DNA of 41,917 nucleotides from a virus, in the IMG/VR virus record IMGVR_UViG_3300034012_000266, positions 1 through 41,917 of that record. One strand, 5' to 3'. Position numbers and translations under genes: made by a program. The notes beneath the pieces are model-generated. The model saw nothing but the letters and a program-made list of their open reading frames with translations. It did not search any database and had not been told where the DNA came from. Of this stretch, positions 1 through 41,917 are shown in pieces (position 1 is the first letter of the stretch; each line of letters starts with the position of its first letter).

Positions 1-2
1 AC

Positions 3-44
3 GGCAGCTTTGTGGCGCCTGAAATCCCAGAAGCAGTAGAGTAG
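3..44 (+). CDS. C-terminal end of an upstream gene (partial), probably a tail protein
   Basis: One frame is open from the window edge and ends at TAG 42-44, reading GSFVAPEIPEAVE before the stop. The composition and the position just before a tail fibre suggest the C-terminus of a tail or fibre protein whose body lies outside the window. If the genome is circular or terminally redundant it could belong to the gene that starts at 41895. Only 13 residues are visible, so the family cannot be named. Confidence 0.35.
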   Translation, partial: GSFVAPEIPEAVE

Positions 45-66
45 GCCATAAAGCACTGCTCCAGCA

Positions 67-1956
67 ATGGCTGACCGTAAGATTTCGGATCTGACAGCAC
101 TGACTGCACCAGCGGCTGGTGACTACCTGCCCATCGTTGACATCAGCGAGGTTGCTGCTGCCAGTAAGAACAAGCGGATCACCATCGAGGAGTTGTTCCG
201 TGGCGTGCCGCTTGGCACGGCTGCTGCACCAAGCATTGCCATCGAGGGCGACGAGAACACCGGCATCTACAGCCCCGGCGCTGACCAACTAGCCATCTCA
301 ACTAATGGCACGGGGCGGTTGTTTGTCAGTGCAAATGGAAATATTGGGGTGGGTACGGCCAGTCCAGTCACACAGTTTCACATCCAAAAAGCAACTGATG
401 GCTTGGCGGGCGTACAGATTTCCACTTCTGCGTACGGTTCTACCGCAACAGATGGGCTTTTTGTAGGAATTGATAACGACTTTGGATACCTATACAACTA
501 CGAAAACAAGTCTCTTGTTTTTGGCGTTAATGCCGTTGAGCGGATGCGTATCACGCCCGCAGGCCTCTTAGGTCTGGGGACTACTAGTCCTCAGGAACTT
601 TTAGAGATACGGAAAGATGCTGCCGGTGTTGATGCGGTTGGTGTGCTACTGCACAACCAAAACTCAGGAGCTAATACGGCTATAGGTATTACATTTTCCC
701 CAAACACTGGAGGCGCAACCAGAGCCGCAGGCATTTATGGCGTAAATGAAACTACAGCTCAGAATGCAACGGCATTAACTTTTCGCACCAATGCCGATAG
801 CGCTAGCGGAATCGAGCGGATGCGGATCACCTCCGCAGGCCGCGTAGGGATTGGCACTACGAGCCCTGCCACAACTCTGGATGTCAATGGCGACGTAACC
901 ATCACCGACAAGATCATCCACGGCGGTGACACCAACACTGCAATTCGATTCCCCGCTGCGGATACTGTTTCGGTTGAGACTGCTGGCAGTGAACGCGCCC
1001 GCATCGACAGCTCCGGCAGGCTCTTAGTTGGCACGTCTAGTGCGCGAGCAAACTTCACAAGCGGCGCAAGGACTAGCCCCTTCCAAGTAGAAGGCACCAC
1101 TCTTAACGACTCAGCACTGTCAATCCTTAGGAACTCAAACGATACCGGACAAAGCGGAATTTACCTCGCTAAATCACGCTCCACAACAGTAGGCGATGCA
1201 ACTCCTGACATCGTTGCTGATGGTGATTCGCTGGGCTCGATCTTTTTCCAAGGCGCCGATAATACAAACTTTGTCAGTAGCGCATCAATTACAGCACAAG
1301 TAGACGGCACTCCTGGCGCTAACGACATGCCAGGCCGCCTAGTGTTCTCCACTACGGCAGACACGGCAGCTTCCCCGACGGAGGCTGTGCGTATCAATTC
1401 TTCCCAGCAATTACTTGTTGGAACTACAGCTTCACTTGCATCGTTTAACGATGGTCGCCTTGAGGTTTTATCAAAAGCCAGTCAACTTGCAATAGTCGCA
1501 GATGCTACGGCTTCAAGTGCTATTGGCATTGGCATCCGCGGAAACACATCTACAACAGCAGTCAGCTTCTTTAACGCTAGTGACGCCGCCACCTGCGGAA
1601 CAATTGTTCTTAATTCTGGCAGCACTTCCTACAACACCTCTTCCGACTACCGCCTTAAGGAAAACGTTGCCGAAGTCACTGACGGCATCACCCGCCTACA
1701 GCAACTGAAGCCCAGCCGCTTCAACTTCATCGCGGATCCTAACAAGACGGTTGATGGTTTTATTGCTCACGAAGTTCAGGACATTGTTCCTGAAGCTATT
1801 ACGGGCGACAAGGACGCAGTGGATGACGAAGGCAACCCCGTCTACCAAGGCATCGACCAATCCAAGCTGGTGCCCCTGCTGACTGCTGCACTCCAGGAAG
1901 CTATTGCCAAGATCGAAACCTTGGAAGCTCGGCTAACAGCCGCTGGAATCGAGTAG
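67..1956 (+). CDS. tail fibre/spike with C-terminal peptidase S74 intramolecular chaperone
   Basis: This 629-residue protein carries repeated GNIGVGTASP / GLLGLGTTSP / GRVGIGTTSP / GRLLVGTSS modules over about residues 90-480, the pattern of trimeric beta-helical tail fibres. The last ~105 residues are a peptidase S74 (endosialidase-type) chaperone. The motif SDYRLKEN places the expected Ser-Lys dyad at S526 and K531, with GFIAHEVQDIVPEAI downstream. In this family the chaperone trimerises the fibre and then cuts itself off before the serine, so cleavage between S525 and S526 is predicted. The N-terminus (MADRKISDLTALTAPAAGDYLPIVD) is of the kind that attaches fibres to the tail. Role: host receptor binding. 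The family call is secure; the receptor is unknown. Confidence 0.93.
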   Translation: MADRKISDLTALTAPAAGDYLPIVDISEVAAASKNKRITIEELFRGVPLGTAAAPSIAIEGDENTGIYSPGADQLAISTNGTGRLFVSANGNIGVGTASPVTQFHIQKATDGLAGVQISTSAYGSTATDGLFVGIDNDFGYLYNYENKSLVFGVNAVERMRITPAGLLGLGTTSPQELLEIRKDAAGVDAVGVLLHNQNSGANTAIGITFSPNTGGATRAAGIYGVNETTAQNATALTFRTNADSASGIERMRITSAGRVGIGTTSPATTLDVNGDVTITDKIIHGGDTNTAIRFPAADTVSVETAGSERARIDSSGRLLVGTSSARANFTSGARTSPFQVEGTTLNDSALSILRNSNDTGQSGIYLAKSRSTTVGDATPDIVADGDSLGSIFFQGADNTNFVSSASITAQVDGTPGANDMPGRLVFSTTADTAASPTEAVRINSSQQLLVGTTASLASFNDGRLEVLSKASQLAIVADATASSAIGIGIRGNTSTTAVSFFNASDAATCGTIVLNSGSTSYNTSSDYRLKENVAEVTDGITRLQQLKPSRFNFIADPNKTVDGFIAHEVQDIVPEAITGDKDAVDDEGNPVYQGIDQSKLVPLLTAALQEAIAKIETLEARLTAAGIE

Positions 1957-1966
1957 TCACCTTCAC

Positions 1967-2010
1967 TAGGCGGGACAACCGGCCTTGTCCAAACTGGGCG
2001 ATAACGCCTA
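1967..2010. repeat. nested inverted repeat / hairpin between tail genes
   Basis: A perfect 6-bp inverted repeat GGACAA-CCGGCC-TTGTCC (1973-1990) lies directly inside an outer pair TAGGCG (1967-1972) / CGCCTA (2005-2010). No T-run follows, so it is not a classical intrinsic terminator. It may be an RNA-processing or stability hairpin in the fibre transcript. Confidence 0.45.
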
Positions 2011-2035
2011 GCATTCCATCAACCCCTTTTGACCA

Positions 2036-2359
2036 ATGGCTAGCACCCCTGTCACCACCGTCGTCACATGGCGTATCGCCAACCTTGAGCGCGAAACCGC
2101 TGACGGCTTCGTGTTTACATCGCACTACACCGTGGATGCCAACGACGGCACCTACAGCGCAGGTGCGTATGGCTCGATTGGTTTCGAACGCCCCGAAAAC
2201 CTGATCCCCTTCGCTGACCTCACCGAAGAGCAGGTGATCGCTTGGACGCAGGAAGCCCTTGGCGGTGACGAAAAGGTTGCCGAAATCGAAGCGGCTCTTC
2301 AGGGCCAACTCGATGAGCAGCGCAACCCAACCAAAGCGGCAGGCGTGCCCTGGGCTTGA
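2036..2359 (+). CDS. small tail-associated protein, unknown function
   Basis: A 107-residue soluble, acidic protein without signal peptide or membrane segment. The N-terminal half (about residues 7-60) looks beta-rich (TTVVTWRIANLERETADGFVFTSHYTVDAND), and the C-terminal half is helical (LTEEQVIAWTQEALGG...VAEIEAALQGQLDEQ). It lies between the tail fibre and other small tail-region genes, so a role in fibre assembly or as a virion accessory protein is likely but not shown. I know similar small proteins from cyanophage tail regions but cannot give a function. Confidence 0.75.
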   Translation: MASTPVTTVVTWRIANLERETADGFVFTSHYTVDANDGTYSAGAYGSIGFERPENLIPFADLTEEQVIAWTQEALGGDEKVAEIEAALQGQLDEQRNPTKAAGVPWA

Positions 2360-2388
2360 CGCTAGAATCGGTCTAACGCGCCAAGGCA

Positions 2389-2727
2389 ATGTCAGTTCAG
2401 CCCGGCATTTACAACATCCCGTTGCAACGCCGGGCGGATTACACCGTCACGCTTCAATTCAAAGATGCCTCGGCAACACCAATCAACCTCACCAGTTGGA
2501 CGGTTGCCGCACAAGTCTGGAACAAAGCCCGCACCACAAAATACGCTGACTTCACTGTCACCTACACCAACCGCAGCACCGGCACGGTTGCCATTGCATT
2601 GACGGACGATCAGACCGCCACATTCCCGGATGAGGCGTACTATGACGTGCTCCTGACCAATCCATCTGGCCTGAAGGAGTATTACCTTGAGGGCCTGGTA
2701 TTTGTCAGTGAGGGCTACACAGCATGA
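2389..2727 (+). CDS. small beta-rich baseplate/fibre-like protein
   Basis: A 112-residue protein predicted to be almost all beta strand. The pattern YTVTLQFKDASATPINLTSWTVAAQVW, then TGTVAIALTDDQTATF and YYDVLLTNPSGLKEYYLEG, resembles the N-terminal beta-sandwich of BppU-like upper-baseplate proteins that connect fibres to the tail. Its stop overlaps the next start as ATGA (2724-2727), so the two are translationally coupled. A virion role is inferred from fold pattern and neighbours. Confidence 0.75.
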   Translation: MSVQPGIYNIPLQRRADYTVTLQFKDASATPINLTSWTVAAQVWNKARTTKYADFTVTYTNRSTGTVAIALTDDQTATFPDEAYYDVLLTNPSGLKEYYLEGLVFVSEGYTA

Positions 2728-2888
2728 CCTCCGTCAATGTCACCACTGATGTCAACACCGTCACCGTATTGGATGATGGCGCAACGATCATCGTGACAAC
2801 TGGCAGCGTCAGCAAAGACACGTTCGATGCACTCGAAGCACGAGTAGCCGCACTTGAAGCACTCGACATCATGTTGCTAGAAGGCTGA
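2724..2888 (+). CDS. 54-residue coupled protein with C-terminal coiled coil, unknown
   Basis: The ATG at 2724 overlaps the preceding stop (ATGA) and its own TGA (2886-2888) shares a base with the following ATG at 2888. The product starts MTSVNVTTDVNTVTVLDDGA, a short beta region, and ends in a heptad-like helix (DTFDALEARVAALEALDIMLLE) that could trimerise. The size and strand-plus-coil build fit a small fibre or baseplate accessory. Function unknown. Confidence 0.6.
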   Translation: MTSVNVTTDVNTVTVLDDGATIIVTTGSVSKDTFDALEARVAALEALDIMLLEG

Positions 2889-3025
2889 TGGCTGTCAAAT
2901 CCAAAACTGGCGCGGCTCGCATTGAGCACAAGCCTGGCCCGCCAAAATTAACCCGTCAAGGTAATGGCGCACGCAGCAAGCCTAGTCATGGGCGTAAGTT
3001 ACTGCGCGGTCAAGGTAAGGGTTAA
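2888..3025 (+). CDS. 45-residue very basic protein, unknown
   Basis: The ATG at 2888 overlaps the previous TGA, and the stop is TAA 3023-3025. The product is rich in Lys, Arg and Gly (begins MAVKSKTGAARIEHKPGPPK, ends RGQGKG) with no hydrophobic core and is probably disordered. Overlapping start and stop on both sides argue for real translation. Nucleic-acid binding is possible from charge alone; nothing more can be said. Confidence 0.6.
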   Translation: MAVKSKTGAARIEHKPGPPKLTRQGNGARSKPSHGRKLLRGQGKG

Positions 3026-3034
3026 ACTGATACC

Positions 3035-3283
3035 ATGATCGAGGTCATCGCTGCTGTTGCTGGGGCTTCCATCAGCGTTGCCGCGATGGGCGCAATGGGA
3101 TTCACCCGTCGCAATGATGAAGCGCGTGATGCGGTCATCAGGTTGACTTCTGCTGTGGAACACATTGCCACGCAACTTGAAGTGCTGCATACCGACATCA
3201 AAGACGACCGGCGGGAAACATTCCAGCGGTTGAATACGGTTGAACAGCGCGTGAGTAAACTAGAAGCACATCCGCACGGTTAA
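3035..3283 (+). CDS. small membrane protein with coiled coil, holin/spanin-like candidate
   Basis: An 82-residue protein with one N-terminal hydrophobic segment (about residues 3-22, IEVIAAVAGASISVAAMGAM) followed by a charged helix (about 30-78, VIRLTSAVEHIATQLEVL...ETFQRLNTVEQRVSKLEAH). One membrane anchor plus a periplasmic or cytoplasmic coiled coil, directly upstream of another membrane peptide and the endolysin, fits a class III-like holin or an inner-membrane spanin. Which of the two it is cannot be decided from sequence. Confidence 0.65.
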   Translation: MIEVIAAVAGASISVAAMGAMGFTRRNDEARDAVIRLTSAVEHIATQLEVLHTDIKDDRRETFQRLNTVEQRVSKLEAHPHG

Positions 3284-3285
3284 CC

Positions 3286-3426
3286 GTGGAGTTTCTGTCT
3301 CATCCCGCTTTTTGGATTCTTGTTGCGGCTGCCAGTGAGCTGATTGCCCTGTCACCGCTCAAGAGCAATAGCATCATTCAAATGGTGTTTCAAATCCTGC
3401 GTCTGATCAAGGCAAAAAAGGTCTGA
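3286..3426 (+). CDS. 46-residue holin-like membrane peptide (zero-frame product)
   Basis: Starts at GTG 3286, 3 bases after the previous stop, and ends at TGA 3424-3426. It has one hydrophobic stretch at about residues 7-23 (AFWILVAAASELIALSP) and an amphipathic, basic C-terminus (IIQMVFQILRLIKAKK). Position just before the endolysin and this build suggest a holin or holin regulator. Its last codons GCA AAA AAG contain the heptamer A AAA AAG, the same site used for -1 frameshifting in E. coli dnaX. See the extension at 3420-3665. Confidence 0.65.
   Translation: MEFLSHPAFWILVAAASELIALSPLKSNSIIQMVFQILRLIKAKKV
3414..3420 (+). promoter_or_regulatory. candidate -1 programmed frameshift site (A AAA AAG)
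   Basis: In the frame of the GTG at 3286 the codons read GCA AAA AAG GTC TGA, so the heptamer is in the correct phase for tandem slippage. A short hairpin CCGCT-TAG-AGCGG lies at 3455-3467, farther away than the 5-9 nt usual for a stimulator, so the stimulatory element is unclear. Confidence 0.5.
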
Positions 3427-3665
3427 TCGGTTTCGGTAAAGCAGGCTGGCAGCGCCGCTTAGAGCGGGCCATCAATGACTGGTGGTTCTACAAGACGCTG
3501 CCTGCCAAGCTGGACAAGGCCGAAGCCGACTGGCACGCAACTCAACCACCGGCCACCTCACCACCTGTTGTGGTAGAACATCCGATTGACCCTGAGCTAC
3601 AAACTGGCGAAAGTCAATTGCTCGGCGGTCCCATGAGTATCCACGCACCCTGGAAACGTGACTAA
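3420..3665 (+). CDS. -1 frame extension of the holin-like protein
   Basis: The -1 frame is open from 3372 to TAA 3663-3665 and has no ATG, GTG or TTG near its beginning. The sequence entered after slippage reads GLIGFGKAGWQRRLERAIND and continues with WWFYKTLP, a Pro-rich stretch and IHAPWKRD, 81 residues. A -1 shift at 3420 would give a 126-residue fusion with the membrane segment at its N-terminus. The tail overlaps the endolysin start (GTG 3658) by 8 bases. The alternative is a simple frameshift mutation or sequencing error in the A6 run. Confidence 0.5.
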   Translation, partial: GLIGFGKAGWQRRLERAINDWWFYKTLPAKLDKAEADWHATQPPATSPPVVVEHPIDPELQTGESQLLGGPMSIHAPWKRD

Positions 3666-4716
3666 CAAAATCCGCCTGCTTGATCTGTGCAAGTATTACA
3701 AGGCATTGCCTCACCAGATGGCTGGCATCAGCGAGCTGGAGGAGGCGATCAACAAAGCCAACCCGCATATCCTCGGACGCGAGCAGGCGTGGTTCAAGAC
3801 ATGGAGCCAAGGCGGCAAGCAGCAGGATTACAGCCCTGCGGTAAAGCTGATCAAAGAATTTGAAGGTTGCCATTTGAGCGCGTACCCAGACCCACTGCAC
3901 GGCTGGGACGTTGCAACCATCGGCTTTGGCACCACCCGCTACCAGGACGGTCGCAAGGTAAAGGAAGGCGACAAAATCACCGTGATTGAAGCGGATGAGT
4001 TGCTGCTTGAGGAAGTCGAACGCATCGCCAAGCATTTGTACGGCAAAATCCCGTACTGGAATGACATGCTGGTAACGCAGCAGTCTGCGCTAATCAGCTT
4101 TGCCTACAACCTTGGCGCTGGTTTCTACGGTTCCGCTGGCTTTGAAACCATCAGCAAGCGACTGGGCGAGAAAGATTGGGCCGCCGTACCTGATGCGCTG
4201 AAGCTCTACCGCAATCCCGGCACCAATGTCGAAGCTGGGTTGCTGCGCCGTCGCGTTGCCGAGGGCAACCTGTGGCGTGACGAGTTGCCGTCGGCCAAGG
4301 TAGCGCCATCGAGCCCATTTAGCGCCAAACTTACGCCAAACTTCACGCTGGGCGAATTTGCCCTGGGTGATCCGGCCCGGCGCTTCACGGCTCAGCATCA
4401 GGTGGATACCGCCATTGAGCTGGCCAAGTTCCTAGAGCGTGTACGCACTGCATTTGGCGACAAGCGCGTCACCATTACATCTGGCTATCGCCCGCCAGCA
4501 ATTAATCGATCCGTTGGTGGCGCATCAGCTAGCGAGCACCTGTTCAATGCAACTGATGTAGGCGCTGTTGATTTTTACATTGACGGTGCAGACATCAACA
4601 AGGTTCAGGCATGGTGCGATAAGGAGTGGCCATATTCGCTCGGCTATGGTGCGCCTAAGGGTTTCGTGCATCTTGGCATACGGCAAGGCCGACCACGCGT
4701 GCGCTGGGATTACTAG
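3658..4716 (+). CDS. bifunctional endolysin: GH24 muramidase plus M15 peptidase
   Basis: A 352-residue lysis enzyme. Residues about 58-205 are a T4/P22-type lysozyme (GH24): KEFEGCHLSAY with the expected catalytic Glu at E69, followed by TIGFGTTRY and a helical lobe (LLLEEVERIAKHL...ALISFAYNLG). Residues about 222-352 are a peptidase M15-type domain, with TSGYRPPAINRSVGGASASEH giving ligand H294, then D305 (GAVDF) and H338 (FVHLG) to complete the zinc site. It would cut both the glycan and the peptide cross-links. The first ~55 residues are helical and unassigned. No signal peptide is seen, so export would rely on the upstream holin-like proteins. The GTG start is chosen because it is the first in frame after the upstream gene. 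Confidence 0.92.
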   Translation: MTNKIRLLDLCKYYKALPHQMAGISELEEAINKANPHILGREQAWFKTWSQGGKQQDYSPAVKLIKEFEGCHLSAYPDPLHGWDVATIGFGTTRYQDGRKVKEGDKITVIEADELLLEEVERIAKHLYGKIPYWNDMLVTQQSALISFAYNLGAGFYGSAGFETISKRLGEKDWAAVPDALKLYRNPGTNVEAGLLRRRVAEGNLWRDELPSAKVAPSSPFSAKLTPNFTLGEFALGDPARRFTAQHQVDTAIELAKFLERVRTAFGDKRVTITSGYRPPAINRSVGGASASEHLFNATDVGAVDFYIDGADINKVQAWCDKEWPYSLGYGAPKGFVHLGIRQGRPRVRWDY

Positions 4717-4750
4717 GTAGCTAAAATTACAGCAATGCGTCTGCTGCGGC

Positions 4751-5893
4751 ATGGCTGACCAACTTGTATTTACATGCCGCAGGCAGCGACGATGCAGGGA
4801 GAAATTACCAGCAGAAGATTTGCAACGTGACCCATCAACTGGTCAATTGTTTTGCAAACCTGGATTTTGCCCCAGCCATAAATACCGCGAAGACACTGAC
4901 ATCATCACACTGCAGCTTGAGGTGCGGCGGCTGCGTGATCAATTCAAAGTGGCAACAGCAGATCGTGAGCAGTTGCTCAGTCAACTTGCTGCAACGCAAG
5001 ATCAACTGAATGCAGCACTTGACATCCGCGAAATCAATCACGTTGAACCGATTGCGGCTATCAATCCTGGATCACGGTCTGAGTCGGTTCCGGTGTTGCT
5101 GTGCTCTGATTGGCACTGCGGTGCAGTCGTAAAACGTGAATCAGTCAATCAATTAAATGCGTATGACGTCGATACGTTCCACGTTCGTGCGGCTGCATTA
5201 TTTCGCAATGCCGTTAAGGTCATTGACATGGCACGCACCAGCGTTGACATCAACGCAATGGTGCTATGGCTTGGCGGTGATTTGATCGATAACCAGTTAC
5301 ATCCTGATGCAACGCAACAGCAAGACCTGACGCCAACGCAACAACTAGTTGAATGTGAACGCTCTATTGCCGCAGGCATTGATTACCTACTAGAGCACGG
5401 CAAACTAGAGCGTTTAATTGTGCCATGTAGCGTCGGCAATCATGGCCGCACTACTGCCAAGCAGCAGAGTAATGCAACCGAAAACAGCTTTGAGTGGTTG
5501 ATGTATCAATCATTGCGGCGGCACTTCCGTAATGAATCGCGTATCGAATGGCAGATCAGTGACGGCAACATCCTGTACATTGACGTGCTAGGCCAGCGGT
5601 TGCGCTTCCATCATGGCGATGCAGTGAAGTATGGCGGTGGCGTTGGTGGCATCACGGTGCCGCTCACCAAATGGATCTACCGGCAGGATGTAGGCATCCG
5701 CGCTGATCACACGTTCCTAGGGCACTTCCATACATTGACGCTAGGCAGTGGCTTCAGCATCAATGGTAGTTTGATTGGCCCAACTGCTTACAGCTTGAAG
5801 CTAGGATTCCCGCCAGAACGTCCGCAGCAGTTGATGCGCTTTATCGATAGCGAACGTGGTTTTACCTTAAGTGCTCCCATCTTGACCGATTGA
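4751..5893 (+). CDS. calcineurin-like metallophosphoesterase with N-terminal Cys cluster
   Basis: A 380-residue protein with the five metallophosphoesterase motifs in order: SDWH (D120, H122), GGDLID (D177), VGNHGR (N230, H231), HHGD (H288) and GHFH (H325, H327). The N-terminus has C9, C15, C35, C40 and H43, a likely zinc-binding cluster, followed by a coiled coil (about 52-92, LQLEVRRLRDQFK...). Phage members of this superfamily are often annotated as DNA-repair exonuclease-like, but substrate cannot be read from the motifs. It sits between endolysin and HNH gene, apart from the replication genes. Its stop abuts the ATG of the HNH gene with no gap. Confidence 0.85.
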   Translation: MADQLVFTCRRQRRCREKLPAEDLQRDPSTGQLFCKPGFCPSHKYREDTDIITLQLEVRRLRDQFKVATADREQLLSQLAATQDQLNAALDIREINHVEPIAAINPGSRSESVPVLLCSDWHCGAVVKRESVNQLNAYDVDTFHVRAAALFRNAVKVIDMARTSVDINAMVLWLGGDLIDNQLHPDATQQQDLTPTQQLVECERSIAAGIDYLLEHGKLERLIVPCSVGNHGRTTAKQQSNATENSFEWLMYQSLRRHFRNESRIEWQISDGNILYIDVLGQRLRFHHGDAVKYGGGVGGITVPLTKWIYRQDVGIRADHTFLGHFHTLTLGSGFSINGSLIGPTAYSLKLGFPPERPQQLMRFIDSERGFTLSAPILTD

Positions 5894-6199
5894 ATGGATC
5901 ATCGGATTGATGGCACTGATCTGATCCCTAAACGCAATGCAAAACACCAATTTAGACAGCGAATCTTTGACGCATGGCAGCACTGCTGCGCATATTGTGG
6001 CGCGTCAGCAGATACGCTAGATCACATCAAGCCACGCCATAAAGGCGGCGCAACTATCGTCAGCAACTTAGTGCCGGCGTGTAAAACCTGCAATCGCCGC
6101 AAAGGTAGTCAGCACTGGCAGGAGTGGTTCAAGCTACAAAGTTTCTGGTGCGAAGCACTGGAGACACGGGTGCAACAGTGGATTGAGGATAACTGCTAA
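5894..6199 (+). CDS. HNH endonuclease
   Basis: A 101-residue protein with the HNH core CAYCGASADTLDHIKPRHKGG...NLVPACKTCNRRKG. Two CxxC pairs hold the structural zinc, the DH of LDHI is the catalytic His region, and N and K follow in the third motif. It starts on the base after the upstream stop. Small HNH enzymes in phages are either homing nucleases or help terminase cut DNA. Here it is about 15 kb from terL, so a free-standing or homing role is as likely as packaging. The 3' end converges on a small minus-strand gene. Confidence 0.88.
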   Translation: MDHRIDGTDLIPKRNAKHQFRQRIFDAWQHCCAYCGASADTLDHIKPRHKGGATIVSNLVPACKTCNRRKGSQHWQEWFKLQSFWCEALETRVQQWIEDNC

Positions 6200-6323
6200 G
6201 CATCTGGTGATAAAACACTAATGCTTGCCAATCTTGCTGATGTTCCTTACACATTCCAGCAACACATACACGCCAGACGTAACCAGATCCTGTGTATATT
6301 CTTTCGATAGTAGGTTGCGGCAT
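6129..6323 (-). CDS. small protein, unknown (last gene of the leftward operon)
   Basis: The ATG at 6323 gives 64 residues beginning MPQPTIERIYTGSGYVWRVC and continuing with AGMCKEHQQDWQALVFYHQM; earlier TTG/GTG starts exist at 6335 and 6332. The composition (Trp, Tyr, Cys, His in a globular-looking pattern) is better than random for an antisense frame. The last 71 bases overlap the 3' end of the HNH gene in opposite orientation. It is probably translated from the end of the leftward early transcript after the sigma factor. No family recognised. Confidence 0.5.
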   Translation of the reverse strand: MPQPTIERIYTGSGYVWRVCVAGMCKEHQQDWQALVFYHQMLSSYPQSTVAPVSPVLRTRNFVA

Positions 6324-6349
6324 GACAGCCACCAATTTCGACGGCTTGA

Positions 6350-7249
6350 TTAGCCTAGGCCGCCCAGTGGGGTGTCATGCAGCTCCCTGCCTTTATTCAA
6401 CATAAGCTTTAATCGAAGCATTGCGACACGCTCAATCTGCTGCAATCTGGCGCCTGATACGCCAGTTGCGCTCTCTAGTTCACGCCACGACACTGGCTTT
6501 TGTAACCTGCGATTGACAATTACAAACTTAGACCTATCGTCAAGGTATTTATCCATTAGGTCCATCATTTGCTGCGCTTGATGGCTAATGCTCAGTTCGT
6601 CATAATTAACCGTTGATTGCGGATCAGCAATCATATCAATCAGTGATACGCTATCGCTGGTTGATGGCACAACATCTAAACTACAAACCGCATAACTGCG
6701 TTGCATTGCGTCATAGATTACGTTTATATCAATACCAACGCGATCTGCAATTTCTCTTAGTGTTGGCGTCCGGCAAAACTGATGGCCGAGTTCCGTATGC
6801 ACCTTCGCTATTTTGGTCAGCAGATCATGCAGTCCAGTTGGCAGCCTGATCATTGAGTCATTCTGTGACAATGCACGTTGGATGCCTTGCTTGATCCACC
6901 AGTAGGCGTAAGTGCTGAACTTATACCCGCGTGAGTAGTCGAACAATTCAACGGCACGCGCTAGGCCGATATTGCCCTCTTGGATGAGGTCCATGATCTC
7001 AAGCGACTTGCGCCTTCGCGCCTCATACTTTTTTGCAACATGCACCACAAGTTGCAGGTTGCATTGGATGAACCGCTCACGCGCCCGTTGACCACTGCGC
7101 ACCAGTCGCTTTTCTTCTGTGGTCAGTTCACGCTCCAGTTGCTGCAGCTCGCGCATCTTGGCGATACGCCTGCCATATTGGATCTCTTGGTCTACCGTGA
7201 GCAGTGGATACCTTGCGATCTCGTTAAGGTAGTCTTTTAAAGATGACAT
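6350..7249 (-). CDS. sigma-70 family RNA polymerase sigma factor (group 1/2-like)
   Basis: A 299-residue factor with region 1.2 (about 5-32, LKDYLNEIARYPLLTVDQEIQYGRRI), a full region 2 (about 55-125, including NLQLVVHVAKKY, DLIQEGNIGLARAVE, FDYSRGYKFSTYAYWWIKQGI), region 3 (about 130-190, RLPTGLHDLLTKIAKV) and region 4 (about 225-285, helix-turn-helix SWRELESATGVSGARLQQIE). Region 1.1 is missing, as in bacterial group 2 factors. This is a host-like housekeeping-type sigma, not a gp55-type late factor. It would direct host RNA polymerase to alternative, probably phage, promoters. Region 4 is the most divergent part (LDDRSKFVIVNRRLQKPV), so -35 recognition may differ from the host. The gene is near the end of the long leftward operon. 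Confidence 0.93.
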   Translation of the reverse strand: MSSLKDYLNEIARYPLLTVDQEIQYGRRIAKMRELQQLERELTTEEKRLVRSGQRARERFIQCNLQLVVHVAKKYEARRRKSLEIMDLIQEGNIGLARAVELFDYSRGYKFSTYAYWWIKQGIQRALSQNDSMIRLPTGLHDLLTKIAKVHTELGHQFCRTPTLREIADRVGIDINVIYDAMQRSYAVCSLDVVPSTSDSVSLIDMIADPQSTVNYDELSISHQAQQMMDLMDKYLDDRSKFVIVNRRLQKPVSWRELESATGVSGARLQQIERVAMLRLKLMLNKGRELHDTPLGGLG

Positions 7250-7490
7250 GATGAATCCATTGGTTCACACAATAGAAGCACAGTTTCATGGTGCTGCCAA
7301 CGCAAGTGCATTACGTGAGCTGCATAAACGCGGCGACATGAATGGACTGCTGGAATACGCACTCTTGCTGGCAGAAGCAGAAGCCAGCCAGCGATCACAA
7401 ATCCACTGGCTGACAAAAGAAGCAATGGCATCATGCGGCAGCATCCAACCCTGGCATCTCGACGCTGCGAAGGAACTGCTTGGAGGCTGA
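7248..7490 (+). CDS. 80-residue helical protein, unknown, divergent from sigma factor
   Basis: This frame starts at ATG 7248 (or 7251) and its first two bases overlap the start codon of the sigma gene on the other strand. The product is helical (ALRELHKRGDMNGLLEYALLLAEAEASQRSQIHWLTKEAM) with a sensible globular composition. It fills the only gap between sigma and dCTP deaminase and overlaps the 3' end of the deaminase gene by 60 bases in opposite orientation. It is the only rightward gene inside the 6.1-17.3 kb leftward block, so it would need its own promoter, which would lie inside the sigma gene. No clear ribosome binding site. Treat as probable, not certain. Confidence 0.5.
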   Translation: MMNPLVHTIEAQFHGAANASALRELHKRGDMNGLLEYALLLAEAEASQRSQIHWLTKEAMASCGSIQPWHLDAAKELLGG

Positions 7491-7988
7491 CACCGACGAG
7501 TCGTTGTTGTAGTGCCCCACGTCTGCATAACTGATTGCAGGTTTGGTGCTCATGCGGAAAAATACCATCTGACCAATTTTCAGCCCCGGATAAATCGGCA
7601 GCGGCTGCAGTTGCCGGGCATTTTTTAGCTCTAGCGTCAGGGCACTGCCATGCCATCCCGGATCCGCGTAACCGGCGTGCAGGTTTTCGTAACCCTCACG
7701 TGCGCGGCTTGACTTAAGAAAGAACAACCCAGCGATGTCTTCGGGCATGTTGAATGTCTCCATGGTCTGGGCAAGGATGAATTGCCCTGGCACCAGCTCG
7801 TAGGGATGCTCGACGGTGTAGCCGCTGATGTCCAGCGGGATCATCTGGTGCGAGCTGACTGATTCAAGCATGACCATATTGCCAAGCCTTAGGTCAATAC
7901 TGGCTGGGTTAATTAGGTCAATTTTGTAGTTTTCCACCATGCCTTTATTGGCAAGGGCGTTGATTTCGTGGTCAGCAAGAATGGTCAT
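7431..7988 (-). CDS. dcd: dCTP deaminase (dUTPase-fold)
   Basis: A 185-residue protein with the dCTP deaminase/dUTPase fold: INPASIDLRLG near the N-terminus, then LKSSRAREG and HAGYADPGWHGSALTLEL with the catalytic Glu in TLEL, then IYPGLKIGQMVFF. It converts dCTP to dUTP (bifunctional members go on to dUMP) and so feeds dTTP synthesis during phage replication. It overlaps the upstream RHH gene by 4 bases. Length and motifs are normal for the family. Confidence 0.92.
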   Translation of the reverse strand: MTILADHEINALANKGMVENYKIDLINPASIDLRLGNMVMLESVSSHQMIPLDISGYTVEHPYELVPGQFILAQTMETFNMPEDIAGLFFLKSSRAREGYENLHAGYADPGWHGSALTLELKNARQLQPLPIYPGLKIGQMVFFRMSTKPAISYADVGHYNNDSSVSASKQFLRSVEMPGLDAAA

Positions 7989-8245
7989 TGAGGTCTGGTA
8001 GTAGGTGTGCGACCGTGTCTAGCGGTGCCTTCAAGATCAGCAGCCATTTGTGCTGCAGCTCTGAGCATTGTACTAAGTGGAATGCCACGAATGGAACGCT
8101 CGGCCATGTAGCGTACCGCTAAGCGGTAACCATGTGATGCGTTGCCATTGCCAAGTTGCTGCGCTAGTTTGATTTCCTCGTCTGTAACGCGGATGTTTAG
8201 CGTGCGGGCTCTAGCGCGTTTCGGTGCCAGTGCAGTTGGGCTCAT
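7985..8245 (-). CDS. ribbon-helix-helix-like DNA-binding protein
   Basis: An 86-residue protein with a basic N-terminus (MSPTALAPKRARARTLNIRV). LNIRVTDEEIKLAQQLGNGNASHGYRLAVRYMAE matches the strand-helix-helix pattern of Arc/CopG-type dimers. The C-terminal ~35 residues are Ala-rich and basic. It is cotranscribed with dCTP deaminase (4-base overlap) and overlaps the zinc-ribbon gene before it by 35 bases. Likely a repressor of phage or host genes; the operator is not identified. Confidence 0.7.
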   Translation of the reverse strand: MSPTALAPKRARARTLNIRVTDEEIKLAQQLGNGNASHGYRLAVRYMAERSIRGIPLSTMLRAAAQMAADLEGTARHGRTPTTRPQ

Positions 8246-8462
8246 GAGTTAATGAAACAATGCGTGATCGACCTGTCCATTTGATGTTGTATTGACTGAG
8301 CGGTTGCTCTGGATCTTGAACGGTGTACCAGCGGTGGTCGCAAAATTGACAACGACGACGCCTTACTAATTGCTCAGCTTCAGTGCGAAAGGTGCAGACC
8401 ACATAGGTGGCCCTGCCGCCACATTGGGGGCAGGGGATCTGTACAACGCAACCTCTAGGCAT
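8211..8462 (-). CDS. zinc-ribbon protein, NrdR-like finger
   Basis: The ATG at 8462 gives 83 residues (a longer open frame reaches 8516 but would run deep into the upstream gene). The core is IPCPQCGG...RRRCQFCDHRWYTVQ, two CxxC knuckles about 23 residues apart, followed by the HRWYTV strand typical of the NrdR N-terminal zinc ribbon. There is no ATP-cone, so it is not NrdR itself. Probably nucleic-acid binding. The 8-base overlap with the upstream gene suggests translational coupling. Confidence 0.72.
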   Translation of the reverse strand: MPRGCVVQIPCPQCGGRATYVVCTFRTEAEQLVRRRRCQFCDHRWYTVQDPEQPLSQYNIKWTGRSRIVSLTHEPNCTGTETR

Positions 8463-8655
8463 TGCCCTCCAACTCGTCGGCGATGGCGAGGAGTTTGTTG
8501 CGAATTGCGTCATCACTGTCGAAACAGGACTCTGGCACTACCTGATCCGCAGCAGCTCGCAGGGCGGCGGCGGCAATAGCTTCAGCGTCAGGCGATTCAG
8601 CCACGCTGATAGCGGCATCCAGCACCGCCTGAGCGGCGGGGGATAGTTCAGTCAT
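8455..8655 (-). CDS. 66-residue Ala-rich helical protein, unknown
   Basis: Start taken at ATG 8655 (MTELSPAAQAVLDAAISVAE), which overlaps the upstream stop as ATGA (8652-8655); the open frame extends to 8736 but that part lies inside the upstream gene. Mostly helical, acidic (PDAEAIAAAALRAAADQVV, KLLAIADELEGNA). Small proteins of this composition are common in early operons of phages of cyanobacteria. Function unknown. Confidence 0.65.
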   Translation of the reverse strand: MTELSPAAQAVLDAAISVAESPDAEAIAAAALRAAADQVVPESCFDSDDAIRNKLLAIADELEGNA

Positions 8656-8906
8656 GGATTCCCCCAGCGGGCGAGGACGGCGCGGCCGTAGGCCAGCCCA
8701 CCTTCTGGCTGGTCGATGTAGCGAGTTGTCGCCCACATCGTTATCAACTCCGCATCCGTCGGCCCCTGCGGCTCGGGCTGGGCCTCCAGTGCGGCGCGGG
8801 CTTCAGTTGCCAACGCATGAGTCTCGCGGCGATCATCCATCAAGAGCTGTCGGTAATGATCCAGCTCATCAGCCATGCGGGCGCACAGTGCGCGGTAGTC
8901 AGTCAT
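8652..8906 (-). CDS. 84-residue helical protein, unknown
   Basis: The N-terminal half is an amphipathic helix (YRALCARMADELDHYRQLLMDDRRE), followed by a short linker (EAQPEPQGPTDAELITMWATTRY) and a C-terminus GGLAYGRAVLARWGNP. The PTDAEL segment recurs in small proteins of cyanobacterial phages and hosts, but I know no function. Start ATG 8906 overlaps the upstream gene by 8 bases. Confidence 0.68.
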   Translation of the reverse strand: MTDYRALCARMADELDHYRQLLMDDRRETHALATEARAALEAQPEPQGPTDAELITMWATTRYIDQPEGGLAYGRAVLARWGNP

Positions 8907-9273
8907 CGAGGGCCTCCAGGGCGCGGCGGATGGTATCGAGATCTTTCATCTGGTTACTAAAGAATTCGCCCGTTGATACAAGACGTGTGAGTCCCTCCAA
9001 CGCTTGCTCCTTCAAGCTCGGCGGCTTGGGGCGGCGGGCGGCGCGGAGTTCAGCAACGACTGAGACCACCTCTGACACAACGTCATCAGCAAACCACTCA
9101 CAACATGCTTCCAGCTCCTGGTCAGCACCCCATTGGGCGGCGCGGGTGGCGATGTTTTGCAGCTTTTCAGTCGTGATCGTCACTGTGGACATGATTCGCA
9201 ATTGACTGACGTATTCAGGCAAGTTGCGCCACTGCTGCACCAGCTCAGGCGGTGGGGTGATTGGGTGGCTCAT
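8899..9273 (-). CDS. 124-residue early protein, unknown
   Basis: The protein begins MSHPITPPPELVQQWRNLPE, contains NIATRAAQWGADQELEACCEWF, a helical middle (VVSEVVSVVAELRAARRPKPPSLKEQALEGL) and the end IRRALEALDD. The first segment and the ADQELEACCEW segment look like conserved blocks of a family found in cyanobacteria and their phages. No catalytic motif. Its ATG overlaps the upstream stop as ATGA (9270-9273). Confidence 0.72.
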   Translation of the reverse strand: MSHPITPPPELVQQWRNLPEYVSQLRIMSTVTITTEKLQNIATRAAQWGADQELEACCEWFADDVVSEVVSVVAELRAARRPKPPSLKEQALEGLTRLVSTGEFFSNQMKDLDTIRRALEALDD

Positions 9274-9422
9274 AGCTCGGCCTCCGATTGCATCAGCTCA
9301 AAAAGCCGCAACATATGCTCAGCAAAGGCAACGTGGGTCATGACTGCATGGGTGCCAGGAGGGCGCCCGTAGGACGCCTCCCACCACTCCTTAAATGCAA
9401 TTTCAAGGGTGGTTTGGTTCAT
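9270..9422 (-). CDS. 50-residue protein, unknown
   Basis: The reading frame runs from ATG 9422 to TGA 9270-9272: MNQTTLEIAFKEWWEASYGR, then PPGTHAVMTHVAFAEHMLRLFELMQ and SEAEL. It overlaps both neighbours (TAATG with SSB upstream, ATGA downstream), strong contextual support for a real coupled gene. Aromatic and helical; function unknown. Confidence 0.65.
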   Translation of the reverse strand: MNQTTLEIAFKEWWEASYGRPPGTHAVMTHVAFAEHMLRLFELMQSEAEL

Positions 9423-9769
9423 TAGAAAACTGCCTCCTCTGCGGGGCTGCTGCTGCGAGGCATGAACTCAAAGCGGGCAATGCTCAGTACATGCTTGCTG
9501 CGTTTAGCGCCGGTTTCTTTGTCGCTCCACTCTTGGCGGCGAAGATTGCCACTAACAAGAATGCTGTCACCTTTCTTGAGCTTATCGACGATCAGCTCAG
9601 CAGGCTTGCCCCATGCTTCGCAGTCGATGGCATTGTTGATCCAATTGCCATCTTTGTCTTTGCCTTCTTGGATGCCACCAGCAAAGTTAGCGACCATGGT
9701 GCCGCTATCGAAGGTGCGCAGTTGAGGTTCGGTGATAATCCGAATAATGCCAGTTGCGTACAGACTCAT
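9422..9769 (-). CDS. ssb: single-stranded DNA-binding protein
   Basis: Start taken at ATG 9769 (MSLYATGIIRIITEPQLRTF), 115 residues; an upstream ATG at 9805 would add 12 residues running into the previous gene. OB-fold pattern: TMVANFAGGI, NWINNAIDCEAWGKPAELIVDKLKKGDSILVSGNLRRQEW, then KHVLSIARFEFMPR. The C-terminus (SSSPAEEAVF) is acidic with a final Phe but lacks the classic DDDIPF tip. It binds ssDNA made by the neighbouring RecE-like exonuclease and at forks. Confidence 0.9.
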   Translation of the reverse strand: MSLYATGIIRIITEPQLRTFDSGTMVANFAGGIQEGKDKDGNWINNAIDCEAWGKPAELIVDKLKKGDSILVSGNLRRQEWSDKETGAKRSKHVLSIARFEFMPRSSSPAEEAVF

Positions 9770-9770
9770 G

Positions 9771-9980
9771 TCAATTAAGTGGGGTGATGGAATTGGCCTC
9801 TTCAAAGGCCAGTACTTGGGCTAGTGGATACCGAACCCGTGGCGTACCGGCAGGAAAACCGATACGCGGGATGGTGTAGTAAGTCGGGCCAATGTTGCGT
9901 GCGCGTTGGTTTTTTATGGCTGCTGGTTTCAGTCCCCAACGCGCTGCTAGTTGATCAGTTGTGAGATACGGTTCAGTCAT
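9771..9980 (-). CDS. small helix-turn-helix (MerR/excisionase-type) protein
   Basis: A 69-residue protein. TTDQLAARWGLKPAAIKNQRARNIGP is a winged-helix/HTH of the excisionase or AlpA-like class, followed by a wing-like segment (YYTIPRIGFPAGTPRVRYPLAQVLAFEE). It lies between bet and ssb with an 8-base overlap to bet. It may be a regulator of the recombination operon. No integrase is present in the window, so an excision role is not supported. Confidence 0.72.
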   Translation of the reverse strand: MTEPYLTTDQLAARWGLKPAAIKNQRARNIGPTYYTIPRIGFPAGTPRVRYPLAQVLAFEEANSITPLN

Positions 9981-10737
9981 CAGCGAATGGGTCCTCGTCT
10001 GCGGGTGCGGCTAGGTCTGACTCTTTGGCCAGCGCAAGGCGCATCAACTCGTCGTTTTGCTCCTCGCTTAGGTCGCCCTTGCGGGTTTCCATGCGCTTGG
10101 TTACCTCTTGCAGTTTCTCCATGGTGTCAGCTTTGGCAATAGCAGCCTTGCCAGCGGTGAATACCTTGGCATCACCTGCAGCCTTGGCGGGCAGTGCTGG
10201 TGCAGCGGTCACGGTGACAGGCTCCACCTCAGCTTGCTGCATCTCGTCAGTGCTGTAGACGCCAGACATGTCAGCAGGGAATGCCTTGCGTAGCGCCAAC
10301 GCCTCGGAGCATTTGGCGATCATTGCAGCACCCATCTTGGACCATAGGCCTTGGCCGGCGTTGTAATCGGCAAAACGGGCGACACCCACAAAAGGATGCT
10401 CGCTGCCTTTGCGGTGGATGACGGTCTTGGCCGCTGCGGGTGGCTTGCTGCCAAGCCATACATCCGACCATTGGCCATCTTCACCGCACCAGTAGGTCTC
10501 GCTACCGTCCAGTTGGCCGGTGCGCTCAGCAATGGCACGCAAGCCGTCGATGCCGGCTTGAATGGTCATCTTTCCAGCCCGCTTGATGGCGTAGATCTGT
10601 TTGCTGAACGGGTCAAGCCCAGTGCGCTGGCAGGCATAGGCAAACAGCCGCAGTTCGTCATTGCTGCACCCTGGCGCAATAGTGGTGCTGATCAGTTGGG
10701 TTTGTTCTTGGGTCCAGAGCGTGATACTAGAAGTCAT
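9973..10737 (-). CDS. bet: phage recombination protein Bet (RecT/Red-beta family annealase)
   Basis: A 254-residue protein with the Bet signature: ELRLFAYACQRTGLDPFSKQIYAIKR...MTIQAGIDGLRAIAERTG, then ETYWCGEDGQWSDVW, GLWSKMGAAMIAKCSEALALRKAFP and the C-terminal STDEMQQAE. It anneals complementary single strands and pairs with the exonuclease encoded just upstream. The last ~60 residues are a low-complexity, acidic helical tail ending DEDPFADD. The start overlaps the exonuclease stop by 11 bases. Confidence 0.93.
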   Translation of the reverse strand: MTSSITLWTQEQTQLISTTIAPGCSNDELRLFAYACQRTGLDPFSKQIYAIKRAGKMTIQAGIDGLRAIAERTGQLDGSETYWCGEDGQWSDVWLGSKPPAAAKTVIHRKGSEHPFVGVARFADYNAGQGLWSKMGAAMIAKCSEALALRKAFPADMSGVYSTDEMQQAEVEPVTVTAAPALPAKAAGDAKVFTAGKAAIAKADTMEKLQEVTKRMETRKGDLSEEQNDELMRLALAKESDLAAPADEDPFADD

Positions 10738-11515
10738 CGGAAGTCATGGTTGAGTCGTTGCGCAGTGCCCATTTAGGCATTGCGATGGTGTCGCACGTGG
10801 TGGTGTAGCCCGGCCACTCATTGATGGCACGGCAGTCGCTGATGGTTTGCAAGCCGATACGGCATTGTTCAGCGCCAGCGGCCATGGCGTCAGCATCCAG
10901 CTCGTACACGCCAACGGCATATGGATAGGTCTTCTCCACTGCGATGAAGACAAACCGATCCGCAAAGGTGCCGTTGAGGTAATGAGCGGCTTGCGTATGA
11001 TAGCCGAAGGTGGCGCAAGCGCGAGCAAAAGCACCGGGGCTTGCGTCCTGGCAGGTCTTTAGGTCAACGATGGTGTTGCCTTGATACCAGTCAGGGCGGC
11101 ATTTGCACCGTTGGCTGGTTGCCTTGTCATTCCACCAGAATGACTGCTCAGCCTTGCCATCAGCCAGTAGCGCTGCAGCATATGGATGCTCGCGGACACT
11201 GGCGGCCATGCTCAGTGCTAGCGCCATGTCGGAGTTGGTGACGGCTTCAATGCCATCAGCGGCCATGCGTTCCGCCTGCTCCTTGCCGGTTTTGGTATTG
11301 CGTGGTCCGCAGACGCCATAGCGTTGCAGCAACTCATTAGGCTCCAGCACTGCGCAATGGGCAAGGCTACCCAGCCGCATTGCAGTGGTTGGCTCAACCA
11401 CTGGCCGCTGCGGGTTGACGTAGCGACTCCAGTAGTGGTGTGGCGACTGCATCACTGCCTTCAGGTGGCTGGCGCTGATGGCTGGGTCGGCGTGGTACTC
11501 AGCGTTGCTAGTCAT
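10727..11515 (-). CDS. RecE-like (exonuclease VIII/DUF3799) PD-(D/E)XK exonuclease
   Basis: A 262-residue protein beginning MTSNAEYHADPAISASHLKAVMQSPHHYW. The nuclease core is ...LGSLAHCAVLEP (His of the alpha motif), KAEQSFWWNDKATSQRCKCRPDWYQGNTIVDLKTCQDA with D in RPDW and D-L-K in VDLKT forming the metal site, then FGYHTQAAHYLNG (QxxxY). It resects dsDNA 5'-3' to give 3' tails for Bet. Gene order exonuclease-bet-ssb is a complete phage recombination set. It overlaps the gene upstream by 4 bases. Confidence 0.9.
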   Translation of the reverse strand: MTSNAEYHADPAISASHLKAVMQSPHHYWSRYVNPQRPVVEPTTAMRLGSLAHCAVLEPNELLQRYGVCGPRNTKTGKEQAERMAADGIEAVTNSDMALALSMAASVREHPYAAALLADGKAEQSFWWNDKATSQRCKCRPDWYQGNTIVDLKTCQDASPGAFARACATFGYHTQAAHYLNGTFADRFVFIAVEKTYPYAVGVYELDADAMAAGAEQCRIGLQTISDCRAINEWPGYTTTCDTIAMPKWALRNDSTMTSDDF

Positions 11516-11712
11516 ACCATCGCCCCACTGCGCAGGCCTTGGTGCAGCCTGCTAGCGGTGCCATAGGTGGCAACCATCTCAGGGAATGCGTCAAGGATGC
11601 GTTGCTTGTTGCCGGGATCTGCCTTTATGCCAGCCTGGCCGAGGGCTTGATAAAAGCTGCCGCCGTATTGACAGGCGGTAGCGAGTGTCCAGTAGATGTC
11701 AGATTCGCTCAT
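11512..11712 (-). CDS. 66-residue protein, unknown
   Basis: Start chosen at ATG 11712 because it overlaps the upstream stop as ATGA (11709-11712); the open frame continues to 11733. The protein starts MSESDIYWTLATACQYGGSF and has LDAFPEMVATYGTASRLHQ near its end. Helical, no motif recognised. It is coupled to the RecE-like gene (ATGA 11512-11515). Confidence 0.66.
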   Translation of the reverse strand: MSESDIYWTLATACQYGGSFYQALGQAGIKADPGNKQRILDAFPEMVATYGTASRLHQGLRSGAMV

Positions 11713-11852
11713 GGCTTCAAGTTGGTATGGCAAGCAGGATGCTGGTGATGCGCCAGCGTGGCTTGGTCACGGCCACCGGCATAGCCAGCGGCGTAGACGG
11801 CAAACATCACCACCAAGACGGTTATGCGGTTGATCCAAGGGTTGTTGATCAT
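11709..11852 (-). CDS. 47-residue single-pass membrane peptide, unknown
   Basis: Reading frame ATG 11852 to TGA 11709-11711: MINNPWINRITVLVVMFAVY, then AAGYAGGRDQATLAHH and a His/Cys-containing tail. Residues about 8-26 are hydrophobic and likely cross the membrane. It is coupled by 4-base overlaps to genes on both sides, including another membrane protein just upstream. Function unknown. Confidence 0.62.
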   Translation of the reverse strand: MINNPWINRITVLVVMFAVYAAGYAGGRDQATLAHHQHPACHTNLKP

Positions 11853-12031
11853 GCGAGTACCTGACGGACGCGGTAACGGGTGATGTTCATGTGCTCTGCA
11901 ATGCGACGTTGCGCCCAGCCGTAGCTGCGCAGCCGCTTAATGCGTTGCTCGGTGCTCTCAGTGGCCCATAGCAATACCAGCAGCGGCAATAGCAGCAGCG
12001 CTAGTAGCAGGGCGATGGTCGTAGCGGTCAT
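11849..12031 (-). CDS. 60-residue protein with membrane segment fused to a helix-turn-helix
   Basis: Residues about 5-23 are strongly hydrophobic (TIALLLALLLLPLLVLLWA), followed after a short linker by an HTH-like segment (QRIKRLRSYGWAQRRIAEHMNITRYRVRQVLA) with the GWAQRRIAEHMNIT-turn-YRVRQVL pattern of resolvase/Trp-repressor-like domains. That predicts a DNA-binding domain tethered to the inner membrane. It overlaps the next gene by 4 bases. Function unknown; see findings. Confidence 0.65.
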   Translation of the reverse strand: MTATTIALLLALLLLPLLVLLWATESTEQRIKRLRSYGWAQRRIAEHMNITRYRVRQVLA

Positions 12032-12088
12032 GGTTGGGGTCGCAATGTGGATGCCGGATTGGGTGCGGCTCCGGCAGGCCGCGTGGGG

Positions 12089-12274
12089 CTAGCGGGCGCG
12101 GTTGTTCCAAGCCCATGCAGCTTTTTCGTATTCAGCGACAGTGAATCGGCCGGTGGATTGGCGGGTGTAGCGAGCCATTGAGTCGCGGACGACTTCGCCT
12201 GCCCAAGGGGCAATGCGCTCGATCATGCGTTGCTGAAGAAGGTTGAGGCTGGAGCGGCGGGAAAGGCGGGTCAT
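12089..12274 (-). CDS. 61-residue protein, unknown
   Basis: MTRLSRRSSLNLLQQRMIER, then IAPWAGEVVRDSMARYTRQSTGRFTVAEYEKAAWAWNNRAR: basic N-terminus and a helical C-terminus with several Trp. Another frame over the same bases (12028-12213) looks like a shadow by composition (Pro/Ala/Thr-rich). It lies 43 bases downstream of a good -10 box, so it may be the first gene of an internal transcript. Confidence 0.6.
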   Translation of the reverse strand: MTRLSRRSSLNLLQQRMIERIAPWAGEVVRDSMARYTRQSTGRFTVAEYEKAAWAWNNRAR

Positions 12275-12316
12275 GGCTTTTGGGTTGGGGTGGAGGTCTT
12301 TGCCTCCGATGCGCTT

Positions 12317-12344
12317 ATCCTACACCCTATGCCGCCCTCGTCAA
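12317..12344 (-). promoter_or_regulatory. candidate sigma-70 promoter inside the leftward operon
   Basis: On the minus strand TTGACG (12344-12339) and TAGGAT (12322-12317) are separated by 16 bases. It lies at the 3' end of the VRR-NUC gene and points towards the gene starting at 12274. Beyond it is a GGAGG/CCTCC hairpin at 12292-12307. Confidence 0.5.
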
Positions 12345-12691
12345 CCGTCAGCAGTCGTAATCCGTAACGCATCCTCGACAGACCTCGCCACACCTGCGAT
12401 GCCGCCCGCTGCCTGGACCGTATCCAGCCACTGCTGCTGCTCTGGCCGGAGCCTGCCGGTAGCGGTCTTCACCTCTATGGATAGGAACACCGCCACCGTG
12501 GTGCCGACCATTTCAGGAGTGATGGCAATGCTCCGGTAACCGATCAGGTCGGCGCTGCCTTTGCAGAGGCCAAACTGCACCGGGCGACCATTGGCGTCCC
12601 GCAGCGTGCCGGTGTTATTGCGGAACAGCCTGGTAGCTCCGGTGCTGCAGGCGATGCGGATGTGCTGTTGGATCTGCTGTTCAGACGGCAA
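12341..12691 (-). CDS. VRR-NUC domain nuclease
   Basis: A 116-residue stand-alone VRR-NUC protein. The PD-(D/E)XK-type core shows E4 at the N-terminal helix, FGLCKGSADLIGY with D48, then FLSIEVKTATGRL with E73 and K75, then QQQWLDTVQAAGGIAGVARSVEDAL. Stand-alone members in phages are structure-specific nucleases thought to act on branched DNA such as Holliday junctions. It overlaps the upstream methyltransferase-like gene by 11 bases. Confidence 0.9.
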   Translation of the reverse strand: MPSEQQIQQHIRIACSTGATRLFRNNTGTLRDANGRPVQFGLCKGSADLIGYRSIAITPEMVGTTVAVFLSIEVKTATGRLRPEQQQWLDTVQAAGGIAGVARSVEDALRITTADG

Positions 12692-13274
12692 GGCCTAGCT
12701 GCTGCATTGGTGGTGGCAGCGTAACGGCTCCCCACTGCTGCGCCATGGCGTCGGCCACACCTTGGTAAGTCCGGCTGCGGTCCTTCCACCGATCTGGTCC
12801 CGGCGGCATTCGATGCACCTTGGCTTCGCGGCCTTCAACCACTTGCGTCGGTTTCAAGCGCGGCAGGTTACTGAGCCACAGGCACGTCGCCTTGGTTTCA
12901 CCGTGGCCGAACTGCCACGGCTGAATGATCTGGTCTGGCGCCCGTATGGCTGAGCTAATCACACTGACCGGGTTCTCAATGCACCAACGGTCGATAGGTG
13001 CTGCCATCAACAGCCGCACGAAGTCCAAAGCCTCGGCCTGCTCGCGCTGCTTGCGGTGGAAATGGCGCGACCCGCTGACCGCCAGATGGGTGCATGGTGG
13101 GTGGGCGATCATCAGATCCCAGCCGTCACCCAGCACCTCCTCAACTGGCTGCTGCAGGTGCCATTGCGGATCGCCTTCGCATGGCAGCAGATCGCAGCTA
13201 AAAGCGTCGTGGCCATGGCTGCGGAACGCATCACGCACGCGGGCGCTGTATTCGCAGGCAACGAGAACCCTCAT
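12681..13274 (-). CDS. C5-cytosine methyltransferase-like protein
   Basis: A 197-residue protein with a Rossmann start (MRVLVACEYSARVRDAFRSHGHDAFSCDLLP), a PPC motif (IAHPPCTHLAVSG, residues 59-61) and ENP (100-102), which correspond to C5-MTase motifs I, IV (with the Pro-Cys nucleophile) and VI. It is shorter than usual and lacks an obvious target-recognition domain, a known compact phage form usually annotated as DNA cytosine methyltransferase. It could protect phage DNA against restriction; activity is not certain. It overlaps the helicase gene upstream by 4 bases. Confidence 0.78.
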   Translation of the reverse strand: MRVLVACEYSARVRDAFRSHGHDAFSCDLLPCEGDPQWHLQQPVEEVLGDGWDLMIAHPPCTHLAVSGSRHFHRKQREQAEALDFVRLLMAAPIDRWCIENPVSVISSAIRAPDQIIQPWQFGHGETKATCLWLSNLPRLKPTQVVEGREAKVHRMPPGPDRWKDRSRTYQGVADAMAQQWGAVTLPPPMQQLGLAV

Positions 13275-14620
13275 CCGCCGTAACGCTTAGCCAGTCGTGC
13301 CTGATACACCCGTTCCGCCCATCCTCGCTTATAGCCGCGTTGCTGTGCTAGTTGGCGGAGGGCCTCAAGGTCGGTGGCTTTGCCCTGCTCGCGGCGTTTG
13401 GTTACAGCGATCTCTTGCAGCTCGCCATCAACTATCTTGATTTCCCGCGGCTCAAGCGGGGCGAACACATGCCCGCACTCGCGGCATACCTGCGCGGCGC
13501 TCATGCTGGTCGCAAAGCATACCGGGCATACCTTGACACTGGGCGCCTGCTCGCGGTCACGCTTGACTAGGCCATCCAGCGTCCACTCACGTTCCTCTAG
13601 GTGGTGGCCGAGTCTGAGCGTGTTGCCGACGTGATCCAGAACCACTGCAGCAGCCTTACCAGGTGATGGCCTTAGGCAGCGACCGATCATCTGAAGGTGC
13701 AGGCTGGTGGATGCCGTAGGCCGCAGCAGGATGCAGCCGCCGACGCTAGGTACGTCCACGCCCTCACCAATCAGTGCGCAGCTAGTCAGGACCTTTAGGT
13801 TGCCTACCGCTAGCCGTTGCAGCAACTCCCGCCTAGTGCCGGCATCCATGGTGCCATCAATCGAATCCGCGGCAATACCAGCCGACTGGAACAGATGTGC
13901 CACCGCCTCGGCATGGGCCACTGAGCAGCAGAACGCAATTGCCGTCTGGCCATCGAGGTGCTTGCGGTAGTGGGACACCGCATCACCCATGATGGAGCCA
14001 ATCCGGTGCTCAGCCTCTTTGGTGTCGAAGTCGCCCATGCGTTTACGCAGGCCGTCCGCGTCAAACCCAGGCGGCGCTAGCACCTTGGCTGCAGCAATGA
14101 ATCCTTCATCCGTTAGCTGTTGCGCTGTTGGGCCTTCAACCATCGCTTCGTAATGCTCCCCCAGCCCACGGCCATCACCGCGTATCGGCGTAGCCGTAAC
14201 GCCAAGCAGTTTGGCGGCTGCAAAGTGCTCAATGGTCTTGCTCCACGTGCCAGCAGTGGTGTGGTGCGCCTCGTCCACCACTAGAAGCTGGAAGAAATCC
14301 CTCGGCAGCAGGTGCAACCTCCGGGCGACGGTTTGGACTGATGCCACCTGTACGGCGTGGCTTAGGTCCATTGCTTTGCCGGCACTGATGCGGCCATGAG
14401 GCACTGTCATCGCCCGACTGGCTTGATCCAGCAACTCCTGTCGATGCACCAGCACCAGCACGCGGTTGCCCTTTTTGGCGGCTTGCTCGGCGATGTAGCT
14501 GAAGCAAACCGTCTTGCCGCCGCCGGTTGGCAGCACTGCTAAGACTGACCGCTTGCCTAGCTGGTACTGCAAGCGAATGTCGGTGATTAGTTGTTGTTGG
14601 TAGGGGCGGAGGTTAATCAT
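13271..14620 (-). CDS. DEAH-box SF2 helicase
   Basis: A 449-residue helicase. Walker A PTGGGKT (31-37), DEAH (116-119), motif III TAT (142-144) in LLGVTATPIRGDG, a second RecA domain with TSCALIGEGVDVPSVGGCILLRPT, and motif VI as QMIGRCLRP. Near residue 370 is a zinc knuckle (VCPVCFAT...VCRECGHVF). The build is that of restriction-helicase/RecQ-like SF2 enzymes commonly found in phage replication blocks. It could restart or remodel forks. It overlaps the HNH gene upstream by 8 bases. Confidence 0.92.
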   Translation of the reverse strand: MINLRPYQQQLITDIRLQYQLGKRSVLAVLPTGGGKTVCFSYIAEQAAKKGNRVLVLVHRQELLDQASRAMTVPHGRISAGKAMDLSHAVQVASVQTVARRLHLLPRDFFQLLVVDEAHHTTAGTWSKTIEHFAAAKLLGVTATPIRGDGRGLGEHYEAMVEGPTAQQLTDEGFIAAAKVLAPPGFDADGLRKRMGDFDTKEAEHRIGSIMGDAVSHYRKHLDGQTAIAFCCSVAHAEAVAHLFQSAGIAADSIDGTMDAGTRRELLQRLAVGNLKVLTSCALIGEGVDVPSVGGCILLRPTASTSLHLQMIGRCLRPSPGKAAAVVLDHVGNTLRLGHHLEEREWTLDGLVKRDREQAPSVKVCPVCFATSMSAAQVCRECGHVFAPLEPREIKIVDGELQEIAVTKRREQGKATDLEALRQLAQQRGYKRGWAERVYQARLAKRYGG

Positions 14621-15011
14621 TCACATGCACTCCATAGCGATTAAATGACTCGCGAATGCGATGAATGCCAGAATGGCACTCTTTGCACACAATTTGAATG
14701 TTGTCGCGTTCATCGGTGCCGCCGTTTTGCACCTCAATAATGTGATGCGCCTCAAGTGGCACCATTGGTTGCAGAGACTTAAGTAATGCTCGGCTGCGCA
14801 GGCATGTCCAGCAATAATCCCGCATATCATCAGGCACCAAGTCGAACAAATCGCGATTGACTTTGCGGCGGACCGTTTTCAGCTCGCTTGGCTTTGAGAT
14901 CCACATGTGCCCATGCATAGGGCAACGAATCTCGCCGTGATGCTGGGTGTCGGGTCGAAGCTTGAACGGTGATTCTTGCCCGCATTTGGGGCATGGATGA
15001 GTAGATGTCAC
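14613..15011 (-). CDS. HNH endonuclease with N-terminal zinc ribbon
   Basis: A 132-residue protein. CPKCGQ near the N-terminus and CPMHGH about 20 residues on make a zinc ribbon. YCWTCLRSRALL...LEAHHIIEVQNGGTDERDNIQIVCKECHSGIH is a complete HNH fold: CxxC, HH with catalytic His, N, then CxxCH. It lies between two SF2 helicases and overlaps each by 4-8 bases. It may act with them on DNA, or be a homing nuclease that has become part of the operon. Confidence 0.88.
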   Translation of the reverse strand: MTSTHPCPKCGQESPFKLRPDTQHHGEIRCPMHGHMWISKPSELKTVRRKVNRDLFDLVPDDMRDYCWTCLRSRALLKSLQPMVPLEAHHIIEVQNGGTDERDNIQIVCKECHSGIHRIRESFNRYGVHVND

Positions 15012-17266
15012 ACCAGTACCCCCTGCTTGTTGCTGGCAACCTCTGTCAGGTTTTTGACGGCGCAGTTGTAATACGACGGCTTCAGTTCAAAGCCAACAAA
15101 CCGGCGATCCATCTGCAGGCTGCAGTAGCCCTCGCTGCCGATGCCGGCGAACGGGCTGAGCACTAGGTCGCCAGGGTTGCTCCACAGTTGCAGGCCGCGG
15201 CGAATCACCTCAAGTTGCAGCGGGCAAATGTGCCGCTCATCCTCGTTGGCGCGGGCGCTGCGGTACTGGAGCGTGTCCGATGGGTTGATGTCCATCCATA
15301 CCGGGCTGGCATACCGCTGCCAGATGTTGATGGAATCCTTGATTGGATCCTTGCTCTTAGGTGGTGGATTCTCGCCCGCAAACTCCGTGAATGGTCCAGC
15401 CACAGGCTCAGGGTTATCGCCCAATTTGCGCACCGTTACCAGATAGTCCGGGATGCCTTGGCGGCTTAGCGCGGAGTCCTTACGCACTTGCTTATGCAGC
15501 AGGCCGATTGCCTTGGTGCGCTGCATTGCGGTGACCGGATCTTTCCATATGCACACCTCGCTATGGAATACAAATCCAGCAGCTTGGAATATGCGCAGCA
15601 TGTCACCACGGAAGTCCTTCACACCAATAAACCCATCGCGCTCTTTGCTGCTAGGCAGATTCATGCAGTGGAAGCTGATCAACCTGCCAGGCATCATCAC
15701 CCGATGCAGCTCCTTAGCCAGGAACACGAAGTGATCAAAGAACTCCTGCTCGGTGCGGCTGTTGCCCATATCACGGTCACTATTGCTGTAGGTATACAGC
15801 GACGCAAATGGTGGGCTGAAGATGCTGTAGTGGATGCTATCCGCGTCGAGTTGCTTGATGCTCTCCACGCAGTCGCCCATGTACATGTCCCAGTTGTCGC
15901 CTGACTTGTGCTCAGTGACATGTGGCATCACCTGCCGCTGGATCTTCTTGAGTTGTTCCATGGTTTGTTGCTTCATGATTTCAACCATTGATTGTGCCAT
16001 TTGGATACTGTCCGCTTCTTTACGACGGATGTTTTCAATCACGCGGCCTTCGCCTACGTCGTAGATGATGTGCGCATTAACTGGTTGCTGTTGCCCAAAT
16101 CGCCAGCACCTACGGATGGCTTGATAGAAAGCCTCGTAGCTATGGCTCAGCCCAACAAATGCGACGTTATGGCACCGCTGGAAGTTAAGGCCAAACCCAA
16201 AGATGCTGGGCTTGCTGACCAATACGCGGATCTTGCCATCTTGAAAGTCGATGGCCGCTTGCCGCTTGTGGTCATCGCTATCAGCGCCGCATACCTCAAC
16301 GGCGCCATCAATGGCAGCCGTTAGCGCTTTGCTCTCGTCATTTAAATCACACCACACCAACCACTGCTCACCGTTGCCATTGGCAAGCTGCGCTGCAGCG
16401 TCAACCCGCAGTTGCAGGCTGGCCTTACGCACCTTGCGCTGATCGTTAAGGCTGCGGGCCTCCATGGCAAATAACGCCATCTGGCCTGCGTCATCAGCAA
16501 CTGCTTCGCGTGGTGTTTCCACCGTGAAATCTTGGATCTGCAGTGCCGGCAACACAAAGTCGCCATCGTCATATCCCAGATCCGATGGCTTGCGGATCGT
16601 CACCGCCCAACTGCACACCCACTCCCAGAACTTGCTTCGTGCGTGACCCTTGAGCCGCCACTTAGCAGTGTCGCCGCCGTCATGCACAAAGAACATCGCC
16701 AGCATCTCAGTGCGCGTCATCACCCCTACGAACTCAGCATGGTTGCCGAGCTCCATGTGGTCGTTAGGTGCTGGCGTAGCTGAGCAGGCCAAGCGGTATG
16801 GCGTCTGCGCAAATGACTCGATGATCTGGTTGCGGGTCTTGCCGGTGTATGCCTTAAGGATGCTGCTCTCATCCAGCACCACGCCTGCAAAGCTGCTGGC
16901 GTCAAAGTGCGCCAACTTCTCATAGTTGGTCACCGTGATGCCGGGATTCACCTCATCTTGCGTTGCCGCAAACTGGCATGGGATCTTGAACTTGCTGCCC
17001 TCGCGGACGGTTTGATGCGCAACCGCAAGCGGCGCTAACACCAGCACATTGCCGCCGGTTTCTAGGTGCACCTGATGCGCCCATTCAAGCTGCATGGCGG
17101 TTTTGCCCATACCGCAATCAGCCCATATGCAGAACTTGCCTACGCGGCACGCCATGGTCACGATGTCCCGCTGAAACGGAAACAGTGATGCGGTGAACTG
17201 CTGCGGGTCAAATCCTGCTGGCTTGCAGGCGCTGGACTTGGAAGCAAGGAAGTCTTGGTAAGTCAT
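15008..17266 (-). CDS. fusion of SNF2-like SF2 helicase and beta-class N4/N6 DNA methyltransferase
   Basis: A 752-residue two-part protein. N-terminal ATPase (about 25-420): FPFQRDIVTMACRVGKFCIW then ADCGMGKT (Walker A, 49-56), VVLDESS (132-135, in place of DEAH), SATPAP (162-167), SKPSIFGFGLNFQ and QAIRRCWRFGQ (motif VI, 382-391). C-terminal methyltransferase (about 455-752): MGDCVESI, catalytic SPPF (484-487), then AdoMet-binding SPFAGIGSEG (704-713), so motif IV precedes motif I (beta class). The fusion is known from various phages, usually seen as a modification or anti-restriction enzyme. It is the first gene of the leftward operon, starting 20 bases from the -10 box of its promoter. Confidence 0.92.
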   Translation of the reverse strand: MTYQDFLASKSSACKPAGFDPQQFTASLFPFQRDIVTMACRVGKFCIWADCGMGKTAMQLEWAHQVHLETGGNVLVLAPLAVAHQTVREGSKFKIPCQFAATQDEVNPGITVTNYEKLAHFDASSFAGVVLDESSILKAYTGKTRNQIIESFAQTPYRLACSATPAPNDHMELGNHAEFVGVMTRTEMLAMFFVHDGGDTAKWRLKGHARSKFWEWVCSWAVTIRKPSDLGYDDGDFVLPALQIQDFTVETPREAVADDAGQMALFAMEARSLNDQRKVRKASLQLRVDAAAQLANGNGEQWLVWCDLNDESKALTAAIDGAVEVCGADSDDHKRQAAIDFQDGKIRVLVSKPSIFGFGLNFQRCHNVAFVGLSHSYEAFYQAIRRCWRFGQQQPVNAHIIYDVGEGRVIENIRRKEADSIQMAQSMVEIMKQQTMEQLKKIQRQVMPHVTEHKSGDNWDMYMGDCVESIKQLDADSIHYSIFSPPFASLYTYSNSDRDMGNSRTEQEFFDHFVFLAKELHRVMMPGRLISFHCMNLPSSKERDGFIGVKDFRGDMLRIFQAAGFVFHSEVCIWKDPVTAMQRTKAIGLLHKQVRKDSALSRQGIPDYLVTVRKLGDNPEPVAGPFTEFAGENPPPKSKDPIKDSINIWQRYASPVWMDINPSDTLQYRSARANEDERHICPLQLEVIRRGLQLWSNPGDLVLSPFAGIGSEGYCSLQMDRRFVGFELKPSYYNCAVKNLTEVASNKQGVLV

Positions 17267-17281
17267 AGGCCGTGTCAGGCC

Positions 17282-17309
17282 TTGCCAGCGTAGCAGCCGC
17301 TGCTACAGT
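17282..17309 (+). promoter_or_regulatory. rightward early promoter
   Basis: TTGCCA (17282-17287) and TACAGT (17304-17309) are 16 bases apart. The GTG of the RHH gene is only 24 bases after the -10 box, so the leader would be about 17 bases long and has no Shine-Dalgarno sequence. Confidence 0.5.
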
Positions 17310-17315
17310 GTGCAA
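17287..17315 (-). promoter_or_regulatory. leftward early promoter
   Basis: On the minus strand TTGCAC (17315-17310) and TACGCT (17292-17287) are 17 bases apart, followed 20 bases later by the ATG of the helicase-methyltransferase (17266). It overlaps the rightward promoter and the palindrome at 17290-17306. Confidence 0.55.
17290..17306. promoter_or_regulatory. 17-bp palindromic operator candidate
   Basis: GTAGCAG-CCG-CTGCTAC is a perfect 7-bp inverted repeat with a 3-bp centre. It fills the spacer of both overlapping divergent promoters and enters their -10 boxes. A dimeric RHH protein is encoded immediately to the right, a natural candidate ligand. Confidence 0.6.
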
Positions 17316-17332
17316 GCACCTAGCCCAGCACC

Positions 17333-17494
17333 GTGCGACTGAGCCATCCAACCCATATACGTCTGACCATCGAGCAACTGCAACGTCTTGACTCATGGCG
17401 TGGTGATCGCATGAATCGCGCTACCGCTATACGGCTGCTACTGGATCAAGCACTGCGGTTGCACGTGGACGGCATCCTGCCGGGAACAAAATGA
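17333..17494 (+). CDS. ribbon-helix-helix (CopG-type) regulator
   Basis: GTG 17333 to TGA 17492-17494, 53 residues: begins MRLSHPTHIRLTIEQLQRLD, then SWRGDRMNRATAIRLLLDQAL and RLHVDGILPGTK. It matches the CopG pattern: beta strand (THIRLT), helix 1 (IEQLQRLDSW), turn, helix 2 (NRATAIRLLLDQAL). Its stop overlaps the ATG of the primase gene (ATGA 17491-17494). Placed directly after the shared divergent promoter and its palindrome, it is likely an autorepressor of both early units. Confidence 0.72.
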   Translation: MRLSHPTHIRLTIEQLQRLDSWRGDRMNRATAIRLLLDQALRLHVDGILPGTK

Positions 17495-19557
17495 CGATCC
17501 ACGATGAGTTAGCCCGTCTACCTGACGGCTGGGGATTTGTTGCGGTTGATGGCGAGAAGCGCCCATACCAGAAGGCATGGCAAGACAACCCACTATCCAA
17601 AGCCAAGCTGGCTGCCGAGCTAAAAGCCGGTCGCGCTCGTGCTATTGGCGTTTGCTGTGGTGTCCCATCCGGTGGCCTGCTGTTTCTTGACCATGACGGC
17701 AAGTCAGCTAGCACCATCCTCCGCGACTGGGGCTGCCCCATGTCATCGCTGCCGCGTAGCTGGACTGTTACGTCTGGCCGCGACGGCAGATTTCAAGTCA
17801 TCTACCAAGTGCCGGAGCACTACTGGGATGGCATCGCCACACGCAAATACAAGACCGGTGTCACCGATGCCGAAGGCAAACCCGAGCAGGTGGAACTGCG
17901 CTGGACCGGGTGCCAGTCCGTTGTAGCAGGTGATCACCCGCTAACGCCCGGTTACCGCTGGGTGCGCGGCTACGCCCCTGGTAACCTGCCCATTGCTGAA
18001 GCACCGCCCGAGTTGCTGGAGCGGATGCTCAAGCCTGTGGCTGCTGCTCCGGTGCCAGCACCGGAGCCGCGTGCCGCCGGCACCGATGACACCGCCAGGG
18101 CGCGGTCATACCTCGATGCCTTAGATGCCAGTCGCGCTGACGACTACGACGACTGGTTAGCCGTTGGCATGGCGCTCCACAGCCTCGGTGATGACAGCCT
18201 CCTAGACGACTGGGAGCAATGGTCAGCGCAGTCCGGTAAGCACAAGCCCAGCGATTGCCACCGCAAGTGGCGCAGCTTTAAGAAGTCAGGCATCACCATT
18301 GGCACCCTTGGCGATATGGCCAAGAAAGATGGCTGGCGTAGCAGTGCTGTTGCTCGCAAGGTTGTGGGTGGCAGCGGCGGCGGCGGTTCTGAGGCTAATG
18401 CGCCGCCGATCATCACCAAACCCGAGAAGTTGGAAACCGCAGAACTGCTGGCGTTTCTGCGTAGCAAATGCGATGACATCCGCTACAACATCTTCACCCA
18501 GCAAATTGAAATCAAAGAGCAGGTTGTAGAAGGTGCCGACCGCTTCTACCTAAAGCTGGCGGAAATGGGCTACAAGGTCAGCAAAGAACTGGCAATCGAC
18601 TGCCTTGTCCAGGTAGCCAATGAGAACCTCTACGACCCCGTCCGCGAATACCTCGAATGGTGCGCCAACAGCACTGAGCCGACATATATCGACCGCCTAG
18701 CCACCACTTACCTCAGGCCCGATGATGAGGTCCAGCAAGAGCCCACCATCTACGACGAGATGCTAAAGCGCACCCTTATCGGTGCAGTAGCCCGTGCCTT
18801 TAATCCCGGCTGCAAGCATGACACCGCCTGCGTCATCATGGGCGATCAAGGTGCATACAAATCCAGCTTTTGGCAGTGCCTAGGTGGTCCGTTCTTTAGT
18901 GATGCGCTTGGTGACATCACAACCAAAGACGACATCATGGTGCTCCACCGATCATGGATGATGGAATGGGCAGAGTTGGATCACATCACCAATCGCAAGC
19001 ACGCCGGACAGGTTAAAGCCTTCTTATCGCAAGCGGTTGACCTACTCCGTGTGCCATATGGCAAGGCTGTTGAATCATTCCCACGCCGTGGCATCATCGT
19101 TGGAACAACCAACAAAACCGCTGGCTTTTTGGTTGATGAAACCGGCAACCGCCGCTTCTGGGTTATCCCCACTACCAAGACCCAGCAGGACCAAATCAAT
19201 ACCGCTGCACTATTGCTAGAGCGTGATGCCATATGGGCTGCTGCTGTCAAGATGTACCGCGATGGCGAGTCCAGCCGGTTACCTGCTGCAATGGAGGATC
19301 GCATCACTGAAGAGAACAACACCTACCTGATCGACTCCCCATGGCGTAGTCCCATCATTGAATACCTTGATCGGCGTTCGGGTATTGAACTGCTCACATC
19401 TGAGGAGATATTGGAGTATGCCATCAAGAAACCCCTGGAGCGCCAAAGCCGTGCTGATCAGATGCAGGTGGCATCCATTCTTAAGGATCTCGGGTGGGTC
19501 AAGAAACGAGAGGCAACAGGGCGCCGGAGGTGGTATTACAGCAGGTCAGACGGTTAG
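17491..19557 (+). CDS. primase-polymerase / VirE-type helicase replication protein
   Basis: A 688-residue replication protein. Residues about 1-175 are a bifunctional primase-polymerase domain with the acidic pair LFLDHDG (D67, D69) and VVAGDHP (H149). Residues about 205-285 resemble PriCT-2 (YDDWLAVGMALHSLGDD...CHRKWRSFKKSGITIGTLGDMAK). After a Gly-rich linker, residues about 420-620 are a VirE/VapE P-loop helicase: IMGDQGAYKS (Walker A position), SWMMEWAELD, sensor IIVGTTN (N541) and GNRRFW with the arginine finger. It would prime and unwind at the phage origin. The P-loop has Tyr where Gly is usual before Lys (GDQGAYKS). The stop lies inside the left arm of the candidate origin. Confidence 0.9.
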   Translation: MTIHDELARLPDGWGFVAVDGEKRPYQKAWQDNPLSKAKLAAELKAGRARAIGVCCGVPSGGLLFLDHDGKSASTILRDWGCPMSSLPRSWTVTSGRDGRFQVIYQVPEHYWDGIATRKYKTGVTDAEGKPEQVELRWTGCQSVVAGDHPLTPGYRWVRGYAPGNLPIAEAPPELLERMLKPVAAAPVPAPEPRAAGTDDTARARSYLDALDASRADDYDDWLAVGMALHSLGDDSLLDDWEQWSAQSGKHKPSDCHRKWRSFKKSGITIGTLGDMAKKDGWRSSAVARKVVGGSGGGGSEANAPPIITKPEKLETAELLAFLRSKCDDIRYNIFTQQIEIKEQVVEGADRFYLKLAEMGYKVSKELAIDCLVQVANENLYDPVREYLEWCANSTEPTYIDRLATTYLRPDDEVQQEPTIYDEMLKRTLIGAVARAFNPGCKHDTACVIMGDQGAYKSSFWQCLGGPFFSDALGDITTKDDIMVLHRSWMMEWAELDHITNRKHAGQVKAFLSQAVDLLRVPYGKAVESFPRRGIIVGTTNKTAGFLVDETGNRRFWVIPTTKTQQDQINTAALLLERDAIWAAAVKMYRDGESSRLPAAMEDRITEENNTYLIDSPWRSPIIEYLDRRSGIELLTSEEILEYAIKKPLERQSRADQMQVASILKDLGWVKKREATGRRRWYYSRSDG

Positions 19558-19750
19558 ACGGCAGTCAGGCACTGGCTTTTCGCCGTCCTAACCTCCCAAC
19601 CCGACCGACCTACCTAGAAGAGTTTCCCTAACCCCCCTCCTCCCCCCTTTTACTTATTCTTTTTAAGAGGTTAGGTTGGTTAGACGGTTAGGTAAAGCCA
19701 GTCCACGACTGACGTCTAACCGTCCAAACCTCCGAAAACAGGTCAGACGG
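19544..19750. other. candidate replication origin: inverted repeats, iterons, G-rich strand and AT-rich stretch
   Basis: This ~200-base region includes the only long stretch without a gene on the right arm (19558-19757). GGTTAGACGG occurs at 19552-19561 and 19678-19687 and inverted (CGTCTAACC) at 19713-19721. GGTCAGACGG occurs at 19544-19553 and 19741-19750. The stretch 19549-19593 is largely repeated in inverted form at 19678-19725, so a long cruciform is possible. Between the arms lie a C-rich tract (19626-19647) and an AT-rich tract (19648-19667). It directly follows the primase-helicase gene. Alternative: a large attenuator hairpin between early genes. Confidence 0.6.
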
Positions 19751-19757
19751 CTGCAAA

Positions 19758-20042
19758 ATGCAAGAAATCAAAGTCCGATTCAATCCCGCTGATATCCACC
19801 ACTTGGATCAGCAGGCAGGCGTTGCTGGCACCAGTCGCGCAGGGCTCATCCGTGACAGAGCGTTAAGCAGTGGCTTGCCACGGTTGACCACAGCGGCATA
19901 CCATGCGCTGGTGGCTGATGCCGTGTCCTACATGCGCGGCGACCTGCCACGCCTTCAAGTGGAAACCCTCGTCGCATATGTCATCACCCGACTTGATCAA
20001 CATCAGCGCCAAGCAGACGCCAGTCATCAACCGACTCCATGA
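19758..20042 (+). CDS. ribbon-helix-helix-like DNA-binding protein
   Basis: A 94-residue protein. MQEIKVRFNPADIHHLDQQAGVAGTSRAGLIRDRAL has the strand (IKVRF), helix 1 (PADIHHLDQQAG) and helix 2 (SRAGLIRDRAL) of an RHH domain like CopG/MobC. The C-terminal half is helical. Its start is 8 bases from the last repeat of the candidate origin, so it may bind there or control the genes after it. Confidence 0.72.
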   Translation: MQEIKVRFNPADIHHLDQQAGVAGTSRAGLIRDRALSSGLPRLTTAAYHALVADAVSYMRGDLPRLQVETLVAYVITRLDQHQRQADASHQPTP

Positions 20043-20046
20043 AGCC

Positions 20047-20190
20047 ATGACGCAGGCACTTGCCTACGCCCATGCCATTCGTGATAATGCCCAAGATGAC
20101 GGCACACCCATCCCATTGGACCTTGTGGCTTCTTTTCAAGAAACTTATGAACAAATCATTGCCGCCCTTGCTGAGGCAGCCAGCATCTGA
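20047..20190 (+). CDS. 47-residue helical protein, unknown
   Basis: ATG 20047 lies 4 bases after the previous stop and gives MTQALAYAHAIRDNAQDDGT, PIPLDLVASFQETYEQIIAALAEAASI. Two amphipathic helices, acidic. Earlier in-frame ATGs fall inside the previous gene. Overlaps the start of the DUF3310 gene in another frame. Function unknown. Confidence 0.55.
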   Translation: MTQALAYAHAIRDNAQDDGTPIPLDLVASFQETYEQIIAALAEAASI

Positions 20191-20398
20191 TCCGGTTAAC
20201 CACCCCAGTCACTACACCGCTGGCAACATCGAGTGCATCGACGCCATCCAAGCCGCGCTCACCCCTGAGCAGTTCATCGGGTACTGCCGTGGCAATGCCA
20301 TCAAGTACATCTGGCGCACTGATCACAAAGGTGGCGCCGAAGACCTCCGCAAAGCAATCTGGTATCTCAACCGTGCAATTTACAACCTGTCAATTTGA
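20147..20398 (+). CDS. DUF3310 protein (T7 gp1.7-related family)
   Basis: Taken from ATG 20147, 83 residues. The core DPVNHPSHYTAGNIECIDAI...PEQFIGYCRGNAIKYIWRTDHKGGAEDLRKAIWYLNRAI is a textbook DUF3310. The T7 member gp1.7 is linked to nucleotide kinase activity, but for most members the role is not known. It overlaps the preceding gene by 44 bases and the clamp gene (GTG 20373) by 26, typical of compressed early phage genes. Confidence 0.85.
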   Translation: MNKSLPPLLRQPASDPVNHPSHYTAGNIECIDAIQAALTPEQFIGYCRGNAIKYIWRTDHKGGAEDLRKAIWYLNRAIYNLSI

Positions 20399-21413
20399 CC
20401 TCGACAATGCTCTCCGCACCATCGCACCAGCGATTGGTGTTCGCAGCAGTCACCCCATCCTTGACTGCTGTCTGATCCAAGCCGCAGGCGGCATCATGTC
20501 CGTCACCGGCTTCAACCTGGACCTAGGCATTACCGTCACCGCACCAGCCGTCGTGGAAACCGAAGGCGCTGTGGCATTGCCATATCGGCTCCTAGCTGGC
20601 CTTGTAAGCCGCATGGATGCCGATCAAGCTGTGACGCTGCACGATGGCGGCCTGACGGCTTCCAGCGGCTCCTACGGCCTTGCAGCGCAGGATGCAGCGG
20701 ATTACCCCGCAATGCCTGATGTGGAGGCTCCTAGCGCCGAGCTGGCCCTATCGGCTGGTGTACGCGCCTGCATGACCGCTGCCAGCACTGATGCATCCAA
20801 AGCCCTGCTGCAGGGCATTCACCTCGCCAATGGCCATATGGAGGCCACTGACGGGCATCGCCTTATGCGGTACGCGGTAGACCTGCCTGCTGGTATTGAC
20901 CTCGTCCTACCCGCCAGCACCATGCGGCTGCTGCAGGATCACATCGTCACCATCGCCCATGCCGGTGGTCAAGCTGTCATCACAACCGACGACAACATCA
21001 CCATCTACAGCCGCATCCTTGATGGCGCTTACCCCGACATTACCAAGCTCATCCCCGCAGACTTCAATCACACCATCACCATTGACCGGCATCGGCTTAC
21101 CCGTGCCCTAGAGCGTGTTGCGATCATCGCCGATGCCCACAATTCCATCGTCAAAGTGGAAGCCGTAGGCGGTACTATCGCCATCACCGCTGAAGCTGAT
21201 GCCAACAACGGCAAGGAGCTACTAGCAACCGATGGCACCGCAACCGGCACCTGGGCTTTCAATGTCCACTACCTCCTAGACGGACTCAAGGCTTTCAAAG
21301 GCCATGACGCCGTTACACTGTCAGCCAATGCGGCAACCACCCCCGTGGTACTGACGCCTGCAGGTGTAGATGGTGTAACGTATCTTGTAATGCCCGTGCA
21401 GATTAAGAGCTAG
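20373..21413 (+). CDS. dnaN: DNA polymerase III beta subunit (sliding clamp)
   Basis: Start taken at GTG 20373 (MQFTTCQFDLDNALRTIAPA), 346 residues; a longer frame to 20289 would lie inside DUF3310. Three clamp domains are recognisable, with LYRL-like stretches ALPYRLLAGLVSRM, KALLQGIHLANGHMEATDGHRLMRY, and the domain 2/3 segments SRILDGAYPDITKLIP and WAFNVHYLLDGLKAFKG; the C-terminus YLVMPVQIKS corresponds to the end of DnaN (MPMRL). As no polymerase is seen in the window, the phage clamp probably recruits host Pol III. Confidence 0.9.
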   Translation: MQFTTCQFDLDNALRTIAPAIGVRSSHPILDCCLIQAAGGIMSVTGFNLDLGITVTAPAVVETEGAVALPYRLLAGLVSRMDADQAVTLHDGGLTASSGSYGLAAQDAADYPAMPDVEAPSAELALSAGVRACMTAASTDASKALLQGIHLANGHMEATDGHRLMRYAVDLPAGIDLVLPASTMRLLQDHIVTIAHAGGQAVITTDDNITIYSRILDGAYPDITKLIPADFNHTITIDRHRLTRALERVAIIADAHNSIVKVEAVGGTIAITAEADANNGKELLATDGTATGTWAFNVHYLLDGLKAFKGHDAVTLSANAATTPVVLTPAGVDGVTYLVMPVQIKS

Positions 21414-21422
21414 CATTTATGT

Positions 21423-21770
21423 ATGGCCAGATCTAAAACCAAAGACAAAACCCACTACACTCACGAAGAGCTGTTGTGCATTTGGTCGGATCTGGCCGAG
21501 ATCATTGCTGCTGGCAATAACCAAATCTCTATCCCTAAGCTTATCATTGAAAAATGGGGGGTGTGTCGCCCTACTGCCGACAAGTGGTACGACTGCGCCA
21601 AACAACTGCTGTACCAGACATGGGATAAGTCCACATTGGCTGAAATGAAAGCCAAGCGACTGCAAACCCTTGAGATGACAATTGAGCGCGGAATGCGAAC
21701 CAATCAACTGGGATCAGTTATTGGCGCGGTCAGGCTTCAAGCTGAGATGCTTGGATTGGTTGGCAAGTGA
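21423..21770 (+). CDS. small terminase subunit
   Basis: A 115-residue protein directly before and overlapping the large terminase by 4 bases. The N-terminus is basic (MARSKTKDKTHYTHEE), followed by an HTH-like region (ISIPKLIIEKWGVCRPTADKWYDCAKQLL) and a helical C-terminus (LAEMKAKRLQTLEMTIERGM...VRLQAEMLGLVGK), the usual build of small terminases that recognise the packaging site. The family is inferred mainly from position and fold pattern. Confidence 0.82.
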   Translation: MARSKTKDKTHYTHEELLCIWSDLAEIIAAGNNQISIPKLIIEKWGVCRPTADKWYDCAKQLLYQTWDKSTLAEMKAKRLQTLEMTIERGMRTNQLGSVIGAVRLQAEMLGLVGK

Positions 21771-23113
21771 GTTGTATTGAAGCCGATCTATTAACACGTT
21801 CGGCATTGCAATTAAATGAATCCACAGAGCTGGATTTGGCAGAGCGTCTTGCAACCATCCGCAGCGACCTGCATCCTGGGCAGCTTGCGTTTGTGGATGA
21901 CACTGCTACGCAGATCATTGGCATCAGTGCTGGCTATGGCGCCGGCAAGACCCGTGCATTGTGCGCTAAGGCGGTGATGCTGGCTGCAGCCAATCAAGGC
22001 TTCATTGGTGCGGTGATGGAACCAACCGGCCCGTTGATTCGTGACATCTGGCAAAACGATTTCGAGCAATTTCTAGAGGCGTATGACATTCCCTATACCT
22101 TCCGCGCTAGCCCGTTGCCGGAATACATGCTGCACCTGCCAGGCGGTGACACCAAGATCCTGTGTCGTAGTTTCGAGAATTGGTCACGCATCATCGGCCT
22201 CAACCTTGCGTGGGTATTGGCGGACGAGATCGACACGGTGACACCCAGCATTGCCAACAAGGCATTCCCCAAGATCCTTGGTCGCTTGCGATCTGGCAAT
22301 GTCCGGCAGTTTGGCGCCGCCAGTACACCAGAAGGTTTCCGCTGGATGTGGAACACGTTCGGCAGTGAAGAGGCACAAGGCCGTGAGGATCGCAAGCTCA
22401 TCAAGATGCGGTCTGTAGACAACCCACACCTGCCGCCAGACTTCATCGAGCGGCTGCAGGCCAACTACGACCCGACGATGCTGCGGGCATACCTCGACGG
22501 CGACTTCGTCAACCTTGCCACCGGCACCATCTACGACCGTTTTGATCGCAGCAAGCATGTAACCAGCACGCTGCCCGACATTGACCGCGAGCCGCTCAGG
22601 GTTGGCGTTGACTTTAACGTTGGCAACATGTCCGCCATCATTGCCGTGCGCATGGGCGACAGGTTGCTGGTCATTGATGAAATATCAGGCGCGCATGACA
22701 CCGACGCCATGGCGCAGGAAGTCGTCAGGCGCTATCCGCATCGCCGCATGTACGTTTACCCCGATGCCAGCGGCGGCAACCGCAGCACCAACGCAACCCG
22801 CACTGACATCCAGATCCTTGAGTCCTACGGCATGTCGAACCAATCACCCAAGGCAAACCCGCCCGTTCGTGATCGCATCGCTGCAGTGCAAGCGCTTCTC
22901 GAAAACGGCAAAGGTCAGGTCAGGCTCCAGGTGTCAGAAACTTGCAAGCGGCTCATTGAATGCTTAGAGCTGCAGTGCTACACCGAGAAAGGCGACCCCG
23001 ATAAAGATGCCGGCCATGACCACATGAACGACGCACTGGGCTACCTGATCTGGCGTGAGTTCAACCCGCTGCACGCTGGCGCTGGCCGCAGCACTGGCAT
23101 CAGGCTCTACTAG
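21767..23113 (+). CDS. terL: large terminase subunit (TerL)
   Basis: A 448-residue packaging motor, GTG start overlapping the small terminase stop. ATPase: Walker A ISAGYGAGKT (G60-K61-T62), Walker B AWVLADEID (D153, E154), and the coupling-motif-like FGAASTPEG (183-190). Nuclease: VGVDFNVG (D282), VIDE (about 302-305) and HDHMNDALGY (D418, D422) form the RNase H-type metal site. It threads DNA into the prohead and cuts concatemers. Full length. Confidence 0.95.
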   Translation: MSCIEADLLTRSALQLNESTELDLAERLATIRSDLHPGQLAFVDDTATQIIGISAGYGAGKTRALCAKAVMLAAANQGFIGAVMEPTGPLIRDIWQNDFEQFLEAYDIPYTFRASPLPEYMLHLPGGDTKILCRSFENWSRIIGLNLAWVLADEIDTVTPSIANKAFPKILGRLRSGNVRQFGAASTPEGFRWMWNTFGSEEAQGREDRKLIKMRSVDNPHLPPDFIERLQANYDPTMLRAYLDGDFVNLATGTIYDRFDRSKHVTSTLPDIDREPLRVGVDFNVGNMSAIIAVRMGDRLLVIDEISGAHDTDAMAQEVVRRYPHRRMYVYPDASGGNRSTNATRTDIQILESYGMSNQSPKANPPVRDRIAAVQALLENGKGQVRLQVSETCKRLIECLELQCYTEKGDPDKDAGHDHMNDALGYLIWREFNPLHAGAGRSTGIRLY

Positions 23114-23149
23114 GTGCTACGCTCACAAGGCCCAGCAATTCCATACCAA

Positions 23150-23467
23150 ATGCTGACCGGATCTGAACTGCTCGCTAAAGTCAAGGAACTTGGCGACCTC
23201 AATAAATCTGACCTCGTGCGTGAATGTGGTTACGTCAAAGGCGATAAGCTCTGCTTCACCCAGTTTTATGAAGCGCTGCTTGAAGCCAAAGGTGTTGAAC
23301 TGAGCCCTGCCAAAAAGTTAGGTCGTAAACTCAGCCATAAAGCCAAGGTGCAATTCAACGGCAACTTGATGGTTGGTTCTGCTTATGTCGAACAACTCGG
23401 CTTTAAACCCGGCGCTGAATTTGAAATTAAGCTAGGTCGCAACAGCATTACGCTGACGGCTGCGTAA
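23150..23467 (+). CDS. cyAbrB-type transcriptional regulator
   Basis: ATG 23150 gives 105 residues; GTG 23114, right after the terL stop, would add 12. N-terminal segment LTGSELLAKVKELGDLNKSDLVRECGYVKGDKLCFTQFYEALLEAKG is the cyAbrB-specific domain (LTGxELLxKVKEL...KxxCGY). C-terminal segment KVQFNGNLMVGSAYVEQLGFKPGAEFEIKLGRNSITL is the AbrB-like swapped-hairpin DNA-binding domain. cyAbrB proteins are cyanobacterial regulators of carbon/nitrogen balance and stress genes. A host-derived gene is thus placed between terL and portal on the late transcript. Confidence 0.88.
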   Translation: MLTGSELLAKVKELGDLNKSDLVRECGYVKGDKLCFTQFYEALLEAKGVELSPAKKLGRKLSHKAKVQFNGNLMVGSAYVEQLGFKPGAEFEIKLGRNSITLTAA

Positions 23468-23491
23468 ACTGTTCGCATCGCAGGCGGCCTA

Positions 23492-24937
23492 ATGTACTCC
23501 GGCTTTAACGCATACGACAGGCCGCTTGCACGTCGGCAGGTCACCAAGATCAATGATCCCAATACCTCGTGGTACGCCCAAGAGCCACATTGGATCTTGA
23601 TCGAAGACCTGATGCAGGGCACTTACGGGATGCGCCGCAAGCATCGCCGGTACCTGCCGCAGGAGCCACGTGAGCTTGACGAGTCCTATGACAACCGTCT
23701 AGCACGTAGCGTTTGCCCGCCGTACTATCAGCGCCTTGAGCGGATGCTGGCCGGGATGCTCACCCGTAAGCCGGTGCGGTTGGATGACACCAGCGACACC
23801 ATCCGTGAGCAACTGTTTGACGTAGACCTGCAAGGCAATGACCTCAACGTTTGGACCTATGAAACTGCACGAAAGCTCGTCCGTTATGGCCACATTGGTA
23901 CATTGGTGGATGCACCATCTGATGGGGGTAGACCCTATTGGGTGACGTATACGCCACGGCAAATCCTTGGCTGGCGTACTGAATTACAAGATGGCCAGCA
24001 GCGTCTTACCCAGTTACGGCTACTTGAATCGACCATTGTGCCTGATGGGCAGTATGGCGAGAAGGCAGTGGAGCAAGTCAGGCTGCTAACGCCTGGCGCG
24101 TATGAGCTGCATCAAAAGGATGATCAAGGTGAGTTCCGCGTCATTGACGAAGGCACCACCAGCCTTAGCGAGATCCCATTCTCAGTGGCCTATGCCAACC
24201 GACATGGTTACCTGGAGTCGCGGCCACCGCTGGAGGATATTGCCGAGCTGAACCTGAAGACCTATCAGGTGCAATCAGACCTCGATAATCAACTCCACAT
24301 CAGCGCAGTGCCCATGCTGGCGTTTTACGGGTTCCCGTCTGCTGCCGAAGAGGTATCAGCAGGTCCCGGCGAGGCTATTGCATTTCCTGCTGATGGTCGC
24401 GCTGAGTACATCGAACCCGGCGGCAGCAGCTTCGACTATCAATTCCGCCGCCTAGAGCAACTGGCAGCGCAGATCAATGAACTTGGCCTATCGGCAGTGC
24501 TCGGCCAAAAGCTGAGTGCTGAAACCGCAGAAGCCAAGCGCATTGATCGCAGTCAAGGTGACAGCACGATGATGGTCATTGCGCAAAACGTGCAGGACAT
24601 GATCGACAACTGCCTCCAATACCACGCGCAGTATCTCGGTCAAAACGAAGCTGCTGGTAGCTGTTTGGTGAACCGTGACTTCATTGGCGCACGCCTTGAA
24701 CCACAGGAAATCCAAAGCCTGTTGCAGCTTTACACTGCTGGCACCATCACCCAAGAAACGCTCCTGCAGAACTTGGCTGACGGTGAAGTGCTGGGCGATG
24801 ACTTTAACGTAGAGGAGGAGCTTGAGGCAACGGCCAATGCGGGCATGGATCTACAACCTGCTGGACCTGCTAACGGACTGGATGATTCTGATGATGGAAA
24901 TGATCGAACCGAAACCACCGAGGCAACAGGAGCTTGA
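23492..24937 (+). CDS. portal protein (DUF4055 family)
   Basis: A 481-residue protein after the terminase. Features of DUF4055 portals: YDNRLARSVCPPYYQRLERMLAGMLTRKPV near residue 70, then GHIGTLVDAPSDGGRPYWVTYTPRQILGW, then EDIAELNLKTYQVQSDLDNQLHISAVPMLAFYG and LSAETAEAKRIDRSQGDS. The C-terminal ~70 residues are acidic and low-complexity (DDSDDGNDRTETTEATGA). It forms the dodecameric DNA gate at one capsid vertex and docks TerL. Confidence 0.92.
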   Translation: MYSGFNAYDRPLARRQVTKINDPNTSWYAQEPHWILIEDLMQGTYGMRRKHRRYLPQEPRELDESYDNRLARSVCPPYYQRLERMLAGMLTRKPVRLDDTSDTIREQLFDVDLQGNDLNVWTYETARKLVRYGHIGTLVDAPSDGGRPYWVTYTPRQILGWRTELQDGQQRLTQLRLLESTIVPDGQYGEKAVEQVRLLTPGAYELHQKDDQGEFRVIDEGTTSLSEIPFSVAYANRHGYLESRPPLEDIAELNLKTYQVQSDLDNQLHISAVPMLAFYGFPSAAEEVSAGPGEAIAFPADGRAEYIEPGGSSFDYQFRRLEQLAAQINELGLSAVLGQKLSAETAEAKRIDRSQGDSTMMVIAQNVQDMIDNCLQYHAQYLGQNEAAGSCLVNRDFIGARLEPQEIQSLLQLYTAGTITQETLLQNLADGEVLGDDFNVEEELEATANAGMDLQPAGPANGLDDSDDGNDRTETTEATGA

Positions 24938-25157
24938 CTATCACATCTGCAAATTGCCAGATGAAATCTTGGCCATTGTGCGTGTCACGTGGTATCGAGA
25001 TGGCAAAGCCGATGAGGTAGATGAAGTGGTGCTGCATGAAGATGGGCAAAATGGCTATGACGCTTTTGCAGCACTGGTGCAAACAGCATTAAAGCAATGC
25101 GCTAATGTCAGCATCCGATCTGGGTATGCACCTGAGGATCTTGGCATCTACCAATGA
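24891..25157 (+). CDS. 88-residue protein, unknown (between portal and minor head protein)
   Basis: The real start is one of the clustered ATGs at 24891, 24894 or 24900, inside the 3' end of the portal gene; the open frame continues upstream but would lie in the portal. Reads IEPKPPRQQELDYHICKLPD, then EILAIVRVTWYRDGKADEVDEVVLHEDGQNGYDAFAALVQTALKQ. A beta-hairpin plus helix is suggested. The stop overlaps the next ATG by 4 bases. Function unknown. Confidence 0.68.
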   Translation: MMEMIEPKPPRQQELDYHICKLPDEILAIVRVTWYRDGKADEVDEVVLHEDGQNGYDAFAALVQTALKQCANVSIRSGYAPEDLGIYQ

Positions 25158-26413
25158 GCACTCCTGCCGCGCTATACCGTAACGCGATTGACTTGAACCG
25201 CTATAGCAATAGCGTGGCGCGGCGGATCATCAATGCGTATAACGACATCATCATTGATGCAGTTAATCAACTACGCACGATTGATGACCTAGCGGCACCA
25301 GTTAAAGCGGCACGGTTGCGTGGCATCTTGGCGCAACTTAAGGAGTCGCTTGGCACATGGGCTGGTGATGCAACCGAATTGACCGCAGTGGAGTTGCAAG
25401 GCATTGCGCAGTTGCAGTCTGAGTTTGTGGCAGACCAGTTAGCACGTGCGCTACCTGCTGGTGCTAGGGATGCAGTACGCACTGTGGAGATCAGCCCGCA
25501 ATTTGCTCAAAGCGTGGTCACCACTGACCCCACACAATTCAATGTGGTTGCATTATCGGATGACCTATTTGCAGCAGTGCAAGGCGCACCGCAAACATTC
25601 AGCCTGACCGCTGCCCAAGGCGCCACTATTACACTGCCTAACGGTGAGGTGGTGACCAAGGCGTTTCGTGGCATCGCCGTAGATCAAGCCGAGCGGTTCT
25701 CGCAGGTGGTGCGCCAAGGGCTGCTGACCGGTGAGCCGACACCAGCCATTGCCAAGCGGTTGATCGGCAGCCTTGAGCGCAGCGACGAACGGCTGGTATT
25801 TGGCGAAGCAGCAACTACAAGAGAGCAGCTTCGTGCCGCTGGGATTTTAAGAGACAGGCGTCTTGGCATTAAAAGAATTATTTCTTCTGGCGGCGAACTA
25901 ACGTCAATGGCCGACAACCAAATCATCACGCTTGTCCGCACCAGCATCAACCAAGTAGCAAATACCGCAAGCCAACAGGTATATGAAGCAAATCAAGACA
26001 TCACTAAAAAGTATCGCTATGTGGCAACACTGGACACCCGCACCAGCAGCATTTGTCGTGCATTGGATGGTAAAGAGTTTGAATATGGCAAGGGGCCAAC
26101 ACCACCGCAACACTTCAACTGCCGATCAACGACAGTGCCGGTGATCGATTACGAGGGTTTAGGTTTCACGCCGCCACCACCCGCTAAGCGTGCATCAACG
26201 GGCGGCCAGGTGCCAGCAGATCAAACTTATGGCCAATGGCTAGCCAAACAGCCGAGTGACGTCAAGGCCGAAGCGCTTGGCCCCGGCAAGGTTGCATATT
26301 TCAACCGCCTTGCTGATAAGTACGGCCCAACCAATGCCATCGCCAAGCTGGTGCGTGATGATGGCTCTGAGTTAACCTTAGAACAGCTCCGCAAACGATA
26401 TGGACCTGCCTAG
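25154..26413 (+). CDS. minor head protein (phage Mu F / SPP1 gp7-like)
   Basis: A 419-residue protein with a long helical N-terminal region (about 1-270) and the family signature at about 290-335: YVATLDTRTSSICRALDGKEFEYGKGPTPPQHFNCRSTTVPV, with the conserved Cys and His of head-morphogenesis proteins. In SPP1 and Mu these proteins associate with the portal and are injected or sit inside the head. The C-terminal 60 residues (TYGQWLAKQPSDVKAEALGPGK...LTLEQLRKRYG) are also typical of such proteins. It follows the portal, as expected. Confidence 0.9.
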   Translation: MSTPAALYRNAIDLNRYSNSVARRIINAYNDIIIDAVNQLRTIDDLAAPVKAARLRGILAQLKESLGTWAGDATELTAVELQGIAQLQSEFVADQLARALPAGARDAVRTVEISPQFAQSVVTTDPTQFNVVALSDDLFAAVQGAPQTFSLTAAQGATITLPNGEVVTKAFRGIAVDQAERFSQVVRQGLLTGEPTPAIAKRLIGSLERSDERLVFGEAATTREQLRAAGILRDRRLGIKRIISSGGELTSMADNQIITLVRTSINQVANTASQQVYEANQDITKKYRYVATLDTRTSSICRALDGKEFEYGKGPTPPQHFNCRSTTVPVIDYEGLGFTPPPPAKRASTGGQVPADQTYGQWLAKQPSDVKAEALGPGKVAYFNRLADKYGPTNAIAKLVRDDGSELTLEQLRKRYGPA

Positions 26414-26708
26414 CCTTCGGCATTTCCGCAATACCGGCATCTATAGCGACCCCGTAGAGGCGCTCGTTGGCGAGGCATGGGTGCCAGCGGTTTACACCGA
26501 TAAAGGCTGGGCAACGGCTGATGGCACTAGCCTGTTGACAGGTATTCAGGAATGGCGTCATGCCAAAGAAGATGACGGCAGCCCAAAAGAAAGTGGGCAA
26601 GGTGATGTCGGAGTACAAAGCCGGAACACTCAAAAGCGGCAAGCCAGGTCCCGGCAAGGGGCCAAAGGTCAAAAGCCGGAAACAGGCAATCGCAATTGCC
26701 CTATCTGA
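26400..26708 (+). CDS. 102-residue protein with long out-of-frame overlap to the next gene
   Basis: ATG 26400 overlaps the minor head gene by 14 bases. The first ~58 residues (MDLPSLRHFRNTGIYSDPVE, ALVGEAWVPAVYTDKGWATADGTSLLTGIQEWR) look like real protein and occupy otherwise empty sequence. The remaining ~44 residues share DNA with the gene at 26560 in another frame and are low-complexity basic/polar, so the original protein may have ended near 26575. No family recognised. Confidence 0.55.
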   Translation: MDLPSLRHFRNTGIYSDPVEALVGEAWVPAVYTDKGWATADGTSLLTGIQEWRHAKEDDGSPKESGQGDVGVQSRNTQKRQARSRQGAKGQKPETGNRNCPI

Positions 26709-26745
26709 AGCTGGCAAGTCCCGCAAGCCAAAAGGTAAAAAGTGA
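26560..26745 (+). CDS. DUF6496-like small basic protein
   Basis: 61 residues: MPKKMTAAQKKVGKVMSEYK, then AGTLKSGKPGPGKGPKVKSRKQAIAIALSEAGKSRKPKGKK. The pair MTxAQKKVxKVMxEyKxGTLkSG and VKSRKQAIAIALSEA is the DUF6496 signature found in many phages and bacteria; function unknown. Its TGA shares a base with the next ATG (TGATG). Confidence 0.78.
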   Translation: MPKKMTAAQKKVGKVMSEYKAGTLKSGKPGPGKGPKVKSRKQAIAIALSEAGKSRKPKGKK

Positions 26746-26906
26746 TGCCTAAGAAGCCTGGCCTTTACGCCAACATTGCCGCCAAGCGCAAGCGCATCGC
26801 AGCCGGCAGCAACGAACGCATGGCACGCAAAGGCGAAGCTGGCAGGCCGACTGCTGCTGCATTCAAGGCTGCTGCTAAAACTGCCAAGAAACCCAAAGGG
26901 AAGTGA
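26745..26906 (+). CDS. 53-residue Lys/Ala-rich basic protein, unknown
   Basis: ATG 26745 overlaps the previous TGA; stop TGA 26904-26906. It begins MPKKPGLYANIAAKRKRIAA and ends KAAAKTAKKPKGK, a very basic, helical, histone-like composition. Second of three consecutive basic proteins before the scaffold gene, all coupled by overlaps. It may bind DNA or the inner head surface; this is inferred from charge only. Confidence 0.7.
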   Translation: MPKKPGLYANIAAKRKRIAAGSNERMARKGEAGRPTAAAFKAAAKTAKKPKGK

Positions 26907-27175
26907 TCACCTATCGCGGCGAGCAATTTGAGGGTTACAACAAACCCAAGCGGACGCCTAAGCATCCCAACAAATCGCACGCGGTATTAGCCAAGGAAGG
27001 TGAGACTGTCAAGCTCATCCGCTTTGGCCAGCAGGGCGTATCTGGCTCACCAGCACAAAAAGGAGAATCAGCAGCAGACAAGGCCAGAAGGGCATCATTT
27101 AAAGCACGACACGCCAGCAACATAGCTAAAGGCAAGATGTCGGCTGCCTATTGGGCAAATCGTGAAAAGTGGTAA
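26903..27175 (+). CDS. 90-residue basic phage protein, unknown
   Basis: GTG 26903 overlaps the previous stop (GTGA). The sequence HAVLAKEGETVKLIRFGQQGVSG...ARRASFKARHASNIAKGKMSAAYWANREKW forms a block I recognise from short proteins conserved near structural genes in many unrelated phages, including marine ones. Function not established. Basic, with a C-terminal Trp-rich end. Confidence 0.78.
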   Translation: MITYRGEQFEGYNKPKRTPKHPNKSHAVLAKEGETVKLIRFGQQGVSGSPAQKGESAADKARRASFKARHASNIAKGKMSAAYWANREKW

Positions 27176-27207
27176 CCTATGCATGTACTTAACCCTGCGG
27201 GTTATCC

Positions 27208-27885
27208 ATGTCTGAAGAAAACCAAACCCAAGAGCCTGCGGCTACTGGGATTGACACCGACGCGTTGCAGCGCAGCGTTGAGGCACTTGAACGCAAAAAT
27301 CAAGAGTTGATTGCTGAACTTCGGCAAGCAAAATCCAAGACTTCAAAAGTGCCGGATGGTGTCAATGTCGATGAACTGCTGGAGTTCAAGCGTCGCGCCG
27401 AGCAAGCCGAACTTGAATCCCAAGGAAAATACCAAGAAGCCCGACAGGCTTTGGAGCAACAGTTCCGTGAGGCGACGGCGCAAAAGGACCAGCGCATTGC
27501 AGAACTTGAAATCCGCGTCCGTGAACTAGAGCTGGTCACGCCAGCCGTCACCGCATTGGCGGAAATTGTCCACGACCCCGACTTGGTACTTAAGACCAAG
27601 TTGAGTGCTGAGCAGATCGAACGCGACACTGACGGCACTGTCGTTGTAGTCGATGGCTACCAGCGCACCCCTGTCACTGAATGGGCCAAGACCTTACCGG
27701 CATGGATGCAAAAGCAACCGCGCCCACAGGGTTCTGGTGCACCAACTAGCGGCGCATCAGCCAGTATTCCTGCTGGCATGAAGAACCCATTCAGCCCAGA
27801 TTCATTTAATTTGACTGAGCAATCACGACTGTTTAAGACAGATCGGGATCTGTACGACCGCCTTAAAGCTGCCGCTAGCCGCTAA
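27208..27885 (+). CDS. capsid scaffold protein
   Basis: A 225-residue acidic, helical protein with an extended coiled coil (about 20-110: LQRSVEALERKNQELIAELRQAK...FREATAQKDQRIAELEIRVRELEL) and a Pro/Ser linker (about 170-190), followed by a short basic C-terminus (LFKTDRDLYDRLKAAASR). This build, immediately before the major capsid gene, is that of a scaffold that guides prohead assembly. No protease domain is visible, so scaffold exit rather than cleavage is expected, unless a protease lies elsewhere. Confidence 0.85.
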   Translation: MSEENQTQEPAATGIDTDALQRSVEALERKNQELIAELRQAKSKTSKVPDGVNVDELLEFKRRAEQAELESQGKYQEARQALEQQFREATAQKDQRIAELEIRVRELELVTPAVTALAEIVHDPDLVLKTKLSAEQIERDTDGTVVVVDGYQRTPVTEWAKTLPAWMQKQPRPQGSGAPTSGASASIPAGMKNPFSPDSFNLTEQSRLFKTDRDLYDRLKAAASR

Positions 27886-27956
27886 CATATTGCCAGCCGG
27901 CTGCGCTGGTGATATAGGGCTGCGCCCAAACCGTAAACCATTTCAGGTGATCAATC

Positions 27957-28988
27957 ATGGCGACTCTTCGCTCTGACATCATCATCCCCGAGGTTTTTAC
28001 TCCTTACGTCATTGAGCAAACCACCTTCCGTGATGCCTTCCTGGCTAGCGGTGTGGTGCAGCCGATGGCTGAGTTGAATGCAACCGAGGGCGGTGATTTC
28101 ATCAACGTGCCTTTCTGGAAAGCCAACCTTTCCGGTGACTTCGAGGTGCTGTCTGATAGCAGCAGCCTCACCCCTGGCAAGATCCAAGCTGACAAGCAAG
28201 TCGGCGTGATCCTGCACCGTGGTCGCGCTTTTGAGGCTCGCGACCTGGCTGCTCTGGCTGCTGGTTCTGACCCCATGGCCGCCATCGGCGCCAAGATCGC
28301 TGATTACATCGCTAACCAGCGTCAAAAGGATCTGCTGTCTTGTCTTGCTGGTGTGTTCGGCACCCTCGGCACCACTAGCTCGTCTGCTGCTTTCTTCCCG
28401 CTGACCATTGACGGTGAGTCGGGCGACACCCCTACCACGCTGAGCCCCCGCCACGTGGCAGAAGCCCGCAGCCTGCTGGGCGACCAAGGCGACAAGCTCG
28501 CCGCTGTTGCCATGCACTCCAAGGTCTACTACGACTTGGTTGAGCGCAAGGCCATCGATTATGTGACCGAGACCGACGCTCGTCTGACGTCTTCGGTGAC
28601 TGATTTCGTTGGCGGCAGCATTGCTGGTGCTTACGGCAACCCCACGGTTCCTACCTACATGGGTCTGCGTGTCATCGTCTCTGATGATGTGCAAACCGAT
28701 GGCAGCGGTAGCTCCACTGAGTACGCCACCTACTTCTTCACCCAAGGCGCTATTGCCTCTGGTGAGCAGATGGCGATGCAGACTGAAACCGACCGTGACA
28801 TCCTCGCCAAGAGTGATGCCATGTCGATTGACCTGCACTACTGCTACCACCCCGTTGGCGCTAAGTGGGGCGTGACCACCTCGAACCCGACCCGCGCTCA
28901 ACTGGCAACAGTTGGCAACTGGTCGAAGGTGTACGAAACCAAGAACCTTGGTATCGTGCGGGCGACCAACACCTCTAACTTCGATTGA
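27957..28988 (+). CDS. major capsid protein (HK97 fold)
   Basis: A 343-residue protein. MATLRSDIIIPEVFTPYVIEQTTFRDAFLASGVV, then GDFINVPFWKANLSGD (E-loop region), then the A-domain pattern VAMHSKVYYDLVERKAID and GLRVIVSDDV...TYFFTQGAIASG, ending in GAKWGVTTSNPTRAQLATVGNWSKVYETKNLGIVRA. This is the pattern of HK97-fold coat proteins of the type often labelled major capsid/coat protein. A good Shine-Dalgarno (AGGTGA, 27945-27950) supports the start and strong expression. Confidence 0.92.
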   Translation: MATLRSDIIIPEVFTPYVIEQTTFRDAFLASGVVQPMAELNATEGGDFINVPFWKANLSGDFEVLSDSSSLTPGKIQADKQVGVILHRGRAFEARDLAALAAGSDPMAAIGAKIADYIANQRQKDLLSCLAGVFGTLGTTSSSAAFFPLTIDGESGDTPTTLSPRHVAEARSLLGDQGDKLAAVAMHSKVYYDLVERKAIDYVTETDARLTSSVTDFVGGSIAGAYGNPTVPTYMGLRVIVSDDVQTDGSGSSTEYATYFFTQGAIASGEQMAMQTETDRDILAKSDAMSIDLHYCYHPVGAKWGVTTSNPTRAQLATVGNWSKVYETKNLGIVRATNTSNFD

Positions 28989-28999
28989 GGTAACTGATC

Positions 29000-29368
29000 A
29001 TGGCATCCATCTTTGAAGCAGTCGCCGGCCTGGCGATTGGTTATCCCCAAGGTACTGGCGGCGCTGTCGTCCAGGAAACCAGCAAGGCTACTGGGGTCAC
29101 CCTCAACAAGCCCGCTGGTGAGATCACTACCCACGACGCCTCCCTCGCTGGTGGCGCTGAAGTGAGCTTTGTTGTGACCAACTCTTTTGTTGGCCTCAAC
29201 GATGTTCCCGTCGTGGCTGTCCGCTCCGGCGCTACCACTGGCACTTATGTTGCCAGCGTGAGTGCTGTTGCTGCTGGCTCGTTCACTGTCACCTTGTCGA
29301 ACCTCGGTACTACCGCAGGCGAAGCACTGGTGCTGAACTATGCCGTTATCAAGGGCGCTGAAGCCTGA
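29000..29368 (+). CDS. head decoration-like protein
   Basis: A 122-residue beta-rich, Ala/Gly/Thr/Val-rich protein (VSFVVTNSFVGLNDVPVVAV...VSAVAAGSFTVTLSNLGTTAGEALVLNYAVIKG), preceded by a clear GAGGT ribosome binding site at 28987-28991. Directly after the major capsid gene, it is most likely a capsid decoration or fibre-like surface protein. Inferred from fold pattern and position; no catalytic motif. Confidence 0.75.
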   Translation: MASIFEAVAGLAIGYPQGTGGAVVQETSKATGVTLNKPAGEITTHDASLAGGAEVSFVVTNSFVGLNDVPVVAVRSGATTGTYVASVSAVAAGSFTVTLSNLGTTAGEALVLNYAVIKGAEA

Positions 29369-29370
29369 TT

Positions 29371-29568
29371 ATGGGGCTGTTCGCTTTCCGGCGACTGCGT
29401 GAGCTGGAGGCTGCTTCTACGGAGGCGGCCTCTCTTTCTATTGCGGAGCCTGCACCTACACTAGAACAACAGGAGCCACCCGACGATGGCAGTAGTAATC
29501 GTGGCCACACCAGGGGCCGCCGACGCAAACTCGTACCTGACGCTGGCAGCAGCACAAGAGATCATTGA
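29371..29568 (+). CDS. 65-residue protein, unknown
   Basis: Begins MGLFAFRRLRELEAASTEAA and is acidic/Pro-rich in the middle (SIAEPAPTLEQQEPPDD) and basic at the end. Small proteins with an MGLFxFRR start follow capsid genes in other phages. The last ~83 bases overlap the next gene in another frame, so the natural protein may be only its N-terminal part. The start is 3 bases after the previous stop. Confidence 0.55.
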   Translation: MGLFAFRRLRELEAASTEAASLSIAEPAPTLEQQEPPDDGSSNRGHTRGRRRKLVPDAGSSTRDH

Positions 29569-30049
29569 TGGTTTCGTGCAGGATGCTGATGTAACCGCAT
29601 GGGCATCGGCTACAACTGACCAAAAGAACCGCGCATTGTTTACCGCCACGCAACGCCTCGACCGCGAGCGGTTCCTTGGCGCAAGGGCGACTGATACGCA
29701 GGCTTTGCAATGGCCGCGTACTGGCGTGCGCAAGCCTGATACCTACATCAACACCTACGCCGTTGGCTTTCCGTTTCGGATTACCACTGACTACTACACC
29801 GACACCGAAATCCCAACGCAGGTGCAGTATGCGCAGGTGGTGCTGGCCACTTACCTCAACAACAACCCTGATGGCATTGGGCTGAGCGGGTTGGAAGACT
29901 ACAAGAACGTCAAGATCGGCAGCATTGACGTGACGCCTAACCTTGGCTACGGCGCTGTTGGTGTTGATAAGGTGCCGCCGCTAATGGAGCGATACCTCAC
30001 AGGGCTTAGAATTAGTGGACCAGGCAACTTCGCCATTAAACGGTCATGA
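29486..30049 (+). CDS. head-tail connector / DnaT-like domain protein
   Basis: A 187-residue protein. VVIVATPGAADANSYLTLAAAQEIIDGF...LFTATQRLDRERFLGARATDTQALQWPRTG is the block found in phage proteins annotated as DnaT-like or head-tail adaptor (gp6-like) proteins; PTQVQYAQVVLATYLNN and the C-terminus PPLMERYLTGL support it. It likely forms the first ring under the portal. It overlaps the following gene by 4 bases. Confidence 0.82.
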   Translation: MAVVIVATPGAADANSYLTLAAAQEIIDGFVQDADVTAWASATTDQKNRALFTATQRLDRERFLGARATDTQALQWPRTGVRKPDTYINTYAVGFPFRITTDYYTDTEIPTQVQYAQVVLATYLNNNPDGIGLSGLEDYKNVKIGSIDVTPNLGYGAVGVDKVPPLMERYLTGLRISGPGNFAIKRS

Positions 30050-30252
30050 GCATTTTCATTGGCGGCGGTGATGCAGTACCCCGCGAAGGTCTCGAGATCC
30101 CAACGCATGATCACATTAGCAATACCTACGACGGCAACAATAACTTGTTGACTGCAGTTTACAAACGCGGTGGATCTAGCGGCAGGATCGTAGCAACATT
30201 AACAATGACGTATGACGCCAGCGACAATTTGCTAACCGTAGACAGGAGCTAG
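30046..30252 (+). CDS. 68-residue protein, unknown
   Basis: MSIFIGGGDAVPREGLEIPT, then DHISNTYDGNNNLLTAVYKRGGSSGRIVATLTMTYDASDNLLTVDRS. A beta-rich protein of the small structural type. It sits between connector genes and overlaps the preceding one by 4 bases. A virion or tail-neck role is possible; no family recognised. Confidence 0.68.
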   Translation: MSIFIGGGDAVPREGLEIPTHDHISNTYDGNNNLLTAVYKRGGSSGRIVATLTMTYDASDNLLTVDRS

Positions 30253-30254
30253 CC

Positions 30255-30470
30255 ATGGCGCGATTCAACCTGTTTTCCGGCAAGATCCTGCAAGGCATTG
30301 ACCTATTGGATCTTGAGGATAACAATAAGGTCATGCTGACGCTCAATGGACTACTGCTCATTGGGGCGGGTTTAATTTCTCTGCCTTATGGGTTTATTTT
30401 GGCCGAAGACCGCAGTAATATAACTTGTGAAAACAGCGACAACATTCTGCTTGAGGCGTTTAAGCAATGA
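30255..30470 (+). CDS. 71-residue protein with a hydrophobic centre, unknown
   Basis: MARFNLFSGKILQGIDLLDL, then EDNNKVMLTLNGLLLIGAGLISLPYGFILAEDRSN. The middle (VMLTLNGLLLIGAGLISLPYGFIL, about residues 26-49) is hydrophobic and could cross a membrane or be a buried strand-helix. It starts two bases after the previous stop. Function unknown. Confidence 0.6.
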   Translation: MARFNLFSGKILQGIDLLDLEDNNKVMLTLNGLLLIGAGLISLPYGFILAEDRSNITCENSDNILLEAFKQ

Positions 30471-30506
30471 ACGTCGCGGCACTACCGTCCTTTACAGGCT
30501 TTGACC

Positions 30507-30755
30507 ATGAGTGACACCAATTACCTCGCTATTGATTACTCGATAGGCGCCACATTTATTGATGGCACCACCACGTTTACAGGCCGATGGGGTGCCATTC
30601 ACTTTACGAGTAATACGCATATTGAGGAGATTACAGTGCAAAATTATGATGGCGCTGCATTAGCGGGTAACACGTTTGATGCGTCAACAACGCTCTATGG
30701 CGTGTTTACCAGCATCAAGCTGCAAAACGGCCACTGCGTAGCCTATAAGCTCTGA
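30507..30755 (+). CDS. 82-residue beta-rich protein, unknown
   Basis: ATG 30507 (a TTG at 30501 is in frame): MSDTNYLAIDYSIGATFIDG, TTTFTGRWGAIHFTSNTHIEEITVQNYDGAALAGNTFDASTTLYGVFTSIKLQNGHCVAYKL. Looks like a small beta-sandwich as found in fibre or decoration proteins (the middle resembles domains that carry FTGRWGAI...FTSI.L..G..vAY). Unknown role; the stop overlaps the next ATG by one base. Confidence 0.68.
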   Translation: MSDTNYLAIDYSIGATFIDGTTTFTGRWGAIHFTSNTHIEEITVQNYDGAALAGNTFDASTTLYGVFTSIKLQNGHCVAYKL

Positions 30756-31111
30756 TGACACTAGCCAGCCCGCTACGCAAGGTTGCCAGCAAGCTGATGG
30801 CAAAATTTGGCGGCGAGGCAACTATTCGTCGTGTAACAACTGGCGTTTATAACACTACAACTGGCACCGCAAGTGAAACCACGGCTGATACCGCAGTCCG
30901 TGGTGTGCTGGAAGATGTCAACCTGCGCGAGGTTAATGACCTGATTCAAGCTGGCGACAAGCGTTTGTTGATTGCAGCGGCTGATATTGCTAATGCGCCA
31001 ACAACTGCAGATGAAGTGCTGATTGGCGCAGTCGTGCATCAAGTGATCACGGTGCGAACCATCGAGCAGGACAATACCGCCATCACCTACGAGTTAATCC
31101 TGAGGGCATAA
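30755..31111 (+). CDS. head closure / head-tail joining protein
   Basis: A 118-residue protein. LRKVASKLMAKFGGEATIRRVTTGVYNTTTGTASETTADTAVRGVLED...GDKRLLIAAADI..APTTADEVLIGAVVHQVITVRTI is the pattern of the small beta-barrel stopper proteins that close the head-tail channel (SPP1 gp16 / HK97 gp7-like class). Single-base overlaps with both neighbours. Confidence 0.78.
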   Translation: MTLASPLRKVASKLMAKFGGEATIRRVTTGVYNTTTGTASETTADTAVRGVLEDVNLREVNDLIQAGDKRLLIAAADIANAPTTADEVLIGAVVHQVITVRTIEQDNTAITYELILRA

Positions 31112-31560
31112 TGACACGCACCATCCGCGTTGGTGATATTGGCGACTATGCCAGCCAGCAGATGGAGAAGTTGCTGCGGGTTGCGGTGTTAGAAACTGAC
31201 AGCCTCGTTAAGCTGCTTAGTCCAGTTGACACTGGACGGTTTCGTGTTAGCTGGCAGGTAGGCGAAAACAGCGCAGGCGGTGGTCAAAAACCTGAAGGCA
31301 GCTATACCACAACAGAATTCGGTAGCGCAGCCGCTGCGCAATCAGCAATTCCCATTGAACGGCTTGGCTACAGTCAAGAAAAGCTGGGCAACGTTTACAG
31401 CGTGCACAATAACCTGCCGTATGCTGAGAAGCTGGAAACAGCACCCTTGGACCAAGGCAGCAGCATTCAAACCGACGGGCCAGGTTGGGTACGCGGCATT
31501 GCCAAAGACATCCAAGGGCTTGTGCAAGTCAATGCTGACCGCATCGGGAGGGAATCATGA
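31111..31560 (+). CDS. HK97 gp10-like neck/tail completion protein
   Basis: A 149-residue protein. LVKLLSPVDTGRFRVSWQVG is the signature of HK97 gp10/neck family proteins (SPVDTGRFRxSW), followed by VYSVHNNLPYAEKLE (NNxpYAxxlE), both conserved. It functions in joining tail to head. Overlaps the next gene by 4 bases (ATGA). Confidence 0.87.
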   Translation: MTRTIRVGDIGDYASQQMEKLLRVAVLETDSLVKLLSPVDTGRFRVSWQVGENSAGGGQKPEGSYTTTEFGSAAAAQSAIPIERLGYSQEKLGNVYSVHNNLPYAEKLETAPLDQGSSIQTDGPGWVRGIAKDIQGLVQVNADRIGRES

Positions 31561-31979
31561 GTAGCAACTACAACGATGTTCGCGCTGCCATTGAGGGTCG
31601 CATCGCAGCAGAGATGGCATTAGCTCCGGTGTATCCGATCAGCTATCAAAACGTCCCGTTCACGCCACCTAACAACACGCCATGGGCGCAGGCGTTCATT
31701 CGCTTTGGCGATAACAACTACGCTACGCTGCTGCCAACAGGTGGTGTCGGGTTCAACCGTCAAACCGGCACGTTGGTGATCAATGTGTTCACGCCACAGG
31801 GTCAAGGCACTGCGGCAAACTTCACCATTGCAGAGCGGCTAAAAGATCTATTTGATCGTCAAATTGTATCTGGTATCATCTTCGACGCCGCATCAGGTCC
31901 AGCGCAGGTAACACCTGCCGCGCCTGAGCCTTATTTCCAAACGCAACTTACCATTACGTTTGAAGCCTATTTAGACTGA
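31557..31979 (+). CDS. tail terminator protein (DUF4128-like)
   Basis: A 140-residue protein. YNDVRAAIEGRIAAEMA...YPISYQNVPFTPPNNTPWAQAFIRFGDNNYATLL...TGTLVINVFTPQGQGTAANFTIAERLKDLFDRQIVSG...FQTQLTITFEAYLD matches the DUF4128 / tail terminator fold (lambda gpU class), which caps the tail tube and stops its growth. Position after the neck protein and before the major tail protein fits. Confidence 0.87.
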   Translation: MSSNYNDVRAAIEGRIAAEMALAPVYPISYQNVPFTPPNNTPWAQAFIRFGDNNYATLLPTGGVGFNRQTGTLVINVFTPQGQGTAANFTIAERLKDLFDRQIVSGIIFDAASGPAQVTPAAPEPYFQTQLTITFEAYLD

Positions 31980-32001
31980 CGCAGCCACTACCGTTCACAA
32001 C

Positions 32002-32760
32002 ATGGCTGTTACTGTTTTGTCCGGTACGTCCGGCGCCCTCTATTACAAGCCTGCTGGCACCACTGGGACATTCCCAGAGACTGGTGTCAACGCAAGCACT
32101 GATGTCATCACGATTCAGCAGTACCTCAACCTGAAGCCTGGCGACCCCGTTAAGTTCCGCGTCATCAACAGCCAAACCGGCGCCAGCGGTACCGGCACGC
32201 TGCCTGCTCCGATCGACGCAAGCACCACTTACTACGTTCTGACCTACACCGCTGCCACTGGCGCGCTGACGGTTTCAGCAACTGCTGGTGGCACCATCCT
32301 TGCCATCACCGATGACGGCACCGCCGTGGCGCCTAACGAGTTTGAGGTGTATTACGCCGACTACGCCGCCGTTGGCCAAGTGCAGTCGTGGTCCTTTGAG
32401 GTGAGCCGCGCTGAAATCGACGTGACTACCATCGGTCAAACTGCTGGTCAGTACGCACCTTTCCGTGCTTACATCCCCGGCTTTGCTGATGGTACCGGCA
32501 CTGCTACCGTTTATGTCACCAACGAAGACGCAGCACTGTCTAACCGGATGGTTGAAGACGTGCTCCAGCGTCAGCAAGTCGGTTGCGGCTTCAAGCTGTA
32601 TACCGACAAGGGCACCACTGAGGCCCTCAGCCGCAGCATCGGCATGGATGCTGTACTGCTGAGCGCCAGCCTGAACATCAACCCCGACGATGCTCAGCAG
32701 GTGGAGATCACCTTCCGCCCGAGCGGCACGCCTACGTTTGACTTCAGCACCTCTGCTTGA
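32002..32760 (+). CDS. major tail protein (tube protein)
   Basis: A 252-residue beta-rich protein. A first domain with repeats typical of Ig-like inserts (FRVINSQTGASGTGTLPAPI...TYYVLTYTAATGALTVS) is followed by the tube domain (QSWSFEVSRAEIDVTTIGQTAGQYAPFRAYIPGFADGTGTATVYVT...LLSASLNINPDDAQQVEITFRPSG), with the conserved E(I/V)DVTTIG...pg...G strand block of lambda gpV-like proteins. It forms the flexible tail tube. Terminator follows. Confidence 0.9.
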   Translation: MAVTVLSGTSGALYYKPAGTTGTFPETGVNASTDVITIQQYLNLKPGDPVKFRVINSQTGASGTGTLPAPIDASTTYYVLTYTAATGALTVSATAGGTILAITDDGTAVAPNEFEVYYADYAAVGQVQSWSFEVSRAEIDVTTIGQTAGQYAPFRAYIPGFADGTGTATVYVTNEDAALSNRMVEDVLQRQQVGCGFKLYTDKGTTEALSRSIGMDAVLLSASLNINPDDAQQVEITFRPSGTPTFDFSTSA

Positions 32761-32776
32761 TCGGTCATCACATAGA

Positions 32777-32802
32777 CCCCCGGCTTGCGCTGGGGGTTTT
32801 TT
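32777..32802 (+). terminator. intrinsic terminator after the major tail gene
   Basis: CCCCCGGC (32777-32784), loop TTGC, GCTGGGGG (32789-32796) form an 8-bp stem with one G-U pair, followed by six T's (32797-32802). It divides the head/tube genes from the tail assembly genes and can reduce, or terminate, read-through after the highly expressed tube protein. Confidence 0.9.
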
Positions 32803-32834
32803 GTGCTTAAAGTAATAGCGAATCACTCATATTT

Positions 32835-33194
32835 ATGGCAACCACGTCTGCACTGTCACGCCTCAAGAAAGCCGCCAACTTGACGCCCGTTAAGCGCACG
32901 GTTAAGTTGAGCGATGGCACTGATTTTGAGTTTTACTCGGCACCGCTTACGATGTCCGAACGTGAGCGGGCGCAAAAGATGCCTGGCGGCGATGACCCCA
33001 ATGGCTTTGCATTGAACCTGCTAGTTACCAAAGCAGTTGATGATGCAGGGCAGCGGCTGTTTGCTGCAGGTGAAATTGCCGAATTGAAAAATGAGGTAAT
33101 GGATGCTGACCTGCAAACACTGATGCTTGCGATCATCACCAACCCAGAGGAGGAAGAGGTTGACATGAAAAGCACTCAAGCGGGAGCTAAGTAA
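32835..33194 (+). CDS. tail assembly chaperone, short form (lambda gpG-like)
   Basis: A 119-residue protein: SRLKKAANLTPVKRTVKLSDGTDFEFYSAPLTMSERERAQK, helical body to NPEEEEVDMKSTQAGAK. Position (tube protein, chaperone, tape measure) and composition match gpG-type chaperones that coat the tape measure during assembly. The last nine codons are probably a by-product: a ribosomal +1 shift at AAA-A (33168-33171) gives the longer form (see next entry). Confidence 0.88.
   Translation: MATTSALSRLKKAANLTPVKRTVKLSDGTDFEFYSAPLTMSERERAQKMPGGDDPNGFALNLLVTKAVDDAGQRLFAAGEIAELKNEVMDADLQTLMLAIITNPEEEEVDMKSTQAGAK
33168..33171 (+). promoter_or_regulatory. candidate +1 programmed frameshift site (AAA-A)
   Basis: Zero frame ATG AAA AGC ACT; shifted frame AAA then GCA CTC. 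tRNA-Lys can re-pair perfectly with AAA one base downstream. The shifted frame is closed by a TGA right upstream (33166-33168), so the window for the shift is narrow. Confidence 0.6.
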
Positions 33195-33357
33195 AGACAA
33201 CCTGCTCCTGCTGCAACTTGGTATTGCAAAAGAGCTTGGCTACTCATTGGCCAAGCTCAACCAAGAGGTAACGCTAGAAGAGTTGCTGGTATGGTCAGCT
33301 TATTTTGAGCTGCAGAACGAAGAGCAGGAACGTAGAATGAAGCAACGCCGTAGGTAG
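33172..33357 (+). CDS. +1 frame extension of the tail chaperone (lambda gpT-like)
   Basis: In the +1 frame the codons GCA CTC AAG CGG GAG... read ALKRELSKDNLLLLQLGIAK, then ELGYSLAKLNQEVTLEELLVWSAYFELQNEEQERRMKQRRR and TAG 33355-33357. This is the typical gpT extension (LExLxxWxAYFxL...EE...). The frame is closed upstream by TGA 33166-33168 and has no normal start codon, so it must be reached from the gpG frame. The shift must occur between 33168 and 33194; AAA AGC with slippage of tRNA-Lys by one base is the simplest. Fusion length about 173 residues. A +1 (or -2) shift is less common than the -1 shift of lambda. Confidence 0.82.
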   Translation, partial: ALKRELSKDNLLLLQLGIAKELGYSLAKLNQEVTLEELLVWSAYFELQNEEQERRMKQRRR

Positions 33358-33360
33358 ATC

Positions 33361-36042
33361 GTGTCGGTTGTCGCCAACGTTGCTATTAACGTTGACAGCC
33401 GCAATGCGGTCAGCAAACTGCGGCAGGTGCAAACGCAGTCGCAGGCAACTGGTCAAGCAGTTGAAAAGCTAAATGCAACTGCAGCGGCAGCAAGCGATAA
33501 GTTTAAGGTTGCCGCCAATGGCGTTAAGTATTTCACCGACGCTACCGGCAGGGCTAGGGCTGAAAACGGCAGGTTCTTATCAACAGCCGAACGCGCTGCA
33601 GCGGGTATCCGCGATCAAGGCGATGCAGCCCAGCAGGCAAGCGGCAAGCTTAATGGACTTCGCAATGCATTGGCTGGACTCGGTGTTGGGCTTGCACTGC
33701 GAAAGTCTTTTATAGATGCATCTGAGCTTGAATCTGCGCAATCCAGAATTGAACTCGTTAGCAAAAACTTTCAGCAACTAGCCGGTATTCAAGATGTTGC
33801 AGCTAATGCTGCTAGAAAGTTTAACCTTAGCCAGTCAGAATCTCTTAGCGCATTAACCGACCTTGGTAACCGAATTGGACCTACCGGCGCAAGCCTAGAA
33901 GATGTCGCTAATGTTTACGAAGGCTTTAATACGCTGCTGGCGCTTAATAAGGTAAATAGCCAGAATGCCGCATCGGCTACTTTACAGCTAAACCAAGCAC
34001 TTGGTTCTGGCCGCTTAGCTGGCGAGGAGTTCAACGCAATTAGCGAGGCAACTCCGCAATTGCTTGATGCGGTTGCAAAAGTATTAGGCCGAAACCGTGG
34101 TGAGCTAAAGCAACTTGCTTCCGATGGTCAAATTAGCAGCCAAGTGCTTATTGAAGCATTGAAGCGCATTAGGACCGAAGGTGCTGCTGACCTAGAGGCT
34201 TCTTTTGGCGGAGCATTTGGAGCAACTAGGAGATTCAATGCTGCGCTTGAAGATTTTAGTGCAACGGTTGGCACTGAACTACTGCCAGCCATAACGCCAA
34301 TTATTAGCAAAGCAACAGAGATTTTAAAACTATTTGGGCAACTGCCTGGCCCCATAAAGACAACAGCAGTTGCAGTTGTTGCGCTTACGGCTGCGTTTAT
34401 TGCATTGGCTCCAGCAGTTGCTGCTATCAGCCTTGCCGCTGCGCCATGGCTTGCATTAGCAGCCGGTGTGGCTGCACTTACGGTAGTGGTAGTGGAATCT
34501 GCCGATGCACAGCAGGAGTTCAACAATACGCTTAACTATGCTCCAATTGAACAAGTTGCAGGCAAAATAAAATCACTAGAAAAAGAACTTGCTGCAGCCG
34601 AGTTAAAGCTGCTGTCCGTGCAGTCTGAGTTTGGCGCCGTTAGCCGCGAAGCGGCATTTGCAGAAGTTTCAGTTGATGCATTGCGTGGCGCCTTAGAGCA
34701 AGCGCAAGGCGAGTACAAAGTCCGCTTGCTATATCAAACGGTTGGTGTCACCCCAGATGCCAGATTCTTTGGACCCGGCTTCAAGGCGCCAACGCCAGAA
34801 CCACCCAAGCGGCCTATGCCTTTAGTGCCAAAAGGCAGCGGCGGCGGCGCAAAAAGCGGCAAAGATGATGCTGAACGTAAAGCAGAAGAAAAGCGGCGTG
34901 CAGCAGAAGAGCTAGCCAATCTTCAAGGGCAAGTAGCACTTAAAGAGAAACTGTTCGGAATTGAAAAGCAGATTGCAGTAGAAAAAGAACGCGGCAGTCT
35001 TGTAACTGCAGCAGCATTGGAAATAGACAAGGCGCTAGAAGAGCGTCAAACTAGAATTGCTGAAATTACACGTAGTAAGGCAACACAAGAAACCAAGAAT
35101 GCTCAAATAAAAGATGCAACGCTTGAGGCAGACAAGAAAATATATGCCGTCCAGCAAGCTATTAAGGAGCAAGCAATAGAGCGCACAAAAGCCTTTGACC
35201 AAACAATTGCCGACCTTGATTTGGAGTTGGCGCTGAAAACTGCCACGACTGAACAAGCGCGTGAACAGTTACGCCTTGAAGCTGAAATCGCTAGGATTCG
35301 TGGCGACAAAAATCTAACTCCAGATCAGCAGCAAGCAATCATTGGGCGCAAGACTGAACTTGCTAGGCCTAAAACTGATAAGGAGCGACTGCAAGGAGCA
35401 GCCGACGAGGTAAAACTTGAACTTGAAAAGTTAACTGATCCGATCAATCTGGTCACTAGCGCTGCTGCTGGAATTGGCGATGCGTTTGCTACATCTTTTA
35501 AAGGAATCATCAGCGGCAGCATGACTGCCAAGGAAGCACTAGCTGGCTTCTTCCAGAGTGTGGCGGATCAGTTCCTCGACATGGCGGCGCAGATTATCGC
35601 CAAGTGGATCCAGATGACGATCCTTAATACCGTGTTGAGGCTGTTCCCCGGTGGTGATTTGGTCGGCGGCATTGGCGGAGGGCTCTCCAGCGGATTTAAC
35701 GCTGGTACGGCTTCCGCTGTACCCACAGATGCTGGCGGATGGGCGGCATCCTTCGGCACTGTGCTGCCTGGCCGTGCCAAGGGTGGCCCGGTGTCTGGCG
35801 GTCAGATGTACATGGTGGGCGAGCGTGGTCCCGAGTTGTTCGTACCAGGGCGCAGCGGCACCATCGTTGCCAATGACAAGATGGGTGGCGGCAGCACCAA
35901 CGTGGTGGTAAACGTCGATGCCAAGGGCAGCAGCGTGGAGGGCAACGAGCAAGGCGCCAACCAGCTTGGCAGGGTCATCAGTGCTGCGGTACAGTCAGAA
36001 TTGATTAAACAGCAGCGGCCCGGCGGTCTTCTCGCACGCTAA
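33361..36042 (+). CDS. tape measure protein
   Basis: An 893-residue protein, GTG start three bases after the chaperone extension. Residues about 95-270 are the tape-measure N-terminal domain (LRKSFIDASELESAQSRIELVSKNF...LALNKVNSQNAASATLQLNQALGSGRLAGEEFNAISEATPQLLDAVAKVLGRNRGELK). A hydrophobic region (about 337-385, VVALTAAFIALAPAVAAISLAA...) could insert in the membrane on DNA ejection; about 505-680 is coiled coil. The C-terminus has MYMVGERGPELFVPGRSG, a motif typical of tape measures. At the usual ~0.15 nm per residue the tail would be about 130 nm long. Confidence 0.93.
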   Translation: MSVVANVAINVDSRNAVSKLRQVQTQSQATGQAVEKLNATAAAASDKFKVAANGVKYFTDATGRARAENGRFLSTAERAAAGIRDQGDAAQQASGKLNGLRNALAGLGVGLALRKSFIDASELESAQSRIELVSKNFQQLAGIQDVAANAARKFNLSQSESLSALTDLGNRIGPTGASLEDVANVYEGFNTLLALNKVNSQNAASATLQLNQALGSGRLAGEEFNAISEATPQLLDAVAKVLGRNRGELKQLASDGQISSQVLIEALKRIRTEGAADLEASFGGAFGATRRFNAALEDFSATVGTELLPAITPIISKATEILKLFGQLPGPIKTTAVAVVALTAAFIALAPAVAAISLAAAPWLALAAGVAALTVVVVESADAQQEFNNTLNYAPIEQVAGKIKSLEKELAAAELKLLSVQSEFGAVSREAAFAEVSVDALRGALEQAQGEYKVRLLYQTVGVTPDARFFGPGFKAPTPEPPKRPMPLVPKGSGGGAKSGKDDAERKAEEKRRAAEELANLQGQVALKEKLFGIEKQIAVEKERGSLVTAAALEIDKALEERQTRIAEITRSKATQETKNAQIKDATLEADKKIYAVQQAIKEQAIERTKAFDQTIADLDLELALKTATTEQAREQLRLEAEIARIRGDKNLTPDQQQAIIGRKTELARPKTDKERLQGAADEVKLELEKLTDPINLVTSAAAGIGDAFATSFKGIISGSMTAKEALAGFFQSVADQFLDMAAQIIAKWIQMTILNTVLRLFPGGDLVGGIGGGLSSGFNAGTASAVPTDAGGWAASFGTVLPGRAKGGPVSGGQMYMVGERGPELFVPGRSGTIVANDKMGGGSTNVVVNVDAKGSSVEGNEQGANQLGRVISAAVQSELIKQQRPGGLLAR

Positions 36043-36380
36043 TGGCTACGTTCCCCGACTACAAACCACGCGTTGGCGCCAGCAAGAACAGTGCGCCTAA
36101 GGTGCGCTCTACGCGGTTTGGTGACGGATATGAACAACGCGTACAGTTCGGCCTCCAACAAGACCCGAAGGAATGGACACTGGAGTGGAATGTAACCGAG
36201 GAGGTATCAGACGAAATCGAAACGTTCCTTGAAGCCCGTGGTGGTTCTGAGTCGTTTGACTGGACGCCACCTGATACCAGCACCAGCTACAAGTGGGTAT
36301 GCAGTGAGTGGCAAAAGACAATCGAGGAACCATTCCGAGCTGTCATCCGCGCCACCTTCCGGCAAGTGCATGAGCCATGA
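36042..36380 (+). CDS. minor tail protein M-like
   Basis: A 112-residue protein: MATFPDYKPRVGASKNSAPK, RSTRFGDGYEQRVQFGLQQDPKEWTLEW...IETFLEARGGSESFDWTPPDTSTSYKWVCSEW: the FGDGYeQR...GGxesFdWtPP pattern of the lambda gpM family. Links the tail tube to the tip complex. Its ATG shares a base with the tape measure stop. Confidence 0.9.
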   Translation: MATFPDYKPRVGASKNSAPKVRSTRFGDGYEQRVQFGLQQDPKEWTLEWNVTEEVSDEIETFLEARGGSESFDWTPPDTSTSYKWVCSEWQKTIEEPFRAVIRATFRQVHEP

Positions 36381-37354
36381 GCGCACCTGCACTGTGGCAA
36401 GCTAGTTACGCCTACAACGTCGGGGATGTTGTTCAGGCCACGATCCCACCAGCGACGGGATTCTTCTTCCGTTGCACGGTTGCCGGTACGACTAGCGCGA
36501 CGGAACCGTTCTGGCCGACGGTCATCGGTAATACCACTGTCGATGGCACCGTTACATGGATGGCGGTCACCATTCTGTCAGGTGACTTCCAGACATCTAA
36601 CCCCAGCGCAATCATCGAGCTATTTGAGTTGGAGCTGGTCACTGCGATCCATGGCAGTAATGAGGTTTATCGTTTCCACTCGGGCACCAATTTAGTCAAC
36701 AACGGTGATGTGGTTTGGCGTGGCAATAGCTATTTGAAGTTTCCGATTGAAGCAGACGGGTTTGAATACAGTGGACAGGGGTCACTGCCGCGGCCAAGGA
36801 TTCGCGTTAGCAACATTTTTGGCACGGTTACGGCCATCATCCTTAGCCTGCCGGTTGGCTTGGAGGGCGCCAAGGTAACGCGCATCCGCACGCTGGCCAA
36901 ATATCTCGATGCTGCTAACTACCCAGTTAGCGGCGACATCTTGCTACTTGAGGACGGCGATGCACTGCTGCTTGAAGATGGCGGTAGTTTCCTGCTGGAG
37001 CCAATCAATCCCAACGAAGATGGCAGCGCTGAATTTCCACGCGAAATTTTCTTTATCGACCGCAAAAGCGCAGAAAACCGCAACCTCGTTGAATTTGAGC
37101 TGGCAGCCAGCTTTGACCTTGCTGGTGTGCGGGCACCCAAGCGGCAGTGCATCGCCAACCTATGCCCATGGACGTATCGCTCTGCAGAATGCGGCTACAC
37201 GGGGACCAATTATTTTGATGCTGCAGACCAGCCAGTGCTGAGCGCATCTGGTGACGTATGCGGCAAGCGACTCAATAGCTGCCACCTGCGATTTGGGCAG
37301 AATGCTGAATTGCCATTTGGTGGATTCCCTGGCGTTGGTACAGTCAGCGGATGA
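36377..37354 (+). CDS. minor tail protein L-like, with N-terminal domain and internal insert
   Basis: A 325-residue protein, much longer than lambda gpL. The L core starts near residue 75 ([11 protein letters not shown]...[49 protein letters not shown]) and ends with the metal-binding Cys set C258, C263, C272 and C295/C302 ([21 protein letters not shown]...[14 protein letters not shown]); in lambda this binds an iron-sulphur cluster. Residues 1-72 form an extra small domain with repeated G(T/V)..V pattern, and 186-208 are an insert made of LLLEDG copies. Overlaps the next gene by 4 bases. Confidence 0.9.
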
Positions 37355-38058
37355 CAATGACCTGGCGCGACGCAGCACTAGAGCACGCCAAGGCGGAACA
37401 ACCCCGCGAGGCCTGTGGGTTGCTGGTGGTCATCAAAGGCCGCGAGCACTACATCCCGTGCCGCAACCAAGCGGCAGCACCAGATCAGATGTTTGTGCTG
37501 TCAACCGAGGATTACGCCGCAGCCGAAGATCAAGGCGAGGTGTTGGCTATTGTTCACAGCCACCCAAGTACACCACCGCAGCCATCACCAGCAGACCGCG
37601 CCGCATGTGAAGCCAGCGGCTTGCCTTGGTATATCGTCAACCCCAACCTAGAACTCTGGGGCGAATGCAAGCCATGCGGTTATAAGGCGCCATTGATTGG
37701 CCGCGAATGGGTGTGGGCGGTGCATGACTGCTGGACACTGGCGCGTGACTGGTATGCCGAGCAGGGCATCAAGCTACGCGACTGGGACCGCTGCACCAAC
37801 CCAGAAGACTTTCAGGCCAAACCGTATTTTGATGATCGCTGGAAGGCGACAGGTTTCCGTGAGTTGCTACCTAATGAAGAACTAGAGAAAGGCGACCTGC
37901 TGTTTATGAGCATCAGCAGCCCTGGCCTGAACCATTGCGCCGTGTATCTAGGCGATCAGATGGTGTTGCATCATATGCAGAGTCGCTTGAGTAGCCGTGA
38001 CCTTTACGGCGGGTGGCTACTAAAATGCACAGGAAGGAGGTTGCGTCATGCTGCGTAA
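37351..38058 (+). CDS. tail tip protein K-like: JAMM/MPN plus NlpC/P60 peptidase
   Basis: A 235-residue two-domain protein. Residues about 1-110: JAMM zinc-peptidase with E20 (REACGLLV), [14 protein letters not shown] giving H69, H71, S79, D82 (HxH-x7-S-x2-D). Residues about 115-235: NlpC/P60 domain with C127 ([11 protein letters not shown]) and H195 ([15 protein letters not shown]). This is the lambda gpK layout; it takes part in tail tip assembly and may cut peptidoglycan during DNA entry. Overlaps the next gene by 11 bases. Confidence 0.92.
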
Positions 38059-38632
38059 GATCAAGCTGTACGGCGCCCTCGCTAAGTTTGTCGGCCATCG
38101 CGTACTGGAAGCGGATGTCGCCACTGCTGCTGAGGCGGTGCGTTTTCTAGTGACCAACTGGCCAGAGTTAGAAGCCCATATGGCGCACCAGTATTACCGC
38201 GTCCACACCGCTGGCGAAGATCTGACGCTGGATGATGTCCACAACCCAATGGGCCGCGAGATCCAGATTGTGCCGGTGATGGCGGGCGCTGGTGCCATTG
38301 GGCGGATTTTGCTGGGCATTGCGTTGATTGCAGGAGCATTTTTTACAGGAGGCGCAACAATAGGATTATTGGGACTTGCTGCACCTGTAGCTGTTAGCAC
38401 TGTTTTGGCTGGCGTCGGAATCAGCCTTGTTTTAGGTGGGGTAGCTCAGTTACTTGCACCAACACCAAAGATCGACCAAGACGAAGGCGACCCCAAAAAA
38501 AGCTTTAGCTTTAGCGGCATCCAGAACACCACGCGGGCTGGTGTGCCGGTGCCCGTGGTTTATGGCGAGATGTTGGTTGGCGGCATTGTCGTTAGCGCTG
38601 GCGCTGACATTGTGCAGGTGTCAGGCGTATGA
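38048..38632 (+). CDS. tail tip assembly protein I-like
   Basis: A 194-residue protein. N-terminal ubiquitin-like part ([45 protein letters not shown]...IVPVMAGAG), a Gly/Ala-rich hydrophobic middle (about 80-140) and a C-terminus [17 protein letters not shown] typical of lambda gpI. A strong Shine-Dalgarno AAGGAGG at 38034-38040 precedes the ATG. Overlaps J by 4 bases. Confidence 0.9.
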
Positions 38633-41600
38633 GCATCTACGGTGCTGGTGGCGGTGGCAAGGGTAAAGGCGGCGGCGCCTTTCGTAAGTCCACAGAAGCG
38701 AAGGACAACCTTGATTCAACGGCTTACGCCAAGATTGTTGAAATCCTTAGCGAAGGTGAGATCGAGGGATTTGCCACGCCATCACGCTTGGGGCTAACGC
38801 AAGGCACGACGCAATACATGAATGCGTCGATGAAGGATATTTACTTCAACAAGACGCAATTGCTTAATGTTACTGCGGACAATACGTTGCCGCAGGAGTC
38901 TGACTTTAATTTTCAAAACGTCACCGTCGTGACCAAGTTTGGCACGCAAAGCCAGGCCTATGTGCCAGGGTTTGATGCGTCTGAGAAAGAGGAGGGAGTC
39001 AATGAATCCGTGACAATCGCATCGCCTAAAACGAGGGCCATTCTTGATCCAAATATCAATGCCGTTCGGCTGACAATAACTGTGCCATCGCTGCAAAAGG
39101 TGCTGGACAACGGCGACATTGTTGGCTCATCATTGTCTTTGGCCATTGCGGTTCGTTACTCTGGGGCAATCATTTACACTACAGTTATTAACGACACTAT
39201 TTCAGGGCGCACGTCTGATACATATCAGCGAGATTACATTGTTGACCTTGTTGGTGCGTTCCCTGTTGACATTCAAGTTAGCCGCACGTCACCAGAGCCA
39301 ACCAGCGTTAAAGAGCAAAATGCATTTACTTGGACCAGTTACACCGAGCTGATCTATAAAAAGCTGAAGTACCCAAACACTGCCTACGTTGCCACACGGA
39401 TTGATGCTGAGCAGTTCAGCAACATCCCGCAACGCGCCTACAAAATCCGTGGCGTTAAGGTTGCTATTCCGAGCAATGCAACCGTTGACCTAGAAACCGG
39501 TAGGCTCACCTATTCCGGTATTTGGAATGGAACATTCGGCGCTGCTGCATGGACCAGTGACCCCGCCTGGATTCTGTGGGATTTGCTCACCAGCAGGCGC
39601 TACGGATTGGGTGATCACATCCAGGCCAACACATTAGACCGGTGGGCATTTTTTCAAGCTAGTAAGTATTGCGCTGAACTGGTATCGACAGGCCTGAATG
39701 ATCCAATCAGCGAGCCACGGTTTAGCTGCAATGTCAACATCCAAACGCAAGAAGAGGCCTATAAGCTCATCAACGATATGTGTTCAGTGTTCCGCGCCAT
39801 GCCGTACTGGGCGGCTGGATCGCTGAGCATGATGCAAGACCGGGCAGCAGATCCGGTTGCATTATTTACCCTTGCCAATGTCAGTGAAGATGGCTTCACC
39901 TACGAATCCAGCAGCCTGAAGACCCGTTCAACTGTTGTCGTTGTTGGCTGGCTCAATTTGGAGTTGGGCGACATTGACCGGGAAGTGGTCGAAGATCCTG
40001 AAGGCATCGCTCGCTATGGCGTGGTGACCAAAGAAGTGACGGCATTTGCCACCACCAGCCGGTCACAAGCGCATCGCGTGGGCGAGTGGATTCTTTACTC
40101 CGAACGCTACGAGACAGAAGTATGCAGCTTTACCACCAGCCTAGAGAACGGCATCATCGTTCGCCCTGGCGCTGTCATCAACATTGCCGATCCTGTTAAG
40201 TCTGGCGCTCGCCGTGCTGGTCGCATCAGTAGCGGAACCGCATCCACCGTCACGGTTGATAATGCAACCGACCTGCCCAGCACCGGCACCTTGAGCGTGG
40301 TGCTAGACGATGGCATCGTCGAATCGCGCACCATCACAGATCTGACTGCTGGTGTGTACACGGTCACGCCGCCTTTCAGCATGGCACCACAAAATGGTGG
40401 TGTGTGGATGGTTGAAACCAGCGACATCCAGCCGACGCAATGGAAAGTGCTGGGCATCCAAGAAGAAGAGGGCATCAACTATTCGATCACAGCCGTCAGC
40501 TACAACAGCAGCAAATACGACTATGTGGAGCGTGGCGCACCACTTGAAGCCCGCGACATCACCAACTTGAACGTGCCACCTGCAACACCGCAGGACTTGA
40601 CCGGCACCGAGATCCTGTATCCGCTCAATGGTCGGGTCACAACAAAGTTGGCACTCACATGGAAGGGTGTCCGTGGCGTCAATGAATACAAAATTCGGTG
40701 GCGTGCTGAATTTGGCAACTGGACAGAGGTGCGCCAATACGGCCCGCTGTACGAAATCGAGGATGTGACCACTGGCAACTACCAAGTGGAGGTCTATGCC
40801 ATCAGCTCGACGCAGGTGATCAGCAGCGCACCGGCTGAGATGATGTTCTCGGTCACGGGCGTAAGCGCACCACCTGCTAATCCGACAGGCGTCAGCTTGG
40901 TGCCCATCAACGAAAGCACCGCCATTATCCAGTGGGATCTAGCAACCGACCTCGATGTGCTGATTGGCGGTGAGGTCTTGATTCGTCATGACCCGCGTGA
41001 CATGCCAGCAGCGGAGTGGTCAACTAGTAACGCCATCGTGCAGGCAGCGGCTGGCAACCAAACCCAAAAGCAGGTGCCGTTGTTAGCTGGCACTTATTTC
41101 GTCGCCTTCCGTGATCAATCCGGCGTGCGTTCATTGGTGCCGGTTGGCATCCATGCAGCATTGCCCACGCCGCAGCCACGCCTGAGCGTAAAGGTCTGGG
41201 AAGAGCAAAACCTGGTGCCCAAGTTTGATGGCACCAAAACTAACTTCATCTACGACGCTGGCAAGGTTGCGCTGTACCTAGATCCAGCGACGGCACTGAC
41301 CGGCACTTATGTCTACAAGGACACGCTGGACTTGACGCAGGTTTATGACATCAACCTGCGCCGCCGGATCATTAGCTATCCGGTCAGCACGTCAATCAAC
41401 TTCGATAGCGTCACGGGTTTGTTTGACGACCAGCCCGGCAACTTCGATGGCAGCGACCTTGATCAGGTCAACTGCGTTACCTACGTTCGCACAACAAACG
41501 ACAACCCAGCCGGCACGCCAACGTGGGGACCGTGGAACGAGTTCGTCAATGCAGTGGTGCGAGCACGCGCCATCCAGGTGCGGGTGATTGGTGCCACCGA

Positions 41601-41895
41601 AAGCAACTTGGTCGGCTTGGCAATTTCAGACCTTGGCGCAACGGCTGAACTGCAGCAGCGGGTTGAATCTGGCAACCGGACCGGCGCCAACACCTATACC
41701 GTCACGTTTGCCCAGGCGTTTTACCAGACACCGAACATCGTGATCAGCCCGTCGAACATGGCAACCGGTGACTACTACACGGTCACCGCCACCAGCCGCA
41801 CCGGCTTCACTGTAAACTTCTACAACAGTGCCAATGCAGGCGTGACTCGCAGTTGCGATTACACTGCTACTGGCTACGGCAGAGAGATCGTCTAA
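38629..41895 (+). CDS. tail tip / host specificity protein J-like
   Basis: A 1088-residue central tail fibre. N-terminal ~620 residues have the gpJ core (STEAKDNLDSTAYAKIVEILSEGEIEGF; IYFNKTQLLNVT; WDLLTSRRYGLGDHI; YKLINDMCSVFRAMPYWAAGSL; VVVVGW), then two fibronectin type III-like domains (about 649-740 and 742-850), and a C-terminus (about 1025-1088: YTVTFAQAFYQTPNIVIS...RTGFTVNFYNSA) of the lectin-like kind seen in receptor-binding tips. It joins the tail to the cell surface and helps fix host range. Its stop ends on the first base of the next ATG (TAATG). Confidence 0.94.
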   Translation: MSIYGAGGGGKGKGGGAFRKSTEAKDNLDSTAYAKIVEILSEGEIEGFATPSRLGLTQGTTQYMNASMKDIYFNKTQLLNVTADNTLPQESDFNFQNVTVVTKFGTQSQAYVPGFDASEKEEGVNESVTIASPKTRAILDPNINAVRLTITVPSLQKVLDNGDIVGSSLSLAIAVRYSGAIIYTTVINDTISGRTSDTYQRDYIVDLVGAFPVDIQVSRTSPEPTSVKEQNAFTWTSYTELIYKKLKYPNTAYVATRIDAEQFSNIPQRAYKIRGVKVAIPSNATVDLETGRLTYSGIWNGTFGAAAWTSDPAWILWDLLTSRRYGLGDHIQANTLDRWAFFQASKYCAELVSTGLNDPISEPRFSCNVNIQTQEEAYKLINDMCSVFRAMPYWAAGSLSMMQDRAADPVALFTLANVSEDGFTYESSSLKTRSTVVVVGWLNLELGDIDREVVEDPEGIARYGVVTKEVTAFATTSRSQAHRVGEWILYSERYETEVCSFTTSLENGIIVRPGAVINIADPVKSGARRAGRISSGTASTVTVDNATDLPSTGTLSVVLDDGIVESRTITDLTAGVYTVTPPFSMAPQNGGVWMVETSDIQPTQWKVLGIQEEEGINYSITAVSYNSSKYDYVERGAPLEARDITNLNVPPATPQDLTGTEILYPLNGRVTTKLALTWKGVRGVNEYKIRWRAEFGNWTEVRQYGPLYEIEDVTTGNYQVEVYAISSTQVISSAPAEMMFSVTGVSAPPANPTGVSLVPINESTAIIQWDLATDLDVLIGGEVLIRHDPRDMPAAEWSTSNAIVQAAAGNQTQKQVPLLAGTYFVAFRDQSGVRSLVPVGIHAALPTPQPRLSVKVWEEQNLVPKFDGTKTNFIYDAGKVALYLDPATALTGTYVYKDTLDLTQVYDINLRRRIISYPVSTSINFDSVTGLFDDQPGNFDGSDLDQVNCVTYVRTTNDNPAGTPTWGPWNEFVNAVVRARAIQVRVIGATESNLVGLAISDLGATAELQQRVESGNRTGANTYTVTFAQAFYQTPNIVISPSNMATGDYYTVTATSRTGFTVNFYNSANAGVTRSCDYTATGYGREIV

Positions 41896-41917
41896 TGGCG
41901 CAAGCTGACCAGACCGT
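41895..41917 (+). CDS. start of the next gene (partial), probably a tail fibre protein
   Basis: The ATG at 41895 overlaps the J stop and gives MAQADQT before the window ends. The short MAQADQTV start following gpJ is familiar from tail-fibre genes of phages of cyanobacteria, but only seven residues are visible. Confidence 0.4.

Follow-up and report, generated by a model that had tools for sequence, protein, structure and literature searches.

At positions 3286..3426 on the plus strand of the window, by which we mean the whole virus record of 41,917 bases that was analysed, a GTG-initiated reading frame encodes a holin-like membrane peptide of 46 amino acids, with a predicted transmembrane (TM) segment at about residues 7-24 and a K/R-rich C-terminus. 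The frame ends GCA (3412-3414) AAA AAG (3418-3420) GTC TGA (3424-3426), which places a slippery heptamer, A AAA AAG (3414..3420, plus strand), one codon ahead of the stop (3424..3426, plus strand). The -1 frame opens GGT CTG ATC from 3420 and continues for 81 codons to a TAA at 3663-3665 (3420..3665, plus strand), encoding an 81-residue C-terminal extension composed of a Trp-rich helix and a mini-domain, HPID-x-x-LQTGESxLLGGPMSIHAPW; the predicted fusion has 126 amino acids. Past the site, no in-frame ATG, GTG or TTG occurs before the GTG at 3570, which leaves only 31 amino acids. On re-reading, the coordinates, the codons (GCA AAA AAG GTC TGA) and the start-less -1 frame of 81 codons given in the initial annotation all hold.

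The stop of the -1 frame overlaps the GTG start (3658) of an endolysin gene (3658..4716, plus strand) with Phage_lysozyme (PF00959, E 3e-22) and Peptidase_M15_3 (PF08291, E 8e-18) domains and a match to the endolysin family phrog_28234 (E 8e-137). Upstream, at 3035..3283 on the plus strand, lies a gene for an 82-amino acid protein with an N-terminal TM segment and a coiled coil, which matches phrog_26178 (E 7e-43) and is weakly XhlA/hemolysin-like (phrog_937 "hemolysin", E 0.007). The short peptide itself, a small TM protein with a single hydrophobic segment and an adjoining endolysin, has the features of a holin-type protein. It matches phrog_22542, whose function is unnamed, and no curated holin family was matched (none in Pfam or NCBIfam, and only PHROGs of unknown function); the family libraries searched gave no lysis or holin label for either the short peptide or the extension. 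Relatives of the upstream 82-amino acid protein also occur in several T4-like cyanophages. The N-terminal ~50 residues of the endolysin (3658-3830; YYK-x-LPHQ-x-AI-x-x-LE...) recur at the head of unrelated cyanophage lytic enzymes, among them the S-SRP01 glycoside hydrolase, S-PM2p153 and S-EIVl AHV82130, and it is possible that this segment is a shared targeting or partner domain.

The -1 frame peptide as query recovered 80 IMG/VR loci, and with the short peptide as query up to 454 IMG/VR stretches were found to encode relatives; no relatives of the short peptide were found in bacterial or archaeal genomes. After deduplication there were 177 distinct loci with the full downstream module, here called module-bearing, and 12 module-less loci. 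An X XXY YYZ heptamer was present 0-1 codon before the stop in 176 of the 177 module-bearing loci vs 0 of the 12 module-less ones, and well over 150 distinct viral loci keep the arrangement. The single exception, L141, reads A AAG AAG and retains just the A_AAG tetramer. The zero-frame end position was identical in every module-bearing locus examined, and the stop, which may be TGA, TAG or TAA in relatives, is always 0 or 1 codon past the heptamer where the module is present. At least four valid heptamers occupy this same place (A AAA AAG, C CCA AAG, G GGA AAG and A AAA AAC). By itself A AAA AAG is not rare, with 3 copies in the window vs 4.7 expected, and its significance here lies in its conservation and not in its rarity.

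The module-less lineages (L244, L245 and L247, with the short frame at 1501-1635; L275; L281; L282-L287; L305) serve as natural controls: in them the short frame extends up to the endolysin start or overlaps it, and either the codons of the slippery site have drifted or the stop is displaced. An endolysin tree, built quickly and containing long branches, indicated that the state combining site and module was gained or lost at least five times, with heptamer type only loosely tied to endolysin phylogeny, and therefore the arrangement does not trace to one frozen lineage. The initial annotation had suggested counting whether the heptamer and the downstream frame are kept together in relatives; they are kept together, and they are lost together. 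It had also named two observations that would speak against a frameshift, a relative with both parts in one uninterrupted frame and a degraded downstream frame. No relative of the first kind was found, and far from being degraded the downstream frame shows purifying selection, as described below. In two candidates for in-frame fusion, P60 gp39 and S-SRP01 QPD06465, the short peptide does continue in frame, but into an unrelated tail and without the module.

Codon choice at the site is constrained beyond what the encoded residues need. In first-clade loci AAA AAG is preceded by GCA, GGA, CCA, GTA, ACA, TCA, GAA, ATA or CAA, so that an A invariably stands in front of AAA AAG while nine different residues (A, G, P, T, V, S, E, I and Q) are encoded. 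In the rest of the same frames lysine is encoded by AAG 149 times and by AAA 104 times, and alanine uses all four of its codons. In the second clade, where the site encodes Phe-Pro-Lys, it reads TTC CCA AAG in all 58 of 58 cases, while only 10 of 115 other prolines are CCA. The module-less L275 and L281 keep the residues F-P-K-R with non-slippery codons, TTC CCT AAG in one and TTT CCG AAA in the other. A check of codon-level conservation around the site, which had also been proposed, found codon choice frozen only at the site, where the heptamer lies in the right frame and is kept beyond amino-acid need.

The -1 ORF is a conserved coding frame without a start of its own. Its median pairwise dN/dS is 0.21 (0.15 for the zero frame), and it is under purifying selection; ATG, GTG and TTG are absent from -8 to +12 codons in most loci. 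The most conserved stretch of the extension, in an alignment of 61 relatives, is HPID-x-x-LQTGESxLLGGxMxIxAPW. AlphaFold2, run with these 61 relatives, modelled the extension with a mean pLDDT of 84.6 as a long helix (9-40) followed by a small strand-helix-strand C-terminal end (strand 50-53, helix 63-68, strand 72-75). The model had no fold match among solved structures (PDB). In a viral structure library the best matches were F4YCT5, A0A0C4K3N2 and S-PM2 Q5GQH8, the first two of which probably represent the proteins of S-CBS3 and S-EIVl, to judge by identity and length.

Shuffles of synonymous codons that preserve the protein and its codon usage revealed an excess of RNA structure directly past the heptamer (mean z -2.67, 63 distinct sequences). 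For 26 representatives the mean z was -2.9 just past the heptamer vs -0.75 and +0.38 in later parts of the -1 ORF, and the same shuffles of the endolysin gene gave means between -1.35 and -0.03. The excess was also seen in the C CCA AAG clade (mean z -1.9) and in isolates (-2.1). In the window's group a candidate stimulator is an 11-bp stem whose 5' arm (3427..3437, plus strand) begins 6 nt past the heptamer and whose 3' arm (3519..3529, plus strand) closes an 81-nt loop with inner hairpins at 3444-3454/3496-3506 and 3468-3474/3480-3486. Across 35 relatives 91% of cells in this stem are paired, and in L027 the stem is kept though 13 loop codons are absent. We consider it a plausible candidate only, because its covariation was not above that of column shuffles, with 2 pairs showing two-sided change. 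An upstream stimulator of the Shine-Dalgarno kind was discarded, as AAGG directly adjoins the heptamer, closer than the dnaX type allows. A milder structure excess (mean z -1.35) marks the first part of the endolysin ORF in relatives, at offsets of about 30-146 nt, where it might possibly exert translational control of the endolysin.

The site is present in seven cultured Synechococcus phages: S-CBS1, S-CBS3, KBS-S-2A, S-EIVl and the T7-like S-B28, WH11-B and 7B11-B. Synechococcus phage S-CBS3, with an endolysin 65% identical to that of the window, is the nearest annotated phage found with the gene. Among S-CBS1, KBS-S-2A and S-EIVl the heptamer G GGA AAG occurs. In the T7-like phages TAA directly follows A AAA AAG in the zero frame, and the -1 frame ends ...GEDGWSISLTSPW or ...SISLTAPF. 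None of the isolate records examined annotates a frameshift; the extension is either missing, as in KBS-S-2A, where no gene is called for it, or called from an internal start, as in S-CBS3 gp22 (L081:3433-3600), S-EIVl AHV82131 (L333:1671-1907) and S-CBS1 gp23 (L335:1659-1871).

From this comparison of sequences we conclude that a programmed -1 ribosomal frameshift at 3286-3665 is almost certainly real, and that selection demonstrably keeps the slippery site, the adjoining stop, the extension and the downstream structure together. The proposal of the initial annotation that a frameshift fuses the short peptide to a start-less frame is thus upheld by the joint retention of heptamer and module, the frozen codons and the purifying selection. 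The other ways of making a second product, or of explaining the junction away, fit the same observations poorly. Separate translation of the -1 ORF, through an internal start or through xTGA coupling, in which ribosomes re-initiate at the stop, would make the heptamer incidental; it draws some support from the second -1 codon, which overlaps the stop and is often CTG and sometimes TTG or GTG. We nonetheless rejected it as very improbable, because that codon is often CTA or TTA (CTA, TTA, GTA, ATA or ATC in 44 distinct loci) and there is no start at the T7-like sites; most loci, moreover, lack a start codon in the interval given above, and re-initiation leaves the frozen heptamer codons unexplained. 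Slippage of RNA polymerase on the A run of the heptamer seems scarcely credible: A AAA AAG does offer an A6 run, but six is short for slippage, and transcriptional slippage was rejected on the C CCA AAG (58 loci) and G GGA AAG sites, which keep the arrangement with only three A. A homopolymer run at the junction might also point to an error of sequencing or assembly, or to a pseudogene split by mutation, an explanation of negligible probability that is refuted by relatives and isolates, since the same junction recurs in hundreds of contigs and in the seven cultured phages, with four heptamers and no in-frame versions.

The putative identity of the gene as a lysis gene, also put forward in the initial annotation, is supported by context, namely synteny and the fact that T4-like cyanophages have homologues of the module next to their endolysin genes. 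In siphoviruses the frameshift gene lies between the TM/coiled-coil gene and the endolysin. In T7-like phages it lies between a TM/coiled-coil gene and terS, and T7 has its holin gene 17.5 at the corresponding place. The gene directly upstream in the T7-like S-B28 and WH11-B encodes an 81-amino acid protein of the same TM and coiled-coil build.

The module is also encoded apart from the slippery site. In Kyanoviridae (T4-like cyanophages) it occurs in a single uninterrupted ORF behind an unrelated N-terminal TM segment (FGKKK...TM) that appears to be oriented N-in/C-out, which would place the module in the periplasm. Carriers of this phrog_3316-type include S-PM2p159, S-SRM01 gp280, DSL-LC03 WJZ48034 and MA01 WVQ00241, and genes of the type were located at L349:22832-23230 (S-PM2p159), L351:1300-1692, L352:3192-3605 and L353:1852-2244. 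S-PM2p159 matches phrog_3316, has a lipobox-like LSSC and an N-in anchor, and was related to the module by profile comparison (E 2e-6), although the homology is remote (30% over 57 columns). The Kyanoviridae homologues are found near endolysin, RlpA-like or lysozyme (tail-tip-lysozyme) genes. A standalone form in another virus group (L083-L105, e.g. L086:4001-4285), on contigs up to about 85 kb, comprises 94 amino acids, starts at an ATG of its own and has a Trp-rich helix at the N-terminus, and no signal peptide is evident on it. Its neighbours are SAM-decarboxylase-like, primase-like and sugar-metabolism genes, and no lysis gene was recognised in the flanks read, so the module may serve something not tied to a holin.

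The best explanation overall is probably a frameshift gene that gives two membrane isoforms of a lysis cassette. Most ribosomes would stop at 3426 and release the 46-amino acid single-TM peptide, while a fraction would slip on 3414-3420, with tRNA-Lys re-pairing from AAA AAG to AAA AAA, and produce a minor isoform of 126 amino acids; slippage would probably be aided by RNA structure starting about 6 nt downstream. Both products would act in a cassette made up of the upstream TM/coiled-coil gene, the frameshift gene and the endolysin, the short form as a holin-type membrane peptide. Less certainly, the long form may co-assemble with the short form through the shared TM segment and set or couple its action, as an antiholin or timing subunit would, a reading that we put forward tentatively. 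Alternatively, and this we hold somewhat doubtful, it could present the module as an effector tethered to the membrane, working with the endolysin or acting on the envelope. The antiholin role is an inference, and its lead over a spanin-like role in the envelope, tethered by the holin, is slight.

If the long isoform were a membrane-anchored envelope effector, spanin-like or a partner of the endolysin, the frameshift, real as before, would merely spare a separate anchor gene. This possibility, which we rate below an even chance, is suggested by the Kyanoviridae proteins, where the module sits on an unrelated N-in/C-out TM segment near endolysin, RlpA-like or lysozyme genes, by the lipobox-like motif of S-PM2p159 and by the AlphaFold2 shape of a long helix with a small C-terminal domain. 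The N-in/C-out anchor of the Kyanoviridae proteins suits an envelope role no less than an antiholin one. However, the siphovirus short peptide carries its positive charges after the TM segment, suggesting N-out/C-in, the opposite of the Kyanoviridae orientation, and a cytoplasmic extension is therefore predicted; the remoteness of the Kyanoviridae homology and the lack of an evident signal peptide on the standalone modules also argue against an envelope effector. It is unlikely that the small membrane protein and its frameshifted isoform work outside lysis, for example in the virion, in entry or in takeover of the host membrane. The family libraries gave no lysis label, standalone copies lie among primase-like, SAM-decarboxylase-like and sugar genes, and the S-EIVl frameshift gene is on the opposite strand from nearby lytic genes, all of which would suit such a role, but endolysin synteny in siphoviruses, the position like that of T7 17.5 in Autographiviridae and the lysis neighbours in Kyanoviridae oppose it. 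Returning to the two-isoform lysis gene, we lean towards the view that this is a tailed DNA phage lysis gene built on a programmed -1 frameshift, making a 46-residue holin and a 126-residue isoform at a ratio set by the ribosome, kept across cyanosiphoviruses and T7-like cyanophages, and carrying a portable envelope module found as a separate gene in T4-like cyanophages.

Both -1 frameshifting and holin genes with dual products are already known kinds, and known frameshifting in tailed phages is mainly in virion assembly genes such as those for tail chaperones and capsid proteins. The initial annotation knew of no described phage lysis system of such a build, and we likewise found no frameshifted holin or lysis gene of DNA phages in the open literature (subscription papers and preprints fell outside this scope); the mentions of slippery sites or frameshifts that we found concerned tail, capsid or other genes, and the word holin is absent from the accessible text of a 2016 recoding review. 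Nor did we find a described holin for lysis in cyanobacteria. Frameshifting in such a lysis setting would be a new use, of which no published description was found. If this is true, translation would set the proportion of two membrane isoforms, which in lambda depends on a pair of start sites. The arrangement is widespread in cyanophages and was missed in every annotated isolate record examined. The frameshift gene offers an experimentally tractable route into cyanobacterial lysis, and the module, present in three phage families, a starting point for tracing an envelope or lysis function as yet unnamed.

Among known systems, E. coli dnaX has the same heptamer with the same preceding GCA, as the initial annotation had recognised, and RNA structure downstream, but it is a different gene, and a Shine-Dalgarno-type stimulator at the dnaX spacing is not established here. 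The A AAA AAG sites of the IS3 family are similar in that the zero frame stops shortly past the site. In place, the T7-like gene corresponds to the T7 gene 17.5 holin, between the tail fibre gene and terS, although it has no family match to a known holin, and the siphovirus gene, between an XhlA-like gene and an endolysin, corresponds to PBSX xhlA-xhlB-xlyA cassettes; to our knowledge neither T7 17.5 nor PBSX-type lysis genes have a known frameshift. The phrog_3316-type proteins of Kyanoviridae share the C-terminal module (LGGxMxIxAPW) and the nearby lysis genes, but they are encoded by an uninterrupted ORF with another N-terminal anchor, N-in/C-out. Lambda gpG/gpGT likewise has a minor, C-terminally extended isoform and heptamers such as GGGAAAG, in a tail chaperone, whereas the present case is a membrane gene and a candidate for lysis; the -1 frameshifts of tail-assembly chaperones are conserved over many phages (Xu, Hendrix and Duda 2004, cited in PMC5009743). 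Another parallel is lambda S, where one gene with an adjoining endolysin gives two nearly co-linear membrane isoforms, holin S105 and antiholin S107, at a set ratio. In lambda these arise from two starts and differ by 2 N-terminal residues, whereas here the isoforms, predicted from sequence, would differ by an 81-residue C-terminal extension added by frameshifting.
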